Shown here piece after piece: positions 1 through 64,000 of a stretch of DNA of 64,000 nt. The position numbers were made by a program, and so were the translations under genes. The notes under the pieces are model-generated. The model ran no database searches and was not told where the DNA came from. It saw only the letters and a program-made list of their open reading frames with translations. Each line of letters begins with the position of its first letter. Within the stretch, counting starts at the first letter, position 1. The stretch comes from an uncultured Clostridia bacterium (lineage in GTDB: Bacteria; Bacillota; Clostridia; Oscillospirales; Acutalibacteraceae). The DNA lies in NCBI GenBank assembly GCA_945876745.1, contig CAMCPL010000003.1:62001-126000 (forward strand). The letters are read 5' to 3'.

Positions 1-2
1 AA

Positions 3-1455
<1,453 letters not shown>

Positions 1456-1492
1456 TGTATAATATATAACAAACTACGGAGGACTTGTAATT

Positions 1493-1993
1493 ATGGAAAA
1501 AGCAAAGGTTATTATTTCCAACGACCAGAAAAAAGCGGAGGTGCCAAAAGGCATACGACTGCTTATTCGCCGTTGCTGTAATGCCGTGCTTCAAGAGGAA
1601 AATTTCGGCGCAGACGCAGAGGTAAGCGTAAGATTTGTCGACAACGTTACTATAAAAGAGCTTAATTCACAGTACAGAAATATTGATAAAGAAACAGACG
1701 TTCTTTCGTTTCCGCTCGGTGAAAACGGTGAGTACGATACTAATTTAGATACCGGCGCAAAGCTGCTCGGAGATATTGTTATCAGCGTAGAAAAGGCTAT
1801 TGAGCAGGCTGATACATACAATCACTCGCTCCAAAGAGAAATCGGATTTTTGACCGTTCATTCAATGCTTCATCTTCTTGGCTACGACCACGAGTGCGGA
1901 GGCTTGGAGCAGGATCGTATGAGAAGCAAGGAGGAAGAGGTGCTTACAAAAATCGGCTTAAAGCGTGACAGCAGTCACTATATGGGAGAATAA
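1493..1993 (+). CDS. ybeY: YbeY endoribonuclease / rRNA maturation factor
   Basis: A 166-residue single-domain metalloprotein (UPF0054). The zinc triad is visible as H123-x3-H127-x5-H133 in HSMLHLLGYDHE; most family members have Gly where this one has Ser124. YbeY acts in 16S rRNA 3'-end processing and ribosome quality control. A Shine-Dalgarno sequence (GGAGG) sits about 9 bp before the ATG. It lies between phoH and era, the usual Firmicutes order, and era starts 3 bp after its stop, so the two are probably co-translated. Confidence 0.95.
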   Translation: MEKAKVIISNDQKKAEVPKGIRLLIRRCCNAVLQEENFGADAEVSVRFVDNVTIKELNSQYRNIDKETDVLSFPLGENGEYDTNLDTGAKLLGDIVISVEKAIEQADTYNHSLQREIGFLTVHSMLHLLGYDHECGGLEQDRMRSKEEEVLTKIGLKRDSSHYMGE

Positions 1994-1996
1994 TTT

Positions 1997-2884
1997 ATGA
2001 CAAAAACCGCATTTATTGCAATAGTGGGATGCCCGAATGTCGGCAAGTCCTCACTTCTTAATAAAATGCTCGGCACGAAGATTGCCATTGTATCGTCAAA
2101 GCCGCAGACAACGAGAACAAAGATTATGGGCGTTTTGACCGAGGGTGAAACACAGCTTGTTTTCACCGACACACCCGGCTATCATAAGCCCCATAATAAG
2201 CTTGGCGAAAAAATGAATCAGGCAGTCGGTGATTCAATCGGCGGAGTGGACGCCTGTTTGTTCGTTGTTGAAGCAAAGGGCGAAGTGAAAAAAGGCGAAT
2301 ACGAGCTTTTGGAAAAATTCAAAAAGCTAAACGTGCCCGTAATTCTTGCAATAAACAAGATTGATATGCTCACCGATAAGCAGGAGCTGCTAAAAAGAAT
2401 TGTCGAATTTGACAAATTATATGACTTTGAGGCGGTTGTTCCAGTTTGTGCATCAAGCGGCGAAAATGTTGCCGACGTATTGGAAGAGCTAAAAAAGCTT
2501 GCCTTTGAAAGCCCTCACTTTTTCCCGGACGATACCTTGACCGACCAGCCCGAAAGAGTGCTTGCAGGTGAGATTATACGCGAAAAAATATTGAGACTTA
2601 TGGATAAGGAAATTCCCCACGGTATCGCCGTTTCTATCGAAAAAATGAGAGAACGCGAGGATAGGGATTTGCTTGATATTGAAGCGATTATTTATTGCGA
2701 GAGAGAAAGCCACAAGGGTATGGTAATCGGGAAAAAAGGCGCTATGTTGAAGAAAATCAGTACCTTTGCCCGTCAGGATTTGGAGAGCTTTTTCGGAATT
2801 AAGGTCAATCTTCAAACCTGGGTTAAGGTCAAGGAGGACTGGCGCAACCGAGAGGGCTTGATTCACAATTTCGGCTTGGATTAA
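1997..2884 (+). CDS. era: GTPase Era
   Basis: A 295-residue Era GTPase with an N-terminal G domain (G1 GCPNVGKSS from residue 11, G3 DTPG, G4 NKID) and a C-terminal KH RNA-binding domain containing VIGKKGAMLKKI. Era binds the 3' end of 16S rRNA and helps mature the 30S subunit. Length and domain order are normal. It follows ybeY by 3 bp and precedes yqzL and recO, a typical Firmicutes layout. The stop lies at 2882-2884, followed by a 53-bp gap before yqzL. Confidence 0.97.
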   Translation: MTKTAFIAIVGCPNVGKSSLLNKMLGTKIAIVSSKPQTTRTKIMGVLTEGETQLVFTDTPGYHKPHNKLGEKMNQAVGDSIGGVDACLFVVEAKGEVKKGEYELLEKFKKLNVPVILAINKIDMLTDKQELLKRIVEFDKLYDFEAVVPVCASSGENVADVLEELKKLAFESPHFFPDDTLTDQPERVLAGEIIREKILRLMDKEIPHGIAVSIEKMREREDRDLLDIEAIIYCERESHKGMVIGKKGAMLKKISTFARQDLESFFGIKVNLQTWVKVKEDWRNREGLIHNFGLD

Positions 2885-2937
2885 TTTGGAACAAATTTTA
2901 TTCGTTCTCATAGGCTAAACTAAAAAGGGTGATAGCT

Positions 2938-3093
2938 ATGCAGGATGAATTGTGGTCTAAATTTATGCAAACAGGATCGGTATCCGACTATCTAAAATAC
3001 AGATTTGATAATAAACAAAACGAGGATAAGCAAATAAATGCAAACGAAGACGCAGGGACTTGTAATAAGAGAACAGACGGTTGGAGAGAGTGA
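2938..3093 (+). CDS. yqzL: YqzL-family small protein
   Basis: A 51-codon gene between era and recO. The translation starts MQDELWSKFMQTGSVSDYLK and matches the YqzL family pattern as I know it: Trp, a short gap, then F-x-x-TG-x-x-x-x-YL. Members are about 45-55 residues, of unknown function, and sit at this same position in many Firmicutes. A ribosome binding site (AAGGGTGATAG) precedes the ATG at 2938. The last 56 bp overlap the recO start in another frame, suggesting translational coupling. The first 20 residues carry the family signal; the tail is polar and poorly conserved. Confidence 0.8.
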   Translation: MQDELWSKFMQTGSVSDYLKYRFDNKQNEDKQINANEDAGTCNKRTDGWRE

Positions 3094-3772
3094 CAGACTT
3101 GTTACTCTCTTAACTGCCGATTACGGACTTGTCAAAGCGTTTGTGCGCAGAGCGAAAAACATAAAAAGCAATAATGTCAGCGCAACCTCGCTTTTTGCAT
3201 ACAGCGAATTTACGCTTTACAGAAGCAGGGAAGCGTATGTTGTTGATAATGCAGTTGCAAACGAGGTGTTTTTTGATTTGAGAAAGGATATAAACGCCCT
3301 GTCGCTTGCGCAGTATTTTGTACAGCTTGCGTATTTTTTATGCGCCGAGGAACAGCCTGCGCCCGATACTCTTCGCCTTTTGCTCAATGCGCTTCATCTG
3401 CTTTGTAAGGGCAAAAAAAACCATAAGCTCATTAAGTCGGTGGTGGAGCTTCGTATGCTTGCCTTGGGCGGCTATATGCCGAATTTGCTTGCCTGTTACC
3501 GCTGCGGTACATATGAAAGCGAAGTAATGTACTTTGATGTTCAGGAGGGCTGTATCTACTGCAAGGATTGCTTTAGGAATAACGCCCTTACCGCGCCGCT
3601 TGGAGTAATTACCGCAATGCGATATATTTGCCTTAGTGATTTGGGCAAGGTATTTTCCTTTAATATCGGAGAGGAAAATATGAATATTTTGTCCGATATA
3701 ACCGAAAAATATACGCTTTCCCGAATTGACGGAAGGCTTACAACATTGGATTTTTATAAAGCGATTATTTAA
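3038..3772 (+). CDS. recO: DNA repair protein RecO
   Basis: A 244-residue RecO: an N-terminal OB fold, then a helical domain with a zinc-binding Cys cluster (C153, C156, C172, C175, C178). RecO works with RecF and RecR to load RecA onto SSB-coated single-stranded DNA. The N-terminus reads TQGLVIREQTVGESDRLVTL, typical of the family. Its 5' end overlaps yqzL, and its TAA is only 2 bp from the mutS2 start. The context is a DNA and RNA maintenance operon. Confidence 0.95.
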   Translation: MQTKTQGLVIREQTVGESDRLVTLLTADYGLVKAFVRRAKNIKSNNVSATSLFAYSEFTLYRSREAYVVDNAVANEVFFDLRKDINALSLAQYFVQLAYFLCAEEQPAPDTLRLLLNALHLLCKGKKNHKLIKSVVELRMLALGGYMPNLLACYRCGTYESEVMYFDVQEGCIYCKDCFRNNALTAPLGVITAMRYICLSDLGKVFSFNIGEENMNILSDITEKYTLSRIDGRLTTLDFYKAII

Positions 3773-3774
3773 CT

Positions 3775-6147
3775 ATGGAAAAGAATTATAAAACACTTGA
3801 GCTTGACAAGGTGCTCGAAATGCTCAAAGCCGAAACCTCTTGCGAGGACGCAGGCGAGCTTGCACTGAATATCAAACCGTGCAACGATTTCATAACGCTT
3901 TGCAATATGCTCAATCAAACCGAGGATGCCCAGTCGCTTATTTCACGCTTCGGCGCACCCTCATTCAGCGGACTTAATAATGTAAACGGACCGCTTGCGC
4001 GAGCTTCGGCGGGCGGCTCTCTGAATACAGGCGAGCTGCTTAAAATTGCCTACACACTTCGCAGTATGCGTGTACTTTACGAATGGCGCGGTCATTGCTC
4101 GGGAGTCAGGACAAGCCTTGATTTGCTTTTTGACTGCATTACGACAAATAAATACCTTGAGGAAAGAATTTTGTCCTGTATCATAAGCGAGGACGAAATT
4201 GCCGACAAAGCGAGCGAAACGCTGTACGATATTCGCCGAAAAATTAAGGCGAAGACTGCGGCAATAAGAGAAAAGCTTGACGGTATGCTCCACTCTTCTC
4301 ATTACTCAAAATATCTGCAAGAGGCTATCGTTACCCAGCGTGACGGCAGATATGTTGTTCCTGTAAAAAGCGAGTATAGGGGCAATGTTCAGGGCTTGGT
4401 GCACGATACCTCGTCTTCGGGTGCTACCGTTTTTATTGAGCCTATCTCCGTTGTTGAAGCTAATAACGACATCAAAATGCTTCAGGGCAGGGAAAGGGAA
4501 GAAATAAACCGTATCCTCTTTGAGCTTTCGAGCGAAAGTGCGAATTTTGCCGAAAGCATAAAAAACAGCTATCTTTCAGCCGTTGAGCTTAATCTTATTT
4601 TTGCAAAGGCTCATCTTGCAAATAAGATGAAAGCCACGAAGCCGATACTTAATACCGACGGAATTATCGACATTAAGCAGGCTCGCCATCCTTTGATTGA
4701 CAAAAATAAGGTTGTGCCTGTCGATATTTCTCTGGGTGAAAAATATGACACTCTCGTTATTACGGGACCTAATACCGGCGGTAAAACCGTTTCAATAAAA
4801 ACGCTCGGACTGTTCACTCTTATGACTATGTGCGGTCTGCTTATTCCTGCGCTTGAAAGCAGTAGGATTTCAGTTTTTGATAAGATTTTGGTTGATATCG
4901 GCGACGAGCAGAGTATTCAGCAAAGTCTGTCAACCTTTTCGTCCCATATGACGAATATTGCCGATATTCTCCATAAAGCCGATGACAGTACGCTCGTGCT
5001 TATTGACGAGCTCGGAGCGGGTACAGACCCTGTCGAGGGTGCGGCGCTTGCCGTTTCGATTATTGAAGCTCTGCGTAATAAGGGTGCAAAAATTGCCGCA
5101 ACAACTCACTATGCCGAGCTGAAGGCTTATGCTCTTGATACACCGGGAGTAACAAACGGCTGTTGCGAATTTGATGTTGATACTCTTTCGCCTACCTACC
5201 GCTTGCTTATTGGCGTGCCGGGTCGTTCAAACGCTTTTGCAATTTCTCTGCGCATAGGAATAGACGAAGAAATTATAAATCACGCAAAAGAAATTGTATC
5301 CTCCGACAATCGTGATTTTGAAGCCGTGCTTGATAAATTGGAACAGGCAAGACTTGAGCTTGAACAGGAAAAGATACTTGCTCAAAGGGCAACCGAGCAG
5401 GCTCGTAAAATGGCGTCAAAGGCGCAGAGTGAAAAGGATAAAATCCAAACGCTGAAAGAAAAGGAACTTGATAAGGCGAAAAAGGAAGCCGAAAAGCTCA
5501 TTAATCAGGCACGCAGAAAATCGAGCGAATTTTTGCTTGAGCTTGACAAGATGAAAGAAATGAAGTCACCGTCAAATGCAACTGAGCTTGCACGCAAAAC
5601 AAGGCGTGCAATAAAAACGCAAATGGGCGAAATGGACGACCTTGTTAATCCGCAGGAACTTTTGGATAATTGGGACGAGGATTATAAACTGCCACGCAGC
5701 GTTGTTGCAGGTGACAGCGTGCTCATTCGCGGCATAGGCGAGGGTGAGGTTTTGGAGGTTTCAAGCAGTAATGTTCTCGTAAAATCGGGAATGTTCAAAA
5801 CGAGGGTAAAAATGTCCGACCTCGTTTTGCTTGAGAAGAAAAAGAAAAAGCCGACTGCACCGCAACGTAATTTGTACCGAACAACCTCACGTGCAGATGC
5901 CGACGTTAAAACCGAGCTTGATTTGAGAGGACAGACTGCCGACGAGGCTATCGGCAATTTGGGACTGTTCATTGATAAATGCGTGCTCAACGGCATAAAC
6001 GAAATTCGTATAATTCACGGTAAAGGTATGGGTGTTTTGCGCTCTGCCGTTACAGAGGAGCTGAAAAATCACCCGAATATCCTCGAATACCGCCTCGGAA
6101 AATACGGCGAGGGTGAGGATGGCGTAACCATTGCAAAGTTAAAATAA
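3775..6147 (+). CDS. mutS2: Endonuclease MutS2 with Smr domain
   Basis: A 790-residue MutS2. It has a MutS-type core with lever/clamp helices, Walker A GPNTGGKT at residues 331-338, Walker B VLIDELGAGTDP, a long charged coiled coil around residues 510-600, and a C-terminal Smr nuclease domain from about residue 710 containing the IHGKGMGVLR loop. It lacks the MutS mismatch-reading N-terminal domain. MutS2 is linked to suppressing recombination and, in Firmicutes, to rescue of collided ribosomes. It follows recO by 2 bp and is followed after 18 bp by the beta-galactosidase gene. Confidence 0.95.
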   Translation: MEKNYKTLELDKVLEMLKAETSCEDAGELALNIKPCNDFITLCNMLNQTEDAQSLISRFGAPSFSGLNNVNGPLARASAGGSLNTGELLKIAYTLRSMRVLYEWRGHCSGVRTSLDLLFDCITTNKYLEERILSCIISEDEIADKASETLYDIRRKIKAKTAAIREKLDGMLHSSHYSKYLQEAIVTQRDGRYVVPVKSEYRGNVQGLVHDTSSSGATVFIEPISVVEANNDIKMLQGREREEINRILFELSSESANFAESIKNSYLSAVELNLIFAKAHLANKMKATKPILNTDGIIDIKQARHPLIDKNKVVPVDISLGEKYDTLVITGPNTGGKTVSIKTLGLFTLMTMCGLLIPALESSRISVFDKILVDIGDEQSIQQSLSTFSSHMTNIADILHKADDSTLVLIDELGAGTDPVEGAALAVSIIEALRNKGAKIAATTHYAELKAYALDTPGVTNGCCEFDVDTLSPTYRLLIGVPGRSNAFAISLRIGIDEEIINHAKEIVSSDNRDFEAVLDKLEQARLELEQEKILAQRATEQARKMASKAQSEKDKIQTLKEKELDKAKKEAEKLINQARRKSSEFLLELDKMKEMKSPSNATELARKTRRAIKTQMGEMDDLVNPQELLDNWDEDYKLPRSVVAGDSVLIRGIGEGEVLEVSSSNVLVKSGMFKTRVKMSDLVLLEKKKKKPTAPQRNLYRTTSRADADVKTELDLRGQTADEAIGNLGLFIDKCVLNGINEIRIIHGKGMGVLRSAVTEELKNHPNILEYRLGKYGEGEDGVTIAKLK

Positions 6148-6165
6148 CGATTATAGGTAATTACT

Positions 6166-9100
6166 ATGAAATTCAGATTAAAAAACGATAACTATAAAAA
6201 TTTTGATGTGTTCAAGGACAATGTCCTTCAACCTCGTTCGTACTTTATTGCGTTTAACTCGGTTGAACAAATGGCAAAAACCGATATTCGCACCGAGAGA
6301 TATAATTCCTCCTGCGTTAAGGTTTTGTCGGGCAAATGGGATTTTGCCTACTATGAGCGTGAAAGTGATTTGCCGCTTGAAATTGATACCGAAACGGCTT
6401 CGTTTGATAAGGTGAGCGTTCCGTCGGTGTGGCAGCACACAGGCTATGAAAAGCCGTATTATGTAAATTCAAGGTATCCCTTCACCCCGAATCCGCCTGA
6501 AATTCCCGTTGACTGTCCTGTCGGCGTTTATCACAGAACGTTTGACGTTGACGATTTGGAAAAGAATTATATTATTTCTTTCTTGGGCGTTGCCGGCGGT
6601 CTTGACGTTTTTGTTAACTCAAAATATGTCGGTTACAGCGAGGGAAGTCATAATACCGCCGAATTTGAGCTTGACGAATTTCTCGTTGAGGGCGAAAACC
6701 ACCTCGTTGTCGTAAACCATAAATACACAAACGGCACTTATCTTGAATGTCAGGATATGTTCAGGGATAACGGAATATTCCGTGACGTGCTTCTTCATAT
6801 CTACGAAAAAAACAGTATCTACGATTTTGAAGCAAGAACCGCATTTAATAACGACCTTACATATAATCTTGATATTCTGCCGTCGTTGAAGCTGGTTGAC
6901 GAATGTGAATTCAGCGCCGCCTTATTTGACGGCGATAGTCTTGTTGCTTCAAAGTCTGTCAATGTAAGTGATAAGCAGATTGAAAAAATCAGCTTTTCTC
7001 AGTTGGACGTTGAGCAATGGTCTGCCGAATACCCGAAACTTTATACGCTTATTGTCTCGCTTTCAAAGCAGGGCGAGACAATACAGCTCGTTCGCCGTAT
7101 GATAGGCTTCAAGCATATAAAAATTACCGGCAATGTATTTACCTTTAACAACAAAAATATTAAACTTCTCGGCGTAAATCACCACGATACAAACCCGAAA
7201 ACAGGCTATGTAATGTCAGTCGAGGATATGGAAAAGGATGTTCGCATTTTTAAGGAATACAATGTAAATTGCGTACGTACATCGCATTATCCTCCCGATC
7301 CGATTTTCCTTGATTTGTGCGACGAATACGGTGTTTATGTCGTTGATGAAGCCGATATAGAAACTCACGGCTGTGAAACCGAAATATATAAGCCGGGTGC
7401 GTGCTCGCATAATCCTGAGTGGCAAAGTCGCTATTGGGATAGAGTCTACCGTATGTATCAGCGTGACCGTAATCATCCGTCAATTACCATGTGGTCGCTC
7501 GGAAACGAGGCTCACGGCTACAAAAATCAGGATTATTGCTACGATGAACTGAAAAAACTTACCGACATTCCGATTCACTACGAGGGCGTTTGTCGTACAA
7601 AGCGTTGGGCTTACGACGTTGTGTCGCAGATGTATCCGTACCCAGAGCTTGTAAAACGCATTTCAAACGGTCACGGACTTTCTAAGAAGTACTACACAAA
7701 GCCGTACTATATGTGCGAATATGCTCACGCAATGGGCTTGGGCGCAGGCGAGCTTGAAATGTATGTAAAAGCGTTTTTGAAAGCTGATAATATGCTCGGC
7801 GGATGTATTTGGGAATTTGCCGACCATAGTATTTACGACGAAAACGCAAGGTATAAATACACCTACGGCGGCGACCACGGTGAGCAAAAGCACGACGGCG
7901 CATTTTGCGTTGACGGTCTTTTCTTCCCCGACAGAACGCCTCACGCCGGTGCGCTTCAAATGAAGAATTGCTACCGCCCTGTTCGTTGCATGGAAATTGA
8001 TACCGATAAGTATGAATTTCATAATTACAAATGCTTTACAAACGCCGATTATACGGTTAAATGGAGCTATCTGCTTGACGGTGAGGAAAAGCAAAGCGGC
8101 ACTTTTTCGCTCGATATTGCGCCGCATAGCACCCAAAATGTTACGCTTGATATTAATCATTTACAGGGTGACGAAGCCGTTGTTTTCAGATATTTTGACG
8201 GCGATTTTGAAGTCGCAAGCGAGCAGGTGCTCAACCTTTGCGACGACTTCAAAATTCATACCTCAAACGAAACCGAACCGCCGACGGTTGATATTTCCGA
8301 GCGTAAGCTGATAGTTCGCTTCAAAAACGGTGAGCTTGTGTTTAATACAAAAACAGGCGCTGTTGAAAGCTATTCAAATGGCGCAAACGAGTATGTAAAT
8401 TCCGCACCGTTCGGAAATGCACTCGGCTTCGGCGTAAGCGTTTATCGTGCGCCGATTGACAACGATATAAATTACTCAAGACATTGGGAAAGACTTTGCC
8501 TTGATACCGAAAAGCTATATCCCATTAAGCCTAAATCACCGTCGAACGCTTATAAAATTGAGGATAACAAGGTTGTTATATCTTATGATTATAACCTTGC
8601 AACAAACGCTTCGAAGCGACTTGCAAAGGTAAATATGACCTATAAGATTTATAACGACGGCAGTATAAAGCTGACTGCTCGTTGCCTGCGTTCTAAAAAT
8701 CTTGTGTTTGCTCCACGCTTCGGAATTACTCTTGAAATGCCCAAAAAATACAGTAATGTTGAGTATTACGGCTTGGGCGAAAGGGAAAACACCTCCGACT
8801 TTAAGGAGCACGCAATGCTCGGAATTTACCGCCTTGACGTAAAGGATATGCACGAGGAATATATCCGTCCGCAGGAAAGCTCAATGCGCTGTATGACCCG
8901 TTGGGCAAGGCTGACCGATGGCGACGGTAACGGACTTATGTTCACCTCGCTCGGTGAAAGAATGACCTTCTCTGCCGACCATTATACCTCGCAGCAATGC
9001 GCAAAGGCGTCGCATATCGAGGATTTGCAGGAGTGCAATACAACATTTCTTCACTTTGATTCCTACGGCCTCGGTGCCGGCTCAAATGCCTGCGGTCCAC

Positions 9101-9171
9101 CGCCGTCAAAAGCGCACCGCCGTTCAAAACTCACCGGCGAAGAAATCACCCTGCTCATCAAGCCCCTGTAA
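6166..9171 (+). CDS. lacZ: LacZ-type beta-galactosidase (GH2)
   Basis: A 1001-residue GH2 enzyme with the LacZ domain plan: N-terminal sugar-binding jelly roll, immunoglobulin-like domain, TIM barrel, and C-terminal beta-sandwich (Bgal_small type). The acid/base is E448 in WSLGNEAHG and the nucleophile is E518 in MCEYAHAMG. No signal peptide is visible, so it should act in the cytoplasm on imported beta-galactosides. The stop is at 9169-9171, followed by a strong hairpin terminator. The GPH-type sugar symporters in the window could feed it, but exact substrate is not readable. It lies 18 bp after mutS2, so some read-through transcription is likely. Confidence 0.9.
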   Translation: MKFRLKNDNYKNFDVFKDNVLQPRSYFIAFNSVEQMAKTDIRTERYNSSCVKVLSGKWDFAYYERESDLPLEIDTETASFDKVSVPSVWQHTGYEKPYYVNSRYPFTPNPPEIPVDCPVGVYHRTFDVDDLEKNYIISFLGVAGGLDVFVNSKYVGYSEGSHNTAEFELDEFLVEGENHLVVVNHKYTNGTYLECQDMFRDNGIFRDVLLHIYEKNSIYDFEARTAFNNDLTYNLDILPSLKLVDECEFSAALFDGDSLVASKSVNVSDKQIEKISFSQLDVEQWSAEYPKLYTLIVSLSKQGETIQLVRRMIGFKHIKITGNVFTFNNKNIKLLGVNHHDTNPKTGYVMSVEDMEKDVRIFKEYNVNCVRTSHYPPDPIFLDLCDEYGVYVVDEADIETHGCETEIYKPGACSHNPEWQSRYWDRVYRMYQRDRNHPSITMWSLGNEAHGYKNQDYCYDELKKLTDIPIHYEGVCRTKRWAYDVVSQMYPYPELVKRISNGHGLSKKYYTKPYYMCEYAHAMGLGAGELEMYVKAFLKADNMLGGCIWEFADHSIYDENARYKYTYGGDHGEQKHDGAFCVDGLFFPDRTPHAGALQMKNCYRPVRCMEIDTDKYEFHNYKCFTNADYTVKWSYLLDGEEKQSGTFSLDIAPHSTQNVTLDINHLQGDEAVVFRYFDGDFEVASEQVLNLCDDFKIHTSNETEPPTVDISERKLIVRFKNGELVFNTKTGAVESYSNGANEYVNSAPFGNALGFGVSVYRAPIDNDINYSRHWERLCLDTEKLYPIKPKSPSNAYKIEDNKVVISYDYNLATNASKRLAKVNMTYKIYNDGSIKLTARCLRSKNLVFAPRFGITLEMPKKYSNVEYYGLGERENTSDFKEHAMLGIYRLDVKDMHEEYIRPQESSMRCMTRWARLTDGDGNGLMFTSLGERMTFSADHYTSQQCAKASHIEDLQECNTTFLHFDSYGLGAGSNACGPPPSKAHRRSKLTGEEITLLIKPL

Positions 9172-9192
9172 TTATTTTCATTAATAACAAAA

Positions 9193-9225
9193 ACGAGAGA
9201 CACCCCAATGTGTCCCTCGTTTTTT
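9193..9225 (+). terminator. Intrinsic terminator after the beta-galactosidase gene
   Basis: An 11-bp stem (ACGAGAGACAC with GTGTCCCTCGT, one mismatch) closes a short loop and is followed by a T run. An A run precedes the stem, so it may also work for the converging SDR gene on the minus strand. Confidence 0.85.
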
Positions 9226-9278
9226 ATCTCTCGTCTGTCAAACCCAAACTATAATCACCCAAATCTCAACACGCCAAC

Positions 9279-9352
9279 GGCGTATTTCACTTTGCAATGA
9301 AAATGCAAAATTTCACCGCTTGCGATTTCACCTGCGAAGCAGATATCACTGT
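9279..9352. repeat. Intergenic short-palindrome repeat tract
   Basis: The tract is built from short near-palindromes around the core GCAA..TTGC spaced by TTTCAC, for example TTTGCAATGAAAATGCAAAA and TTTCACCGCTTGCGATTTCA. I recall similar GTGAAAT/TTGCnnnGCAA tracts as common intergenic repeats in gut Clostridia. No coding capacity is visible. It ends at the 3' end of the SDR gene. Confidence 0.45.
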
Positions 9353-9355
9353 CGG

Positions 9356-10027
9356 CTATGCCGACCACATTCCTCCGTTTACGCCTAAAACCTGCCCTGT
9401 AATATATCTGTTTTGAGCAAGAAACAGTACAGCCTGTGCGATTTCTTCGGGAGTGCCCAAGCGTCCGAGAGGTACCTCGTCAATCAATTCCTGTTTATCA
9501 AACATATCGTTCATTCTTGTGTCGATTATACCCGGAGCAATGCAGTTTACCGTGATGTTGCTTGGAGCAAGCTCTTGTGCAAGCGCCTTTGTAAGCCCTA
9601 TAACTCCCGCCTTTGTCATACTGTAAAGCGTTTCGCACGACGCGCCGCATTGTCCCCATATCGAGCTTATGTTGATTATTGCGCCGCTGTGTTTTTTTAT
9701 CATATTTAATGCGGCGTGCTTGCTTGCAAAATAAACGGCTCTTTCGTTAACCGCCGTTACTTCTTCGTAATCGTCAGGCGTTACATCGTTAATCATTTTT
9801 ATCAGCGACACGCCTGCGTTATTAACGAGTAAATCAATATCGCCGACCTCGTCAAATACTCTTTTTATATCATCAAGGCTTTTCAAATCGCATTTTATCT
9901 TGTTTACCTCATAATCGGGCAGAGTGCTGTTGTATGTAATATAAACCTCGTAGCCGTTTTTTTGAAGCAAAAGCGCAGTTGCTTTGCCTATTCCCGTTGC
10001 TCCGCCTGTTATTAATGCTTTTTTCAT
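9356..10027 (-). CDS. SDR-family NAD(P)-dependent oxidoreductase (FabG-like)
   Basis: A 223-residue classical short-chain dehydrogenase. It has the nucleotide-binding TGGATGIG, the structural NNAG, a Ser in the NISS segment and the catalytic Tyr-x-x-x-Lys in YSMTK; the C-terminal VNGGM is also typical. The start is placed at the ATG at 10027, which has AGCGGTGAT upstream and gives the normal N-terminus MKKALITGG. A longer start at 10078 would add 17 non-family residues. FabG-like SDRs reduce 3-oxoacyl groups or many other carbonyls. With no fatty-acid genes beside it, the substrate is unknown. Confidence 0.88.
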   Translation of the reverse strand: MKKALITGGATGIGKATALLLQKNGYEVYITYNSTLPDYEVNKIKCDLKSLDDIKRVFDEVGDIDLLVNNAGVSLIKMINDVTPDDYEEVTAVNERAVYFASKHAALNMIKKHSGAIINISSIWGQCGASCETLYSMTKAGVIGLTKALAQELAPSNITVNCIAPGIIDTRMNDMFDKQELIDEVPLGRLGTPEEIAQAVLFLAQNRYITGQVLGVNGGMWSA

Positions 10028-10132
10028 CGTATCACCGCTTTCTGAAAATAATATATCATTTATTGTTGAATTTTTCAATTACATATTATATAATTTTATA
10101 GACTTGAATGATAATTTGAAAAAGGTGTTATT

Positions 10133-10639
10133 ATGGACAGAGAATTTTATACAATAAGCGTGTATGTTGATAAGGACGAAAACCTTATCGGTATTCCGTG
10201 CGGCGACAGCGACAAATACGGTATTGCAGATATAGATACCGTTATGCTTCTTAAAGCTCCGTATACCGATACTGCGCTTGAGAATTATATAAACAAGGTG
10301 CTTGACGCCTGCTATACAAAGAAACATAACGACAGCGTTCCTACCTCAACTATCGAACGCTATACAAAGAAGACCGGTTTTGTAAATGCCACATCTGATT
10401 TTACAATGATTTCTATTGTAAAAACCGCAACTCATTATTCGCTTATGCCGACCTTTAACGACTTTGAAAAGGGACCGCTTGCAATTGACGACGACGAGCA
10501 TATTTTGCTTATTAATCATCAACCGGGCGAGATGGCTCAGGTTATTCGAGGCTTTATCGAGGTTTACCTAAAGGCAAATATGTTCTATAAGGAAAAGGCT
10601 GAGCTTGAAGCCGAAAAGAAAAACAAGAAGAATAATTAA
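10133..10639 (+). CDS. Conserved-looking protein of unknown function, 168 aa
   Basis: I do not recognise this family. It is a soluble, acidic 168-residue protein without a signal peptide or membrane segment, and it ends in a charged Lys/Glu tail (EAEKKNKKNN). AAAGGTG lies before the ATG. It sits 11 bp upstream of the GH43 gene, which has its own Shine-Dalgarno sequence, so the two are probably co-transcribed. The region upstream is shared with the divergent SDR gene. Codon use resembles the neighbours, so it is likely a real gene. Confidence 0.7.
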   Translation: MDREFYTISVYVDKDENLIGIPCGDSDKYGIADIDTVMLLKAPYTDTALENYINKVLDACYTKKHNDSVPTSTIERYTKKTGFVNATSDFTMISIVKTATHYSLMPTFNDFEKGPLAIDDDEHILLINHQPGEMAQVIRGFIEVYLKANMFYKEKAELEAEKKNKKNN

Positions 10640-10650
10640 GGAGATTACCG

Positions 10651-11598
10651 ATGCACTTGCTTAATGTTGATAAGGAAAATTATATAGGTCAGGCGGACCC
10701 GTTTATTCTCAAATCACAGGGCAGATACTATATTTATACAACCGGTCACGACGGTATTTACGCTTATTCCTCTGACAGTCTTTTTGACGGTTGGAAATTC
10801 GAGGGTATGGTGCTGACCGACGGAGTTCACGATTCCTGGTGGGCGCCGAGCGTTATCGAGCTTGACGGAAAATTCTATATGTATAACTCATTTGAAATTG
10901 AGGGCTATACTCCCGACAAGGGCGGTCACAGAGGTGCAATGCACGTGAGTGTTGCCGATAATCCGCTTGGTCCTTTTAAGGTCGTAAAGCAGCTTTTAGA
11001 GCCGTTTTCAATCGACTCTCACGTTGTTCAAAACGAAGCGGGACTGTGGATTTTTTATTCAACTAACACCTTTGAGGGCGAGAGAATAGGAACATATATT
11101 GTTGTCGATAAAATGCTTGACCCGTTTACCGTTGAGGGTAAGCCTGTGCCTGTCGTAGTGCCGACTCTTGACGAGGATATTTACCAACGTGACAGATACA
11201 AAAAGGGTCAGCATTGGCACACTATCGAGGGCGCTTTCTATTTCAAGGAGGGCGACTGGCAGTATGTTATGTATTCGGGCAACTGCTTTGAACAGCCGAC
11301 CTATTATATCGGCTATGCAAGAGCTAAAACAGATGAAACCGATTTAAGAAAAATCAAGTTTGAAAAATATCCCGACGAAAATACATACCACCCTGTAATG
11401 AGGGCAAACGATTTTGAAGAGGGAACTGGTCATCATTCTATGATTAAAGAAGACGGTCAGTGGTACGCAATATATCACGCAAGAGATTATGAGGACGGTT
11501 TGGACGCTTCTGCCTTTGATGCGAGAAACGCCCGAATTTGCAGGCTCAACGTAAATGACGGCGTTATAACTGCTGAGCAATATCCCGACCGTGTATAA
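10651..11598 (+). CDS. GH43-family glycoside hydrolase
   Basis: A 315-residue five-bladed propeller hydrolase. The three GH43 acidic residues can be placed: D16 in QADPF (base), D122 in SIDSHVV (pKa modulator) and E193 in TIEGAF (acid). No signal peptide is seen, so it probably works inside the cell on imported xylo- or arabino-oligosaccharides; GH43 members are mostly beta-xylosidases or alpha-arabinofuranosidases. The subfamily is not clear to me. An upstream SD (AAGGAGAT) supports the ATG. It pairs with the unknown 168-aa gene just upstream. Confidence 0.85.
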   Translation: MHLLNVDKENYIGQADPFILKSQGRYYIYTTGHDGIYAYSSDSLFDGWKFEGMVLTDGVHDSWWAPSVIELDGKFYMYNSFEIEGYTPDKGGHRGAMHVSVADNPLGPFKVVKQLLEPFSIDSHVVQNEAGLWIFYSTNTFEGERIGTYIVVDKMLDPFTVEGKPVPVVVPTLDEDIYQRDRYKKGQHWHTIEGAFYFKEGDWQYVMYSGNCFEQPTYYIGYARAKTDETDLRKIKFEKYPDENTYHPVMRANDFEEGTGHHSMIKEDGQWYAIYHARDYEDGLDASAFDARNARICRLNVNDGVITAEQYPDRV

Positions 11599-11607
11599 TA
11601 TATGTAC

Positions 11608-11629
11608 GGATTGCCACCTTCGGCAATCC
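11608..11629. terminator. Stem-loop between converging genes
   Basis: A perfect 8-bp stem (GGATTGCC with GGCAATCC) and a 6-nt loop lie between the stops of the GH43 gene and spoVAC. There is no clear T run on the plus strand, so termination strength is uncertain. Confidence 0.4.
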
Positions 11630-11635
11630 AAAAAA

Positions 11636-12079
11636 CTAATATAGCTTGAAAATGTAGATTATTAATCCGTACAAAAATGAGCTTGCCGTACCGTAGACGA
11701 TTACGGGTCCTGCAATGGAGAACATTTGCGCCGCTGTGCCTAAAACGAAGCCCTCGTGCTTAAATTCAAGAGCAGGGGAGACAACTGAATTTGCGAAGCC
11801 GGAAATCGGAACTATCGTTCCCGCGCCTGCAATTCTTGCAATGTTGTCGAAAACGCCTATTCCTGTCAGTATCGCCGTAATGATAATGACTACCGACGGA
11901 GTTGCAAGCTTTGCCTCGTCCTGACTTAAATCAAGCGCTCTCCATAAGCTGTTTAGCGCCTCACCGAAGCAACAAATACCCCCGCCGAACAAAAATGCAA
12001 ATAAGCAGTTCTTGACAACGGGGGAGTTCGGACTCGCTTTATCGGTCATTTTTGAATAATCGCTGTTTGAAATGCTCAT
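11636..12079 (-). CDS. spoVAC: Stage V sporulation protein AC
   Basis: A 147-residue membrane protein of the SpoVAC family with about four hydrophobic segments and the family stretch AGAGTIVPISGFANSVVSPA. SpoVA proteins sit in the spore inner membrane and form the channel for dipicolinic acid uptake and release; SpoVAC itself is reported as mechanosensitive. Normally spoVAC, spoVAD and spoVAE are adjacent. Here spoVAC points away from spoVAE, with an ABC ATPase between them, and no spoVAD is present in the window. AAGG precedes the ATG. I could not make out a convincing sigma-G promoter. Confidence 0.92.
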   Translation of the reverse strand: MSISNSDYSKMTDKASPNSPVVKNCLFAFLFGGGICCFGEALNSLWRALDLSQDEAKLATPSVVIIITAILTGIGVFDNIARIAGAGTIVPISGFANSVVSPALEFKHEGFVLGTAAQMFSIAGPVIVYGTASSFLYGLIIYIFKLY

Positions 12080-12147
12080 ATTTTTACCTTGCTTTCATAT
12101 TTTTTATTATTATTTGTAAACGAATTAAGAATATTCTTACAGTTTAC

Positions 12148-12176
12148 TTGACAACGGTAATTAAGTTTTGTATAAT
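12148..12176 (+). promoter_or_regulatory. Sigma-A promoter of the ABC ATPase gene
   Basis: Consensus TTGACA (12148-12153), a 17-bp spacer and consensus TATAAT (12171-12176), 41 bp upstream of the start codon. This perfect match predicts strong vegetative expression, unlike the spore genes on both sides. Confidence 0.85.
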
Positions 12177-12217
12177 TCATTTATACAATTTGTTATAAAG
12201 CAAAAAGGAGTGTTCTT

Positions 12218-12967
12218 ATGGGACATCTTGTTGATGTAAGAAACGTATATAAAATTTATAATCCGGGCGAAAATCAGGTTAATGCGCTTGACGGCGTAAG
12301 CCTAACTATTGACGAGGGCGAATTTGTTGCAATTATCGGTCAGTCGGGCTCGGGTAAATCGACCTTTATGAATATGATAGGCTTGCTTGATACTCCGACA
12401 GAGGGCGAGTATTATATCAACGGAAAGCTTGTTGACGACCTTACAGACGATGAAATGTCTGTTATTCGTAACGAGGAAATCGGCTTTATCTTCCAGGGCT
12501 TCAACCTTATTCCGTCGCTTACCGCGCTTGAGAATGTTGAGCTTCCCCTTGTTTATAGAGGAATGAAAAAGGACGAACGCCGCGAAAAATCAATTGCCGC
12601 ACTTAAAAAGGTTGGACTTGAAGGCCGTATGGATCACCTGCCGAAGGCTTTGTCAGGCGGTCAGCAGCAGAGAGTTGCCGTAGCCCGTGCCATTGCCGCA
12701 GCACCTCCGGTTATCCTTGCCGACGAGCCGACAGGTAACCTTGATACACGCTCAACAAAGGACGTTATGAAAATCCTTCACACCCTAAAGGACGAGGGCA
12801 GAACGGTTATCGTTATTACCCACGATAATGAGATTGCTATGGAAGCGGAGCGTGTTGTACGTATCCGTGACGGCAGAATCGTTGAGGACTACATCAACCC
12901 CGGATTTGAAGAAAAGTACGGCAGAAAAGCAAAGTACGATAACGCTAATCCTATTGATTTAGGTTAA
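12218..12967 (+). CDS. ABC transporter ATP-binding protein (LolD/MacB type)
   Basis: A 249-residue ATPase with Walker [10 protein letters not shown] (residues 41-49), signature [16 protein letters not shown], Walker [13 protein letters not shown] and a switch His in ITHD. The sequence class is the MacB/LolD/FtsE-like group, which normally pairs with an FtsX-like permease for efflux or lipoprotein handling. No permease gene lies nearby, so it is an orphan here; its partner must be elsewhere. It has its own perfect sigma-A promoter and an AAGGAG site. It is inserted between spoVAC and spoVAE. Confidence 0.9.
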
Positions 12968-12985
12968 TTTTGAATATTTGGTAAT

Positions 12986-13025
12986 AAAACCGCCTGTTTT
13001 GTAAATAATACAAGCAGGTGGTTTT
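12986..13025 (+). promoter_or_regulatory. Hairpin covering the spoVAE ribosome binding site
   Basis: A near-continuous stem of about 17 pairs: 12986-13003 pairs with 13009-13025 (two G-U pairs, one bulge). It contains the spoVAE Shine-Dalgarno AGGTGG (13016-13021) in its 3' arm and ends in TTTTT directly before the ATG. It can be read as the terminator of the ABC gene. In any transcript that reads through it would mask the spoVAE start. Confidence 0.7.
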
Positions 13026-13026
13026 T

Positions 13027-13380
13027 ATGATGCTTTTGAAAGCGTTTATTGTAGGCGGACTCATTTGTGTTATAGGTCAGCTTTTGATTGATTTTACAAA
13101 GCTCACCCCGGCAAAAATACTTGTTTTGTTTGTTTGTCTGGGCGTATTACTCGGCGGCTTTGGTGTTTACGAAAGACTTGTTGATTTTGCGGGAGCAGGT
13201 GCAACTCTTCCGCTTACAGGCTTCGGAAACGCACTTGCACAGGGTGTTAAAACGGCAGTCAGGGAAAAGGGCTTTTTGGGCGTTGTAACAGGCTCGCTTA
13301 CCGCCTGCGCCGGTGGAGTTACCGTTGCGCTGATGTGTGCGCTTGTTGTTGCGTTTGTAACAAAACCCAAGGATAAATAA
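13027..13380 (+). CDS. spoVAE: Stage V sporulation protein AE
   Basis: A 117-residue membrane protein of the SpoVAE family, with about three to four hydrophobic segments and the family stretch AGAGATLPLTGFGNALAQGV. It is part of the spore dipicolinic-acid channel complex. ATG codons at 13027 and 13030 both fit the AGGTGG site; a GTG at 13018 lies inside that site and is unlikely. The ribosome site is buried in a long hairpin. It is followed after 21 bp by the FeoB-like gene. Confidence 0.88.
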   Translation: MMLLKAFIVGGLICVIGQLLIDFTKLTPAKILVLFVCLGVLLGGFGVYERLVDFAGAGATLPLTGFGNALAQGVKTAVREKGFLGVVTGSLTACAGGVTVALMCALVVAFVTKPKDK

Positions 13381-13401
13381 TAGTATGCCTTGGGTGATGT
13401 T

Positions 13402-13923
13402 ATGCTAAAGGTAAAATCTGTGAGAACTGTCGGCTTTGTCGGAAATGACGATTTGCTGATTAAGGAGCTTACCTGTCCCTTTGCAAAGACGAAGCAGGGT
13501 AATTGCTTCTATTATAAATCTGCATTGTATAGGGTAGAGAATGTTGACGATGCGTGTGTAAGAGTAGTTGTTTTTTCTGCTGTCGAGCTTTACTGCGGAT
13601 TTGAAAAACTGCTTGAAATGTGCGAAAATCCGAAAAGCGTCGTCTATATAACCGATTGCAAACGGGCAAGGAAAATGGGCGTTTCAATCGACAAAAAGCG
13701 GCTTTGCTATATGCTCGGATGTCCTGTTGTTTTTGATAGGGGATATCTCGTAACGGGAATAAATCGGCTTTTAGCGGCAATACATATTGTTTCCGATACC
13801 CCGTCGTATTATACTGCACTTGAAAATCCGTCAATCGCACGCCGTAGAGTTTTGAGCATAAAATTAGGTTTTATTCATAAAATAAAAAGGATTTGTATGA
13901 AAATTTTTGGTATAAACAAATAA
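13402..13923 (+). CDS. Degenerate FeoB-like G-domain protein without GTP-binding motifs
   Basis: A 173-residue protein whose residues 80-110 (VVYITDCKRARKMGVSIDKK and on to LGCPVV) resemble the FeoB segment that follows the G4 motif, normally VxNMxDxAKKxGIxID...LxxxLGVPVV. The G4 Asn and Asp are gone (TDC), and the N-terminal position of the P loop reads GFVGNDDLLIKEL with no GKS/T. No FeoB membrane domain is present; the C-terminus is basic (KIKRICMKIF). So it is probably a non-GTP-binding relative kept next to spoVAE. GGGTGAT supports the ATG at 13402 rather than the TTG at 13390. Function unknown. Confidence 0.55.
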   Translation: MLKVKSVRTVGFVGNDDLLIKELTCPFAKTKQGNCFYYKSALYRVENVDDACVRVVVFSAVELYCGFEKLLEMCENPKSVVYITDCKRARKMGVSIDKKRLCYMLGCPVVFDRGYLVTGINRLLAAIHIVSDTPSYYTALENPSIARRRVLSIKLGFIHKIKRICMKIFGINK

Positions 13924-13928
13924 CCCCT

Positions 13929-13956
13929 TGTTAAATTCACAGTTATCTGCTATTAT
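13929..13956 (+). promoter_or_regulatory. Probable sigma-A promoter of the sugar symporter gene
   Basis: TTGTTA (13929-13934), 16-bp spacer, TATTAT (13951-13956). The start region also shows an inverted repeat (CCCCTTGTT at 13924 with AACAAAGGGG ending at 13977). Its right arm overlaps the ribosome site AAAGGGG, so it may be an operator-like site. Confidence 0.55.
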
Positions 13957-13984
13957 ATATACAACAAAACAAAGGGGTGTAAAA

Positions 13985-15520
13985 ATGAGTAATTCAGTAA
14001 AAACCTATACCAAAAAGGAAGCTGCCGGCTTTCTTACAGGTATGTTCGGTCAGAATCTTATCTACAATGTTATTGCGACAGGTCTTTATTTCTATTTTCA
14101 GAATGTAATCTGTCTTCCTGCAATGGCACTTGGTTGGATTATGGCTATTGCAAGAGTATGGGACGCAATTAATGACCCGATGATGGGTACAATTGTTGAT
14201 AAGACCCATACAAAATGGGGTAAGTGCAGACCTTACCTTATCATCTTTCCTGCTATTATCGGCGTAATCACAATCTTAACCTTTATCAACGGTAATTATG
14301 CCGAGGCTTCGTCAACGACTCAAAAGGTGCTTATCGTAGCGTGGGCGGCTGTTTCCTATATTGCTTGGGGAATGTGCTTTACAGTTTGCGATATTCCGCT
14401 TTGGGGCATTACCTCTCTTATGACAGAGGACGAAAACGACCGTAGTAAAATTTTAGGTCTTGCACGTATGGTTGCAGGTATCGGCGGTATCGGCGTTGTA
14501 ATTGTTCCTGTTGCACAGGGACTTGCAGGTGCGTTCGGTGGCGATATGCAAAAGGGATTTATCGTAACGGCAGTTATTTTCACCGTTGTTGCTTCAATCT
14601 GCTTTGAGTTTGCAGGAATCTTTACAAGAGAGCGTGTTGAAAAATCCGAGAAGAGCTATACCTTTAAGGAAAACTTCAAGATTATGTTCAGCAATAAGCC
14701 GTTCAGACAGATTCTTATCTCCGGTATTTTGAGAAGCCCTATTCAGCTTCTTATGATCGTTGCTATGACATTGTTTACCTATTATTATGCAAACGGCAAT
14801 TTGATGAATGTTCTTGTTACAGACGAAACAGGAGCTATTAAGGGCATTGATATTAAGATTCTTATAGGTCTTGCCAGCGTTGCACTCGGCTTGTTTGTCG
14901 GACAGTTTGTAGCAATGGGTATTACTCCTGCACTTATTAAGAAGATTGAAAAGAAGACGCTTTATAATTTCTATTCAATCGCAGGTGCAGTTCCGTTCGT
15001 GCTTATCTTCGTGTTCTATAAGGTTTCAGACGGCGACCTTACAACAACATTTTGGTCAATCGCAGTAGGCGTTTGTATGCTCTTTGCAAGCGCTTCGTTT
15101 GGCGGTATCAATGTTCTTCAGTCCGTTATGATTGCAGACTGCGTTGACTATGAGGAATATACAAACGGCGTTCGTACCGACGGTGTATTCTTCTCCGGAC
15201 AGAGCTTTATTACTAAACTTTCGGCAGGTATCGCAACTCTCATTTCATCAGGCGTATTCGCATATGTAGGCTATAGCGGTGCGAATGTTGATAAACTTAA
15301 TAAGGCTATCGAAAACGGCGCAAGCTTTATCACATACGACGGCGGCACAGGAGCAGGAAAGTATGCTGCGGCAATGTTCTTCCTGATTTCCGTTCCTCCT
15401 GCAATCGGTATGATTTTGTCGGCTCTTCCGACTCTCAAATATGCGCTGTCCGATGCCGAGCATAAGCAAATTCTTGACGAGCTTGTTGCAAAGAGAAATA
15501 ACGCAAATACAGAAAAATGA
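13985..15520 (+). CDS. GPH-family sugar:cation symporter (MFS superfamily)
   Basis: A 511-residue membrane transporter of the glycoside-pentoside-hexuronide (MelB-like) family with about 12 hydrophobic segments. The family loop 2-3 signature reads WDAINDPMMGTIVDKT, followed by WGKCRPYL. It should import a glycoside with Na+ or H+. AAAGGGGTG supports the ATG at 13985, giving MSNSVKTYTKKEA. Hydrolases upstream (GH2, GH43) suggest a beta-galactoside or pentoside substrate, which is inference. Odd point: after the TGA the same frame stays open and coding-like for 33 more codons (see the next entry). Confidence 0.9.
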   Translation: MSNSVKTYTKKEAAGFLTGMFGQNLIYNVIATGLYFYFQNVICLPAMALGWIMAIARVWDAINDPMMGTIVDKTHTKWGKCRPYLIIFPAIIGVITILTFINGNYAEASSTTQKVLIVAWAAVSYIAWGMCFTVCDIPLWGITSLMTEDENDRSKILGLARMVAGIGGIGVVIVPVAQGLAGAFGGDMQKGFIVTAVIFTVVASICFEFAGIFTRERVEKSEKSYTFKENFKIMFSNKPFRQILISGILRSPIQLLMIVAMTLFTYYYANGNLMNVLVTDETGAIKGIDIKILIGLASVALGLFVGQFVAMGITPALIKKIEKKTLYNFYSIAGAVPFVLIFVFYKVSDGDLTTTFWSIAVGVCMLFASASFGGINVLQSVMIADCVDYEEYTNGVRTDGVFFSGQSFITKLSAGIATLISSGVFAYVGYSGANVDKLNKAIENGASFITYDGGTGAGKYAAAMFFLISVPPAIGMILSALPTLKYALSDAEHKQILDELVAKRNNANTEK

Positions 15521-15622
15521 AATAACCGCGATGATATAGAGCAGGTCAATAATCAAAATGCCGATTATTCCGAGCTTGAGCAAAACCTCCTCTCCATCGT
15601 CGACGAAATAAATAAACTATAA
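15521..15622 (+). other. Coding-like in-frame continuation after the symporter TGA
   Basis: Directly after the TGA at 15518-15520 the same frame reads NNRDDIEQVNNQNADYSELE and then a short helix-like ending SIVDEINKL before TAA at 15620. It is hydrophilic, in keeping with a cytoplasmic tail of a GPH transporter. Either a recent sense-to-TGA mutation shortened the protein, or there is some read-through. Other genes in the window use TGA as a normal stop. Confidence 0.45.
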
Positions 15623-15624
15623 AA

Positions 15625-15659
15625 AACAACCCGATTGGTCTCGCTCCAATCGGGTTGTT
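15625..15659. terminator. Bidirectional intrinsic terminator
   Basis: A perfect 14-bp stem (AACAACCCGATTGG with CCAATCGGGTTGTT), 7-nt loop, T-rich after the stem and an A run before it. It serves the symporter gene on the plus strand and the flavoprotein operon on the minus strand. Confidence 0.9.
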
Positions 15660-15669
15660 CTTTGTATCA

Positions 15670-17871
15670 TTATTTGCCGAGTTCGAAGAGGTCTTCTCTT
15701 GAAATGTCAGCTTTTCTTGCTTTGTCGTCAAACGGGGACACGCTGACGGTTTTGCCGTTGTATTTTCCGACAAGAACCTGTGCGCTTTCGCCGTTGATGT
15801 CAACGGTTTTTACACTGTAATCCTCGTTAAGCGGAACCTGCTTTTTGAGTGCTGATTTTTCGGTTAAAGCACCGGTTGGGCAAAGCTGAACGCAAAGTCC
15901 GCAATTTGTGCACTTTGTTTGGTCAAGCGGAAGATTGAACGCAGGAGCGACCTCTGTTTTGAAGCCTCTGCCCATAAGTCCGATAGCGGAAATGTTCATA
16001 ACTTCCTTGCACGAACGCACACAAAGTCCGCAGAGAATACATTTTGCACTGTTTCTCTCGATAAATTCGTTTGAATTTGCCGTGTATTTTTGCGGCATTT
16101 CGCCCTTGAATCTTGCAGGGTTGATGTCGTATCTTTGAGCAACATTAAGCAATTTGCACTTGAAATATTCCCTACATCCGCATTCAAGGCAACGGCTTGC
16201 CTCTGCCTGTGCTTCCTCCTCGGTGTAGCCGAGGCACACCTCGTCAAAATTATTTCGTCTGTATTCTGCGTCAAGCACCTTAGGACGCTTTCTTTCACAT
16301 TTTTCCTTTGAGGAATAATCTATTATTTCCTCATCACGTCTGCTGATATACGGTACTCTTGTATCAATTTCCTCGCCTTTGAGATAAGCGTCAACTGCAA
16401 CCGAGCATCTGTTTGCTTCGCCGATAGCCTCGATAGCGATTGAAGCGCCTCTGTTTGTTGCGTCACCTATTGCAAATACGCCGTCGATATTGGTTTCAAA
16501 GGTGTCGATGTCAGCCTTAATGTTTCCTCTGTCTGTAAGCTCAAGCTCTGCGACATCCTCCTTGACGAGCTTTTGACCGATTGCCATAATCACGCTGTCA
16601 ATTGCGATTTCTTCCGTCTTGCCCTCGACAGGTACAGGACTTCTTCTGCCCGATTCGTCAGGCTCGCCGAGCTCCATAACCTGAAGCGTAATGCTCTTTA
16701 CTTTGCCGTTTTCACCGTTGAATGAAATCGGGTTTGTGAGGAATTTGTACTGTACGCCCTCTTCCTCTGCCTCGTCAATTTCAATTTTTTCAGCCGGCAT
16801 TTCGTTTCTCGTTCTTCTGTAAACAACGTAAACGTTCTTTGCGCCGAGCCTTACAGCCGTTCTGCAAGCGTCCATTGCTGTGTTACCGCCGCCGCAGATT
16901 GCAACGCTTTCACCTATTTCAACCGGCTCGCCAAGTATAACACTTCTAAGAAAATCAATACCGCCGTATACTCCGTCGAGCTCTTCGCCCGGAGTTCTCA
17001 TTGAGCTTGACTGCCATGCGCCGACTGCAACAATTACTGCGTCGTAAACACTTTTTAAGCCATCGATGGTAATTTCTCTGCCGAGCTTGAAGCCGTTATT
17101 CATCTTAACTCCAAGACCTTCTATGATTGAAATTTCTTTGTCTAAAATTTCTTTTGGAAGTCTGTATTGCGGAATACCGTAACGAAGCATACCGCCCATT
17201 TTTTCCATCATATCATAGATTGCAACCTCGTGACCCATAATTGCGAGCTTGTAAGCCGCAGTAAGTCCGGCAGGTCCGCCGCCGATAATTGCAATTCTCT
17301 TGCCTGTCGGTGCGCTCTTTTCGGGTATATATTTTTCGCCGTTTAAGTCAACATCAGCCGCAAACGCCTTGAGCTGTGCAATGCTGATTGCTTCGTCAAC
17401 ATTCTTTCTTCTGCAAGCCGATTCGCACGGGTGAGGACAAACTCTGCCGATAGAAGCAGGAAGCGAAATTTTGTTTTTGATAAGCCTAATTGCCGAGTCG
17501 TATTCGCCGTTTGCAATAAGTCCGACATAACCCTGACAATCCGTTCTTGCAGGACAGTTAAGCTGACACGGAGCAATGCAGTCGCCGTCGTGAGCCGACA
17601 TAAGAAGCTCCATTGCAATTTTTCTTGAATGAACAACTCTTTCGCTTTCGGTGTTGATTACCATACCCTCGGAGCATTTTGCCGAGCATGAACGCAGCAA
17701 CTTTGGCATACCCTGAGCCTCAACAACACAAAGACCGCACGCACCGTAAACCTTTACCGCTTCGTCGTAGCAAAGGGTAGGGATATAAATTCCGTTGTCT
17801 CTTGCCGCTTGAAGAATGGTTGTGCCTTCTTCAACCTGAATAGCCTTACCGTTTATTGTTAAATTAAGCAT
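15670..17871 (-). CDS. Iron-sulfur/GltD-like FAD-NAD(P) oxidoreductase subunit
   Basis: A 733-residue fusion. Residues 1-80 form an NuoG/HydA-like [2Fe-2S] domain (C34, C45, C48, C62). A GltD/NfnB-like region follows with Cys clusters (C98-C112, C145-C153), an FAD loop IIGGGPAG at about 195-202 and a second nucleotide loop AICGGGNTAMDA. The C-terminus has two [4Fe-4S] ferredoxin motifs (CILCGLCVRSC, CTNCGLCVQLC). No hydrogenase H-cluster motifs are present. The start at 17871 is set by GGAGG. With NuoE- and NuoF-like partners this predicts a soluble three-subunit flavoenzyme moving electrons among NADH, NADPH and ferredoxin, probably bifurcating by analogy to the NuoF-based (Bfu/HydABC) families. 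Exact substrates are inferred. Confidence 0.82.
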   Translation of the reverse strand: MLNLTINGKAIQVEEGTTILQAARDNGIYIPTLCYDEAVKVYGACGLCVVEAQGMPKLLRSCSAKCSEGMVINTESERVVHSRKIAMELLMSAHDGDCIAPCQLNCPARTDCQGYVGLIANGEYDSAIRLIKNKISLPASIGRVCPHPCESACRRKNVDEAISIAQLKAFAADVDLNGEKYIPEKSAPTGKRIAIIGGGPAGLTAAYKLAIMGHEVAIYDMMEKMGGMLRYGIPQYRLPKEILDKEISIIEGLGVKMNNGFKLGREITIDGLKSVYDAVIVAVGAWQSSSMRTPGEELDGVYGGIDFLRSVILGEPVEIGESVAICGGGNTAMDACRTAVRLGAKNVYVVYRRTRNEMPAEKIEIDEAEEEGVQYKFLTNPISFNGENGKVKSITLQVMELGEPDESGRRSPVPVEGKTEEIAIDSVIMAIGQKLVKEDVAELELTDRGNIKADIDTFETNIDGVFAIGDATNRGASIAIEAIGEANRCSVAVDAYLKGEEIDTRVPYISRRDEEIIDYSSKEKCERKRPKVLDAEYRRNNFDEVCLGYTEEEAQAEASRCLECGCREYFKCKLLNVAQRYDINPARFKGEMPQKYTANSNEFIERNSAKCILCGLCVRSCKEVMNISAIGLMGRGFKTEVAPAFNLPLDQTKCTNCGLCVQLCPTGALTEKSALKKQVPLNEDYSVKTVDINGESAQVLVGKYNGKTVSVSPFDDKARKADISREDLFELGK

Positions 17872-17885
17872 TATCCATTCCTCCT

Positions 17886-19631
17886 TTACTCTTTGATTAT
17901 TGCACCGAATTTGCAGGAAGAATAGCATTTTCCGCATTTGATGCAGGTTTCATTATTGATAACGTGAGCCTTTTTAACCTCGCCCGAAATTGCATTAACA
18001 GGGCAGTTTCTTGCACAAAGAGTACATCCCTTGCACTTGTCCTCGATGATTCTGTATTCGATAAGGTCGGTACATTCACCCGCAGGGCATTTCTTCTCAT
18101 TAATATGAGCCTCGTACTCGTTTCTGAAATACTTGATTGTAGTTAGAACAGGGTTGGGCGCAGTCTGACCCAAGCCGCATAATGCGCCGTCCTTTACGGA
18201 ATAGCAAAGCTCCTCAAGAAGCTCAATATCTCCGTCCTTGCCCTCGCCCTTTGTAATGCGCTCAAGCATTTCAAGCATTCTCTTTGTACCGATACGGCAA
18301 TGAATACATTTACCGCAGCTTTCCTTTGCAGTAAAGTCGAGGAAAAATTTCGCCATTCCCACCATACAGGTGTCCTCGTCCATAACTACCATACCGCCGG
18401 AGCCCATAATCGCGCCTGTTGCACCGAGTGCCTTGTAGTCGATAACAGTATCAATGAGCTCACTCGGAATACAACCGCCCGACGGCCCGCCCATCTGAAC
18501 AGCCTTAAATTCCTTGTTGTTCTTTATGCCGCCGCCGATGTCAAAAATAACGTCCTTTAGCGTTTTACCCATAGGTATCTCAACAAGACCGCTTCTCTTG
18601 ATTTTACCTGTAACGGCGAAAACCTTTGTGCCCTTTGAATTTTCCGTACCCATTGCGGCAAAAGCCTCGCCGCCGTTGTTGATTATCCAAGATACGTTTG
18701 CAAAGGTTTCAACATTGTTGATGTTGCTCGGCTGCTGCCAGTATCCCGAAGCGGCAGGGAACGGAGGCTTTAATCTCGGCATACCTCTGTGACCCTCAAG
18801 ACTTTCGATAAGCGCAGTTTCCTCGCCGCAAACGAATGCGCCTGCACCTGCTTTAATTGTGAAGTCACAGGAAAAATCGGTGCCGAAAATATTGTTGCCG
18901 ATAATACCTTTTTCGCTCGCTTGCTCAATAGCACGGCTGAGCCTCTTTATTGCCAATGGATATTCGGCTCTGACATAAACAACAGCGTGCTGTGCGCCGA
19001 TTGCATAAGCGCCTATCAGCATACCCTCGATAAGATTGTGAGGGTCGGACTCAATAACCGCCCTGTCCATAAATGCACCGGGGTCGCCCTCGTCTGCATT
19101 ACAGATTAAGTACTTAACGTCGCTTTGACTTTGTCTTGCGGCGTTCCACTTGAACCAGGTAGGGAAGCCTGCGCCGCCTCGTCCTGCAAGTCCGGAGGTC
19201 TTGATTATCTCAATAACCTGTTCGGGTGTAAGCTCGCAAAGACATTTTTTGAGCGCTGTATATCCGTCGTGCTCGATGAAATCCTCGATTTCGTCGGGAT
19301 TGATAACGCCGCATCTTTTCAGTGCGATTCTCGTTTGCTTTTCTAAAAATTCACTGTCCTCGTTTGAAACGATAAGTCTTTCAATTTTTGATGTGTCGCC
19401 TGTGCGTGCGTATTCGGCAATATCCTCGGCGTCGTCGGGCTGAACCTTAACAAGTCTTGTGAGCTTGCCTTCGTCGTCATAAATATCAACGATAGGCTCA
19501 AGATAGCACATACCGATACAACCTGTGATTCCAATGCTTGCGCTTCCCAAATCACATTCCAAAAGCGCATTTCTGACCTTTTGTGCTCCGGCGGCAATTC
19601 CGCAAGAGCCTTCACCGACTACTATTCTCAT
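17886..19631 (-). CDS. NuoF/HydB-like NADH-binding flavoprotein subunit
   Basis: A 581-residue HydB/NuoF-type protein. It starts with a thioredoxin-like [2Fe-2S] domain, then has the FMN/NADH core (GLAGRGGAGFPTWFKW; NADEGDPGAFMDR), an SLBB segment, and the [4Fe-4S] motif ESCGKCIHCRIGT. It ends with a 2x[4Fe-4S] ferredoxin domain (CKGCTLCARNCP, CIKCGKCYSSC). The extra N- and C-terminal domains are typical of soluble bifurcating enzymes rather than complex I. Its ATG overlaps the NuoE-like stop by 4 bp and it ends 14 bp before the GltD-like gene. All three should be made together. Confidence 0.92.
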   Translation of the reverse strand: MRIVVGEGSCGIAAGAQKVRNALLECDLGSASIGITGCIGMCYLEPIVDIYDDEGKLTRLVKVQPDDAEDIAEYARTGDTSKIERLIVSNEDSEFLEKQTRIALKRCGVINPDEIEDFIEHDGYTALKKCLCELTPEQVIEIIKTSGLAGRGGAGFPTWFKWNAARQSQSDVKYLICNADEGDPGAFMDRAVIESDPHNLIEGMLIGAYAIGAQHAVVYVRAEYPLAIKRLSRAIEQASEKGIIGNNIFGTDFSCDFTIKAGAGAFVCGEETALIESLEGHRGMPRLKPPFPAASGYWQQPSNINNVETFANVSWIINNGGEAFAAMGTENSKGTKVFAVTGKIKRSGLVEIPMGKTLKDVIFDIGGGIKNNKEFKAVQMGGPSGGCIPSELIDTVIDYKALGATGAIMGSGGMVVMDEDTCMVGMAKFFLDFTAKESCGKCIHCRIGTKRMLEMLERITKGEGKDGDIELLEELCYSVKDGALCGLGQTAPNPVLTTIKYFRNEYEAHINEKKCPAGECTDLIEYRIIEDKCKGCTLCARNCPVNAISGEVKKAHVINNETCIKCGKCYSSCKFGAIIKE

Positions 19632-20098
19632 TTTGCCGCCTCCCTTAATTCGTTAAGTATTTTTCTTGTTTTGTCAGGAGTGAGACTGCCGTATGTATCG
19701 TCGTTTATCATCATAACGGGTGACAACGAACAGCAACCGAGACAAGCAACGCATTTGAGCGAAAACAGTCCGTCCTTTGTTGTTTGACCGTCATCAATTC
19801 CGAGCTCGTCCTTTATTGTCTGCAAAATAAGCTCTGAAGAATTTACGTGACACGCCGTGCCCTGACATAGCATAATAAGATATTTACCCACCGGCTCAAA
19901 TCTGAACTGAGTGTAAAATGTGCCTACGCCCATAATTTCGGCTTCGGCAATGCCTGTTGCAGAGGATATTTTTTGTATAGCTTCTTTCGGAAGATAGCCG
20001 TAAATATCCTGCGTATGCTGTAAAATAGTAATCAGGCTTCCGGGAACAGATGCATATTCCTCAAGTACGCCGTCAATTAATTCTAAATTAATAGCCAT
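19628..20098 (-). CDS. NuoE/HydC-like [2Fe-2S] subunit
   Basis: A 156-residue NuoE-type thioredoxin-fold protein. The four cluster ligands are in CQGTACHV and, about 35 residues on, CVACLGCC. It is first in a three-gene minus-strand operon, overlapping the NuoF-like gene by 4 bp. In HydABC-like enzymes this subunit relays electrons near the FMN site. A GAGGGGGTT site precedes the start, and a matching sigma-A promoter is visible upstream. Confidence 0.92.
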   Translation of the reverse strand: MAINLELIDGVLEEYASVPGSLITILQHTQDIYGYLPKEAIQKISSATGIAEAEIMGVGTFYTQFRFEPVGKYLIMLCQGTACHVNSSELILQTIKDELGIDDGQTTKDGLFSLKCVACLGCCSLSPVMMINDDTYGSLTPDKTRKILNELREAAK

Positions 20099-20127
20099 TA
20101 TTTAACCCCCTCGTTTTTGTTATAAAA

Positions 20128-20156
20128 ATAATACTATATAAAATTTGATATTTCAA
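20128..20156 (-). promoter_or_regulatory. Sigma-A promoter of the flavoprotein operon
   Basis: On the minus strand: TTGAAA (20156-20151), 17-bp spacer, TATTAT (20133-20128), 29 bp upstream of the NuoE-like ATG. Confidence 0.65.
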
Positions 20157-20328
20157 CTGTAAAAATAATCTTTATTCAATCTGTACAAAAACAATAATAA
20201 TATCGGCTTTGTAACCATAAAATGTTCATAGTCGGTGTAAATTGCTCCAAAATAGACTGCTTTGCTTTAATTATACACAAAAAATGAACGACTTTTTTGT
20301 GAAATATATGTAAAATCTACAAAACTTA

Positions 20329-20357
20329 TTGACATAACTTAAAAAATACTATACAAT
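20329..20357 (+). promoter_or_regulatory. Sigma-A promoter of the EF-G-like gene
   Basis: Consensus TTGACA (20329-20334), 17-bp spacer, TACAAT (20352-20357), 34 bp upstream of the ATG. The rest of the 20.1-20.3 kb intergenic stretch is AT-rich and shows nothing else I can support. Confidence 0.8.
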
Positions 20358-20391
20358 TTTAACAAATGATTTTATAAGGAGAGTGCTTTTT

Positions 20392-22434
20392 ATGAGCATA
20401 GTAAAAAATGTGGCTGTTGTCGGCCACGCATCTAAGGGTAAAACTACTCTTGCCGAGGCAATGCTTTATGTTGCCGGCGTAACTGAAAGAATGGGAAAAA
20501 TTGCGGACGGTAACACAGTTTCCGACAGCGACGCCGAAGAAAAAAAGAGAAAGGTAAGTATTTCATCATCTCTTTTGCAGTTTACATATAAGGATGCAAA
20601 GATTAATATTGTTGACACTCCGGGACTTTTTGATTTTGCAGTAGGTCCTGCCGAGGGTCTTCGTGCCGCAGACAGCGCAATAGTTGTTGTTTCCGCACGT
20701 TCCGGACTTGCCGCAGGCGCTGAAAAGGCATTTAAGGGCGCAGGCAAAAAGGGAATGGCTCGTATTATCGTAACCTCTAAAATGGACGACGAAAGAGCCG
20801 ATTTCTACAAGGCGTTTAACGGTCTTGTTGCAAAGTTCGGTACTACTATGTGTCCTGTTGTCGTTCCGGTTATTTGCGGCGGTAAGGTTGCAGGCTTCTA
20901 TAATATGATAGACGATACAACCTACGCATATGACGGAATTAAGAAGACAAAGGCAGATTTAACTCCCGATGACGTAGCTCGTTTCGAAGCTATTAAGGCA
21001 GTATTTGCAGAAGCAGTTGCAGGTACCGACGACGAGCTTATGGAAAAATATTTCGAGGGCGAAGAGCTTACCGTTGAAGACAAGATTAAGGGTCTTGCTA
21101 TCGGTATTGCACAGGGTACTGTTGTCCCCGTATTTGCTCTTTCCGGTCTTACCGGTGTAGGCGTTGATATGCTTATGGATTTCATTAAGGATTGCTGTCC
21201 TGCACCGAAATCGGAATATGCTATCGACGCAGACGGCGAGCCTGTTGAAATTAACGTTGATGAGAATGCTCCGCTTGCCGCAGTTTGCTTTAAGACTGTT
21301 GCCGACCCGTTTATCGGAAAACTTAATTATTTCAAGGTTATTTCAGGTAAACTTGCGCAGGGTATGACTGTCGTTAATCCGAGAACCGGCGAAAGCGAGA
21401 GAGTGGGCAAGGTTGTAACAATGCTCGGCGCAAAGCAGACCGACGCAAAAGAAATCGTTGCAGGCGAAATCGGTGCTGTTGTAAAATTAGACGGCTTTAA
21501 GACAGGCGACACTATGTGCGATCCTGCAAAGGTCGTAACTCTTGACGGCGTAGCTGTTCCGACTGCTTGCTATTCTATGGCTATCACCTCCGAGAAAAAG
21601 GGTGATGAGGAAAAGATTGCAAATGCAGTTCAAAAGCTCGTTGAGGAAGATCCGTCACTTAACTATAAGGTTAATAACGAAACCCATCAGGCAATTATTT
21701 CCGGTTTGGGTGAACAGCAAATTGATGTATGTCTTTCGAAATTAGCGGCAAAATATAATGTAAAGGCTAATATCGAAAAACCGAGAGTTGCATACCGCGA
21801 AACTATCACACGCAAGGTTACTGCACAGGGCAGACATAAGAAGCAGTCAGGCGGTCACGGTCAGTTCGGTGATGTATTTATCGAATTTGAGCCGTATGAT
21901 ACACAGGAGCTTATTTTCGCAGAGAGAGTTGTAGGCGGCTCCGTTCCTAAAAACTTCTTCCCGGCAGTTGAAAAGGGACTTCAGGAGTCAATGAAGAAGG
22001 GCGTGCTTGCAGGCTATCCTATGGTAGGCGTAAAGGCAACCTTGTTCGACGGTTCGTATCACCCTGTTGACAGCTCCGAAATGGCGTTCAAGATGGCGGC
22101 TTCACTTGCATTTAAGTCCGGTATTGCAGACGCAGGTCCGATTTTGCTTGAGCCTATCGTAACTCTTAATGCTGTATGTAACGACGAGGCTATGGGCGAC
22201 GTTATCGGCGATATCAATAAGCGCAGAGGCCGTGTTTTGGGTATGACTCCGAATGGCGACGGTATGCAGGAAATTGTTGCCGAGGTGCCTGAAAGCGAAA
22301 TGACAACCTTCTCAACCTCTATGCGCCAGATTACTCAGGGCAGAGGCTCGTTTACTACCGAATTTTCAAGGTATGAGAGATGTCCGGAGCATATTGCGCA
22401 AAAGGTAATTGCAGAAAGCTCAATTGAGGATTAA
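20392..22434 (+). CDS. EF-G-like translational GTPase (paralogue class)
   Basis: A 680-residue protein with the full EF-G domain order. The G domain has G1 GHASKGKT (residues 11-18), G3 DTPG (75-78) and an altered G4 reading SKMD (129-132) instead of NKMD. Domains II to V follow, with the domain IV segment GGHGQFGDVFIEFEP. It belongs to the EF-G-like/EF-G2 group rather than canonical FusA, as suggested by its place outside the str operon and by the changed G4. Members are thought to act on ribosomes, but their role is unsettled. AAGGAGAG supports the ATG at 20392; an ATG 9 bp upstream is poorly spaced. Confidence 0.88.
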   Translation: MSIVKNVAVVGHASKGKTTLAEAMLYVAGVTERMGKIADGNTVSDSDAEEKKRKVSISSSLLQFTYKDAKINIVDTPGLFDFAVGPAEGLRAADSAIVVVSARSGLAAGAEKAFKGAGKKGMARIIVTSKMDDERADFYKAFNGLVAKFGTTMCPVVVPVICGGKVAGFYNMIDDTTYAYDGIKKTKADLTPDDVARFEAIKAVFAEAVAGTDDELMEKYFEGEELTVEDKIKGLAIGIAQGTVVPVFALSGLTGVGVDMLMDFIKDCCPAPKSEYAIDADGEPVEINVDENAPLAAVCFKTVADPFIGKLNYFKVISGKLAQGMTVVNPRTGESERVGKVVTMLGAKQTDAKEIVAGEIGAVVKLDGFKTGDTMCDPAKVVTLDGVAVPTACYSMAITSEKKGDEEKIANAVQKLVEEDPSLNYKVNNETHQAIISGLGEQQIDVCLSKLAAKYNVKANIEKPRVAYRETITRKVTAQGRHKKQSGGHGQFGDVFIEFEPYDTQELIFAERVVGGSVPKNFFPAVEKGLQESMKKGVLAGYPMVGVKATLFDGSYHPVDSSEMAFKMAASLAFKSGIADAGPILLEPIVTLNAVCNDEAMGDVIGDINKRRGRVLGMTPNGDGMQEIVAEVPESEMTTFSTSMRQITQGRGSFTTEFSRYERCPEHIAQKVIAESSIED

Positions 22435-22439
22435 TCAAA

Positions 22440-23033
22440 ATGATTGAATTTTTGAAAGGATTAAAAAAGTTTTCCATTTCAACAATTATCGTATCAGCTG
22501 TTCTTGGAGTGCTTTTTATAGCATTCCCGGATAAGTGTATTCAGTATACCTCGCTGTTTGTCGGAGGTGCGCTGATTGTTATCGGTGCTGTTGCCGTAAT
22601 AACCTACCTGCTTGACAGAAATACCATTTTACCGCTTGTTTTGGGAATTATCGTTCTTGTCACGGGTATCGTGATTTGCGCAAAATATCGCCAGATAATT
22701 TCGATTATAGTTGTGATATTCGGAATATTCATTCTGATTTCGGGACTTGTTGATTTTGTTGCTTCGCTGAAAAGCCTTGCAATACTTCGGATTTCGGGCT
22801 GGTTTACGCTCGTTTTGTCGGTTATCACCGTGATTTTCGGCGTAGTTGCAATAACAAAATCAGCCGCCTTGACCGACTCGATTGTTCGATTTATCGGCGC
22901 AGCCTTGATAATTTATGCCGTGCTTGACCTCATTTCCTTTATTCAGGTAAACGCTATGGCGAAAAAGGTTAAGCAAAGAATTAACGAAGGCTCCGATATC
23001 GTTGTTGAAGCTCAGGAAAAAGACTTTGAATAA
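22440..23033 (+). CDS. DUF308 (HdeD-like) membrane protein
   Basis: A 197-residue protein with about six evenly spaced hydrophobic segments and a short polar C-terminus, the DUF308/HdeD pattern. HdeD in E. coli is linked to acid resistance; function here is unknown. It starts 5 bp after the EF-G-like stop, so it is probably in the same transcript, although the linkage is not obviously functional. A strong terminator follows. Confidence 0.75.
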   Translation: MIEFLKGLKKFSISTIIVSAVLGVLFIAFPDKCIQYTSLFVGGALIVIGAVAVITYLLDRNTILPLVLGIIVLVTGIVICAKYRQIISIIVVIFGIFILISGLVDFVASLKSLAILRISGWFTLVLSVITVIFGVVAITKSAALTDSIVRFIGAALIIYAVLDLISFIQVNAMAKKVKQRINEGSDIVVEAQEKDFE

Positions 23034-23069
23034 AATATTGGAGTTTAAAAAATAGTTCAAATAAATATT

Positions 23070-23110
23070 GGCTGCAAGAAATCCGAAAAGGATCGCTTGC
23101 AGTCTTTTTT
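23070..23110 (+). terminator. Intrinsic terminator after the DUF308 gene
   Basis: The stem GGCTGCAAG / CTTGCAGTC (one G-T pair) encloses a second small stem (ATCC/GGAT). It is followed by TTTTTT. Confidence 0.88.
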
Positions 23111-23212
23111 GTGATGCTTTGCTATAAATCATAAAGTGAAGAGAATATGGGCGTAGTGAATCTTGGAGGCTGCGTATTACGGTTTGCAACCTTGTTTTTA
23201 CGCAAAAAATCA

Positions 23213-23241
23213 CCGGAACTCACTTTTTTAGTGAATTCCGG
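23213..23241 (-). terminator. Intrinsic terminator of the downstream TagF-GT4 gene
   Basis: A 12-bp stem (CCGGAACTCACT with AGTGAATTCCGG, one mismatch) is followed on the minus strand by a T-rich run. It lies about 45 bp past the minus-strand stop at 23285. Confidence 0.75.
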
Positions 23242-23284
23242 CTTTTCGTAATGCTGTTTTTTTACCTTAATTCTTGTTGACTTA

Positions 23285-25696
23285 TTACATTAATGCTTCG
23301 AATTGTTCTACAACCTCTTTGTTGTATTGGTTATAATCAACTGTAAGATTTTTAACTTCACCGTCGTAAAGCATTTTAAGTCCTTTTTCAATTCCTTTTT
23401 GTGAGTTCTCTACAAGAAGACCGTTGTTACTTTTCATAAATCCTCGAGGTCCTGTTATGTCGGTTGAAATAACAGGCTTTCCAACTATGTCGGCTTCAAC
23501 TAAAACAAGTCCGAAGCCCTCGTAATATGAGCTTAAAACAAAATAATCGCAAAGCCTTATGATTGCATAGGGATTTGATACCTTTTGGAGTAAAAGAACC
23601 TTGTCAGTCAGCTTCTTGCTTTCAATATGCTCTAACAATAAATCATAATGATTTTTGAATGAGCTTCCGCCCATAATAACAAGTCTTGCGTCATCGTGGT
23701 TTTTTGCAAATTCACCAAAGGCGTCAACTAATCTTTCGTGACCTTTTTCGGGTGAAAATCTTCCGACCGTGATGAATTTTTTTGTGGATTTGTCACATAA
23801 AAATTCCATAGCCGCATCGTGCTCATATGAGGAAATTGTATCATCGTCGAGTTTAGCCGGCTTAAGAGACCTCTTTAATATGATTTTGTCGGGAATTGCA
23901 TTTTTTGCAAGATAAATATTATCCTTTTTACCACTGATTTTTAAGGTTGGTTTGATGATATCCTCAGTGACAACTGCAACCTTGTTATATTTGCGGTAAG
24001 CATAGCGTAAAACATCCTTACGCTGATTGCCTCTGTTTTTTATTTCTTTAAGCATATCGCTGTGTACATATATTATGTTGTTTGCGTCTGCCTGAGCGTA
24101 TTTCAGTATTGCGTCGGGAGCGTAACCGCTGAACTGAATGTAAGTGTCGAATTTTGCGCAGCCGAAGTCTTTTGCAAAGTTCTGTCTCACCCTCTTGCCA
24201 TTCAGCATAAGATATATTTTTGTATTTATTATTTTGAATCTAAACAGCACTTTGATCGCTCTTTCAAAAAGCGTTAGATTAAATCCACCGATTGTTGCGT
24301 AGTAGAAGGCGTCCTTAGGAAATGTAAATAAGTTTTCCGCATAGGGCGCAACAGCGTTTTGAGCAAAGCTTAAGTAGTAGTTTCTTTTACTCATATCAAC
24401 CGTATTCAAAAGATTTCTTAAAGAGGCGGTAACTCCGTTCGGCGCAAGATTTCCTGCAAAAATAAGTACGTTTTCTTTTCCGTTTGACGGAATATCCTTA
24501 ACTATGAGTCCTGTCTCTTCACCGAGTATTACCTTGTCACAAAGCTGCGCGGTCGCATTAATATTGTCGAACGGACAAAATTTCTCAACGAAATCAGTAT
24601 CGTCAAAATCCTTGTCTTTTCTTAGCTCAACTAAAAGCTCGTCATTGTTGCTTACCTGAGGATAGGGAAGCTCGTCAAGTGAAATATAAACGCCTCTGTC
24701 ACGCAGATAATCCTCTTTATCAAAAGTGAAAAGAATGATTTTTTTGCCTGTGCAGGCGTAATCAAAGAACACGCTTGAATAGTCTGAAACAAGGCAATCC
24801 GCAATATTGAGGAAATCATATGTATCAAGCTCCTCAGGAAACGGCTTGATATGTTCAAAATCATCGAAGTTTACAAGACTTTTTGATACAGGGTGCAAGT
24901 TAAGATAGAATACCTCATTGTCGCCGAGTTTTTTGTCCAATTCGTAAAGATAGTAGAGCATATACGAATCGCTTTTGCATGACGAACCTGTTTTTGCCGT
25001 TCCTCTAAACGTCGGCATATACGCATAAACTCTTACATTTTCCAGACCAAGCTCCGTTCTGAGCCTACTTCTCCTGTCATTGTCAAAGAAAATCTCATTT
25101 CTCGGATAACCTCCGTAGATGATTTTACCTTGTGCGATATTGTTTATCATATAGTCCTCGACCATATGCTCCATTGTGTATTCATTCGGGAATAACAACC
25201 AGTCGGCAATGACAAAGTTTTTTTGAGGATTGCCTATATTTGCGGCGTCATTTTTAATCTTTCTGCCGAGTGATTTAAGCGGAGTGCCGTGCCAGGTATT
25301 AATGTAAACCTGACCCTCTTTTTTCTGATAAAAGGGAAGGAAGGTGTTGTCGTTGATTAAATATTTTGCCGAAGCAATTACCTTGAAATATTCTTTTGAC
25401 GACAAAATTACGATATTAACATTTTCTATACCGTATGTTTTAAGCTTTTGCTCAAAAATATCAACCTTATTTAGCTTGCAGGAAAGGTATACTTTGAAAT
25501 CCTTGTATTTTTCACTGCTTCTCAGGTATTTGACTATGTAAAAAACGTTACCGTTAAATTCGTCGCCGTGCTGACTTTCAATCAGTATTGCTTTTTCGTC
25601 AATTGCAAGCTTGTCAAAATATTTGATATACTTGCACTTTGCTCTCCAATAAGGATTTTTTATTAGCTTTTTTGCTTTTTTAATTACAGGATTCAT
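23285..25696 (-). CDS. Fused CDP-glycerol glycerophosphotransferase / GT4 glycosyltransferase (copy 1)
   Basis: An 803-residue two-domain protein. About residues 30-390 form a TagF/TagB-like glycerophosphotransferase domain (motifs TWHGTPLKSLGRKIKND and DYSSVFFDYACTGKKIILF). About residues 400-800 form a GT4-type transferase domain with GRFSPEKGHERLVDAFG and SSYYEGFGLVLVEADIVGKP. No signal peptide or membrane segment is visible, so it should act at the inner face of the membrane. The predicted job is building a poly(glycerol-phosphate)-type or decorated teichoic polymer. It has its own promoter and terminator. A close paralogue of nearly equal length lies directly upstream. Confidence 0.85.
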   Translation of the reverse strand: MNPVIKKAKKLIKNPYWRAKCKYIKYFDKLAIDEKAILIESQHGDEFNGNVFYIVKYLRSSEKYKDFKVYLSCKLNKVDIFEQKLKTYGIENVNIVILSSKEYFKVIASAKYLINDNTFLPFYQKKEGQVYINTWHGTPLKSLGRKIKNDAANIGNPQKNFVIADWLLFPNEYTMEHMVEDYMINNIAQGKIIYGGYPRNEIFFDNDRRSRLRTELGLENVRVYAYMPTFRGTAKTGSSCKSDSYMLYYLYELDKKLGDNEVFYLNLHPVSKSLVNFDDFEHIKPFPEELDTYDFLNIADCLVSDYSSVFFDYACTGKKIILFTFDKEDYLRDRGVYISLDELPYPQVSNNDELLVELRKDKDFDDTDFVEKFCPFDNINATAQLCDKVILGEETGLIVKDIPSNGKENVLIFAGNLAPNGVTASLRNLLNTVDMSKRNYYLSFAQNAVAPYAENLFTFPKDAFYYATIGGFNLTLFERAIKVLFRFKIINTKIYLMLNGKRVRQNFAKDFGCAKFDTYIQFSGYAPDAILKYAQADANNIIYVHSDMLKEIKNRGNQRKDVLRYAYRKYNKVAVVTEDIIKPTLKISGKKDNIYLAKNAIPDKIILKRSLKPAKLDDDTISSYEHDAAMEFLCDKSTKKFITVGRFSPEKGHERLVDAFGEFAKNHDDARLVIMGGSSFKNHYDLLLEHIESKKLTDKVLLLQKVSNPYAIIRLCDYFVLSSYYEGFGLVLVEADIVGKPVISTDITGPRGFMKSNNGLLVENSQKGIEKGLKMLYDGEVKNLTVDYNQYNKEVVEQFEALM

Positions 25697-25734
25697 AATT
25701 GTTCCCTCGTAGCATCACATATTATAGTAATAAC

Positions 25735-25763
25735 ACTATATCACAAACATCTGCCTATATCAA
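25735..25763 (-). promoter_or_regulatory. Sigma-A promoter of TagF-GT4 copy 1
   Basis: On the minus strand: TTGATA (25763-25758), 17-bp spacer, TATAGT (25740-25735), 38 bp upstream of the ATG at 25696. Confidence 0.65.
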
Positions 25764-25800
25764 GTTTTTTTATATTTTCAAATTTTAGCATTTGTAATAA

Positions 25801-28206
25801 TTATTTCAGCAATTCTTCAAATTCTTCAATTACTTCCTCGTTGTACTTTTCGTAGTCGACCCTCATCGGCTTAACCTCGCCGTTATACAGCATCTCAAGA
25901 CCTCTTTCAAGACCCTCCTGCGAACTTTCAACAAGCACTCCGCCGTACTTTTTCATAAAGCCTCTCGGACCGACTATATCCGTTGATATGACGCTTTTGC
26001 CTAATATGTCAGCCTCTGTCAACGCAAGACCGAAGCCCTCGTAATACGAGCTTAAAACGAAAAAGTCGCATAGCTTAACTATCGGATATGGATTTGAAAC
26101 ATTTTTAATCAGCAAAATTTTATCCGAAAGCCCCTTTTCCTTAATATGATTTAACAAGAGCGAATATTGGTTTTTGTGCGAGCTTCCGCCCATAATGACA
26201 AGCCTTGCGTCGTTGTGGCTTTTAGAAAATTCCGAGAAAGCGTCAACAAGTCTGTCGTGCCCTTTTTCCGGTGAAAACCTGCCGACTGTTATAAATTTTT
26301 TCGTCTTTTTGTCAAGCAAAAATTCCATTGCTCTTTCACGGCTTTGAGAAGTCTCGGTAGCCTCGTCAAAGTGCACCGGTTCAAGCGATTTTTTTAATAT
26401 GATATTGTGCGGTATAGCATTTTTTGCAATCTGAATATTATCGCTTCTGCCGCTGATTTTTGCAGTCGGCTCAACAATATCCTGCGTAACAACTGCAACC
26501 TTTTTGTAGTTATTGTAGGCGTATTTGAGTACACCTAATCTCTGGTTGCCCCTGCTCTTGATTTCACGCAGCATATCGGAATGAACATAAATAACAGTAT
26601 TCTTTTCCGATTGTGAAAATTTTAATATTTGGTTAGGAACATAACCGCTGAACTGTATGTAAGCTGCGAAATTTGTATAGCCAAAATCCTTTTCAAAGTT
26701 CTGCTTTATTCTTTTTTGCAAAAGTCTAATGTACAGCCCCGTTCCGACCAGCTTATAACGGTACAGCGCCTTTATTATCGTTTCGAAAATCGTAAGGTTG
26801 AAGCCGCCGCTTATTGCATAGTAATTCACGCCTTCGGGGAATGTAAAGATCATATCCCTGTTCTTTTTAATATCCCTTTGATTGTAGCAGATGTAGTAAT
26901 TACGCTTGCCTGTGTCAATCGTGTTAAGTAAGTTTTTGAGTGAAGCCGTAATGCCGTTAGGTGCAAGGCTTCCTGCGTAAATCAAAATGCTTTCTTTACC
27001 GTTTGACGGCATTTCTTCGATTTTTAGCCCTGCGTTTTCGTCTAATATCACAGTATCGCAAAGCTGCTTTGATGCGTTGATATTGTCGTATTTGCAAAAT
27101 TGCGAGATAAATTCGCTGTCGTCATATTCCTTTTCACTTCTCAATTCCGAAAGCAATTCTTGCACATTGCCTGCCTGGGGATAGGGAAGCTCGTCGAGTG
27201 AAATATAAACTCCTCTGTCACGCAGATATTCTTCTCTGTCGTAGGTGAAAAGAATTATTTTTCTGCCCGTGCACGCATAATCAAAGAATACGCTCGAATA
27301 ATCAGTAACGAGACAGTCCGAAATGTTGAGAAAATCGTAAGCGTCGTATTCTTTTTCAAACTCTTTTATATGCCTGAAGCCGCCGAAATCAACCTTGCTT
27401 TTAGATACGGGATGAAGGTTTACATAAAGTATTTCATCGTCATTCAGTTCATTGTCAAGCTCGTTAAGATATGAAATTAAACTTTCGTCGCTGTCCTTCG
27501 AACAGCCCTGCTTTGCCGTTCCCCTAAAGGTTGGCATATAAGCGTAAACTCTTTTGTCGTTCAAATTAAGCCTTTTCCTTAATTCTCTGCGCCGCTCGTC
27601 ATCAAAGAAAATTTCGTTTCTCGGATAGCCGCCGTAAACGATTTTTCCCTGCGCAATGCTGCCTATCATATAGTCCTCGACTATATGCTCCATAGTATAT
27701 TCGTTAGGGAAGAGTATGTAGTCGGCAAGAACAAAATTCTTTTGAGCGTTTCCGATGTTTTCGGCGTCGTTTTTAATTCTTCTGCCGAGCGATTTCAAAG
27801 GAGTGCCGTGCCAGGTGTTGATGTAAACCTGTCCCTCTTTCTTTTGGTAGAAGGGAAGAAAGGTGTTGTCGTTAATCAGGTATTTTGCACTTGCAATTGC
27901 CTTGTAATAGTGCTTTGAGTGTAGCTCTAAAAGCTCAACATTTTTTATATTGTAAGCGTTTAGCTTTCGGTTGAACGCCTGCTTTTTATCCTTTGTGCAA
28001 GCCAAATACACCTTGAAATCTCTGTATTTCTCGCTTGAACAAAGATACTTAACGATATAAAAAACATTTCCGTTGAACTCGCTTGCGTGCTGACTTTCAA
28101 CGAGAATTGTTTTTTCATCTATCGGCAATTTATCAAAGTATTTTATGTATTTGAATTTTGACGGATTATTTATTGCCGCCAAAGCCTTTTTTATCGGTAA
28201 AGCCAT
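25801..28206 (-). CDS. Fused CDP-glycerol glycerophosphotransferase / GT4 glycosyltransferase (copy 2)
   Basis: An 801-residue paralogue of the preceding protein, collinear over its whole length. The TagF-like half carries TWHGTPLKSLGRRIKND and DYSSVFFDYACTGRKIILF; the GT4-like half carries GRFSPEKGHDRLVDAF and SSYYEGFGLALTEADILGKS. The N-terminus is shorter before the shared KYIKYFDKLPIDEK region. The two genes are separated by 104 bp that hold a separate promoter, so this is a tandem duplication that is transcribed independently. Sequence drift between the copies suggests different acceptor or donor choice. Confidence 0.85.
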   Translation of the reverse strand: MALPIKKALAAINNPSKFKYIKYFDKLPIDEKTILVESQHASEFNGNVFYIVKYLCSSEKYRDFKVYLACTKDKKQAFNRKLNAYNIKNVELLELHSKHYYKAIASAKYLINDNTFLPFYQKKEGQVYINTWHGTPLKSLGRRIKNDAENIGNAQKNFVLADYILFPNEYTMEHIVEDYMIGSIAQGKIVYGGYPRNEIFFDDERRRELRKRLNLNDKRVYAYMPTFRGTAKQGCSKDSDESLISYLNELDNELNDDEILYVNLHPVSKSKVDFGGFRHIKEFEKEYDAYDFLNISDCLVTDYSSVFFDYACTGRKIILFTYDREEYLRDRGVYISLDELPYPQAGNVQELLSELRSEKEYDDSEFISQFCKYDNINASKQLCDTVILDENAGLKIEEMPSNGKESILIYAGSLAPNGITASLKNLLNTIDTGKRNYYICYNQRDIKKNRDMIFTFPEGVNYYAISGGFNLTIFETIIKALYRYKLVGTGLYIRLLQKRIKQNFEKDFGYTNFAAYIQFSGYVPNQILKFSQSEKNTVIYVHSDMLREIKSRGNQRLGVLKYAYNNYKKVAVVTQDIVEPTAKISGRSDNIQIAKNAIPHNIILKKSLEPVHFDEATETSQSRERAMEFLLDKKTKKFITVGRFSPEKGHDRLVDAFSEFSKSHNDARLVIMGGSSHKNQYSLLLNHIKEKGLSDKILLIKNVSNPYPIVKLCDFFVLSSYYEGFGLALTEADILGKSVISTDIVGPRGFMKKYGGVLVESSQEGLERGLEMLYNGEVKPMRVDYEKYNEEVIEEFEELLK

Positions 28207-28239
28207 ATCATCACCTCAAAACCGAATATCTCTGTCTTA

Positions 28240-28268
28240 ACTTTACCACAACTGTCACCCTTTATCAA
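28240..28268 (-). promoter_or_regulatory. Sigma-A promoter of TagF-GT4 copy 2
   Basis: On the minus strand: TTGATA (28268-28263), 17-bp spacer, TAAAGT (28245-28240), 33 bp upstream of the ATG at 28206. The same -35 hexamer is used by copy 1. Confidence 0.55.
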
Positions 28269-28344
28269 GTATTTAATCCCTTCAACCTGTTCATCATCTG
28301 TTTTTAAGTGTTGCTTTTTTGAGTGAGTTGTGTTAATATAATCC

Positions 28345-28436
28345 CGTCAGCCGAAACTGACGAAAATTTGAGATAACCTGTTCCCATTCCGAACACAGCA
28401 GTAAAGCTCTTGCATATTCGTGCAGGAGTATTTTTA
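28345..28436 (+). other. 5S-rRNA-like segment in the leader of the kinase-NUDIX gene
   Basis: From about 28366 the sequence follows bacterial 5S rRNA around helix II, helix III and loop C. ACCTGTTCCCATTCCGAACA and the following CAGCAGTAAAGCTC match the 5S pattern ACCyGTTCCCATnCCGAACACrGnAGTTAAGCTC. Helix III is intact (CTGTTC with GAACACAG, the usual two-base bulge). The rest of 5S is missing: helix IV is replaced by an 8-bp hairpin (CTCTTGCA / TGCAGGAG), and a CGTCAG/CTGACG hairpin lies upstream. TATAAT is at 28337-28342 and the coding start at 28452, so it lies in the predicted 5' leader. It is either a 5S remnant or a 5S mimic. Confidence 0.6.
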
Positions 28437-28451
28437 TTTTAGGAGGTATTT

Positions 28452-29420
28452 ATGTTTGATTACAAAAGAATTATTGTTGTCGGTTGTCCGGGCGCAGGTA
28501 AGAGCACATTCAGCCGAAAACTGCACCAAGCAACAAATATTGAGCTTTTTCATTTAGATGCAATTTATTGGAAAAGTAACACTTCCCACATCACAAGACC
28601 GACCTTGATAAGAAAGCAAAAGAAAATCTTCAAAAGGGATAGCTTTATCATTGACGGAAATTTTAAGTCAACTCTTGAACTGCGCCTTGCACAGGCGGAT
28701 TTGGTATTTTTCTTTGACTTGCCGGTTGAGGATTGTATTTACGGTGCAACCCACAGAAAAGGGAACAGACCTGAAATGCCGTTTGAACTTCCTGATGACG
28801 AAGAATTGGTTGAATTTATTAAGCGCTTCAATACCGATGTAAGACCGAGAATGCTTGAGCTTTTTGAAAAGTACAGCTCAAATGTTGTAACCTTTACTTC
28901 GCGACAACAGGCAGACAATTATATTACCGAGCTTAAAAAAAGCACCTCGCCTGACTTAACCCTAAAAACCGAAAACGGCTATTTTAATCACCGTGTTGCC
29001 GCAGTAATTGTCAATGATAATAAGCTGCTTGCTCAAAAAAATACAAAGGATAATTCATATTATCTTGTCGGAGGCAGAGTTCGCTTCGGCGAGTCGAGCA
29101 AGGACGCACTTGTCCGAGAAATTAAGGAGGAATTAGGCGTTACTTTGACTGACCTTGAGCCTCTTTGGATAAACGAATGTTTTTTCGATGATGATGGAAA
29201 ATCTTATCACGAAATAGGTATTTATTACCGTGTTGATTTAGAAAACACAGGCTTTTCGCATTTTGAAAAAACCTTTGAAACGAAAGAATCAAATAGAACA
29301 AACTGCTACGAATGGTTGAGCCTTGATAATCTTGACAGCATTATGCTTTATCCTCAGTTTATTAAGAACGAAATTAAAAAAATTGACAATTTGAAATTAA
29401 TCATCACTAAGGAGAATTAG
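28452..29420 (+). CDS. Fused adenylate-kinase-like P-loop protein and NUDIX hydrolase
   Basis: A 322-residue two-domain protein. Residues 1-165 are a FlaR/adenylate-kinase-like P-loop NTPase with VGCPGAGKSTFSRKL, FHLDAIYW and IIDGNF. Residues 175-322 are a NUDIX domain with the box GRVRFGESSKDALVREIKEE and LGV, matching Gx5Ex7REUxEExGU. The first domain class phosphorylates small substrates or is annotated as a topology modulator; the second cleaves a nucleoside diphosphate linked to another group. The joint substrate is unknown. AGGAGGT precedes the ATG. A second NUDIX gene starts 1 bp after its stop. Confidence 0.82.
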   Translation: MFDYKRIIVVGCPGAGKSTFSRKLHQATNIELFHLDAIYWKSNTSHITRPTLIRKQKKIFKRDSFIIDGNFKSTLELRLAQADLVFFFDLPVEDCIYGATHRKGNRPEMPFELPDDEELVEFIKRFNTDVRPRMLELFEKYSSNVVTFTSRQQADNYITELKKSTSPDLTLKTENGYFNHRVAAVIVNDNKLLAQKNTKDNSYYLVGGRVRFGESSKDALVREIKEELGVTLTDLEPLWINECFFDDDGKSYHEIGIYYRVDLENTGFSHFEKTFETKESNRTNCYEWLSLDNLDSIMLYPQFIKNEIKKIDNLKLIITKEN

Positions 29421-29421
29421 T

Positions 29422-29841
29422 ATGGAGCTTTGGGACGCTTATGACAGAAATCTGAATAAAATCGAAAATATTGCATTGATTAGAGGAAAACAAATTCCTA
29501 ACGGCGTTTATCATATAGTGTGCGATATTGCCGTTAGGCATACCGACGGTACATATCTTATTATGCAAAGAGATTATAATAAGCACTTAGGCGGTATGTG
29601 GGAACTTACAGCAGGAGGCTCGGCGTTTCAAGGCGAAACGCCCGACGACTGTGCTAATAGGGAACTATCAGAGGAAACAGGAATTGTTTCGGAAAATATT
29701 AAACAAATCGGAATTGTTATCAGCGACGAACATAATTCTATATATTTTGAGTATTTGTGCATAACCGATTGCGATAAAAATTCCGTTACTCTGCAAAAAG
29801 GCGAAACCGTTGCTTATAAATGGATAGGCAATAAAGAGTAA
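29422..29841 (+). pseudogene. NUDIX hydrolase truncated by a MITE insertion
   Basis: The open frame is 139 residues with a full NUDIX box (GSAFQGETPDDCANRELSEE, then TGIV), so it may still be catalytic. Its last codons (GNKE and stop) are contributed by the left end of a 278-bp inserted element. Removing the element and one copy of the TA target restores the frame from YKWI straight into TLEELKSIKPDELATTRIQN and on to a stop at 30183. About 26 native C-terminal residues are therefore lost. It follows the kinase-NUDIX gene by 1 bp and was presumably co-translated with it. Confidence 0.8.
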
Positions 29842-30102
29842 TCCGAACCGTGGTTCAAATTGGCTGATTTGCCCTTACTCTGCGTTAAAAATACTCGGAA
29901 TACGAAAAGTATTCCTGCGTTTTTGTGCCTTGATTAAGAACAAATCAGTTCAATTTTAACTCTTCGACCGAAAATGCTTGTAGTAAAGATGAATTTTGGG
30001 CTTTGAGACGGAAGCCCTACTCGCGTAAGGCGACGGCGAAAAGTTCAAAAGTCGCTTTAATACAAGTATTTTCGGCAGGTTCGGATTACTCTTTATTGCC
30101 TA
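29825..30102 (+). mobile_element. 278-bp MITE with 23-bp terminal inverted repeats, copy 1
   Basis: The ends are perfect 23-bp inverted repeats: TAGGCAATAAAGAGTAATCC plus GAA on the left, the reverse complement on the right, including the duplicated TA target. No transposase is encoded. Inside are two long imperfect hairpins, one around CAAATTGGCTGATTTG / CAAATCAGTTCAATTT and one around CCGAAAATGCTTGTA / TACAAGTATTTTCGG. TA duplication is the habit of IS630/Tc1-mariner transposases. A second 278-bp copy, inverted, lies at 43103-43380. Confidence 0.88.
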
Positions 30103-30183
30103 ACCTTGGAAGAACTAAAGTCAATAAAACCGGATGAACTCGCCACAACCCGAATACAAAATTTCATTAATGAGCTGAAATAA
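30103..30183 (+). pseudogene. Severed C-terminal tail of the NUDIX gene
   Basis: 26 codons plus TAA directly after the MITE: TLEELKSIKPDELATTRIQN, then FINELK. It joins in frame to codon ATA of the upstream NUDIX gene when the MITE is removed. It has no start of its own. Confidence 0.75.
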
Positions 30184-30232
30184 TAACTATAAAATGTGAC
30201 TGTCCCTTTGTGTCACTATATATAACAACATA

Positions 30233-30270
30233 TCCCACCCTGACATTCCCTTGTCAGAGTGGGGTTTTTT
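30233..30270 (+). terminator. Intrinsic terminator after the NUDIX pair
   Basis: The 12-bp stem CCCACCCTGACA / TGTCAGAGTGGG (one mismatch) with a 6-nt loop is followed by TTTTTT. It probably ended the original kinase-NUDIX transcript. Confidence 0.85.
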
Positions 30271-30303
30271 GCTGTTATATTTTATATTAAAATCGCTTCA
30301 AAA

Positions 30304-30327
30304 ATGACTGCAATTATGACTGCAATT
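30304..30327. repeat. Perfect 12-bp tandem duplication
   Basis: ATGACTGCAATT occurs twice without a gap. It lies in the AT-rich zone between the NUDIX pair and the restriction island; nothing coding is visible here. Confidence 0.6.
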
Positions 30328-30411
30328 TGTCTTTATTTTAAGATATATTGAATTTATTTCAAATTCTCAAAATCTTAAAAAACCCCTAAAAAAGCATTTC
30401 GTTAAAAATAA

Positions 30412-30443
30412 AACACCCATAAGCAACGCCTTGCTATGGGTGT
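30412..30443 (-). terminator. Probable minus-strand terminator beyond the restriction island
   Basis: ACACCCATA(A)GCA pairs with TGCTATGGGTGT (one bulge). On the minus strand the stem is followed by TTTTATTTTT. It could end the island operon running leftwards. Confidence 0.65.
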
Positions 30444-30459
30444 AAATGTGTTTGTACAG

Positions 30460-30474
30460 CATATTTGATACAAT
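30460..30474. repeat. Left 15-bp direct repeat bounding the restriction island
   Basis: CATATTTGATACAAT here and at 34301-34315, same orientation, identical. The preceding bases also agree (GTACAG versus GTGCAC). It lies just outside the left triple repeat and is a candidate attachment or duplication site. Confidence 0.6.
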
Positions 30475-30530
30475 GTGACCACCTGTCCCAAAATGTGACC
30501 CTGCGCCTAAAAATGTGACCAACTATAAAT
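30471..30530. repeat. Triple repeat with 20-bp period, left island end
   Basis: AATGTGACC begins at 30472, 30492 and 30512, exactly two helical turns apart, with unrelated 11-bp fillers. It lies between the left direct repeat and the stop of the island operon. A similar arrangement with another core lies at the right end. It suggests binding sites for a protein contacting one DNA face. Confidence 0.65.
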
Positions 30531-30571
30531 TTTTATTATTGTTGTTTATGAAAAGTATTTATTTTTTATAT

Positions 30572-31018
30572 TTATGATAATTCATTTTCAAGAAATTCAC
30601 ATAATTCGTTAATATCATTATCATCTTTTGATACAAATAAATAGTTTACAACACATTCTATCAAATCATTTTCAGTTCTTCCACTTCTTTTTAATTCAGA
30701 ACTTATAACTCCGTATAATGCTTTTCCTGTTGATATTGAATCTGGATCTTTTGGTGGTTGATTCTTTATGCCATTAAGATACTCTTTAATTATTAAATCT
30801 AAAGATTTTGATAAAAATACATAATCGTTTAACTCTTTGAAAAGTGCTTTATCAACATTGTTTATTAATTTTTCCAGAAGGTATTTTTCTAAACTTTTAA
30901 TTGGTAAATAAGCAGGACTAGTTTCAAATCCTATTTTTTCTTTTCTAATAAAGCTTGCTACTGATGGTTTTATATCGCGATCTAAAATTACTCTGATTTT
31001 TGTGATTGGTGATACCAT
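30572..31018 (-). pseudogene. C-terminal (TOPRIM) part of a frameshifted OLD-like ATPase-nuclease
   Basis: A 148-residue frame holding the second half of a TOPRIM domain, with the Asp motif VILDRD near its start, followed by a helical C-terminus. Its reading frame extends upstream past the ATG at 31018 through HQVLRYAYDIINTH to the G7 tract at about 31066-31072, where it should join the ATPase frame. It has no ribosome site of its own. Together with the upstream part it would make one protein of about 510 residues. It is last in the leftward island operon. Confidence 0.7.
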
Positions 31019-32067
31019 GTGAGTATTAATAATATCATATGCATATCGTAAAACTTGATGCCATCCCCCCCGATTGGTTGAACAAGGACTCGTTTATTAG
31101 ATAACAATCTCTTTTCCTGAATTATTCGTTCTACAATTTGTTTTGCTAAAATATCCTCAACTAAAAATAAAAAATCAAAACCATATGTTGATGCTTCCAA
31201 AGAGCGTGCTGCGTAAGCAGGATAACATGGGTTGATCAAATCAAGACTACCATCATGATATAATTGCAAATAATAAATGTTGCTCGGTGGAAGTTGCCTT
31301 AATATATCAATTGAATGAGTCGAAAACAGAATCATAAAATTTTTTTTATTAGATATTTCTTTAAAGAAACTTATTAATCTTCTTAATGAAGAAGAATGAA
31401 GGGCAAGTTCTATTTCATCTAAATATATAAAAGTCGGTGATTTTCCATATACTTTTCTATGTATTCTTAATTCAATTGAATATAGTATAGTTAAGAGAAG
31501 ATTTTCACCTGTGGACATATTTAATTGACTTACCATAATGTTGTTTTTTTCAATAAAAAATATAGGTCTTTTTAAATTTAATTCTTTAAGAATTTTTTTA
31601 TTTTTTAAAATATATAAATTAGAATAATAATCTTTATCGTCCCTTAAAATCTTCCCTAAATTTTCAATAATAAAAGTTGATGCTTTTTGCAACTTGTTCT
31701 TTTCAATGTTTGAAAATGTTTTTAATAATGAATAATCTACATCTTTAAATCTATTTCCAAATACAATGCTTCCCTCAAAAAAACCAGTAATATTTAAATT
31801 ACCTTCTGGTTCCATCCATTCTCCGTTTTCTGACTTTATAGTTCTGTGATAAGTTCCATACTTAAATTCGATTTCAGAATTCTCGCGAGGTTTTCCAAAA
31901 TAGTCTTCTAAAGTAACATTAAAAAATGAACAAGCGGCACATGATATTATTGTACTTTTTCCTGTTCCATTTTCACCTGTTAATGCATACAATCCATTTT
32001 CTGATGGAATTTGGAAATCGAAATCATCTATTCCTTTGATATTATGTATTTTTACAGAAATTCCCAT
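30988..32067 (-). pseudogene. N-terminal part of a frameshifted OLD-like ATPase/TOPRIM protein
   Basis: An AAA/ABC-type ATPase of the OLD group: Walker A GENGTGKST (residues 31-39), signature-like MSTGENLLL, Walker B TFIYLDEIE, switch His in ILFSTHS, then the Glu motif of a TOPRIM domain in FLVEDILAKQIVERI. At QPIGG the gene meets a G7 run (C7 on the plus strand) and changes into a non-family tail that stops at 30988. One extra G, or two fewer, restores the TOPRIM frame. It may be a disrupted, phase-variable or mis-sequenced gene. OLD-like nucleases often act in phage defence; here one accompanies a HaeIII-type system. Confidence 0.75.
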
Positions 32068-32131
32068 GATAAACATCCATTTTTATATATAATTTTTTAA
32101 ATTTCTAAAACAAAATATGTTATATAACTTT

Positions 32132-33085
32132 TTAATTCCAATAACAATTTATTGAAATAATTGTTGCAGGCATTCCGATAATTTGAACATCAAATTTCAA
32201 ACTTGTTTCAACTTTTGTTGAAGCATTATGTATTCGGAAACTAAATTGCCAACCGTTGTCCATGTACAGTTCGACTGTGTTTTTGCTATTTGGTTTAAAA
32301 TCAAGACTGACAATTCTTGTAGGCAATGTTGAAATTGGAACTTTTATTTTTGCTTCTTTTGTTGTGCTTGGCTTGTTTAAAGTGCCTCTCAAATTGTAGG
32401 TCTGTATTTGTGTTAGTCTTTTATTATCAATGCTTATAACTTTATAAAAATCAAATTCACCAAGCAAATATTCAACCATTTTTCTTGGAAGGTCAGGATG
32501 TTGTGAATTACTGAGTTTTATTTCATCAACAAAAGCATTTAAAATTGGAACATAAACATCATTTTCTTTATCATCTAACTCGCTCCATTTTAAGTCCTTA
32601 TTTTTACATTCTTTTAGATAATCAAAAACAACATTAACGCTATTCCAATATTGGTTAGAACATTCTACACCAAACCATTTCTTGCCAAAATCAATTTTAG
32701 GCGATAATCTACTGTGTTTAACAGCAAAATGGTTATGCTTTACGCTTAAACCAATCTCCCAATGAATATTTCTGCGGATAATCAGTATATCTCTAACATC
32801 ACCAATTTCACCTTCACTGTCTTTTTGAATTTTTAAATCGAGTTGATCGTTACCGTCTTCTATAATCAAAGGCTCTAAGTCGAAAATAGTTAATACAGCA
32901 GCTTTTGCACTTTCTGTTAATATTTCTTTTAATTGAGCATCAATGTTATTCCATGCATTTTGAGCAGCTTCATAACTTGAATTTTTATCTATTACAGCTA
33001 ATCTGAATTTGTTGATTTCTTCAGCTAATGTAATTAAACAAATATATTCATATGCTCTGCCTTGGTCATTACTTGCACTACTCAT
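32132..33085 (-). CDS. HaeIII-family type II restriction endonuclease (predicted GGCC)
   Basis: A 317-residue protein with the family N-terminus SNDQGRAYEYICLITLAEEI and a region typical of the HaeIII endonuclease family (GLSVKHNHFAVKHSRLSPKI). Length matches R.HaeIII, about 318 residues from memory. The start is placed at the ATG at 33085 because GAAGGAG lies just before it; the ATG at 33103 would put that site inside the coding region. The gene begins 11 bp after the methyltransferase stop. It should cut GGCC unless methylated. No controller protein gene is visible. Confidence 0.85.
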   Translation of the reverse strand: MSSASNDQGRAYEYICLITLAEEINKFRLAVIDKNSSYEAAQNAWNNIDAQLKEILTESAKAAVLTIFDLEPLIIEDGNDQLDLKIQKDSEGEIGDVRDILIIRRNIHWEIGLSVKHNHFAVKHSRLSPKIDFGKKWFGVECSNQYWNSVNVVFDYLKECKNKDLKWSELDDKENDVYVPILNAFVDEIKLSNSQHPDLPRKMVEYLLGEFDFYKVISIDNKRLTQIQTYNLRGTLNKPSTTKEAKIKVPISTLPTRIVSLDFKPNSKNTVELYMDNGWQFSFRIHNASTKVETSLKFDVQIIGMPATIISINCYWN

Positions 33086-33095
33086 ATTTTCTCCT

Positions 33096-34088
33096 TCATC
33101 CATTTAAAGCATCTTTTATTGAACATGCTATAATATATGATAAGTTTATAGGAACAGCATTTCCAATCATTTTATAACCATAATCCACATCGGTATAAAT
33201 AAATTTAAAATCATCTGGAAAGCCTTGTATTCTAGCGCATTCCCTTACAGTTAATCTCCTATATAAATCTTCATAACCTGGAACGAAAATACGCTTGTTC
33301 TTTTCAACAAATTTCATTTTTGGAGCTTGAGGATGTAATTGACATTGTCTGCCACTTGCTTGAACTGTGAAAGCTTGTTCATTCCATCCTCTGACTCGAT
33401 TTCTACTCATAAAAATAGTTGAATAAGCACCAATATAATATTCGTGATTTGGAATTTCTAAATCTCCGTTTGTTTTGTTTTTTGGTAAAGCAGGTATAGG
33501 TGTATCAACCAAATCACCAATAGCATCCTTCATAGTTAATTTGTCTTTTGCATTTGGTGTTGTTGGATTTGGAAATTTGAAATCAATCTTTAAATCTTTT
33601 CTAAATCCGATATAAAAAACGCGCTTTCTATCTTGTGGTACACCATAATCAGCAGCATTTACGAGTGTAAGTGTAAGATTATAACCACAATCTTCAAATT
33701 GCTGAATTATATTTTTTACAGCTTCTGAATGTCTGCTTGCCAACATACCCGAAACATTTTCGGCAAGAAAAAATTTAGGTTGCTTGTTTTTTAAAATTCT
33801 TATGTAATCAAAAAATAATTGACCTCTTGAATCATTAATGCCTCTTAATGAACCGGCTTCACTCCAACTTTGACAAGGAGGTCCACCGATGATTCCGTCA
33901 ATTTCATTTGGAAAGTCAGCATCTTTAATATTTCTAATATCACCTTTTATAAGTGGAGCAGCGTGGTTTGCTTCATAGGTTGCCCATATACCTTTGTCAT
34001 ATTCATTAGCCATAGATATATTAAAACCTGCTTTTTCAAAGCCTAAATCTAAACCACCAGCTCCGGAAAACAAACTAATCAAATTCAT
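33096..34088 (-). CDS. M.HaeIII-like DNA (cytosine-5) methyltransferase (predicted GGCC)
   Basis: A 330-residue C5 methyltransferase with motif [19 protein letters not shown], catalytic Cys in [10 protein letters not shown] (motif IV), ENV (motif VI), QDRKR (motif VIII) and GNAVP (motif X). It resembles M.HaeIII closely from end to end as I recall it, including the target-recognition part [20 protein letters not shown], so GGCC with methylation of the inner C is the likely target. It is first in the island operon, preceded by AGAGG and an AT-rich TATAAT region. Base composition is visibly more AT-rich than the flanking core genes, suggesting transfer. Confidence 0.92.
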
Positions 34089-34210
34089 AATTAAACCTCT
34101 AAAATTAATAATATAATTATATCATAAATTATCGATAAATAAAAGATAAATTCTTAACTTGAAAAAATTAGTACGTATTATTGTACCTTTAAACTATGCG
34201 AAATATAATC

Positions 34211-34270
34211 TTTTTCACGGAGTAGGGTGTATTTTCACGCAGTGCATTCTGTTTTCACGGTGTGTGTCTA
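34211..34270. repeat. Triple repeat with 20-bp period, right island end
   Basis: TTTTCACG begins at 34212, 34232 and 34252, exactly 20 bp apart (TTTTCACGG, TTTTCACGC, TTTTCACGG), with different fillers. Read on the other strand the core is CGTGAAAA, sharing GTGA and the 20-bp pitch with the left-end repeat. It lies upstream of the methyltransferase promoter and inside the right direct repeat. Confidence 0.65.
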
Positions 34271-34300
34271 AATATGTAAATCAAAAGGGTGATAGTGCAC

Positions 34301-34315
34301 CATATTTGATACAAT
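34301..34315. repeat. Right 15-bp direct repeat bounding the restriction island
   Basis: CATATTTGATACAAT, identical to 30460-30474. It is about 90 bp from the 3' end of tRNA-fMet, just past that tRNA's terminator. Confidence 0.6.
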
Positions 34316-34358
34316 AATACATTTAATAGAAACAAGTAGTTTAAATAATCTATAAAAA

Positions 34359-34402
34359 CACAAAAAATAGTACACTTTAATGTATCAATTAAAGTGTACT
34401 AT
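34359..34402 (-). terminator. Terminator of tRNA-fMet
   Basis: A perfect 15-bp stem (ATAGTACACTTTAAT with ATTAAAGTGTACTAT) and 6-nt loop begin 2 bp past the tRNA CCA end. On the minus strand the stem is followed by TTTTTTG. It shares TTGATACA with the nearby direct repeat. Confidence 0.88.
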
Positions 34403-34404
34403 AG

Positions 34405-34480
<76 letters not shown>

Positions 34481-34593
34481 ATATTTGTGCTGCTCACTTT
34501 TGAGTGCTTTACTATTATATCAAAAAATACGATAATGTCAATACCTTTTTGTGATTTTTCTGATAAAACAATAATTAATATTAAACATAAAAC

Positions 34594-34722
34594 AAAAACG
34601 GGTAGTAAAGTGTCCGCCTTTAACTACCCATCTTCGTTGTTTAATAAAACAATCTCTTTTGCGTTACACAGTTGCTGTGTGCAACACGAAGTGCCCTTGC
34701 CTGACACTAACCGTTTAAGGTC
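34594..34722 (-). ncRNA. Unassigned small RNA candidate (about 130 nt)
   Basis: The minus-strand segment lies between a consensus sigma-A promoter and an intrinsic terminator and has no credible reading frame. Predicted hairpins in order: GCAA-GGG-CAC-TTC-GTG-TTGC; ACACAG-CAA-CTGTGT; TTGTTT-TATT-AAACAA; then the terminator stem GGGTAGTTAAAG / CTTTACTACCC (one base bulged) followed by GTTTTTG. AGTGTC near the 5' end could also pair with GACACT in the terminator loop region. I do not recognise it as 6S, SRP, tmRNA or RNase P RNA. Confidence 0.6.
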
Positions 34723-34728
34723 ACATTT

Positions 34729-34757
34729 ATATTACAACATTAGTTCGTTTTTGTCAA
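34729..34757 (-). promoter_or_regulatory. Sigma-A promoter of the small RNA candidate
   Basis: On the minus strand: TTGACA (34757-34752), 17-bp spacer, TAATAT (34734-34729). Transcription should begin near 34722. Confidence 0.75.
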
Positions 34758-34826
34758 TAGATTTTGTAAGATTTTGCAAAAATTAATTTCAATTATATCC
34801 TGTGTGTTTTTGCAAATACTTATTTT

Positions 34827-35522
34827 ATGGACAGAAAAAATGTAGAATATGTTTGCTCAATAGCCGCAAAAATGATTGAAAACGGCGCAGAAATCAGTAG
34901 AGCAGAGGATTCTGCTTACAGATTATTAAAGTCGTTCGGGTGTATTAATTACGCTGTATTTTGCCTGAGCTCGCTTGTGATAGTCTGCGCTGACGGCGTT
35001 ATTGTTATGAACAGAATATATGATAACAATTTGAATTTGTCGGAGCTTGACAGATTGAATACAATGTCGAGATGCATTTGCTCCGGTGTTGAACCGATAA
35101 ACCGAAGGTCGCAGGAATATCCTTTATTATGCCGATTTTCGGCAATAATCCTTGCAACAGGGAGCTTTTGTGTTTACTTCGGCGGAACACTTTCGGACGC
35201 CGCTTTTTCGGGGATTATCGGAATAATAATCAGTCTTTTGCCGAGAATATCAAGTACCTCGTTTGCGCAGATATTTATTCAGTCAATAACGGCAGGCGTA
35301 CTTTCTTATGTACCTTTGTTGCTCGGAATAAGCAGTCAACCTGCAATGATTATGATAGGAACAATTATGCTTTTGATACCCGGAATAGCAATAGGAAGCG
35401 CCATTCGTGATATTATGCTCAGCGATACTATTTCCGGACTTGTCGAGCTTACACAGTCGTTGTTTTATGCGCTGGCTATTGCACTTGGTTTTTGCGTGGG
35501 GGTTGTTTTGTTTGGCAGTTAA
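34827..35522 (+). CDS. Threonine/serine exporter, large (ThrE/YjjP-like) subunit
   Basis: A 231-residue membrane protein of the ThrE/DUF1212 family. A soluble N-terminal part contains AAKMIENGAEISRAEDSAYR, typical of the family, then about five hydrophobic segments follow. In this family the exporter is either one protein or split into a large and a small part; the small part follows here with an 11-bp overlap. Substrate is predicted as threonine/serine by family (YjjP/YjjB of E. coli exports dicarboxylates), so it could differ. No good ribosome site precedes the ATG at 34827. Confidence 0.85.
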   Translation: MDRKNVEYVCSIAAKMIENGAEISRAEDSAYRLLKSFGCINYAVFCLSSLVIVCADGVIVMNRIYDNNLNLSELDRLNTMSRCICSGVEPINRRSQEYPLLCRFSAIILATGSFCVYFGGTLSDAAFSGIIGIIISLLPRISSTSFAQIFIQSITAGVLSYVPLLLGISSQPAMIMIGTIMLLIPGIAIGSAIRDIMLSDTISGLVELTQSLFYALAIALGFCVGVVLFGS

Positions 35523-35958
35523 AAATATTCTGCTTTGTGTTTTGGGAACAGTTGGATTTTGCGTAGTTCTCAATGTACCCCAAAATAAAATTTTCAGCGT
35601 GATAATCGGAGCGTTTGCCTGTTCCTTAACATTTGAAATGCTATTTGAATACACGTCGCTCGGAATTTTCGCCTGTACCTTGACTGCGGTTGTCGTAGCG
35701 CATACTTACAGCGAAATTGTGGCAAGAATACTGAAAACACCGTCGACCGTTATTCTTATTCCGTCAACCGTACCTCTCCTGCCCGGCGGCTACCTCTTTT
35801 ACGCTATGAGTAATCTTGTAACAGGTGATAAGTCGGCTTTTATATATAACGCCCGACAGACTGCTCTCGTTGCTTTTGCGATAGCTCTCGGCTCTGTCAT
35901 AACGCTGATTGTGCTCAACATTATACGCCGTATAAAAGCTGTTTTACAAAGACGTTGA
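35512..35958 (+). CDS. Threonine/serine exporter, small (ThrE_2/YjjB-like) subunit
   Basis: A 148-residue protein with about four to five hydrophobic segments and the family stretch TPSTVILIPSTVPLLPGGYL. The start is placed at TTG 35512, preceded by GTGGGGG with a 9-bp gap. This gives the normal family length and overlaps the large subunit by 11 bp. Longer in-frame starts would extend into the upstream gene. It forms the exporter with the large subunit. Confidence 0.8.
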   Translation: MAVKNILLCVLGTVGFCVVLNVPQNKIFSVIIGAFACSLTFEMLFEYTSLGIFACTLTAVVVAHTYSEIVARILKTPSTVILIPSTVPLLPGGYLFYAMSNLVTGDKSAFIYNARQTALVAFAIALGSVITLIVLNIIRRIKAVLQRR

Positions 35959-35986
35959 AATGTGATATTATATAGTCGGTGATATA

Positions 35987-37057
35987 ATGAAAATACTTGT
36001 TGTTCCCGATAGCTTTAAGGGAAGTCTGACCTCTGTTGAGGTTGCCGAAACAATAAAAAATGCAATAGAGCAAAACAGTAAGCATACCGTAACCGCCCTG
36101 CCGTTTGCCGACGGCGGCGAGGGCTTTATCGACGCGTTTTGCAGCTTCACGCAGGCTGTAAAGCATTACTACCCCTGTCATAATATTTACCATAATGAGA
36201 TAGAGGGATATATTGCGGTTTTGGGCGATACCGCTGTTGTTGAATGTGCGGTTGCAAGCGGACTTCAGCCACGTAAGCAGGTTATGATGTCGAGCTCCTA
36301 CGGTACAGGCGAGCTGATAAAATTCGCCTTGAACGAGGGTTGTACAAATATCATTTTAGCACTTGGCGGAACAGGAAGCTGTGACGGCGGAGCAGGTGTA
36401 ATTTCCGCCCTCGGTGGCGTGTTTTATGATGAAAACTACAACGAAATGTCTGTTGTAAAAAGCCGTGACCTGAATTTTATCTACGGCGCAAATTTCAGGA
36501 ATATGCCGAAAAATATCAGTTTTACCTACGCCTGCGATGTCGAAAATCCGCTGTTCGGTGAAAACGGCGCCGCATATGTTTACGCCGCCCAAAAGGGCGC
36601 TAACAGGACGCAGATTGTTGAGCTTGACGATGGCTTGAAGCGCCTTAATGCCTTTTTGCCTAATGATGTATCAACCGTAAAGGGCGCAGGTGCAGCAGGC
36701 GGAATCTGCGGCGGACTGTATTCGATTTACGGCGGCGATATCCGTTCGGGCTTCGATATTCTTTCGCAGTTCAGCTCTCTTGAGGAAAAAATCAAAGAAG
36801 CCGACGTTATTATAACAGGCGAGGGTAAGACCGATTCACAAACGCTTATGGGTAAGCTGCCGTATAAAATTGCACACCTTTGCAAGAAATACAACAAAAA
36901 ATGCGTTGTTGTCAGCGGTGTTATAGAAAATGCGGTGCTCGGCGACTGTATGATAAGCCTCGTCGGCGACGGCGTAACCGAAAAGCAGTCAATCGAAAGC
37001 CCGCGGGAAATATTGTACAAAAAAGTGCAAAACTCCCTTGAAATAATCACGAAATAA
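35987..37057 (+). CDS. glxK: Glycerate 2-kinase (GlxK/GarK family)
   Basis: A 356-residue type-I glycerate kinase with the N-terminus MKILVVPDSFKGSLTSVEVA, the segment LPFADGGEGF, GGTGSCDGGAG and ITGEGKTDSQTL near the end. It phosphorylates D-glycerate to 2-phosphoglycerate using ATP, in the cytoplasm. Length is close to the usual 370-380. GGTGATAT precedes the ATG. No other glyoxylate or glycerate pathway gene is adjacent; the exporter genes lie upstream and a small unknown gene downstream. Confidence 0.92.
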   Translation: MKILVVPDSFKGSLTSVEVAETIKNAIEQNSKHTVTALPFADGGEGFIDAFCSFTQAVKHYYPCHNIYHNEIEGYIAVLGDTAVVECAVASGLQPRKQVMMSSSYGTGELIKFALNEGCTNIILALGGTGSCDGGAGVISALGGVFYDENYNEMSVVKSRDLNFIYGANFRNMPKNISFTYACDVENPLFGENGAAYVYAAQKGANRTQIVELDDGLKRLNAFLPNDVSTVKGAGAAGGICGGLYSIYGGDIRSGFDILSQFSSLEEKIKEADVIITGEGKTDSQTLMGKLPYKIAHLCKKYNKKCVVVSGVIENAVLGDCMISLVGDGVTEKQSIESPREILYKKVQNSLEIITK

Positions 37058-37111
37058 ATATATAATTGTATAAATATATTGATATGTATCACAAAAGGAA
37101 AGGTGAGAAAA

Positions 37112-37330
37112 ATGAAGGTAAGATTACCAAAGCACAGAGAATTTTTGATTAAATTTGAGGACGGCTATGCACAGGAAAAGGAAGCCTGGGCAGAGCTTGA
37201 GCAAATCGTAAAGGATTACAGCGTGGACGGAAAAAGCATTTATACTCCGACCTTTATCGAGGATAATGAGCCGAAGGTAAAGGCGCTTCAGGATAAATAC
37301 GAGTTTACCTATGAAATAATCGAGAAATAA
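37112..37330 (+). CDS. Small protein of unknown function, 72 aa
   Basis: I do not recognise the family. It is a soluble, charged 72-residue protein that starts MKVRLPKHREFLIKFEDGYA. AAAGGTGAG supports the ATG at 37112; an upstream ATG at 37079 adds 11 unlikely residues. It ends 13 bp before the alpha-mannosidase gene, so the two are probably co-transcribed. Confidence 0.65.
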   Translation: MKVRLPKHREFLIKFEDGYAQEKEAWAELEQIVKDYSVDGKSIYTPTFIEDNEPKVKALQDKYEFTYEIIEK

Positions 37331-37343
37331 AGCAGGCTACATA

Positions 37344-40300
37344 ATGACAAAGAATAAGATTTTTACTGTTGCAACGGCTCATCTTGACACCGTATGGAGA
37401 TGGGAGCTTGCAAAGACAATCGAGGAATTTATCCCCGATACAATCGAAAAAAATATTGCCTTAATTGAAAAATACCCTCATTATCGTTTCAATTTTGAGG
37501 GTGCATTTCGTTATGAGCTGATTGAAGAATACTACCCCGAGGCGTTTGAAAAAATCAAGCAGCTTGTTGCCGACGGCAAATGGTGCGTCAGCGGCTCGGC
37601 TTATGAAAACGGCGACGTTAATATTCCGTCACCCGAGGCACTTTTTAGGAATTTCCTTTACGGCAACGGCTATTTCAAAAAGAAGTTCGGTAAGACCTCT
37701 AAGGACGTTTTCCTGCCGGATTGCTTCGGCTTCGGCTACGCTTTGCCGAGTATAGCAAAGCATAGCGGTCTGCTCGGCGTTTCGACTCAAAAGTTAGGTT
37801 GGGGCGGAGCCTATGAACGTCCGTTTGATATCGGCGTTTGGCGCGGCGTTGACGGAAGCTCAATTTACGCTTCTCTCGATCCGCTGTCATATAGATATAA
37901 GTTTAACGGCGACGTTAGAGGCGATTTGCAGATAATAAATAAAATTGCCGATAACGGAATAAATTTCGCCTTGCCTTGGACTATGAATTATTACGGAACA
38001 GGCGACTGGGGCGGCGCACCGACCGAAGAAAGCGTTCTTTCCGTAAATTACAGCGTAGAAAAGAACGAGGGCAATGAAACACAGGTAATTTCCGCCTCGT
38101 CCGACGAAATATTTATCGAGCTTGATAAATTGCCTGAAAATGAAAAAGCAAAGCTTCCTGTTTGGGATAACGAGCTTGTTATGCGCTCCCACGGAGCAGG
38201 CGGCTATACCTCAAGATGTATGAGTAAGCGCCTTAATGCTCAAAATGAGGTGCTCGCCGATTATTGCGAAAAAAGCGCTGTTTCGGCAAGCCTGCTGACC
38301 TCGTTCAAATATCCGAGAGAGATTATCGACTCCGCGTGGAAAAAGGTTATCGCACATCAGTTTCACGACGATATACCCGGAACCTCGACCATGCTCGTTT
38401 ATAACGAAAGCTGGAACGACTATTTTGCTTCGCTAAAGCAGTTTCAGGGTGAATATCAGGCGGCTGTCGGAGCACTTGCAAATGAGCTTGATACCTCGTG
38501 GTGTGAGGATTGCGCGGTTATCGTCAATAACCCTGTTGCAGTAGAACGCACCTGCGCAGTTGAGGCTCATATTAAGCTCACTCGTAATGCGAAATATGTT
38601 AAAGTGCTTGACGAAAAGGGAAATGAGGTTCCCTCGCAGGTTGTTTCGAAAAGCGGAAAGGAATTTGATATCATCTTCCTTGCGAGCGTTGCGAGCGTCG
38701 GTTATCGTGTGTATGACGTTCAGGGTGCCGATGAAAAATGCACTCTTAAAACCGACCTTGCCGTTACCGCACATACTCTTGAAAATGCGAATTATAAGGT
38801 TATTTTTAATAAAAACGGCGACCTTGCCTCGCTGTTTGATAAAAGGCTGAACAAACAGCTTCTTTCAGCACCGATAAAGCTTGCGCTTCATCATAATTTG
38901 GGCGAGCTTAATTATCCGTCGTGGGAAATGCGCAAAGAGGATTTGGACTCCGAGCCGTATTGCTATGCCAATACTCCGACCTTTGAGGTTGTCGATGACG
39001 GACCTGCACGCGTTTCTATTAAGATAACACGCACCGCTAATTCGAGCACCGTTGTTCAGCTTGTCAGCCTTGAGGCAGGCGGTGATACCGTTAGAGTTGA
39101 TAACTTCATTGACTGGCTTGAACGCCGCACTCTGCTTAAAGCGCAGTTTCCGCTTTCGTGCTCGAACCCTGTTGCTTCTTACGACTTGGGTCTCGGCTAT
39201 ATTAAACGTGGAAATAATACGGAAAATCTCTATGAGGTTCCTGCGCAGAAATGGGCGGACTTGACTGACGAAAACGACGAATACGGCGTGAGCATTTTTT
39301 CCGATTGTAAATACGGCTGGGATAAGCCGAGTGATAATATGCTGCGCCTGACCTGTATTCATACTCCTGCCGGCGCGTTTACAAAGGATGCTCGCCAGGA
39401 TTTGCAGGACTTGGGCAGAAATTATTTCTCGTTTGGTATTTGCTCGCATAAAGGCGCAATCGGCTCACAGACTCAAATCGGAGCTCAATGCTTTAATCAA
39501 AAGCCCGTCGCTTTTGTAACAAGCTCGAAGAAAAGCGGCAGCCTAACACATTCCTTCAGCCTTGCTTCACTCAGCACAAACGATGTTGTCTTAAGAGCCG
39601 TTAAGCTCGCACAGGATAGCGACAGCATTGTTGTCCGTGTAAACGAGGGCGTAGGTCAGGCTCATAAAAAGGTTGAGCTTCGCTTCTTTGCTGACGTTGT
39701 AAAAGCAGAGGAAGCGACCGCTTGTGAGGAAATTGTTGCTCCTGCTAAATATAAAAAGAATAAGATTATTTTCGATATAAATCCCTTTGAAACGAAAACC
39801 TTTGTTCTCACTCTTGACTGTAAAAAGAACACCGCAAGCGAGAACTATAAAAAGTTGACTCTTGATTATAATGCTTCGGGAATTACAGCTGACGATTATA
39901 AGGTTAATTGCATTTTGCAGGGAAGCGGTTGTAGCCTGCCCGATGAGCTTATTAACGAAAGCTATACCGTTTCGGGCGTTACATTCCGTATGCCGAAAGC
40001 CGCTATGCAAAAGAATGTTCTCATTCCCCGCGGTCAAACTCTTGAGCTTCCAAAGGGTATGACGAAGCTTTATATTATCGCCGCAAGCGTGCTTTCCGAT
40101 AAGGAAATTACTCTGCTTGCCGATAATAAAGAGCGCAAAATTACCGTTCATTCTATGACCGATTTCGTCGGCAAATGGGATATGTTCGGTCTTGAACAAA
40201 CTGCAAGCGTAAAATCCTCGCCTCTCGCACTTGAGCTTTCTCATACTCATCACCCCGAGGGCAACTTGCCGAACCGTAAGGCTTATTTCTATCTCTATGA

Positions 40301-40604
40301 GGTGGATGTCAGAAATTGCCGCACCCTCACTCTCCCTGAGGAAAACAAAGTTGTTATCCTCGCTATGACTGCGGTTAAAAGGTTTTCGAATACACGCCTT
40401 GCAACGAAGCTGATTGATTCACCTGATGAAGGCTATACCTTCGCCGAAACACCTGTTGTTGATAAAATCCTTGATAAAGCCGACTTCGTTACTATCCGCG
40501 CCGGAAAAATTCAAGACCAAATCAAAGGCGGTAAGGGCAAGGGCTTCAAACGCGATAATATTATCACCAACATCATCCGCTCCTACACCAAATCGGAATG
40601 GTAA
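37344..40604 (+). CDS. Alpha-mannosidase (GH38)
   Basis: A 1086-residue GH38 enzyme. The zinc motif begins with HLD at residues 13-15 (ATAHLDTVWRW), and the nucleophile is D126 in LPDCFGFG. RSHGAGGYTSR and the later AHQFHDDIPGTS (zinc and active-site His/Asp) also fit the family. A C-terminal beta-sandwich region makes up the second half. No signal peptide is visible, so it should trim alpha-mannosides inside the cell. GH38 of gut Clostridia is linked to host N-glycan or yeast mannan fragments (inference). The end is followed by palindromic repeats. Confidence 0.9.
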   Translation: MTKNKIFTVATAHLDTVWRWELAKTIEEFIPDTIEKNIALIEKYPHYRFNFEGAFRYELIEEYYPEAFEKIKQLVADGKWCVSGSAYENGDVNIPSPEALFRNFLYGNGYFKKKFGKTSKDVFLPDCFGFGYALPSIAKHSGLLGVSTQKLGWGGAYERPFDIGVWRGVDGSSIYASLDPLSYRYKFNGDVRGDLQIINKIADNGINFALPWTMNYYGTGDWGGAPTEESVLSVNYSVEKNEGNETQVISASSDEIFIELDKLPENEKAKLPVWDNELVMRSHGAGGYTSRCMSKRLNAQNEVLADYCEKSAVSASLLTSFKYPREIIDSAWKKVIAHQFHDDIPGTSTMLVYNESWNDYFASLKQFQGEYQAAVGALANELDTSWCEDCAVIVNNPVAVERTCAVEAHIKLTRNAKYVKVLDEKGNEVPSQVVSKSGKEFDIIFLASVASVGYRVYDVQGADEKCTLKTDLAVTAHTLENANYKVIFNKNGDLASLFDKRLNKQLLSAPIKLALHHNLGELNYPSWEMRKEDLDSEPYCYANTPTFEVVDDGPARVSIKITRTANSSTVVQLVSLEAGGDTVRVDNFIDWLERRTLLKAQFPLSCSNPVASYDLGLGYIKRGNNTENLYEVPAQKWADLTDENDEYGVSIFSDCKYGWDKPSDNMLRLTCIHTPAGAFTKDARQDLQDLGRNYFSFGICSHKGAIGSQTQIGAQCFNQKPVAFVTSSKKSGSLTHSFSLASLSTNDVVLRAVKLAQDSDSIVVRVNEGVGQAHKKVELRFFADVVKAEEATACEEIVAPAKYKKNKIIFDINPFETKTFVLTLDCKKNTASENYKKLTLDYNASGITADDYKVNCILQGSGCSLPDELINESYTVSGVTFRMPKAAMQKNVLIPRGQTLELPKGMTKLYIIAASVLSDKEITLLADNKERKITVHSMTDFVGKWDMFGLEQTASVKSSPLALELSHTHHPEGNLPNRKAYFYLYEVDVRNCRTLTLPEENKVVILAMTAVKRFSNTRLATKLIDSPDEGYTFAETPVVDKILDKADFVTIRAGKIQDQIKGGKGKGFKRDNIITNIIRSYTKSEW

Positions 40605-40659
40605 CGAAGCTCGCTACGCTCGCAATGATGAAATACGAAACGCTGTTTTAACCAACAAA

Positions 40660-40716
40660 GGCTCCCCTTGTTTTGAGAATCAAGGGGAGCTGTCGGCTTT
40701 GCCGACTGAGGGGATA
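40660..40716 (+). repeat. Palindromic repeat, copy A
   Basis: GGCTCCCCTTG / CAAGGGGAGC hairpin followed by a second small hairpin (GTCGGC/GCCGAC) and GAGGGGATAA. It is preceded by AACGCTGTTTTAACCAACAA, which reappears inverted beyond copy C. Confidence 0.8.
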
Positions 40717-40749
40717 AGAAATATAAAACGCTGTTTTTTTTAGAAATCA

Positions 40750-40806
40750 GGCTCCCCTTGTTTTGGGAATCAAGGGGAGCTGTCAGCTACGCTGACTGAG
40801 GGGACA
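40750..40806 (+). repeat. Palindromic repeat, copy B
   Basis: Same layout as copy A: GGCTCCCCTTG stem, second hairpin GTCAGC/GCTGAC, then GAGGGGACAA. It ends 12 bp before the DUF559 start codon, so its GAGGGG may act as that gene's ribosome site. Confidence 0.8.
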
Positions 40807-40818
40807 AAAGAAAAAACT

Positions 40819-41175
40819 ATGGACAGAAAATACAATCAAAAGTTAGTGACAAACGCAAAAGAACTGCGTAAAAATATGACAAGAGAAGAACGTCACTTGT
40901 GGTATGATTTTCTCAAGGATTATCCCGTGAAATTTTATCGTCAAAAAGTAATGGGAAAATATATTGTTGATTTTTATTGTTCAAAGGCTGATTTGGTTAT
41001 TGAGCTTGATGGTTCACAACATTTTGAAGAAAACGGCATACAGTATGATTCTCAAAGAGATGAATATTTGAAAAGCTATGGTCTTGATATATTACGAATA
41101 CCTAATAATGAAATTAATACAAATTTCGACGGCGTATGCGAATATTTGGATAAATTGATAAAAAGCAGAATTTGA
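40819..41175 (+). CDS. DUF559 endonuclease-fold protein nested in palindromic repeats
   Basis: A 118-residue DUF559 protein with a Vsr/PD-(D/E)xK-like core: KELRKNMTREERHLWYDFLK at the N-terminus, FYRQKVMGKYIVDFYCSKAD, then LVIELDGSQHF and ILRIPNNEI. The acidic residues in YIVDFY and IELDGSQH are the likely metal ligands. It sits exactly between palindromic copies: A and B on the left, C inverted on the right. A standard promoter is not obvious. Function in such proteins is not settled; the context hints at a role with the repeats. Confidence 0.88.
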   Translation: MDRKYNQKLVTNAKELRKNMTREERHLWYDFLKDYPVKFYRQKVMGKYIVDFYCSKADLVIELDGSQHFEENGIQYDSQRDEYLKSYGLDILRIPNNEINTNFDGVCEYLDKLIKSRI

Positions 41176-41184
41176 TTTGTCCTT

Positions 41185-41240
41185 TTATCCCCTCAGTCGC
41201 AAATGCGACAGCTCCCCTTAATGACATTAAAAGGGGAGCC
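41185..41240 (-). repeat. Palindromic repeat, copy C (inverted)
   Basis: Inverted relative to A, B and D: TTATCCCCTC, GTCGC/GCGAC hairpin, AGCTCCCCTT / AAGGGGAGCC. It lies 10 bp after the DUF559 stop. Its outer flank CTTTGTTTGTAAAAACAGCG is the inverse of the flank of copy A. Confidence 0.8.
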
Positions 41241-41276
41241 TTTGTTTGTAAAAACAGCGTTCCGTCTTGAATATCA

Positions 41277-41333
41277 GGCTCCCCTTGTTTTGAGAATCAA
41301 GGGGAGCTGTCAGCTACGCTGACTAAGGGGATA
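41277..41333 (+). repeat. Palindromic repeat, copy D
   Basis: GGCTCCCCTTG / CAAGGGGAGC, GTCAGC/GCTGAC, then AAGGGGATAA. It lies outside the A-to-C unit, in the same orientation as A and B. Confidence 0.8.
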
Positions 41334-41426
41334 AAAGAGAACAATTGGGATAAAAGAAAAACTACAATCCCCAAACCACTTCTTTTCTCTTTTTCTCACT
41401 TCACTCTTCACTCGACGCTTTGCGAT

Positions 41427-41732
41427 TTATCGCAAAGCGTCGTTTACTGCGTCTCCTGCCTTATCTACTGCGCCGCCTACGCCGTCTGCAACGTCGTCAA
41501 CACCCTGACCGATATCGTCGCCGACCTTATCGGCTCTTGAAGCCGCTTCGTCGCCGGCGTTCGACAAATCTTCTCCGACATTTGATGTTGTCGTTTGCGT
41601 AGTTGATTGGGTGGTAGCTGTTGTACTTGTTGTGCTTGTTGTTGTGTTGTTATCCGTTTTGTTTGAGCCGCAAGCGACAAAAACAGCCGAGATAACGGTG
41701 ATTGACATAATAACTGCAATAATCTTTTTCAT
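41427..41732 (-). CDS. Small lipoprotein with Thr-rich linker
   Basis: A 101-residue protein with a lipoprotein signal peptide (lipobox VFVAC, Cys at about 21). A Thr/Ser/Gln-rich linker follows, then an acidic Asp/Gly/Ala helix-like tail (DDIGQGVDDVADGVGGAVDK). It should be anchored outside the membrane; function unknown. Its 3' end lies inside a perfect hairpin (CGACGCTTTGCGAT / ATCGCAAAGCGTCG). It lies 24 bp downstream of ypeB and probably shares its transcript. Confidence 0.75.
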   Translation of the reverse strand: MKKIIAVIMSITVISAVFVACGSNKTDNNTTTSTTSTTATTQSTTQTTTSNVGEDLSNAGDEAASRADKVGDDIGQGVDDVADGVGGAVDKAGDAVNDALR

Positions 41733-41756
41733 AGTAAAAAACCTTTCTTTTTATAA

Positions 41757-43085
41757 TTATTTAACCATTGTTCCGTTGTCGAGGTTGAGCATAATCAAAA
41801 TATCCTCCTCAACGCCGGTATCACAATTTATATAAATAAGTGCGTTTTCGCCTGTATCGTTGCTTGTACAGGTAAATTCATAGCATTGCCTTTCGGTTCC
41901 GCTTTCCTTTGGTATTGTGCAAAGTCTTGTATTTGTAACGGTGAGATATTTTGATAATTTTTCCTGTGCCTGCTCGGATGTCAGCAGGGGAGCGCCGAGA
42001 TTTCTGTCGGTGTGATTAACGAGGTATGTTTTTGCGTCAAGACTTACCGTTTCGCCGTCGGCAAGTGAAATTCCAACCTTGATTAAATCGGCGTAATTTC
42101 TCACTCCGTCCTTGGTATAGGCACAGTTTACGGTGCAAACATTGTTCTGCTGGGCATAGTAACATACCTCCATATCCCTGTAACCGAGCTTTTCAAGTGT
42201 GCTTATTGCAAGGTTGCAGGCGTTTTCACTCGTTATATCCGAGCTGTTTATCAAGCCCGAATAGAGTATTTCTTTAACATATCCGCCCTGCTTCGTTATG
42301 CTCACTGTATATCTTCCGCACTTAAAGGTGTAGCAGGGAAGCCTTGACTTGTCGTCGGTTTCAAAGGTGATGTTGTTTGTGCTTACGCCGAGCGCCTTTG
42401 CCGCAATATCCTTGCACTGCTCCTTTGTGTAAACGTCGGCTGACGAAACGAGCTTCGAGCTTTTGTTTAATATTTGGTCGGAAAACGGTCCGTCATAAAT
42501 CAGTGTAGGGAAATCCTCAAAGGTTTTAGCCCCCTGCGAAAAGCCGTTTGAAAGTGCGCTGACATTGATTTCTCCGCCGCTTGTCACCTGCGAATCTGTA
42601 ATCATTGCACCGCTGTTGACGGTGTTTACCATTTGGTTTGCCTGCTCGGAAAATTTTTGTGCATAGTCAAGCAGGGTTTTGAGTGTTTCGTGCTCGCTGT
42701 CGCTGATTTCCTCGCCGGAGTCTATTTTTTGCCCGATATATTGCGCATAATCACTGCATTGGCTCAAAAATTTGTAGGCGTTGTTCATTTCCATTTGCTT
42801 TATCGGCAGTCGGCTCATAGCGTTTTTTGCCGTAGAGCATTGAGCGTACAAATCCCTGCTCAGGTCATAAAGCTCGCCTCTTGAATTTGAATACAGACTT
42901 TTTGTTATATCCGTATTTACATTGTCGAGACATTCGCTCAGTTGTGCAAGGCTTTGCTGATACGATACCTCAAGCTGTTGCTTATAGCTTCGCATATTCG
43001 TCGTGCTGATGATTACGGCGGCAATAACGATTGCCAGCATAAAGCCGATATACGATACAATTCTTATAAAGCTTCTTTTTGTCAT
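41757..43085 (-). CDS. ypeB: Spore germination protein YpeB
   Basis: A 442-residue YpeB-type protein: one N-terminal membrane anchor (residues 10-30), a helical domain, then PepSY/YPEB-like repeats from about residue 230 (ALGVSTNNITFETDDKSRLP; EKLSKYL). YpeB is needed for assembly and stability of the cortex-lytic enzyme SleB, usually encoded just upstream; no sleB is present in this window. The start at 43085 is chosen by GGGAGG; a longer frame to 43208 would be encoded by the MITE. The MITE begins only 17 bp upstream, so the native promoter has probably been displaced. Confidence 0.88.
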   Translation of the reverse strand: MTKRSFIRIVSYIGFMLAIVIAAVIISTTNMRSYKQQLEVSYQQSLAQLSECLDNVNTDITKSLYSNSRGELYDLSRDLYAQCSTAKNAMSRLPIKQMEMNNAYKFLSQCSDYAQYIGQKIDSGEEISDSEHETLKTLLDYAQKFSEQANQMVNTVNSGAMITDSQVTSGGEINVSALSNGFSQGAKTFEDFPTLIYDGPFSDQILNKSSKLVSSADVYTKEQCKDIAAKALGVSTNNITFETDDKSRLPCYTFKCGRYTVSITKQGGYVKEILYSGLINSSDITSENACNLAISTLEKLGYRDMEVCYYAQQNNVCTVNCAYTKDGVRNYADLIKVGISLADGETVSLDAKTYLVNHTDRNLGAPLLTSEQAQEKLSKYLTVTNTRLCTIPKESGTERQCYEFTCTSNDTGENALIYINCDTGVEEDILIMLNLDNGTMVK

Positions 43086-43102
43086 TATCAAACCTCCCGT
43101 GA

Positions 43103-43380
43103 TAGGCAATGAAGAGTAATCCGAATCTGCCAAAAATGCAGAATTAAAGCGACTTTTGAACTTTTCGTTGTCGCCTTGCGCCAGCAAGGCTTCCATCTCA
43201 AAATTCAAAATTCATCATTACTTCAAGCATTTTTGGTCGAAGAGTTCAAATTGTGCTGATTTGTTCTTAATCAAGGCACAAAAACGCAGGAATACTCGAT
43301 GTATTCCGAGTATTTTTAACGCAGAGTAAGGACAAATCAGCACAATTTGAACCACGTTTCGGATTTCTCTTCATTGCCTA
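43103..43380 (-). mobile_element. 278-bp MITE, copy 2 (inverted)
   Basis: The same element as at 29825, reverse orientation and exactly the same length. The terminal repeats begin TAGGCAATGAAGAGTAATCC and have one mismatch between ends. It is bounded by TA. It sits between ypeB and proB. Internal sequence is diverged by scattered substitutions, so the copies are not very recent sisters. Confidence 0.88.
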
Positions 43381-43422
43381 CGGCTATTATTTGCAATATT
43401 TTTCAAAAAATACATAAATTAA

Positions 43423-43451
43423 TTGCGCCGTGCGATTTACTGTGCTATAAT
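43423..43451 (+). promoter_or_regulatory. Sigma-A promoter of proBA
   Basis: TTGCGC (43423-43428), 17-bp spacer, TATAAT (43446-43451), 34 bp upstream of the proB start. Confidence 0.7.
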
Positions 43452-43484
43452 TATAAGGATTATTGATAATGGAGTATTGTGGCT

Positions 43485-44252
43485 ATGAAAAAGAAGAGGA
43501 TTGTTGTTAAGGTCGGAACCTCAACGCTTACTCACGACACGGGAAAAACGAATATTGCAAAAATAAGTGAGCTTGTTCGTGTTTTGGCTGATTTACATAA
43601 TATGGGACACGAGGTAATTTTGGTGTCGTCCGGTGCAATCGGTATCGGCACGGCTCGTCTTGGATTAGGCAAAAAGCCGAAAAGCATTAAGGGTAGACAG
43701 GCTGCCGCCGCAGTAGGTCAAGGCGAGCTTATGTTTCTTTATGACAAATTTTTCGGCGAGTTTGATATTATTGTTTCCCAGCTTTTGTTTACTTATGACG
43801 CGCTTGAAAAAGAGGACAATAAAACGCACCTTACAAATACCTTTAATCAGCTTCTTGAATACGGTTCAATTCCAATAGTAAACGAAAACGACAGCGTGTC
43901 GATAGTTGAGCTTCTAAACGGCGATAACGACTGCCTCAGCGCAACGGTAGCCGAGCTTATCGAAGCAGATATTTTAATTTTGCTGACCGACACCGACGGT
44001 CTTTACGACAGCAATCCGAGTGAGAACAAAGACGCAAAGCTCATTCCTGTTGTCGAAAAGATAACCGAAGAAATCGAAGCAGTTGCCGGCGGCGCCGGAG
44101 AAAGCGGTACAGGCGGATTTGCAACAAAGGTTAAGGCGGCAAAAATCGCAACTGCGGCAGGTATTCCTGTTGTTGTTATGAACGGCAACGATACGACGAA
44201 GATTTATAACGTGCTAAACGGCGAAAGCGTCGGTACAAAATTTATTCCGTAG
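43485..44252 (+). CDS. proB: Glutamate 5-kinase
   Basis: A 255-residue amino-acid kinase, first enzyme of proline synthesis from glutamate (makes gamma-glutamyl phosphate). Motifs: IVVKVGTSTLT at the N-terminus, VSSGAIGIG, and VNENDSVS; GTGGFATKVKAAKIA binds nucleotide. The C-terminal PUA domain found in E. coli ProB is absent, as in many Firmicutes. ATG 43485 is used; GTG 43479 is an alternative close to GGAG. proA follows after 8 bp. Feedback by proline is expected in the family. Confidence 0.93.
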   Translation: MKKKRIVVKVGTSTLTHDTGKTNIAKISELVRVLADLHNMGHEVILVSSGAIGIGTARLGLGKKPKSIKGRQAAAAVGQGELMFLYDKFFGEFDIIVSQLLFTYDALEKEDNKTHLTNTFNQLLEYGSIPIVNENDSVSIVELLNGDNDCLSATVAELIEADILILLTDTDGLYDSNPSENKDAKLIPVVEKITEEIEAVAGGAGESGTGGFATKVKAAKIATAAGIPVVVMNGNDTTKIYNVLNGESVGTKFIP

Positions 44253-44260
44253 GTGATTTT

Positions 44261-45502
44261 ATGACAGTAAAAGAACTTGGACAGCTTGCAAAAAATGCAA
44301 CGCTGTTTATGTCCTGCGTTACAACCGAAAAAAAGAACGAAGCACTTTTGAGCATTGCAAGGGCGCTTGAGGATAATGTTGAAAAAATTATAAAGGCAAA
44401 TTCTCTTGACCTTGAAGCAGGAAAGCAAAACGGTCTTTCCGACGGCTTGCTTGATAGGTTGATGCTTAATGAGGAAAGAATTTGCGCTATGGCAGACGGT
44501 GTTCGTCAGGTTGCCGCTTTGCCTGATCCGTGCGGTAAAATAATCAGCGAATATCACAAGGATAACGGCTTGGATATAAAAAAAGTATCGGTTCCTATCG
44601 GTGTTATAGGAATTATTTTTGAAGCAAGACCGAATGTTACCGTTGACGCCGCTTCACTCTGTCTCAAAAGCTCAAACGTTGTTATTCTGCGAGGCGGTAA
44701 GGAAGCGATTAATTCAAACATTACGCTTTGCGACATTATGCGAAGCGCAGTTTCAAGCGTCGGCTTTGATGAAAATGTAATTCAGCTTGTGACCGATACA
44801 AGTCGTCAGTCTTCGGTTGATATGATGAATATGAACGATTATCTTGATTGTCTTATTCCACGAGGCGGCAAGGGACTTATCAAGGCGGTTGTTGAAAATT
44901 CAACCGTGCCGGTTATTGAAACAGGCTCGGGTAACTGTCATATTTATGTTGATGAAGACGCCGATATTGATATGGCAAGCGAGATTATTTTCAATGCAAA
45001 AACGCAGAGAATATCTGTGTGCAACGCCTGTGAAAGTCTTGTGATCCACAGTGCTATTATTGACAGAGCTTTGCCTGTTATTGCAAAAAAGCTGAAGGCG
45101 AAGAATGTAGAAATTCGTGGCGATGAAAGGGCGCAGAGCGCTTGTGATTGTGTAATTCCCGCAAGTAACGAGGATTTTTATACCGAATATCTCGATTATA
45201 TTATTAGCGTTAAAACTGTTGACAGCGTGCAGGAAGCTATTTCGCATATAAATTCTCATTCAACAGGTCACAGCGAGGCGATTATTACAAATAATAATGA
45301 AAATGCCGAGTTGTTTTTGAAGTGTATTGACAGTTCATCGGTTTATGTTAACGCTTCAACACGTTTTACGGACGGGTGTGAATTTGGGCTCGGAGCCGAA
45401 ATCGGAATTTCGACTCAAAAGCTCCACGCACGCGGACCTATGGGACTTGAACAGCTTACCTCAACAAAGTATTTGATTTACGGAAACGGTCAGGTAAGAT
45501 AA
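44261..45502 (+). CDS. proA: Glutamate-5-semialdehyde dehydrogenase (gamma-glutamyl phosphate reductase)
   Basis: A 413-residue ALDH-fold enzyme, second step of proline synthesis, NADPH-dependent. It has IGVIGIIFEARPNVTVDAA, LRGGKEAINSN and the catalytic Cys in ISVCNACESLVIH. FGLGAEIGISTQKLHARGPM at the C-terminal end is typical. It lies directly after proB. No proC is present in the window. Confidence 0.95.
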   Translation: MTVKELGQLAKNATLFMSCVTTEKKNEALLSIARALEDNVEKIIKANSLDLEAGKQNGLSDGLLDRLMLNEERICAMADGVRQVAALPDPCGKIISEYHKDNGLDIKKVSVPIGVIGIIFEARPNVTVDAASLCLKSSNVVILRGGKEAINSNITLCDIMRSAVSSVGFDENVIQLVTDTSRQSSVDMMNMNDYLDCLIPRGGKGLIKAVVENSTVPVIETGSGNCHIYVDEDADIDMASEIIFNAKTQRISVCNACESLVIHSAIIDRALPVIAKKLKAKNVEIRGDERAQSACDCVIPASNEDFYTEYLDYIISVKTVDSVQEAISHINSHSTGHSEAIITNNNENAELFLKCIDSSSVYVNASTRFTDGCEFGLGAEIGISTQKLHARGPMGLEQLTSTKYLIYGNGQVR

Positions 45503-45520
45503 AATAAAGAGGTTTTAGTT

Positions 45521-46948
45521 TTGGATAAATACAAAAAATTAGCGACTAATACAATAATTTTTGCAATCAGCAAGTTTTCGTCGTCGGTGCTGTCGTTTTT
45601 GCTTATGCCGTATGTTACGGCGAAGCTCGTTTCGGCGGATTATTCCACAGCCGACCTTATTCAGCAAACGGCAAATGTGCTTATTCCTATTGTATTTTTG
45701 CAGGTTAACAGTGCGGCGCTTCGATTTGCCCTTGATAAACAAACTGTAAAAAGAGACGTTTTCTCTGTCGGTCTTCGAGTGACCTTGCAGGGCTTTTTGG
45801 TGTTTTTGATATTCTATTATCCGATTTCTTTGATAAATATTAATGACACTCCGCTCGGCGACTATGCACCACTTATCTATATATTTGTGCTTGTTTCGGG
45901 TATGCGCCAGCTTTGTCAGCAGTTTGTTCGAGGCTGCGGTCACGTTAAGCTTTATGCCGCAGACGGTATTTTGGCAACTGCCACAACTCTTGCCTTTAAC
46001 CTTATTTTCCTCGGCCCGCTTAATATGGGTATTTACGGATATGTTTTTGCTATTATTGCCTCCGACGCCTGCTCGGTACTGTTTTTGTTTGTCGGTGCAA
46101 GGCTTTGGAAAAATGTTACGTTTAAGAAAATACCGTCTGACACACGCCGTGATATGCTCAAGTACAGTATTCCTATGGTGCCTACCATTATTCTGTGGTG
46201 GATAATCAACGTTTCCGATAGGTATATGGTAACCGGATTTGTAGGCGGTGCCGAAAACGGACTTTATACAGCCGCTTCTAAAATACCTAATTTTGTTATA
46301 TTATTTTCAACTGTATTTATTGACGCTTGGCAGCTTTCTGCGGTTGATGAATATGACAGCGAGAGCAGGGAGCACTTCTTTACAAAGGTGTTTAGAGTGT
46401 ATTCCGGCGGCGTATTTGTTGTTGCCTCGGCTTTGATTTTAGTTTGTCAAATACTGACGAAAATCCTTGTTGCAGACAGCTATTATACCTCGTGGAGATA
46501 CGTTCCAGTTTTGATTATCGCAACGAGCTTTTCGTGTCTTGTCAACTTCCTTGCTTCGATTTATATGGCTGAAAAGAAGTCGTTTATGGGTATGGTAACG
46601 GCTTTGTCGGGCGCATTTACAAATATCATTCTTAATCTTGTTCTTATCCCTGTTATGGGTGCAAACGGTGCCGCTGTTGCAACTGTTATCTCGTTTATAG
46701 TTGTTTTTGTTTTCAGAGGACAAAATACGAGAAAGTATCTTAAATTTGATATGAAGCCGGTTGCTTTAATATCGGAAACACTCATTTTGGCTCTTCAATG
46801 CGTTGCTATGCTCGTGCTTGAAAAGGGCGTAGTGATGTATTGCATTGAGGGTGCACTCTTTGTGTTGATGCTTTTGTTTAATATTAAGCCGATTAAAGAG
46901 CTTATCACTCTTGTTTTAGGCAGATTTTTACCAAAGAAAAAGGCGTGA
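45521..46948 (+). CDS. Flippase-like polysaccharide export protein (MOP superfamily)
   Basis: A 475-residue membrane protein with about 12-14 hydrophobic segments, of the Wzx/PST-type flippase group. KFSSSVLSFLLMPYVTAKLV near the start and GLYTAASKIPNF in the middle are typical. It should flip a lipid-linked oligosaccharide across the membrane. A TTG start at 45521 is supported by AAAGAGG 8 bp before it; the first ATG lies well inside. It may supply a surface polymer, but no glycosyltransferases are adjacent. Confidence 0.82.
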   Translation: MDKYKKLATNTIIFAISKFSSSVLSFLLMPYVTAKLVSADYSTADLIQQTANVLIPIVFLQVNSAALRFALDKQTVKRDVFSVGLRVTLQGFLVFLIFYYPISLININDTPLGDYAPLIYIFVLVSGMRQLCQQFVRGCGHVKLYAADGILATATTLAFNLIFLGPLNMGIYGYVFAIIASDACSVLFLFVGARLWKNVTFKKIPSDTRRDMLKYSIPMVPTIILWWIINVSDRYMVTGFVGGAENGLYTAASKIPNFVILFSTVFIDAWQLSAVDEYDSESREHFFTKVFRVYSGGVFVVASALILVCQILTKILVADSYYTSWRYVPVLIIATSFSCLVNFLASIYMAEKKSFMGMVTALSGAFTNIILNLVLIPVMGANGAAVATVISFIVVFVFRGQNTRKYLKFDMKPVALISETLILALQCVAMLVLEKGVVMYCIEGALFVLMLLFNIKPIKELITLVLGRFLPKKKA

Positions 46949-46963
46949 TACGGCGCCTTTTTC
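46936..46963 (+). terminator. Intrinsic terminator after the flippase gene
   Basis: AAAAAGGCG pairs with CGCCTTTTT around a short loop. It partly overlaps the flippase stop and is followed by CTTATTT. Confidence 0.75.
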
Positions 46964-47035
46964 TTATTTAAGTATATAAATACACAATAATAGCATATAT
47001 TAATTGGTAGATTTGCACATTTTTGGATATATTAC

Positions 47036-47064
47036 TTGCATATCGGCAGTTTTTAGTATATAAT
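47036..47064 (+). promoter_or_regulatory. Sigma-A promoter of the glycogen phosphorylase gene
   Basis: TTGCAT (47036-47041), 17-bp spacer, TATAAT (47059-47064), about 55 bp upstream of the ATG. Confidence 0.75.
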
Positions 47065-47119
47065 AAACAAAATTATTTGTATATCGTATGAAATTAACTA
47101 TATTTTTTGGAGGAATTGT

Positions 47120-49732
47120 ATGAAAACAACTATTTCTACCGCACAGGCTAAAAAGCTTATTACCGATAAGCTTTCACATTTTTTCGGTGTTTCACCTAAG
47201 GACGCAAGCGACGAGCAGTACTATAAAGCAGTCGCTATGATAATTCGTGACAGATTGAGTGAGCAAAACAGCGAGTTCAGACATACTGCCGAAAATCAGG
47301 ATTCAAAGCAGATTTATTATCTGTGTATGGAATTTTTGATGGGTAGATCGCTCAAAAACAATCTTTATAATCTCGGTCTTACTTCTGTTTTTGATGAGGC
47401 GCTTGCTTCGATGGGAGTTAAACTTGACAATCTCTACGAATTAGAGCCGGATGCAGGCTTGGGTAACGGCGGCTTGGGAAGACTTGCCGCTTGCTATCTC
47501 GACGGTCTTGCAACAACCGGTTTTCAGTCAATGGGCTATTCTCTGCGCTATGAAGCAGGTATATTTAAGCAAAAGCTGATTGACGGCTGGCAGACAGAGC
47601 TTCCCGATTTCTGGCTTCCCGGCGGTGAGGTTTGGCTTGTACCTCGTGAAGAGCGTGCCTGCAAGGTTCTTTTCGAGGGCTATATTGAGGATTCTTGGGA
47701 CGGAGATTTCCACCATGTAAATCATAAAAACGCAAATGTTGTAGAGGCTGTTCCGTATGATATGTATGTATCGGGCAAGGGTGAGGGCGTTGCACGTTTA
47801 AGACTTTGGGCTTCTAAAAAGCCGGAGCTTGATATGACCTTGTTCAATGAAGGCTCATATATGAAGGCTATGGAGCAGTCTGCAATGGCTGAGGCCATTA
47901 CAAAGGTATTGTATCCTGCCGACAACTCACCGGAGGGTAAGTCACTCAGACTTCGTCAGCAGTATTTCCTCGTATCTGCTTCGATTCAGGATATTATTCA
48001 GCGACACCTTACAAAGTACGGCACTCTTGATAATCTTCCCGATAAGGTTGCTATTCATATAAATGATACCCACCCGACTATGGCAATTCCGGAGCTTATG
48101 AGAATTATGCTTGACGAGTGCGGTTACAGCTGGGATAAGGCTTGGTCTATTGTAACGAGAACCGTTGCATATACAAACCATACTGTTATGAAGGAAGCGC
48201 TTGAATGTTGGAGCGAGGAGCTTTATTCACGTATGCTTCCGAGAATTTACCAGATTACAAAGGAAATTGATAACCGCTTCAGAGCATATATTTGGTCTGT
48301 TACACATGACGCAGGCAGAGTTGAGAGAATGGCTGTTGTATCAAACGGCGTTGTTCGTATGGCAAATCTCTGTGTTATCGGCTCACATAGCGTAAACGGC
48401 GTTTCTGCGCTTCACAGCGAAATTTTGAAGGAAACGGTATTCAACGACTTTTATAACATCACTCCCGAAAAGTTCTGCAATGTAACAAACGGTATTGCAT
48501 TCCGCCGCTGGATTTGTCAGTCTAACCCTGCGCTTACCGAATTTATCACCTCGCTTATCGGCGACGGCTTCATTACAAAGAGCGAGGAGCTTTTGAAGCT
48601 TCGTGACTATAAGGACGATAAAAAGGTTCTTGCAAAGCTCGATGAAATTAAGCACGAGAATAAGGTTCGCTTTGCAAAGATTATCAAAAAGCGCAACGGT
48701 ATTGATATTAACCCTGACTCAATTTTTGACGTTCAGGTTAAGCGCCTTCACGAGTATAAGAGACAACAGCTCAATGTTCTCAATATTATCAGCGAATATC
48801 TTATGCTCAAAGAAAATCCGAATGCCGATTATTATCCGAAGACATATATCTTCGCGTCAAAAGCGGCTCCTGGCTACTATATGGCAAAGAAGATTATTCA
48901 GCTTATCGACTCTTTGTCACATGTTATTAATAATGACCCTGACGTTGCAGGAAAATTAAAGGTTGTTTTCCTTGAAGATTATAATGTATCGCTTGCAGAG
49001 GTTCTTATGCCTGCTGCCGATATCAGCGAGCAGATTTCACTTGCAGGAACAGAGGCTTCCGGTACAGGTAATATGAAGCTTATGCTCAACGGTGCCGTAA
49101 CTCTCGGTACAATGGACGGCGCAAATGTTGAAATCTTTGAGGCTGTCGGTGAGGAGAATATCTGCATCTTCGGTATGACAACTCCGGAGGTTAATCGCGT
49201 AAAGGCTGACGGCTATAATCCTCAAACCTATATCAACAATAACGAAGCGCTTGCAAAGGCTATGGCGTTTATCAAAAACGGCGTAAATGGTAAGAACTTC
49301 GATGAAATTTACTACGCTTTGGCTAATAAGGATCAGTATATGGCTCTTGCCGATTTCACCGATTACCAAAGGGCGCAAAGAGAGATTTCAAAGGCATATG
49401 CCGACAGAGAGCGCTTTGTTAAGATGTCGCTTATGAATATTTCCGGTGCAGGAATATTCTCTGCCGATAGGTCGATTATGGATTACGCAAGCTATATTTG
49501 GAACACGAAGCCTGTTCAGTTTGAAAAGGAAACTCCGAAGCAGGCAAAGAAATCCGCTCCAATGGCTTCGAAGAAAAAGGCAACCGAAAAGAAAGCCGAA
49601 GAAAAGAAGCCTGTTGAGAAGAAGATTGATAAAAAGGCAGAGCCGAAATCTGTCGAAAAGAAAGCAGAAAAGAAAACGGGAAAGAAAGCAGAAAAGAAAC
49701 CTGCTGCAAAGAAAAATTCAAAGAAGAAATAA
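47120..49732 (+). CDS. glgP: Glycogen/starch phosphorylase with a Lys-rich tail
   Basis: An 870-residue GT35 phosphorylase that releases glucose 1-phosphate from alpha-1,4-glucan. PLP binds K653 in EASGTGNMKLMLNGA; DAGLGNGGLGRLAACYLD and MEFLMGRSLKNNL are N-terminal signatures. Catalytic sequence ends near residue 805. The last 60 or so residues are a low-complexity tail of Lys, Glu, Ala and Pro (for example KKKATEKKAEEKKPVEKKID), unlike the usual 800-815-residue enzyme. The tail resembles histone-H1-like or ribosome-anchoring extensions. The GH13 gene follows after 9 bp, making a glucan-use pair. Confidence 0.95.
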   Translation: MKTTISTAQAKKLITDKLSHFFGVSPKDASDEQYYKAVAMIIRDRLSEQNSEFRHTAENQDSKQIYYLCMEFLMGRSLKNNLYNLGLTSVFDEALASMGVKLDNLYELEPDAGLGNGGLGRLAACYLDGLATTGFQSMGYSLRYEAGIFKQKLIDGWQTELPDFWLPGGEVWLVPREERACKVLFEGYIEDSWDGDFHHVNHKNANVVEAVPYDMYVSGKGEGVARLRLWASKKPELDMTLFNEGSYMKAMEQSAMAEAITKVLYPADNSPEGKSLRLRQQYFLVSASIQDIIQRHLTKYGTLDNLPDKVAIHINDTHPTMAIPELMRIMLDECGYSWDKAWSIVTRTVAYTNHTVMKEALECWSEELYSRMLPRIYQITKEIDNRFRAYIWSVTHDAGRVERMAVVSNGVVRMANLCVIGSHSVNGVSALHSEILKETVFNDFYNITPEKFCNVTNGIAFRRWICQSNPALTEFITSLIGDGFITKSEELLKLRDYKDDKKVLAKLDEIKHENKVRFAKIIKKRNGIDINPDSIFDVQVKRLHEYKRQQLNVLNIISEYLMLKENPNADYYPKTYIFASKAAPGYYMAKKIIQLIDSLSHVINNDPDVAGKLKVVFLEDYNVSLAEVLMPAADISEQISLAGTEASGTGNMKLMLNGAVTLGTMDGANVEIFEAVGEENICIFGMTTPEVNRVKADGYNPQTYINNNEALAKAMAFIKNGVNGKNFDEIYYALANKDQYMALADFTDYQRAQREISKAYADRERFVKMSLMNISGAGIFSADRSIMDYASYIWNTKPVQFEKETPKQAKKSAPMASKKKATEKKAEEKKPVEKKIDKKAEPKSVEKKAEKKTGKKAEKKPAAKKNSKKK

Positions 49733-49741
49733 TATATAATT

Positions 49742-51601
49742 ATGTATATTTTTAATTCACGAAATGTTGAATATAAAGATAAGGTGAGAGCTGTTGCCGT
49801 TGACGAAAAGGTAAAGCTCCGCCTTATCCTGCCTCGCTCAATGTCTTGCAGTGGGGCTTTTCTTTGCGTTCATAAGGAAAATGAGCAGGAAGTAAAGTAT
49901 TCTATGTTTTGGGCAGGAATGTGCGGCGACGACAACGAATATTGGGAACTTCATTTTTCTGCCGACAGCGAGGGACTTTATTGGTACCATTTTCAGCTTG
50001 AAACGCCGTGGGGCAGAAGTTTTGTTCGTAATGTCGGACACGGCATAGGCGATTTTGCGCCTGACGGTGCGGATTTTCAGCAGACCGTGTACAAAAAAGA
50101 TTTCAAAACTCCCGATTGGTTAAAGGGTGGATTGATTTATCAAATTTTCCCCGATAGATTTTATAATTCCGGACAAAAGAAAACAGGCTATCGCAAAAGC
50201 CGAGTTCTTCGTAAATGGGGCGATGAGCCCTATTGGCGAGAGGAACAGATGAACGGAATATGGAATAACGACTATTTCGGCGGCGACCTAAAGGGAATAG
50301 AACAAAAGCTGCCGTATTTAAGCGATTTAGGCGTAACCTGTATTTATCTTAATCCGATTTTTGAAGCAAATTCGAATCACAGATACGACACCGCCGATTA
50401 TGAAAAAATCGATCCTCTTTTGGGAACACAGGCAGATCTTGAAAGCTTGTGCAAAACCGCAAAAGAAAAGTACGGTATAAGAATAATTCTTGACGGAGTG
50501 TTCAGCCATACAGGCTGTGACAGTAAATATTTCAATCTTTATTCGAATTATGACAGCGTCGGCGCGTACAACAGCCCTGACAGTCCGTATTTCAGCTGGT
50601 ATAAATTTCTCGACTACCCTGATGAATATCATTCGTGGTGGGGGATTAAGCTGCTTCCCGAAATAGTGGAGGAGGACGAGAGCTATCGTAATTATATTTG
50701 CGGTGAAAACGGAATACTGAAAAAATGGCTTCGCTGCGGAATTGACGGTTGGCGTCTTGATGTTGCCGATGAATTGCCGGACATCTTTTTAGATGAGCTT
50801 CGTAAAGCCGTTAAAGAGGAAAACGAAGATGCGATTATTATCGGCGAGGTTTGGGAGGATGCAACAACAAAGTTTGCCTATAACGAACGCCGCCGTTATT
50901 TGCTCGGAGACCAGCTTGACAGCGTAATGAATTATCCGTTTGCTAACGCGGTTCTCAATTTTGTAAGGTACAAAAACGCCGATTCGTTTTTTGATTCCGT
51001 AATGTCAATTGTTGAAAATTATCCGCCGCAGGTAACCCATTGCCTGATGAATCATATCGGAACTCACGATACCGAAAGAGCAATAACACGCCTTGCAGGC
51101 GAAAGTTGTGAGGGCTATGGCAGACATTGGCAGCACGAACACAATATACTCAGCGATGACGACTATTCAAAGGGCGTTTTAATGCTCAAAATTGCTTCAC
51201 TTTTGCAATATACTCTCCCCGGTGTGCCGTCTCTCTATTACGGTGATGAGGTAGGCCTGCAGGGTATGAAAGACCCGTTTAACCGTACCTGTATGGAATG
51301 GGATAATCAAAACACGCAGCTTTTGAAATGGTACAAACGGCTCGGCGAAATACGAAAGGGAAGTCACGTTTTTTCAGACGGCGAATTTATTCCTGTTTAT
51401 TGCTCGCATAAAACCGTCGCTTATGTCAGATGTGATGAAAAATACGAAGCACTCATTGCGGTCAATCTTGACGACGAAACGGTCAAAATACCTGTTGACG
51501 GAGTGTGGAAAAATTGTTATAGTTTCTTTGACGCTTGCGTAAAGGATTCTACCGTCACGCTTGATTCTATGCAGTATGCACTTTTTCTTCGTGAAAGATA
51601 A
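49742..51601 (+). CDS. GH13 alpha-glucan hydrolase (neopullulanase/cyclomaltodextrinase-like)
   Basis: A 619-residue GH13 protein: an N-terminal beta domain (about 1-115), then a barrel beginning GGLIYQIFPDRFYNSG. Catalytic residues: nucleophile D340 in GWRLDVADELP, acid/base E369 in IIGEVWEDA, and transition-state Asp in GTHDTERA. An N domain plus this barrel fits the GH13_20-like intracellular maltogenic amylases and neopullulanases. No signal peptide is seen. It probably supplies linear dextrins to the adjacent phosphorylase. Confidence 0.9.
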   Translation: MYIFNSRNVEYKDKVRAVAVDEKVKLRLILPRSMSCSGAFLCVHKENEQEVKYSMFWAGMCGDDNEYWELHFSADSEGLYWYHFQLETPWGRSFVRNVGHGIGDFAPDGADFQQTVYKKDFKTPDWLKGGLIYQIFPDRFYNSGQKKTGYRKSRVLRKWGDEPYWREEQMNGIWNNDYFGGDLKGIEQKLPYLSDLGVTCIYLNPIFEANSNHRYDTADYEKIDPLLGTQADLESLCKTAKEKYGIRIILDGVFSHTGCDSKYFNLYSNYDSVGAYNSPDSPYFSWYKFLDYPDEYHSWWGIKLLPEIVEEDESYRNYICGENGILKKWLRCGIDGWRLDVADELPDIFLDELRKAVKEENEDAIIIGEVWEDATTKFAYNERRRYLLGDQLDSVMNYPFANAVLNFVRYKNADSFFDSVMSIVENYPPQVTHCLMNHIGTHDTERAITRLAGESCEGYGRHWQHEHNILSDDDYSKGVLMLKIASLLQYTLPGVPSLYYGDEVGLQGMKDPFNRTCMEWDNQNTQLLKWYKRLGEIRKGSHVFSDGEFIPVYCSHKTVAYVRCDEKYEALIAVNLDDETVKIPVDGVWKNCYSFFDACVKDSTVTLDSMQYALFLRER

Positions 51602-51632
51602 CATTAATATTTCTTAATGTTAAAAAAATATC

Positions 51633-51661
51633 TTTACTTAGTGTTGATGTTATTGTATAAT
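51633..51661 (+). promoter_or_regulatory. Probable sigma-A promoter of the ACP-MBOAT-SGNH set
   Basis: TTTACT (51633-51638), 17-bp spacer, TATAAT (51656-51661). The 100-nt leader contains a small GGAC/GTCC hairpin near the ribosome site; its meaning is unclear. Confidence 0.55.
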
Positions 51662-51767
51662 TACTGTATAAGTGAATAATTCTGTTTAGTGTGTGATAAT
51701 ATGTTGCGTTTGTCACATTCTGATATTGTTAAATGGGACTTAACTGTCCGAAAGAGAGGTTATTTTT

Positions 51768-51998
51768 ATGGAAAAGATTATTGAAATTATCAAGGGCTTG
51801 AAGCCGGGCGTAGAGGTTGACGAAAATACAAGACTTCTTGACGACCACGTAATTGACTCACTTGCTATGATTAGCCTTGTAAGTGAGCTTGACGACGAAT
51901 TTGACGTTGAAATTTCAGCAAAGGATATTGTACCTGAAAATTTCGCAACCGTCGGCGCAATTCAAAATCTAATCGACAGATTAGAGGACGAGGACTAA
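51768..51998 (+). CDS. Acyl/D-alanyl carrier protein
   Basis: A 76-residue acidic carrier protein with the phosphopantetheine site Ser31 in HVIDSLAMISL. It is short like DltC or an ACP. GAGAGGTT precedes the ATG. It is first in a set with an MBOAT acyltransferase (22 bp downstream) and an SGNH-like protein, an arrangement similar to dltC-dltB-dltD. No dltA-type adenylating enzyme is nearby, so the acyl group (D-Ala, acetyl or other) cannot be read. Confidence 0.85.
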   Translation: MEKIIEIIKGLKPGVEVDENTRLLDDHVIDSLAMISLVSELDDEFDVEISAKDIVPENFATVGAIQNLIDRLEDED

Positions 51999-52020
51999 TT
52001 TATTAAAAGGGAAAAACTAA

Positions 52021-53631
52021 ATGGTTAGCTATTTATCATTTTCGTTTTTTATTCTGTATTTTGGCATAACATGGATTTTGTATTCTCTTGTGCCTCAAAA
52101 GGCAAAGTGGTGCATATTGCTTGCCGGCTCATATATTTTCTATTTTATTTCGGCAAAGGGGCACATCATTCCGATGGTTGCCTCTACCGTTATTATATGG
52201 GTTGTCGGTATGGCGCTTCAAAAGTTAGACGAGGTATGCAAGGCAAAGCGCAAGGCGGCGCCGAAAGCAGAAAAAAAGGCGATTAGAGCAAAATATAACA
52301 AACGCAAATATTGGGTGCTCACTCTCGGCGTAGTAGCTAATGTTGCGCTAATACTTATTTTTAAGTATACAAATTTCTTTATTGATACGACTAACAGCAT
52401 ATTTAATCTTGATATTGCACATGCTTCTATTGTTCAGCCGCTTGGACTGTCATTCTTTATTTTAGAGGCTATCAGCTACATAGCGGATATCTATTACGGC
52501 AGAATAGAGGCGGAAAAAAATCCGTTTAGGGTATCGCTTTATCTTTCGTTTATGCTGACGATTGTTGAGGGTCCGATTGCCCGCTACGGTCAGCTCGGCG
52601 TTCAGTTTAAGGAGTGCCGCTCTGCAACTATCGAAGAGGTCAGCACAGGCTTTACCCGCGTGCTTTGGGGACTTTTCAAAAAGGTTGTAATCGCCGACAG
52701 ATGCGTTATTCTTGTAAGCTCGGTTTTTGAGAATTATGAGAACTATAGCGGTGTTGCGGTAATTGCCGGTATTGCGTTTTATACCTTACAGCTTTACTGC
52801 GACTTCTCCGGTGTAATGGATGTTATGTGCGGCTTGGGAAGTATGTTCGGAATTAAGATGCCCGAAAACTTTGCCCGTCCGTTTTTTGCAAAAACAATTA
52901 ACGAATTTTGGCAGAGATGGCATATTTCCTTGGGTACTTGGCTTCGTGACTACATTTTCTACGGAATTTCGTTTTCAAAGGGCTTCAAGAATCTATCCGC
53001 AAAGGCAAGAAATAAGTTCAATCCGTATTATGCAAACCTTATTCCGACCGCAGTTGCACTGTTCTTCGTTTGGTTCACAAATGGATTTTGGCACGGTTCG
53101 GGACTGAAATATATCGTTTACGGACTTTACTATTATTTCCTTATGATGATAGGTCTCTTCCTTGAGCCTGTTTTTGCAAAGCTTTGCACTAAGCTGAAAA
53201 TCAACCGTCAGTCGAAGCCGTACAAGTTGTTCCAAATCATAAGAACAACTATAATTGTAAACTTCGGTATGTTGATATTTAAGGCGCAGGAACTCAATCC
53301 AGAAAAAATGTCGCCGCTTGCCGACTTAAAGGTTGCTGCTCATATGTTCAAGTCGATATTCACCGGCTTTGACCTTTCTGTTTTGTCAGTAGGTGCAAAG
53401 AACGGCTTTGGACTGAGCATTTATGACTATGCGGTTATAGCAATCGGCTTTGTAATTCTTGTGGTAGTCGGCTTGATGCAGGAAAATGGTATTGATATAA
53501 AACAAAGAATATATAAGCTCCCGTACCCGATTAAATTCGCGTTCCTGCTTGCTTTTGTATTCGTAATAATAATTTTCGGAGCTTATGGAGAGGGTTATGG
53601 CGTAGTAGACCCGATGTACGCTAATTTCTGA
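52021..53631 (+). CDS. MBOAT O-acyltransferase (DltB/AlgI-like)
   Basis: A 536-residue membrane protein with about ten or more hydrophobic segments. The MBOAT His is H358 in NGFWHGSGLKYIVYG, and RWHISLGTWLRDYIFY is the family hallmark. It should pass an acyl group across the membrane from the carrier protein to a surface polymer. A Lys/Arg-rich loop lies near residues 70-95. It ends 2 bp before the SGNH-like gene. The group is like DltB/AlgI/PatA, so teichoic or exopolysaccharide targets are likely. Confidence 0.9.
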   Translation: MVSYLSFSFFILYFGITWILYSLVPQKAKWCILLAGSYIFYFISAKGHIIPMVASTVIIWVVGMALQKLDEVCKAKRKAAPKAEKKAIRAKYNKRKYWVLTLGVVANVALILIFKYTNFFIDTTNSIFNLDIAHASIVQPLGLSFFILEAISYIADIYYGRIEAEKNPFRVSLYLSFMLTIVEGPIARYGQLGVQFKECRSATIEEVSTGFTRVLWGLFKKVVIADRCVILVSSVFENYENYSGVAVIAGIAFYTLQLYCDFSGVMDVMCGLGSMFGIKMPENFARPFFAKTINEFWQRWHISLGTWLRDYIFYGISFSKGFKNLSAKARNKFNPYYANLIPTAVALFFVWFTNGFWHGSGLKYIVYGLYYYFLMMIGLFLEPVFAKLCTKLKINRQSKPYKLFQIIRTTIIVNFGMLIFKAQELNPEKMSPLADLKVAAHMFKSIFTGFDLSVLSVGAKNGFGLSIYDYAVIAIGFVILVVVGLMQENGIDIKQRIYKLPYPIKFAFLLAFVFVIIIFGAYGEGYGVVDPMYANF

Positions 53632-53633
53632 CT

Positions 53634-54647
53634 ATGAATAAAGATACTGTAAAAAAGATAATAACCGATTCAATAAGGGTTTTGGCATTTGTAATAGCAT
53701 TCTTACTTATCCTTGAATTGCTGTCTCAAACGGTATTTTCTGCCGAAAACAGTGCGGGACAGAACAGAAGAATGGCTGACGCATACTCCTTTATTGAGGA
53801 CGAACCTAATACAACCGATATAATTTGTCTCGGAAGCAGCGATATGTATTCGGGTTTTGTTCCTATAACCTTATGGGAGCAGTTCGGATATACAAGTACC
53901 GTTGCCTGTTGCTCACATCAAACGATAAATGAGGCTTTGACCTTGCTTAAAACTGCAAGGGAAACGCAGGACATCAAACTTGCTATGCTTGAAATAGATA
54001 CTCTTTATGACGGACGCGGACCTAATAATGTTATCCGTAAGGAAAGCAATCTGTTTGAAAATCTGTTTGAAAAGGTTGACCCTGAAATATTTGAAATGGA
54101 TATTGAAAGGCAGTTCCCGATATTTACTTATCATAATAGTTGGAAGCTTGATAAATCGAAAACAAAAAGACGTAAGTATTCTCACGGCTATTTGTTTAAC
54201 AGAACTGTTGTTGAAATTCCACAAAGCAATTATATGAGATATACCGACGAAAAGGATTATCCTATTCCGTCAAATATTATCGCATTGAGATCGTTTGCCG
54301 AATATTGCAAACAGGAAGGTATTGAACTCGTTTTTGTAGAAATGCCGTCGCTTACCTCATGGAATTACGCAAGGCATAACGCTGTATCGGAAATTTCCGA
54401 GGAACTCGGTGTAGAACTCCTTGACCTTAATTTTTCTTATGACGAAATAGGAATTGACCAGACAAACTGTTTCAGAGATAAGGGTAACCACCTTACCTAT
54501 GAAGCAGCAGCGAAAACTACCGTATATTTGGGCAATTACATTAAGGAAAATTATGATTTAGAGGATCACCGAAACGACGAAAGATATTCTGTACGCTGGA
54601 ATTCCGACGCTGAAAACTTTAAGAAATACTATAAAATAGAAAAGTAA
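53634..54647 (+). CDS. SGNH-like surface protein (DltD/AlgX-like partner)
   Basis: A 337-residue protein with one N-terminal membrane segment (about residues 15-32) and an extracellular domain. IICLGSSDMYSGFVPITLWE carries a GSS block-I motif, and DKGNHLTYEAA supplies the Asp/His of block V, so a catalytically competent SGNH fold is possible. It follows the MBOAT gene by 2 bp, as AlgJ/AlgX- or DltD-like partners do. It should complete acyl transfer on the outer face. A strong terminator ends the set. Confidence 0.78.
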   Translation: MNKDTVKKIITDSIRVLAFVIAFLLILELLSQTVFSAENSAGQNRRMADAYSFIEDEPNTTDIICLGSSDMYSGFVPITLWEQFGYTSTVACCSHQTINEALTLLKTARETQDIKLAMLEIDTLYDGRGPNNVIRKESNLFENLFEKVDPEIFEMDIERQFPIFTYHNSWKLDKSKTKRRKYSHGYLFNRTVVEIPQSNYMRYTDEKDYPIPSNIIALRSFAEYCKQEGIELVFVEMPSLTSWNYARHNAVSEISEELGVELLDLNFSYDEIGIDQTNCFRDKGNHLTYEAAAKTTVYLGNYIKENYDLEDHRNDERYSVRWNSDAENFKKYYKIEK

Positions 54648-54653
54648 AATTGC

Positions 54654-54702
54654 GACTGCAAGGCTCGATTGTGACACTACGGCGGCTTTGCAGTCCTTTT
54701 TT
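54654..54702 (+). terminator. Intrinsic terminator after the acylation set
   Basis: The 11-bp stem GACTGCAAGGC / GCTTTGCAGTC (one G-T pair) with a long loop is followed by TTTTTT. Confidence 0.85.
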
Positions 54703-54835
54703 ATTGCATTTATTAAAAATAAGTAATATAAATATAAATTTATGTATTGAATGGTAAATTAATGTGTGGTATAATATTCAGCGTTAATATGGATTTTTAT
54801 ATCTATTCCAAAATTTTCCCGAAAGGATTATGACT

Positions 54836-56590
54836 ATGGCATACAGAACACATAATTGTAACGAGCTTACATTTGATAATCTTAATGAGCAGGTTCAGCT
54901 TGCCGGCTGGGTTGATACTATTCGTGACCACGGCGGCGTTGCTTTCATTGACCTGCGTGATGAATACGGCGTAACGCAGGTTGTTGTAAATGATGACGAC
55001 CTTATTAACCACCTTCGCAAGGAAAGTGTAATTTCCGTAAAGGGCGTTGTTGTTAAGCGTGACGAGGAAACGATTAACCCGAAAATCAAAACAGGCGAGC
55101 TTGAGGTAAAGGTTGACTCTCTTACCGTGCTTAATCCATGCACAGAGAATTTGCCGTTTGAAATCAGCGAAAGCAAGGAGACAAGAGAGGATATTCGTCT
55201 TACCTACCGTTTCCTTGATTTGAGAAATAAAAAGGTACACGACAATATAATTTTCAGAAGTCAGGTTGTGGCTTATCTTCGAGAAAAAATGACCTCTCTG
55301 GGCTTTACCGAGATTAATACTCCCATTCTAACCTGTTCTTCCCCAGAGGGTGCAAGAGACTACATCATTCCGTCACGTAAGCACGAGGGCAAGTTTTATG
55401 CGCTTCCGCAGGCTCCGCAGCAGTTTAAGCAGCTTTTGATGACCTCGGGCTTTGACAGATATTTCCAGATTGCACCTTGCTTCAGAGACGAGGATGCAAG
55501 AGCAGACCGTTCACCCGGTGAGTTTTATCAGCTTGACTTTGAAATGGCTTTTGCAACACAGGAGGATGTTTTCGAGGTTGCCGATGATGTTCTTTATGAC
55601 ACCTTTACTAAATTCGGCGGCGGCAAAAAGGTATCGCCCAAGCCGTTCGTAAAAATTCCGTTTGAGGAGGCTATGCTAAAATACGGAACGGACAAGCCCG
55701 ATTTGAGAAATCCGCTTGAAATCGTTGACCTTACCGACTTCTTTGCCGATGTTGAATTTAAGGCGTTTAAGGGCAGACCTGTAAGAGGTATTAACGTTCC
55801 GGGCTGTGCAAAGCAGTCGAAGGGCTGGTTTGAAAAAATGCTCAAATATGCGCTTGAAATCGGAATGAAGGGTCTCGGCTATATTGAAGTTCTTGAGGAC
55901 GGCTCGTATAAAGGTCCTATCGACAAGTTCCTGCCTGACGATAAAAAAGAGGAGCTTCGCTCAATCTTTAATTTCAAGGAAGACGATACCTTGTTCTTCA
56001 TCTGCGATACTCCGAAAATGGTTAATGAGCTTGCCGGTATGATTAGAACCGAGCTTGCAAAACGCCTTGACTTGATTGATAAGGACAGATTTGAATTTTG
56101 TTATATTACCGATTTCCCAATGTTCGAGCGTGACGAAAACGGTCAGCTTATCTTTACTCATAATCCGTTTTCTATGCCGCAGGGTGAAATGGACGCACTT
56201 CTCAACGAGGAGCCGACTTCGATTAAGGCTTACCAGTACGATATCGTTTGTAACGGCGTTGAGCTTTCGTCGGGCGCAGTAAGAAATCACCGCCCTGATG
56301 TTATGGTAAAGGCTTTTGAAATGGCAGGCTACAGCGAAGAAACAGTTAAGGAAAAGTTCGGTGCACTTTACAATGCATTCCATTACGGCGCACCGCCTCA
56401 CGCAGGTATGGCACCGGGCGTTGACAGAATGATAATGCTCCTCAAGGACGAGGAAAATATCCGTGAAATCATTGCTTTCCCGATGAACAGTAATGCACAG
56501 GATATGCTTTTGGGCGCACCAAATTATGTAACCGAGCTTCAGCTTCGTGAAACCCACATTAAGCTTCGCAGACCGGTAGAAAAAAACTAA
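54836..56590 (+). CDS. aspS: Aspartyl-tRNA synthetase (bacterial type)
   Basis: A 584-residue class II synthetase: an anticodon-binding OB fold (residues 1-105), catalytic core with motif 2 CFRDEDARADRSPGEFYQLD, a GAD insert around 290-400, and motif 3 GMAPGVDRMIMLL. ATG 54836 is preferred because AAGGA lies 8 bp before it; ATG 54830 is too close. gatC, gatA and gatB follow directly, so this may be a non-discriminating enzyme making Asp-tRNA(Asn), but that cannot be decided by eye. Confidence 0.95.
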   Translation: MAYRTHNCNELTFDNLNEQVQLAGWVDTIRDHGGVAFIDLRDEYGVTQVVVNDDDLINHLRKESVISVKGVVVKRDEETINPKIKTGELEVKVDSLTVLNPCTENLPFEISESKETREDIRLTYRFLDLRNKKVHDNIIFRSQVVAYLREKMTSLGFTEINTPILTCSSPEGARDYIIPSRKHEGKFYALPQAPQQFKQLLMTSGFDRYFQIAPCFRDEDARADRSPGEFYQLDFEMAFATQEDVFEVADDVLYDTFTKFGGGKKVSPKPFVKIPFEEAMLKYGTDKPDLRNPLEIVDLTDFFADVEFKAFKGRPVRGINVPGCAKQSKGWFEKMLKYALEIGMKGLGYIEVLEDGSYKGPIDKFLPDDKKEELRSIFNFKEDDTLFFICDTPKMVNELAGMIRTELAKRLDLIDKDRFEFCYITDFPMFERDENGQLIFTHNPFSMPQGEMDALLNEEPTSIKAYQYDIVCNGVELSSGAVRNHRPDVMVKAFEMAGYSEETVKEKFGALYNAFHYGAPPHAGMAPGVDRMIMLLKDEENIREIIAFPMNSNAQDMLLGAPNYVTELQLRETHIKLRRPVEKN

Positions 56591-56609
56591 TTGTACAGAG
56601 GAATATATA

Positions 56610-56897
56610 ATGCAAATTACTCCTGATTTAATTAAATATCTCGAAACGCTTGCCCGCATTACTCTGAGTGAAGAGGAAGAAAAAAAGGTGGGAAGCGAGC
56701 TTCAAGATATTCTGACCTATATTGATATGCTCAACGAGCTTGATACCGACGGCGTTGAAGCAATGAGCCATTGTTTCCCGGTAACAAATGTTATGCGTGA
56801 GGACGAGGTTGCTTCTTCAATGACGCCTGATGAAATTGTTGCAAATGCACCTGAAAGTCAGGACGGTTGCTTCGTTGTTCCGAAGACTGTTGATTAA
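56610..56897 (+). CDS. gatC: Asp-tRNA(Asn)/Glu-tRNA(Gln) amidotransferase subunit C
   Basis: A 95-residue GatC, starting MQITPDLIKYLETLARITLS, with the typical C-terminal VMREDEVASSM and NAPESQDGCFVVPKTV. It wraps around GatA and stabilises GatAB. It lies 19 bp after aspS and 10 bp before gatA, so all are co-transcribed. Confidence 0.95.
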   Translation: MQITPDLIKYLETLARITLSEEEEKKVGSELQDILTYIDMLNELDTDGVEAMSHCFPVTNVMREDEVASSMTPDEIVANAPESQDGCFVVPKTVD

Positions 56898-56907
56898 GGA
56901 GGGCACT

Positions 56908-58371
56908 ATGGAAATATATGAAATGACTGCTCTCCAAGTAGCAGAAAAAATCAGAAATAAAGAAATTACGGCAGTTGACGCAGTTGAAAGCGTTGCAAAA
57001 GCCGTTGAAGAAAAGGATAAAACTTATAATTGCTATGCCTCGTTTGATGTTGATTCGGCTACCCAGCAGGCAAAAAGGGTACAGGCTAAGATAGATAACG
57101 GCGAGAGTGTATCTCCACTTGCAGGTGTCCCTGTCGGAATTAAGGACAATATCTGCGAAAAAGGAAAGCTCACCTCCTGCTCGTCGAAAATCCTTTATAA
57201 TTTCAAGCCGCCTTATAACGCAACCGTTATTAATAAACTTCTTGCGGCAGATATGATACCACTCGGCAAGCTCAATATGGACGAGTTTGCAATGGGTTCA
57301 ACAACCGAAACCTCTTACTACGGCGCAACTAAAAACCCGTGGGATATCAATAGAGTACCCGGCGGCTCGTCGGGCGGTGCGGCGGCTTCGGTTGCTGCTG
57401 ATGAGAGCGTTGTAGCACTCGGCTCGGATACGGGCGGTTCGATTCGTCAGCCGTGCTCGTTCTGCGGTGTTACCGGCTTGAAGCCAACCTACGGCGCCGT
57501 TTCAAGATACGGTCTTATCGCATACGCTTCCTCCCTTGACCAAATCGGTCCTATCGGCAAGGACGTTCTTGACGTCGCCGCAGTGTTCAACGTAATCAAA
57601 GGCAGGGACGAAAAGGACGGCACTTCGATGGTAAGTCAAGAATTTTCGCTTGACGAAATTAAGGCTGATAACATCAAGGGTATGAAAATCGGTATTCCGG
57701 TTGACTTCTTTGGCGACGGTATAAACGGTGATGTTGCCGACAGAGTAAAGCAGGCGGCTCAAACGCTCGTTTCTCTGGGAGCAACCGTTGAAGAATTTAC
57801 AATGCCGATTGTTAAATATGCAATCCCAACCTACTATATTATTGCCTGTGCCGAGGCTTGCTCAAACCTTTCGAGATTTGACGGCATTAAGTACGGCTAC
57901 AAGGCAGACGGTGCGTTCAATCTCCACGATGTATACTTTAAGTCTCGCAGTGAGGGCTTTGGTATGGAGGTTAAAAAGCGTATTATGCTGGGTAACTTCG
58001 TTCTTTCGTCAGGCTACTTCGACGCTTATTATAAAAAAGCCTTGCAGGCAAAGGGCTTGATTTGTAAGGCATTCAATGAAGCGTTTGAAAAATACGATTT
58101 CCTTTTGGGTCCTGTTGCACCGACAACCGCGCTTAAAATCGGCGAAGGTCTTTCCGATCCGCTTGCAATGTATCTCGGAGATATCTACACCGTTATGATT
58201 AATATTGCAGGACTTCCGTCGCTTGCGTTGCCGTGCGGCTTCGACAGCGAGAATATGCCTGTCGGTATGCAGCTTATCGGAAAGCCGTTTGAAGAAAAGA
58301 CTATTCTTACAGCAGGCTTTGCTTTCCAAAACGCAACCGATTATCATACAAAGAAACCTAATTTAGTTTAA
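56908..58371 (+). CDS. gatA: Asp-tRNA(Asn)/Glu-tRNA(Gln) amidotransferase subunit A
   Basis: A 487-residue amidase-signature protein. The Ser-cisSer-Lys triad region is visible in GVPVGIKDN and PGGSSGGAAASVAADE, with GSDTGGSIRQP. It frees ammonia from glutamine for transfer to mischarged tRNA. TAAGGAGGGC supports the ATG at 56908. gatB follows after 14 bp. Confidence 0.96.
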   Translation: MEIYEMTALQVAEKIRNKEITAVDAVESVAKAVEEKDKTYNCYASFDVDSATQQAKRVQAKIDNGESVSPLAGVPVGIKDNICEKGKLTSCSSKILYNFKPPYNATVINKLLAADMIPLGKLNMDEFAMGSTTETSYYGATKNPWDINRVPGGSSGGAAASVAADESVVALGSDTGGSIRQPCSFCGVTGLKPTYGAVSRYGLIAYASSLDQIGPIGKDVLDVAAVFNVIKGRDEKDGTSMVSQEFSLDEIKADNIKGMKIGIPVDFFGDGINGDVADRVKQAAQTLVSLGATVEEFTMPIVKYAIPTYYIIACAEACSNLSRFDGIKYGYKADGAFNLHDVYFKSRSEGFGMEVKKRIMLGNFVLSSGYFDAYYKKALQAKGLICKAFNEAFEKYDFLLGPVAPTTALKIGEGLSDPLAMYLGDIYTVMINIAGLPSLALPCGFDSENMPVGMQLIGKPFEEKTILTAGFAFQNATDYHTKKPNLV

Positions 58372-58385
58372 GGAGGCAAGTGAAT

Positions 58386-59819
58386 ATGGAATATGTAACC
58401 GTTTGCGGTCTTGAAGTTCATACCGAGCTTGCCACAAAAACAAAAATTTTCTGCAACTGCACAACCGAGTTTGGCGGCGAGCCTAATACTCACGTTTGCG
58501 AAATTTGCTCAGGTATGCCCGGCACACTTCCCGTTCTTAATAAAAGAGTGGTTGAGTTTGCAGTTCGTACAGGTCTTGCGCTGAATTGCGAAATTACGCA
58601 GTATAATAAATTTGACCGTAAAAACTATTTTTACCCCGACTTGCCGAAGGCTTATCAAATCTCACAGCTTTATCTTCCTATCTGCCGTAACGGTTGGGTT
58701 GAGATAAACGACAGTATCAACGGCGGCAAAAAGAAGGTCAGAATACACGAAATTCATATGGAGGAGGACGCAGGAAAGCTCGTTCATGATGACTGGACGG
58801 AAAGCACTCTTGTAAACTATAATCGTTGTGGCGTTCCTCTTTTGGAGATTGTTTCCGAGCCTGATATTGCAAGTGCCGACGAGGCAGTCGAGTATGTTGA
58901 AAAGCTCCGTGCAATTCTTCAGTTCTGCGGCGTTTCCGACTGCAAAATGCAGGAGGGCTCGCTTCGTGCCGATGTTAACGTTTCTGTTATGCCAAAGGGC
59001 GCAAGCGAATATGGTACTCGTACAGAGATGAAGAATATCAACTCGTTTAGGGCTATCAAAAACGCTGTTGAAGCCGAGGCTCAAAGACAGATTGAGCTTA
59101 TCGAAGACGGCGATAAGGTTATTCAGGAAACACGCAGATGGGACGACTCAAAGGGTACCTCGTACTCAATGAGAAGCAAGGAGGACGCACAGGATTATAA
59201 GTATTTCCCGGAGCCCGACCTGCCGCCTGTTCAGCTTGATGACGAATATATTGAGGGTATCAGGGCTACTCTTCCCGAGCTTCCCGAAGCGAAGAAGCAA
59301 AGATATATCAACGATTATTCGCTTACGGAGTATGATGCTAATATTCTTTGCTCCGATAAGAATTATGCTATTCTTTTCGACAAGACTGTCGAGATAACCT
59401 CTAATCCAAAGGACTCGGCTCACTGGATTATGGGCGACCTTATGAAGCTGCTCAATGATTCACAAACTCTGCCTGAAAATATGAGCTTCCGTCAGGAAAG
59501 CCTCGGCGAGATTATCAATCTCGTAAACGGCAATAAGATTTCACGTGAGTCAGCAAAGAAGGTTCTTAAAGCCGTATTTGACGATGATGTTATTCCTGCG
59601 GATTATGTAAAGGAGCATAATATGGAAATGGTTTCCGATACCGGTGCAATCAAGGCTGTTATTGAGGAAATCGTTGCCAATAACGAAAAGGCAGTACAGG
59701 AATACAAGGACGGTAAGGAAAAATCCTTTAACTTCCTTGTAGGACAGTCAATGCGCGCCTTAAAGGGCAAAGCCCCCTCAACCGAAGTAACCCGAATCCT
59801 TAAAGAAATATTGTCTTAA
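58386..59819 (+). CDS. gatB: Asp-tRNA(Asn)/Glu-tRNA(Gln) amidotransferase subunit B
   Basis: A 477-residue GatB with the kinase-like core (GLEVHTELATKTKIFCNC, zinc Cys pairs, RKNYFYPDLPKAYQISQ) and a C-terminal YqeY-like tRNA-binding tail. It phosphorylates the misacylated tRNA side chain and passes ammonia from GatA. ATG 58386, 9 bp after AGGAGG, is preferred to GTG 58380. It is the last gene of aspS-gatCAB and is followed by a palindromic repeat and a terminator. Confidence 0.96.
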   Translation: MEYVTVCGLEVHTELATKTKIFCNCTTEFGGEPNTHVCEICSGMPGTLPVLNKRVVEFAVRTGLALNCEITQYNKFDRKNYFYPDLPKAYQISQLYLPICRNGWVEINDSINGGKKKVRIHEIHMEEDAGKLVHDDWTESTLVNYNRCGVPLLEIVSEPDIASADEAVEYVEKLRAILQFCGVSDCKMQEGSLRADVNVSVMPKGASEYGTRTEMKNINSFRAIKNAVEAEAQRQIELIEDGDKVIQETRRWDDSKGTSYSMRSKEDAQDYKYFPEPDLPPVQLDDEYIEGIRATLPELPEAKKQRYINDYSLTEYDANILCSDKNYAILFDKTVEITSNPKDSAHWIMGDLMKLLNDSQTLPENMSFRQESLGEIINLVNGNKISRESAKKVLKAVFDDDVIPADYVKEHNMEMVSDTGAIKAVIEEIVANNEKAVQEYKDGKEKSFNFLVGQSMRALKGKAPSTEVTRILKEILS

Positions 59820-59826
59820 CAAAAAA

Positions 59827-59883
59827 GGCTCCCCTTGATTTGAGTATCAAGGGGAGCTGTCGATTTTATCGACTGAGGGGATA
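59827..59883 (+). repeat. Palindromic repeat, copy E (solitary)
   Basis: The same family as copies A to D 19 kb away: GGCTCCCCTTG / CAAGGGGAGC, second hairpin GTCGAT/ATCGAC, then GAGGGGATAA. No DUF559 gene is attached here. It lies 8 bp after gatB. Confidence 0.8.
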
Positions 59884-59900
59884 AAAGAATCATAATATAT

Positions 59901-59945
59901 AGAAGTGTCATTAGGAAAATTCCTTATATGACACTTCTTTTTTTT
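59901..59945. terminator. Intrinsic terminator after gatB
   Basis: An 11-bp stem (AGAAGTGTCAT / ATGACACTTCT), with further pairing of GGAA and TTCC inside the loop, is followed by a run of T. It also lies at the end of the converging symporter gene. Confidence 0.88.
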
Positions 59946-59960
59946 GCCTTGTTTTATTGT

Positions 59961-61361
59961 TTATTCGCCTTGCTCCTCGGAACGCTTCTTTACTATGAAA
60001 TCGTGTACCTCGTCGGCAAGCTTTCCGTGAAGCTTGAATTTCGCCGTGAATACAAGCAGGGAAGCGAGTATTAAAATCGGCGGTACTGCAAAGCAGATAA
60101 TACCTATACCTGTTTTCGTACTGTCGCTGATTTGCTTTGTTGCAGATGTGATTTGCTCGTTGTAGTTCATAAGCGCCAAACCGCCGAAAAGGACGATTGT
60201 CTGAATGGTATAAGCCATTTTCTGCAAAAAGCCCTTCATTGAGAAAGTGATTGACTCGTTTCTTTCGCCGTTCTTGTACTCACCGTAGTCAACAATGTCG
60301 GCAAGGAATATTGTCTGTCCGACGAACATAGCCGCAATACCTGTTGAGGATATAATGTATGCAATATCAAGCGCAATAGTGATTTTCAGCACTGGACCGA
60401 AGATATACATAAGCACATATCCGAATATTGTCGCAACGAGCGAAATCTGATAAATAGTCTTTTTGTTGAGCCACTTTGAAAGTATCGGAATTACGAGTAA
60501 GCCTAACACCGAGCCGACTGCGCCGATTGTTTGGAAAAGCGACTGCGCTTTAGGATTGCCGAGTACATCCGTGAAATAATATACAGCAGTTCCCGATGTA
60601 AGATACCATCCTGCGTTGGAAAGCATTGCAACAATCATAAACACAACAAGCTGGTCGTTGTGTGCAATAACGCTGAATATCTTTTTGAAGCTGAATTTTG
60701 TTTTCTTGCCGTATACGACATTCTTTTCCTTTGTCGAAAGGACGCAGATTGTTGAGAAAATCACGAGCATTATTGCAAGTATTCCTGCCCAACGGGAAAA
60801 CCCAGTTGCGCTGTAACCTTTGTCGGTCGTAACACCTGTTGATAAAAGTGGCAGAATTATCGGAGAAGCAACCGTAACAATACCTTGTCCCAAACCCGAA
60901 AATGTTCTTGCAACGGTCGATACCATATTTCTGTCCTTAGGGTCGGATGTAAAGCTCGGCACCATGCTCCAGTACGGAATGTCCGCCATCGTGTTCGTCA
61001 TACCCCACAGTATATACATTATACCTATATATATGTATAGCGGAGCGCCGCTGAGTCCGAATTTTGTAAACAGCAGGAATAATACAACTGCGTTTGATAC
61101 TGCGCCTATAAGTATCCAAGGTCTGTATTTTCCTTTTTTGAATCTTGTATTGTCTACTATCGTTCCCATCATAGGGTCGTTAATACCGTCCCAAATTCTT
61201 GCAAGTGGGGTGAGAAGTAATAAGAATCCCTCTTTCAACCCTAATACACTCGATAAATAATAGCTTAAAAAGGAGTAGAACAATCCGTAGCTGAGGTCAA
61301 GCCCTATTGCGCCCACACCGTAGCCGATTTTTTCTCCCCACGTCGTCTTTCTTTCTTCCAT
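59961..61361 (-). CDS. GPH-family sugar:cation symporter (second copy type)
   Basis: A 466-residue MFS/GPH transporter with about 12 hydrophobic segments. IWDGINDPMMGTIVDNT and KGKYRPWI are the family loop signature. It is related to, but clearly distinct from, the symporter at 13985-15520 and has a shorter C-terminus. TACGGAGGTAAGT supports the ATG at 61361. It stands alone between gatB and mraZ. Substrate unknown, a glycoside or pentoside by family. Confidence 0.9.
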   Translation of the reverse strand: MEERKTTWGEKIGYGVGAIGLDLSYGLFYSFLSYYLSSVLGLKEGFLLLLTPLARIWDGINDPMMGTIVDNTRFKKGKYRPWILIGAVSNAVVLFLLFTKFGLSGAPLYIYIGIMYILWGMTNTMADIPYWSMVPSFTSDPKDRNMVSTVARTFSGLGQGIVTVASPIILPLLSTGVTTDKGYSATGFSRWAGILAIMLVIFSTICVLSTKEKNVVYGKKTKFSFKKIFSVIAHNDQLVVFMIVAMLSNAGWYLTSGTAVYYFTDVLGNPKAQSLFQTIGAVGSVLGLLVIPILSKWLNKKTIYQISLVATIFGYVLMYIFGPVLKITIALDIAYIISSTGIAAMFVGQTIFLADIVDYGEYKNGERNESITFSMKGFLQKMAYTIQTIVLFGGLALMNYNEQITSATKQISDSTKTGIGIICFAVPPILILASLLVFTAKFKLHGKLADEVHDFIVKKRSEEQGE

Positions 61362-61485
61362 ACTTACCTCCGTAGAACGTAATGTATATATTATAACATA
61401 TATATTTGCTCAAAAGGTTACAAAAGTATTACAACTATGTAATCAACTTTTAACCACTATTGCTTTTATTATATTGAAAAATTTC

Positions 61486-61514
61486 TTGACTTAACGGCTC
61501 TATAATATTATAAT
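61486..61514 (+). promoter_or_regulatory. Sigma-A promoter of the mraZ cluster
   Basis: TTGACT (61486-61491), 17-bp spacer, TATAAT (61509-61514). The 5' leader to mraZ is about 90 nt. Confidence 0.8.
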
Positions 61515-61527
61515 GAAAAAGAACGGT

Positions 61528-61540
61528 GGGGAAAATCCCC
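61528..61540. promoter_or_regulatory. Short palindrome in the mraZ leader (possible MraZ site)
   Basis: GGGGAAAATCCCC is a perfect inverted repeat 13 bp downstream of the -10, inside GTGGGGAAAATCCCC. MraZ proteins bind G-rich repeats upstream of their own operon; here only one TGGGG is seen, so the assignment is tentative. Confidence 0.4.
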
Positions 61541-61609
61541 ATAAAATGCATTGAAAAACAATACTTATCCCTATTTTTTGAGCAATATTTGAGAAAGGAG
61601 GACGCAAAT

Positions 61610-62059
61610 ATGGAAAATTATCTTTATGGCTACCGTGTGCATAAGCTTGATGCAAAAGGAAGAATTGCAATCCCTGCACATATGCGCGGTCGTTTGGGTG
61701 AAGAATTTATTGCGTCTCTCGGTCTCGGAGATTTTATTGCTCTTTATCCGCAGGATCAATGGGAGGAGCTTCTCAATAAGGTACAAAGCAGTACGCTTTC
61801 AACCGAGAAGAAAAAGAAAATTTCGCTTTATCTTATTTCGTCTGCCGATAAAATGACGCTTGATGCGCAGGGCAGATTGCTCGTCAGCGACAGATTAAAG
61901 GAAAAGGTATCCCTTGCGGGCGAAAAGGAAGCCGTTGTTTTCGGTAATATCAACCATATAGAGATTTGGAACAGCGCTTTGTTCAACGAGCAGGTTGCTT
62001 CTATCGAAAAGCAAGAGGTTATCAATATTATGGACGAGCTCAACGGAATAGGTATCTGA
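61610..62059 (+). CDS. mraZ: Transcriptional regulator MraZ
   Basis: A 149-residue protein with two SpoVT/AbrB-like halves; the first reads HKLDAKGRIAIPAHMRGRLG, the second DAQGRLLVSDRLKE. It normally represses the division and cell-wall cluster it heads. AAAGGAGG before the ATG at 61610 fixes the start; the open frame continues upstream without family sequence. rsmH follows after 1 bp. Confidence 0.94.
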   Translation: MENYLYGYRVHKLDAKGRIAIPAHMRGRLGEEFIASLGLGDFIALYPQDQWEELLNKVQSSTLSTEKKKKISLYLISSADKMTLDAQGRLLVSDRLKEKVSLAGEKEAVVFGNINHIEIWNSALFNEQVASIEKQEVINIMDELNGIGI

Positions 62060-62060
62060 T

Positions 62061-62975
62061 ATGGATTTTGTACATAAAAGCGTGCTTTTCGACGAGTCGA
62101 TAAATGCCCTTAATATAGATAACAAAAAAATTATACTTGACGGTACGGCAGGCGGCGGAGGTCATTCGAGAGAAATTGCAAAAAACGCCGGACGCTTAAT
62201 AGCAGTCGATCAAGACCCCGACGCAATCAAGATACTCGGCGAAAGGCTCGGCGGCTTAGAAAATGTAACAATTGTAAAAAATAATTTTTCGAATATAAAG
62301 CAAATTCTTGCTGATTTGGGAATAGATAAAATTGACGGCGTTTTGCTTGATTTGGGCGTAAGCTCTTTTCAGCTTGACACCGACGAGCGTGGCTTTTCAT
62401 ACCACAAAAACGCACCCCTTGATATGCGAATGAGCAAGACGGGCATTAGCGCAAGGGATGTCGTTAATACATACAGTGAACAGGAGCTTTCGAATATCCT
62501 GTTTCGCTACGGTGAAGAAAAGTTTGCACGCCAAATAGCAAGGAATATAGCGGCATTTAGACAAAATGAGCCTATTGAAACGACATTTCAGCTTGTCGAT
62601 ATTATCAAGGCTTCTTATCCAAAATCGAAAATGCGTGACTCACACCCTGCAAGAAAGACCTTTCAAGCAATAAGAATTGAGGTCAATAAGGAGCTTGACG
62701 TTTTGGAAAAAACGCTTGATGACGCGCTCGATTGCCTGAACACGGGCGGACGGCTTTGTGTAATAACGTTCCATTCGCTTGAGGACAGAATAGTTAAGGA
62801 ACGTTTTAATTCTTGGCTGAATCCCTGTACCTGTCCAAAGGAATTTCCTGTATGCGTGTGCGGCAAAAAGCCGCTTGGCAGACTGCCGTTTAAGTTTAAG
62901 GCGCCGACCGACACAGAGCTTGAAGAAAATCCGAGAGCACGTTCGGCAAAGTTAAGATGCTTTGAAAAGCTGTAA
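62061..62975 (+). CDS. rsmH: 16S rRNA (cytosine-1402-N4) methyltransferase RsmH
   Basis: A 304-residue RsmH/MraW: HKSVLFDESINAL at the start, SAM loop DGTAGGGGHSREI, GVLLDLGVSSFQLD, and VITFHSLEDRIVKE near the end. It methylates C1402 in the ribosomal decoding centre. It is in the standard mraZ-rsmH-ftsL order, with an 18-bp gap to the ftsL-like gene. Confidence 0.96.
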   Translation: MDFVHKSVLFDESINALNIDNKKIILDGTAGGGGHSREIAKNAGRLIAVDQDPDAIKILGERLGGLENVTIVKNNFSNIKQILADLGIDKIDGVLLDLGVSSFQLDTDERGFSYHKNAPLDMRMSKTGISARDVVNTYSEQELSNILFRYGEEKFARQIARNIAAFRQNEPIETTFQLVDIIKASYPKSKMRDSHPARKTFQAIRIEVNKELDVLEKTLDDALDCLNTGGRLCVITFHSLEDRIVKERFNSWLNPCTCPKEFPVCVCGKKPLGRLPFKFKAPTDTELEENPRARSAKLRCFEKL

Positions 62976-62993
62976 ATTTAAGGAGGTGTAAAG

Positions 62994-63539
62994 GTGACTA
63001 ATACAAACGATTTTCGCAGATATTCCTATAAATATGATACATCTTATATGGTAGAAGGCTTTAATGTAAGCCGTTCATCTGCTGCACCGAAGCGCAGACA
63101 AGAGGACGAAAAATCAACTGCAAAAAGATTGAAACTTCGTGAAAATACAACATTAAAGAACGCACAGCAGATTTATAAGGAAGAAAAGCTTTGCACAAAG
63201 CATACTGCATTATTATGCGTTGTTGCGCTTGTTGTTGTATCGTTTTTAGCCGTAACCCTTTATTCCTTTGCTCTTTCAAACGAGCTTACAAGACAGGTAT
63301 CGTCGGTTGAAACCGAGATTTCATTACAGCAAAGCGAATATATCAGCCTTAAAAGCAGACTCGATTCAATGGTATCAATCAGTATGATAGACGAGTACGC
63401 CGTGAACGAGCTTCATATGTCAAAGGCGAAACGAAACCAAATTCAATACATAAACGTTGAGGAATACAAACAACAGCGTATGAACAATATTATGAACGAA
63501 AGTCCTGCGGCAACCGCAAGACAGCTTGGTAATAATTAA
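62994..63539 (+). CDS. ftsL: FtsL-like cell-division membrane protein
   Basis: A 181-residue bitopic protein: a long basic, polar cytoplasmic part (1-72), one membrane segment (about 73-95), then an extracellular coiled coil (ETEISLQQSEYISLKSRLDS). Such proteins assemble with DivIC/FtsB at the septum. Sequence similarity to FtsL is weak by nature; assignment rests on topology, coiled coil and position between rsmH and a PBP. GTG start at 62994 is 5 bp after AGGAGGTG. Confidence 0.75.
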   Translation: MTNTNDFRRYSYKYDTSYMVEGFNVSRSSAAPKRRQEDEKSTAKRLKLRENTTLKNAQQIYKEEKLCTKHTALLCVVALVVVSFLAVTLYSFALSNELTRQVSSVETEISLQQSEYISLKSRLDSMVSISMIDEYAVNELHMSKAKRNQIQYINVEEYKQQRMNNIMNESPAATARQLGNN

Positions 63540-63562
63540 AAAATTATAGCGTAGTATATTAT

Positions 63563-63602
63563 GAGAGTTGGAAATTTTCCCACTCTCTAAAATGCTTTTT
63601 TA
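63563..63602 (+). other. Hairpin between the ftsL-like and PBP genes
   Basis: GAGAGT(T)GG pairs with CC(C)ACTCTC, and a T-rich tract begins 8 nt further on. It could be a weak terminator or attenuator inside the cluster; spacing is poor for a classic terminator. Confidence 0.35.
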
Positions 63603-63621
63603 TAGGTAAGAGGTGATGGCA

Positions 63622-64000
63622 ATGGAAAACAGTTTTAATAAGCAAATGCTAAAAAGAATAACGATACTTGCTGTTGTTATTGCCTTTTTGTTCAGCCTGG
63701 ACGCGGTAAGAATTTTCGATATTTCAGTTATCAAGGGTGCGGAATATTCGGCAAAGGCGGAAAGTCAGCAGCTCAGTGACACGGAAATTGAAGCAAAGAG
63801 AGGCTCAATTTATGATTGCGACGGCAACGTGCTTGCTCAGTCTGCTACAACTTGGGATGTTTTCATTGACCCCTCGAACATAACGGACAACAACAGAGAT
63901 ACGCTTGTTGACGGCTTAAGCGAAATTCTTGATTTCGATGACGAAGAAAAGGCGAAGTTATTAGAAAACACTAAAAAAGATACCCAATATGTCAAGATAG
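63622..64000 (+). CDS. Penicillin-binding protein of the FtsI/SpoVD class (cut by window edge)
   Basis: The first 126 codons of a class B PBP. A short cytoplasmic N-terminus is followed by a membrane anchor (ITILAVVIAFLFSLDAVRIF) and then the PBP dimerisation-domain start IEAKRGSIYDCDGNVLAQSA. The transpeptidase domain lies beyond the window. Position after mraZ-rsmH-ftsL fits the septal PBP (ftsI/pbpB) or its sporulation paralogue spoVD. AGAGGTGAT supports the ATG at 63622. Confidence 0.88.
   Translation, partial: MENSFNKQMLKRITILAVVIAFLFSLDAVRIFDISVIKGAEYSAKAESQQLSDTEIEAKRGSIYDCDGNVLAQSATTWDVFIDPSNITDNNRDTLVDGLSEILDFDDEEKAKLLENTKKDTQYVKI

What the first reader, a model, noticed from the sequence alone, without database searches (positions are those of the whole stretch)
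30460..34315. HaeIII-type restriction island bounded by a 15-bp direct repeat next to tRNA-fMet
An AT-rich 3.8-kb block holds an M.HaeIII-like methyltransferase, a HaeIII-family endonuclease and an OLD-like ATPase/TOPRIM gene, all leftward. CATATTTGATACAAT lies at both edges in the same orientation. The right copy is about 90 bp from the 3' end of tRNA-fMet. No integrase or transposase is inside. It looks like a compact defence cassette moved in trans.
Basis: partly seen in the sequence, partly recalled or inferred. Interest (0 to 1): 0.72.

Follow-up and report, generated by a model that had tools for sequence, protein, structure and literature searches.

The report
Defence cassette slotted behind a tRNA
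A 4-kb stretch with a HaeIII-type restriction system sits between a tRNA gene and what looks like that gene's displaced stop signal, and its left end recurs beside other, mostly defence, genes behind other tRNAs, so it looks like one of a family of mobile cassettes that carry no moving enzyme of their own.

Summary
Comparison with related loci puts them at about 30447 and 34404, the base before tRNA-Met(CAT), not at the 15-bp repeat; that repeat's right copy lies about 90 bp inside. The left end (consensus TGTSTTT-N12-TGATACAATGTGACC) was found in six other loci: five genomes of the genus and a goat Clostridia MAG. They lie on the 3' side of tRNA-Met, tRNA-Gln or tRNA-Thr with different cargo, including two other restriction-modification systems and a schlafen-type helicase. 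The right end (hairpin with a TTGATACA loop, then 20-bp-spaced CGTGAAAA units) is shared with two of the six; the other four lack it. A terminator-like hairpin, probably the displaced tRNA terminator, lies just outside the left tip in all seven. No recombinase gene is inside, no rve transposase was found in the genome, and no target duplication in the three elements tested. Best reading: an integrase-less, site-specific tRNA-end cassette moved in trans. Movement, helper and mechanism are inferred; no empty site in a close relative was available.

The parts
30411..30446 (.). Terminator-like hairpin just outside the left tip; probably the original tRNA terminator, displaced (inferred)
   Evidence: folds with z -4.9; hairpins at the same place outside the six other left tips, z -2.7 to -6.9
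30447..30474 (+).
   Evidence: agreement among seven left ends starts 19 nt before TGATACAAT
30474..30520 (+). Left array: three TGTGACC units 20 bp apart
30572..31018 (-). ORF 148 aa, presumed TOPRIM tail of the ATPase gene, in another frame
   Evidence: no family match; the TOPRIM reading is mine
30988..32076 (-). ORF 362 aa, AAA ATPase (AAA_21; nearest PADLOC model ATPase-Toprim_I-B)
32132..33103 (-). HaeIII-family restriction endonuclease, 323 aa, full length
   Evidence: Pfam RE_HaeIII E 2.5e-141, model positions 1-298 of 298
33096..34088 (-). M.HaeIII-like C5 cytosine methyltransferase, 330 aa, full length
34212..34259 (-). Right array: three CGTGAAAA units 20 bp apart
34301..34315 (+). 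Right copy of CATATTTGATACAAT, inside the element
   Evidence: aligned with other right ends
34358..34404 (-). Right tip: hairpin with TTGATACA loop directly behind the tRNA; probable replacement terminator
   Evidence: z -5.3; like hairpins at the right tips of L181 and L257
34405..34480 (-). tRNA-Met(CAT), the presumed insertion target (outside the element)

Best explanation
Window 30447-34404 is a 3,958-bp non-autonomous, site-specific integrative cassette sitting exactly between tRNA-Met(CAT) and that gene's former terminator. The right tip supplies a new terminator, so the tRNA stays usable; the old one is left outside the left tip. Each end carries a TGATACA motif and a 20-bp-spaced array of short repeats pointing inwards, as core and accessory binding sites of a site-specific recombinase (most likely a tyrosine integrase) would be arranged. 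The enzyme is not encoded and would come in trans from another element. The cargo, here HaeIII restriction-modification plus an ATPase gene now split into two ORFs, is exchangeable. Shown: shared ends, different cargo, three kinds of tRNA, right boundary at the tRNA end, no recombinase gene inside, no target duplication in three elements. Inferred: that it moves, that the outer hairpin is the displaced terminator, and the kind of recombinase.
For: L181 (goat Clostridia MAG) has both ends, around an HTH gene, a type IIG-like methyltransferase and a specificity subunit, behind tRNA-Thr. A left-end profile found four more loci at E 3e-9 to 2e-5 and one at 0.017 among 80 genus genomes. In the four strong ones, as in the two starting loci, a tRNA lies 1.3-5.2 kb from the left tip with its 3' end towards it, where 15 other fetched loci hold 2 tRNAs in 197 kb. 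L257 and L181 agree at 70% over 196 nt up to the last three bases of the tRNA; window against L181 z 9.6 and against L257 z 6.5, 0 of 500 shuffles each. Hairpins outside all seven left tips. In L254 the hairpin outside the left tip and the one beside its tRNA match at 59 of 60 bases plus one gap. No duplication of 4 bp or more, end shifts up to 3 allowed, in the window, L181 or L257.
Against: No true empty site. The right end is not shared by L254, L255, L256 and L258: no CGTGAAAA and no GTGTACTTTT motif there. In L254-L257 a partial tRNA copy and filler stand between the element and the intact tRNA, so only the window and L181 abut an intact tRNA. In G042 the tRNA is about 20 kb from the left tip. 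The two arrays differ in sequence (TGTGACC, CGTGAAAA), odd for one binding protein. The inverted-repeat look of the tips is significant in the window (19 of 5000 shuffles) but not in L181 or L257 (800 and 1196 of 5000). No recombinase has been linked to these ends; site-specific recombinase genes were not searched genome-wide in G000.
Confidence: 0.5

Rival explanations
1. Transposon with DDE-type ends (Tn7-, IS21- or Mu-like): the 20-bp-spaced arrays bind a transposase that homes on tRNA ends and is encoded elsewhere.
For: Arrays at both ends with constant 20-bp spacing in the window and a fixed orientation towards the tRNA; the likeness to Tn7-like ends is recalled, not tested.
Against: No duplication of 4 bp or more beside the ends in three elements; no rve-type (PF00665) transposase in the 98.6% complete genome at E <= 0.001, although the control rang in 6 of 14 genomes. 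Other transposase families were not searched.
Confidence: 0.12
2. No dedicated mobility: the tRNA flank is a hotspot where cassettes are swapped by homologous recombination through shared ends and tRNA sequences.
For: tRNA 3' flanks in this genus are littered with partial tRNA copies and repeats; ends shared with other loci would serve as homology.
Against: The ends recur at three different tRNA genes with unrelated flanks and in a distant genome, which homology alone does not start; still, spread within one tRNA locus could go this way.
Confidence: 0.23
3. One reading: a cassette bounded by the 15-bp repeat, which would be its att site or target duplication.
For: Exact repeat at both edges, 1 of 3000 edge shuffles; G005 has a single CATATTTAATACAATGTAAC 130 bp from its tRNA-Met.
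Against: TGATACAAT belongs to the conserved left end at different tRNAs; L181 and L257 have no such flanking repeat; the right copy lies inside the alignable right end.
Confidence: 0.07
4. Decayed remnant of a larger integrase-bearing island (CIME in the strict sense) whose integrase recombined at the tRNA 3' end.
For: G042 carries a tyrosine integrase in a larger island at the same kind of tRNA, with tRNA 3'-end copies; other genus members have integrases near tRNA-Met (L031, 34% identity).
Against: No copy of the tRNA 3' end is seen at the left junction of the window, L181 or L257, and the ends are compact and repeated with different cargo.
Confidence: 0.08

Closest known systems
CIMEs and tRNA-targeted IMEs/ICEs (passages of PMC5704250 read)
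   Same: Site-specific at a tRNA 3' end, no integration gene of its own, tandem build-up at one tRNA, restriction-modification cargo known for such elements.
   Different: No duplicated tRNA 3' end at the far junction; boundary lies between tRNA and terminator; very small; the same left end at different tRNA genes.
Insertion of restriction-modification genes with long target duplication (Helicobacter work recalled; 17 papers hold the terms, listing only)
   Same: Bare RM genes inserted without integrase or transposase; L254 and L258 show about 60- and 100-bp repeats flanking the unit.
   Different: Window, L181 and L257 show no duplication; conserved element ends are present.
Tn7-like and IS21-like transposons (recalled)
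   Same: Several evenly spaced short repeats inside each end; one fixed orientation behind the target gene.
   Different: No target duplication, no transposase gene of the rve kind in the genome.
HaeIII restriction-modification (GGCC specificity recalled)
   Same: Both enzymes full-length members; the pair recurs in the order.
   Different: Other HaeIII loci of the order lack the ATPase (0 of 9) and the left end.

Membership tests
CIME (integrase-less integrative element) | no integration or transfer genes inside | tested here: met
   ORFs of the island are the RM pair and the ATPase/tail only
CIME (integrase-less integrative element) | flanked by attL and attR, one of them a copy of the target gene's end | tested here: not met
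   no shared sequence abutting the ends of window, L181 or L257
CIME (integrase-less integrative element) | can be moved by an integrase of a neighbouring or related element | not testable with these tools
   needs a circular joint or transfer assay
DDE transposon (Tn7/IS21-like) | short target duplication | tested here: not met
   three elements, end shifts up to 3 nt
DDE transposon (Tn7/IS21-like) | rve-fold transposase with matching ends | tested here: not met
   PF00665 absent from own genome; tested in this genome only
DDE transposon (Tn7/IS21-like) | same binding motif repeated at both ends | tested here: inconclusive
   both arrays hold GTGA at 20 bp, but units differ otherwise
HaeIII type II restriction-modification | HaeIII endonuclease and M.HaeIII-type methylase side by side | tested here: met
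HaeIII type II restriction-modification | cuts and methylates GGCC | not testable with these tools
   needs expression
OLD-like / ATPase-TOPRIM nuclease | ATPase and TOPRIM in one intact protein | tested here: not met
   two ORFs in different frames; assembly error, decay and phase variation not told apart

The most novel reading that the evidence does not exclude
An undescribed class of trans-mobilised tRNA-end cassettes: compact, mostly defence-bearing units with a common left end and, in one branch, a right end that brings a replacement tRNA terminator, inserted without target duplication between tRNA genes and their terminators, so that several tRNA genes serve as slots for exchangeable defence systems.
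Probability: 0.4. Interest if true: 0.8.

Novelty: new variant of a known kind. Interest (0 to 1): 0.6.

Why it matters
Restriction systems and other phage defences are known to move, but for many small ones no vehicle is visible. A recognisable end that joins different defence genes to different tRNA genes gives a concrete candidate vehicle, a search key for undescribed cargo (six of nine cargo proteins have no Pfam match), and a testable question: which enzyme moves them.

Tried and rejected
Empty site: the closest relative found, G068 (93% identical on the left flank, 88% on the right), ends its left contig at window 30246 and has other sequence beside its tRNA-Met. In G054, G067 and G005 the left-flank genes and tRNA-Met lie on different contigs, away from contig ends. 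G005's lone 14/15 match near its tRNA may be a relic left end or chance.

The 15-mer in relatives: 44 of 60 genus genomes have it at <=1 mismatch. Of 21 contexts printed (a part of the hits) seven share one conserved context and four another, both looking like coding sequence, so these are not element ends.

Left array at fixed spacing in 394 order genomes: own genome plus G243 and G186, both inside ORFs. Array and tip patterns in viral contigs: 51, 0, 0, 6 and 0 stretches. Among the 51, two match the left core with two mismatches (L105, L112); the six exact core matches have neither a second unit nor a right array. Ends against plasmids: no match. The island against plasmids and phages: 31 and 6 records; in the rows listed (20 of 31, and all 6) the matches cover RM genes or methylase sequence.

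Three GTGAAAA at 20 bp in genome contigs: 55 stretches; only L181 has the exact left core, L222 a lone two-mismatch one. Left-end model in 394 order genomes: own genome plus G160 (16 bits, E 0.02). In the genus 15 of 80 genomes had E <= 0.5: five strong including the window, G042, and nine weak. The weak ones and G160 have no tRNA within about 1.5 kb (two were fetched further). Both large searches used Infernal's stricter filters, so more diverged ends may be missed.

IS21/Tn7-like ends were considered because of the arrays and set lower for lack of target duplication and of an rve transposase. Inverted repeats as a general feature of the tips: dropped, significant only in the window.

Papers: seven searches were seen as listings with abstract starts; only passages of PMC5704250 were read. 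No description of these ends was seen there; the library holds open-licence PMC papers only.
Full report
What is there. The window holds a low-GC block with M.HaeIII-like and HaeIII genes and an ATPase, all leftward, beside tRNA-Met(CAT). Both enzymes are full length. The ATPase gene is not intact: its presumed TOPRIM tail is a separate ORF (30572-31018) in another frame, and the change of frame lies near a C7 run. Nine other HaeIII places were found in 8 of the 393 other genomes searched in the order (9 of 394 with the window's own). In those nine loci the endonuclease was recovered in 9, the methylase in 8 and the ATPase in 0 (one of them, L061, is a 3.4-kb contig), so the ATPase looks like a separate passenger.

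The 15-bp repeat. It is exact and unique in the genome. A direct repeat that long arises somewhere in 40 of 400 shuffled regions, but joins the two edges in only 1 of 3000. It is not meaningless, but the comparison below shows that it is not the boundary.

Arrays. TGTGACC stands three times, exactly 20 bp apart, just inside the left edge; CGTGAAAA stands three times, exactly 20 bp apart, on the other strand near the right edge. GTGA three times at 20 bp occurs twice in the window and in 0 of 100 shuffles.

The same ends elsewhere. A scan of genome contigs for three GTGAAAA at 20 bp gave 55 stretches. One, L181 (Clostridia MAG RGIG2609, goat omasum), also has the left end on the far side: TGATACAATGTGACCACCT is identical over 19 nt and followed by a second unit, 19 instead of 20 bp on. 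L181 carries an HTH gene, an N6-methyltransferase nearest to type IIG models and a specificity subunit, and lies behind tRNA-Thr. A left-end profile built from these two was run over 80 genomes of the window's genus. It found G466 and G467 (tRNA-Met) and G007 and G015 (tRNA-Gln) at E 3e-9 to 2e-5, and G042 at E 0.017 with an identical 15-nt core. In 394 genomes of the order it found only the window and one 16-bit match, so the end seems concentrated in this genus.

Cargo. G015: C5-methyltransferase and BsaWI-type endonuclease. G007: schlafen group 3 helicase (PADLOC candidate PDC-S41), a treble-clef repeat protein and a 209-aa protein. G466: a WYL-domain gene and three unknowns. G467: a short unit with a 143-aa ORF. 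G042: a unit of about 1 kb with a 240-aa protein, beyond a larger island that has type I restriction genes, an FRG protein and a tyrosine integrase. So three of seven units carry clear restriction-modification, one a candidate defence helicase, and three (G466, G467, G042) no recognised defence gene in the libraries used. The operon reads from right to left in the window and L181 and from left to right in G015, so the ends are not simply promoters or operators of the cargo.

Link to tRNA genes. In the four new strong matches and the two starting loci a tRNA lies 1.3-5.2 kb from the left tip, on the cargo side, with its 3' end towards the element. For scale, 15 other fetched loci, not a random sample, hold 2 tRNAs in 197 kb. 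In G042 the tRNA-Met is about 20 kb away, with tRNA 3'-end fragments about 1 kb from the left tip.

Left boundary. In the seven left ends agreement starts 19 nt before TGATACAAT (majority TGTSTTT; L257 has TGCCTGT and L181 TGTCTGA); further out only a T-rich tract at -21 to -25 is shared. Directly outside lies a hairpin of different sequence in each; all seven fold better than shuffles (z -2.7 to -6.9; weakest L255, 3 of 200 shuffles as good).

Right boundary. L181 and L257 agree at 70% over 196 nt, up to the last three bases of the tRNA. The window's right end scores z 9.6 with L181 and 6.5 with L257 (0 of 500 shuffles each); the partial right end beside G068's tRNA is weaker (z 3.6, 1 of 500, with the window; z 2.8, 8 of 500, with L181; z 5.9, 0 of 500, with L257). 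The shared tip is a hairpin with a TTGATACA loop. Such a loop stands directly behind the intact tRNA in 2 of 28 tRNA 3' flanks examined, the window and L181, and behind partial tRNA copies in L257 and G068. L254, L255, L256 and L258 do not have this right end, and in L254-L257 partial tRNA copies and filler stand next to the intact tRNA.

Reading. The simplest account is that the element enters between the tRNA and its terminator, supplies its own terminator and leaves the old one outside its left tip. L254 supports it: the hairpin outside its left tip matches the one beside its tRNA at 59 of 60 bases plus one gap. L258 has a similar but less perfect repeat of about 100 nt.

Mechanism. There is no recombinase gene inside, no rve transposase in the genome, and no duplication of 4 bp or more beside the ends of the window, L181 or L257. 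A motif near each tip, evenly spaced repeats and a fixed site fit a tyrosine integrase or similar recombinase acting in trans; this step is inferred. Against a tidy picture, the two arrays differ in sequence and the tips are significantly inverted-repeat-like only in the window (17 of 28, 19 of 5000 shuffles; L181 800 and L257 1196 of 5000). The integrase in G042 lies in the larger island and was not linked to these ends. Integrases were not searched genome-wide in the window's genome.

Verdict. It works like an integrase-less integrative element, but the flanking copy of the target gene's end that defines a CIME was tested and not met, so it is not filed as one.

Noticed in passing
window 29826-30102: A dispersed repeat of about 275 bp with 23-nt inverted ends (seen by eye) truncates a NUDIX gene (29422-29841). 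G068 lacks it at this site, and the comparison fits a TA duplication. Ten matches in this genome including the query copy, and many across the genus: a miniature transposon, IS630/mariner-like by recalled rule.
   Followed up: partly
L155 (G068) 312-804; also L254, L255, L256, L257, L073, L074: Partial copies of tRNA 3' ends (about 11-27 nt) followed by filler of roughly 150-250 bp and a terminator, sometimes in tandem (two 246-bp units in G068), pile up behind tRNA-Met and tRNA-Gln. They look like scars or miniature elements of tRNA-end integration.
   Followed up: partly
L258 9061-9783; L254 702-1028; L255 230-661: Proteins sharing a C-terminus (46 aa at 93% and 122 aa at 67% identity to the 240-aa protein of G042) with a Thr-rich stretch and no Pfam match are encoded next to the left end in three tRNA-Met units.
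   Followed up: no
L261/L258 (G042:C1 about 213-233 kb): A roughly 20-kb island between tRNA-Met and the left end holds type I restriction genes with several extra specificity-subunit ORFs around a small tyrosine recombinase (17679-18488 in L261), as in a phase-variable hsdS locus, plus an FRG-domain candidate defence protein.
   Followed up: no
window 31065-31071: C7 run at the frame change between the two ATPase ORFs; could be an assembly error, decay or a phase-variable tract.
   Followed up: no
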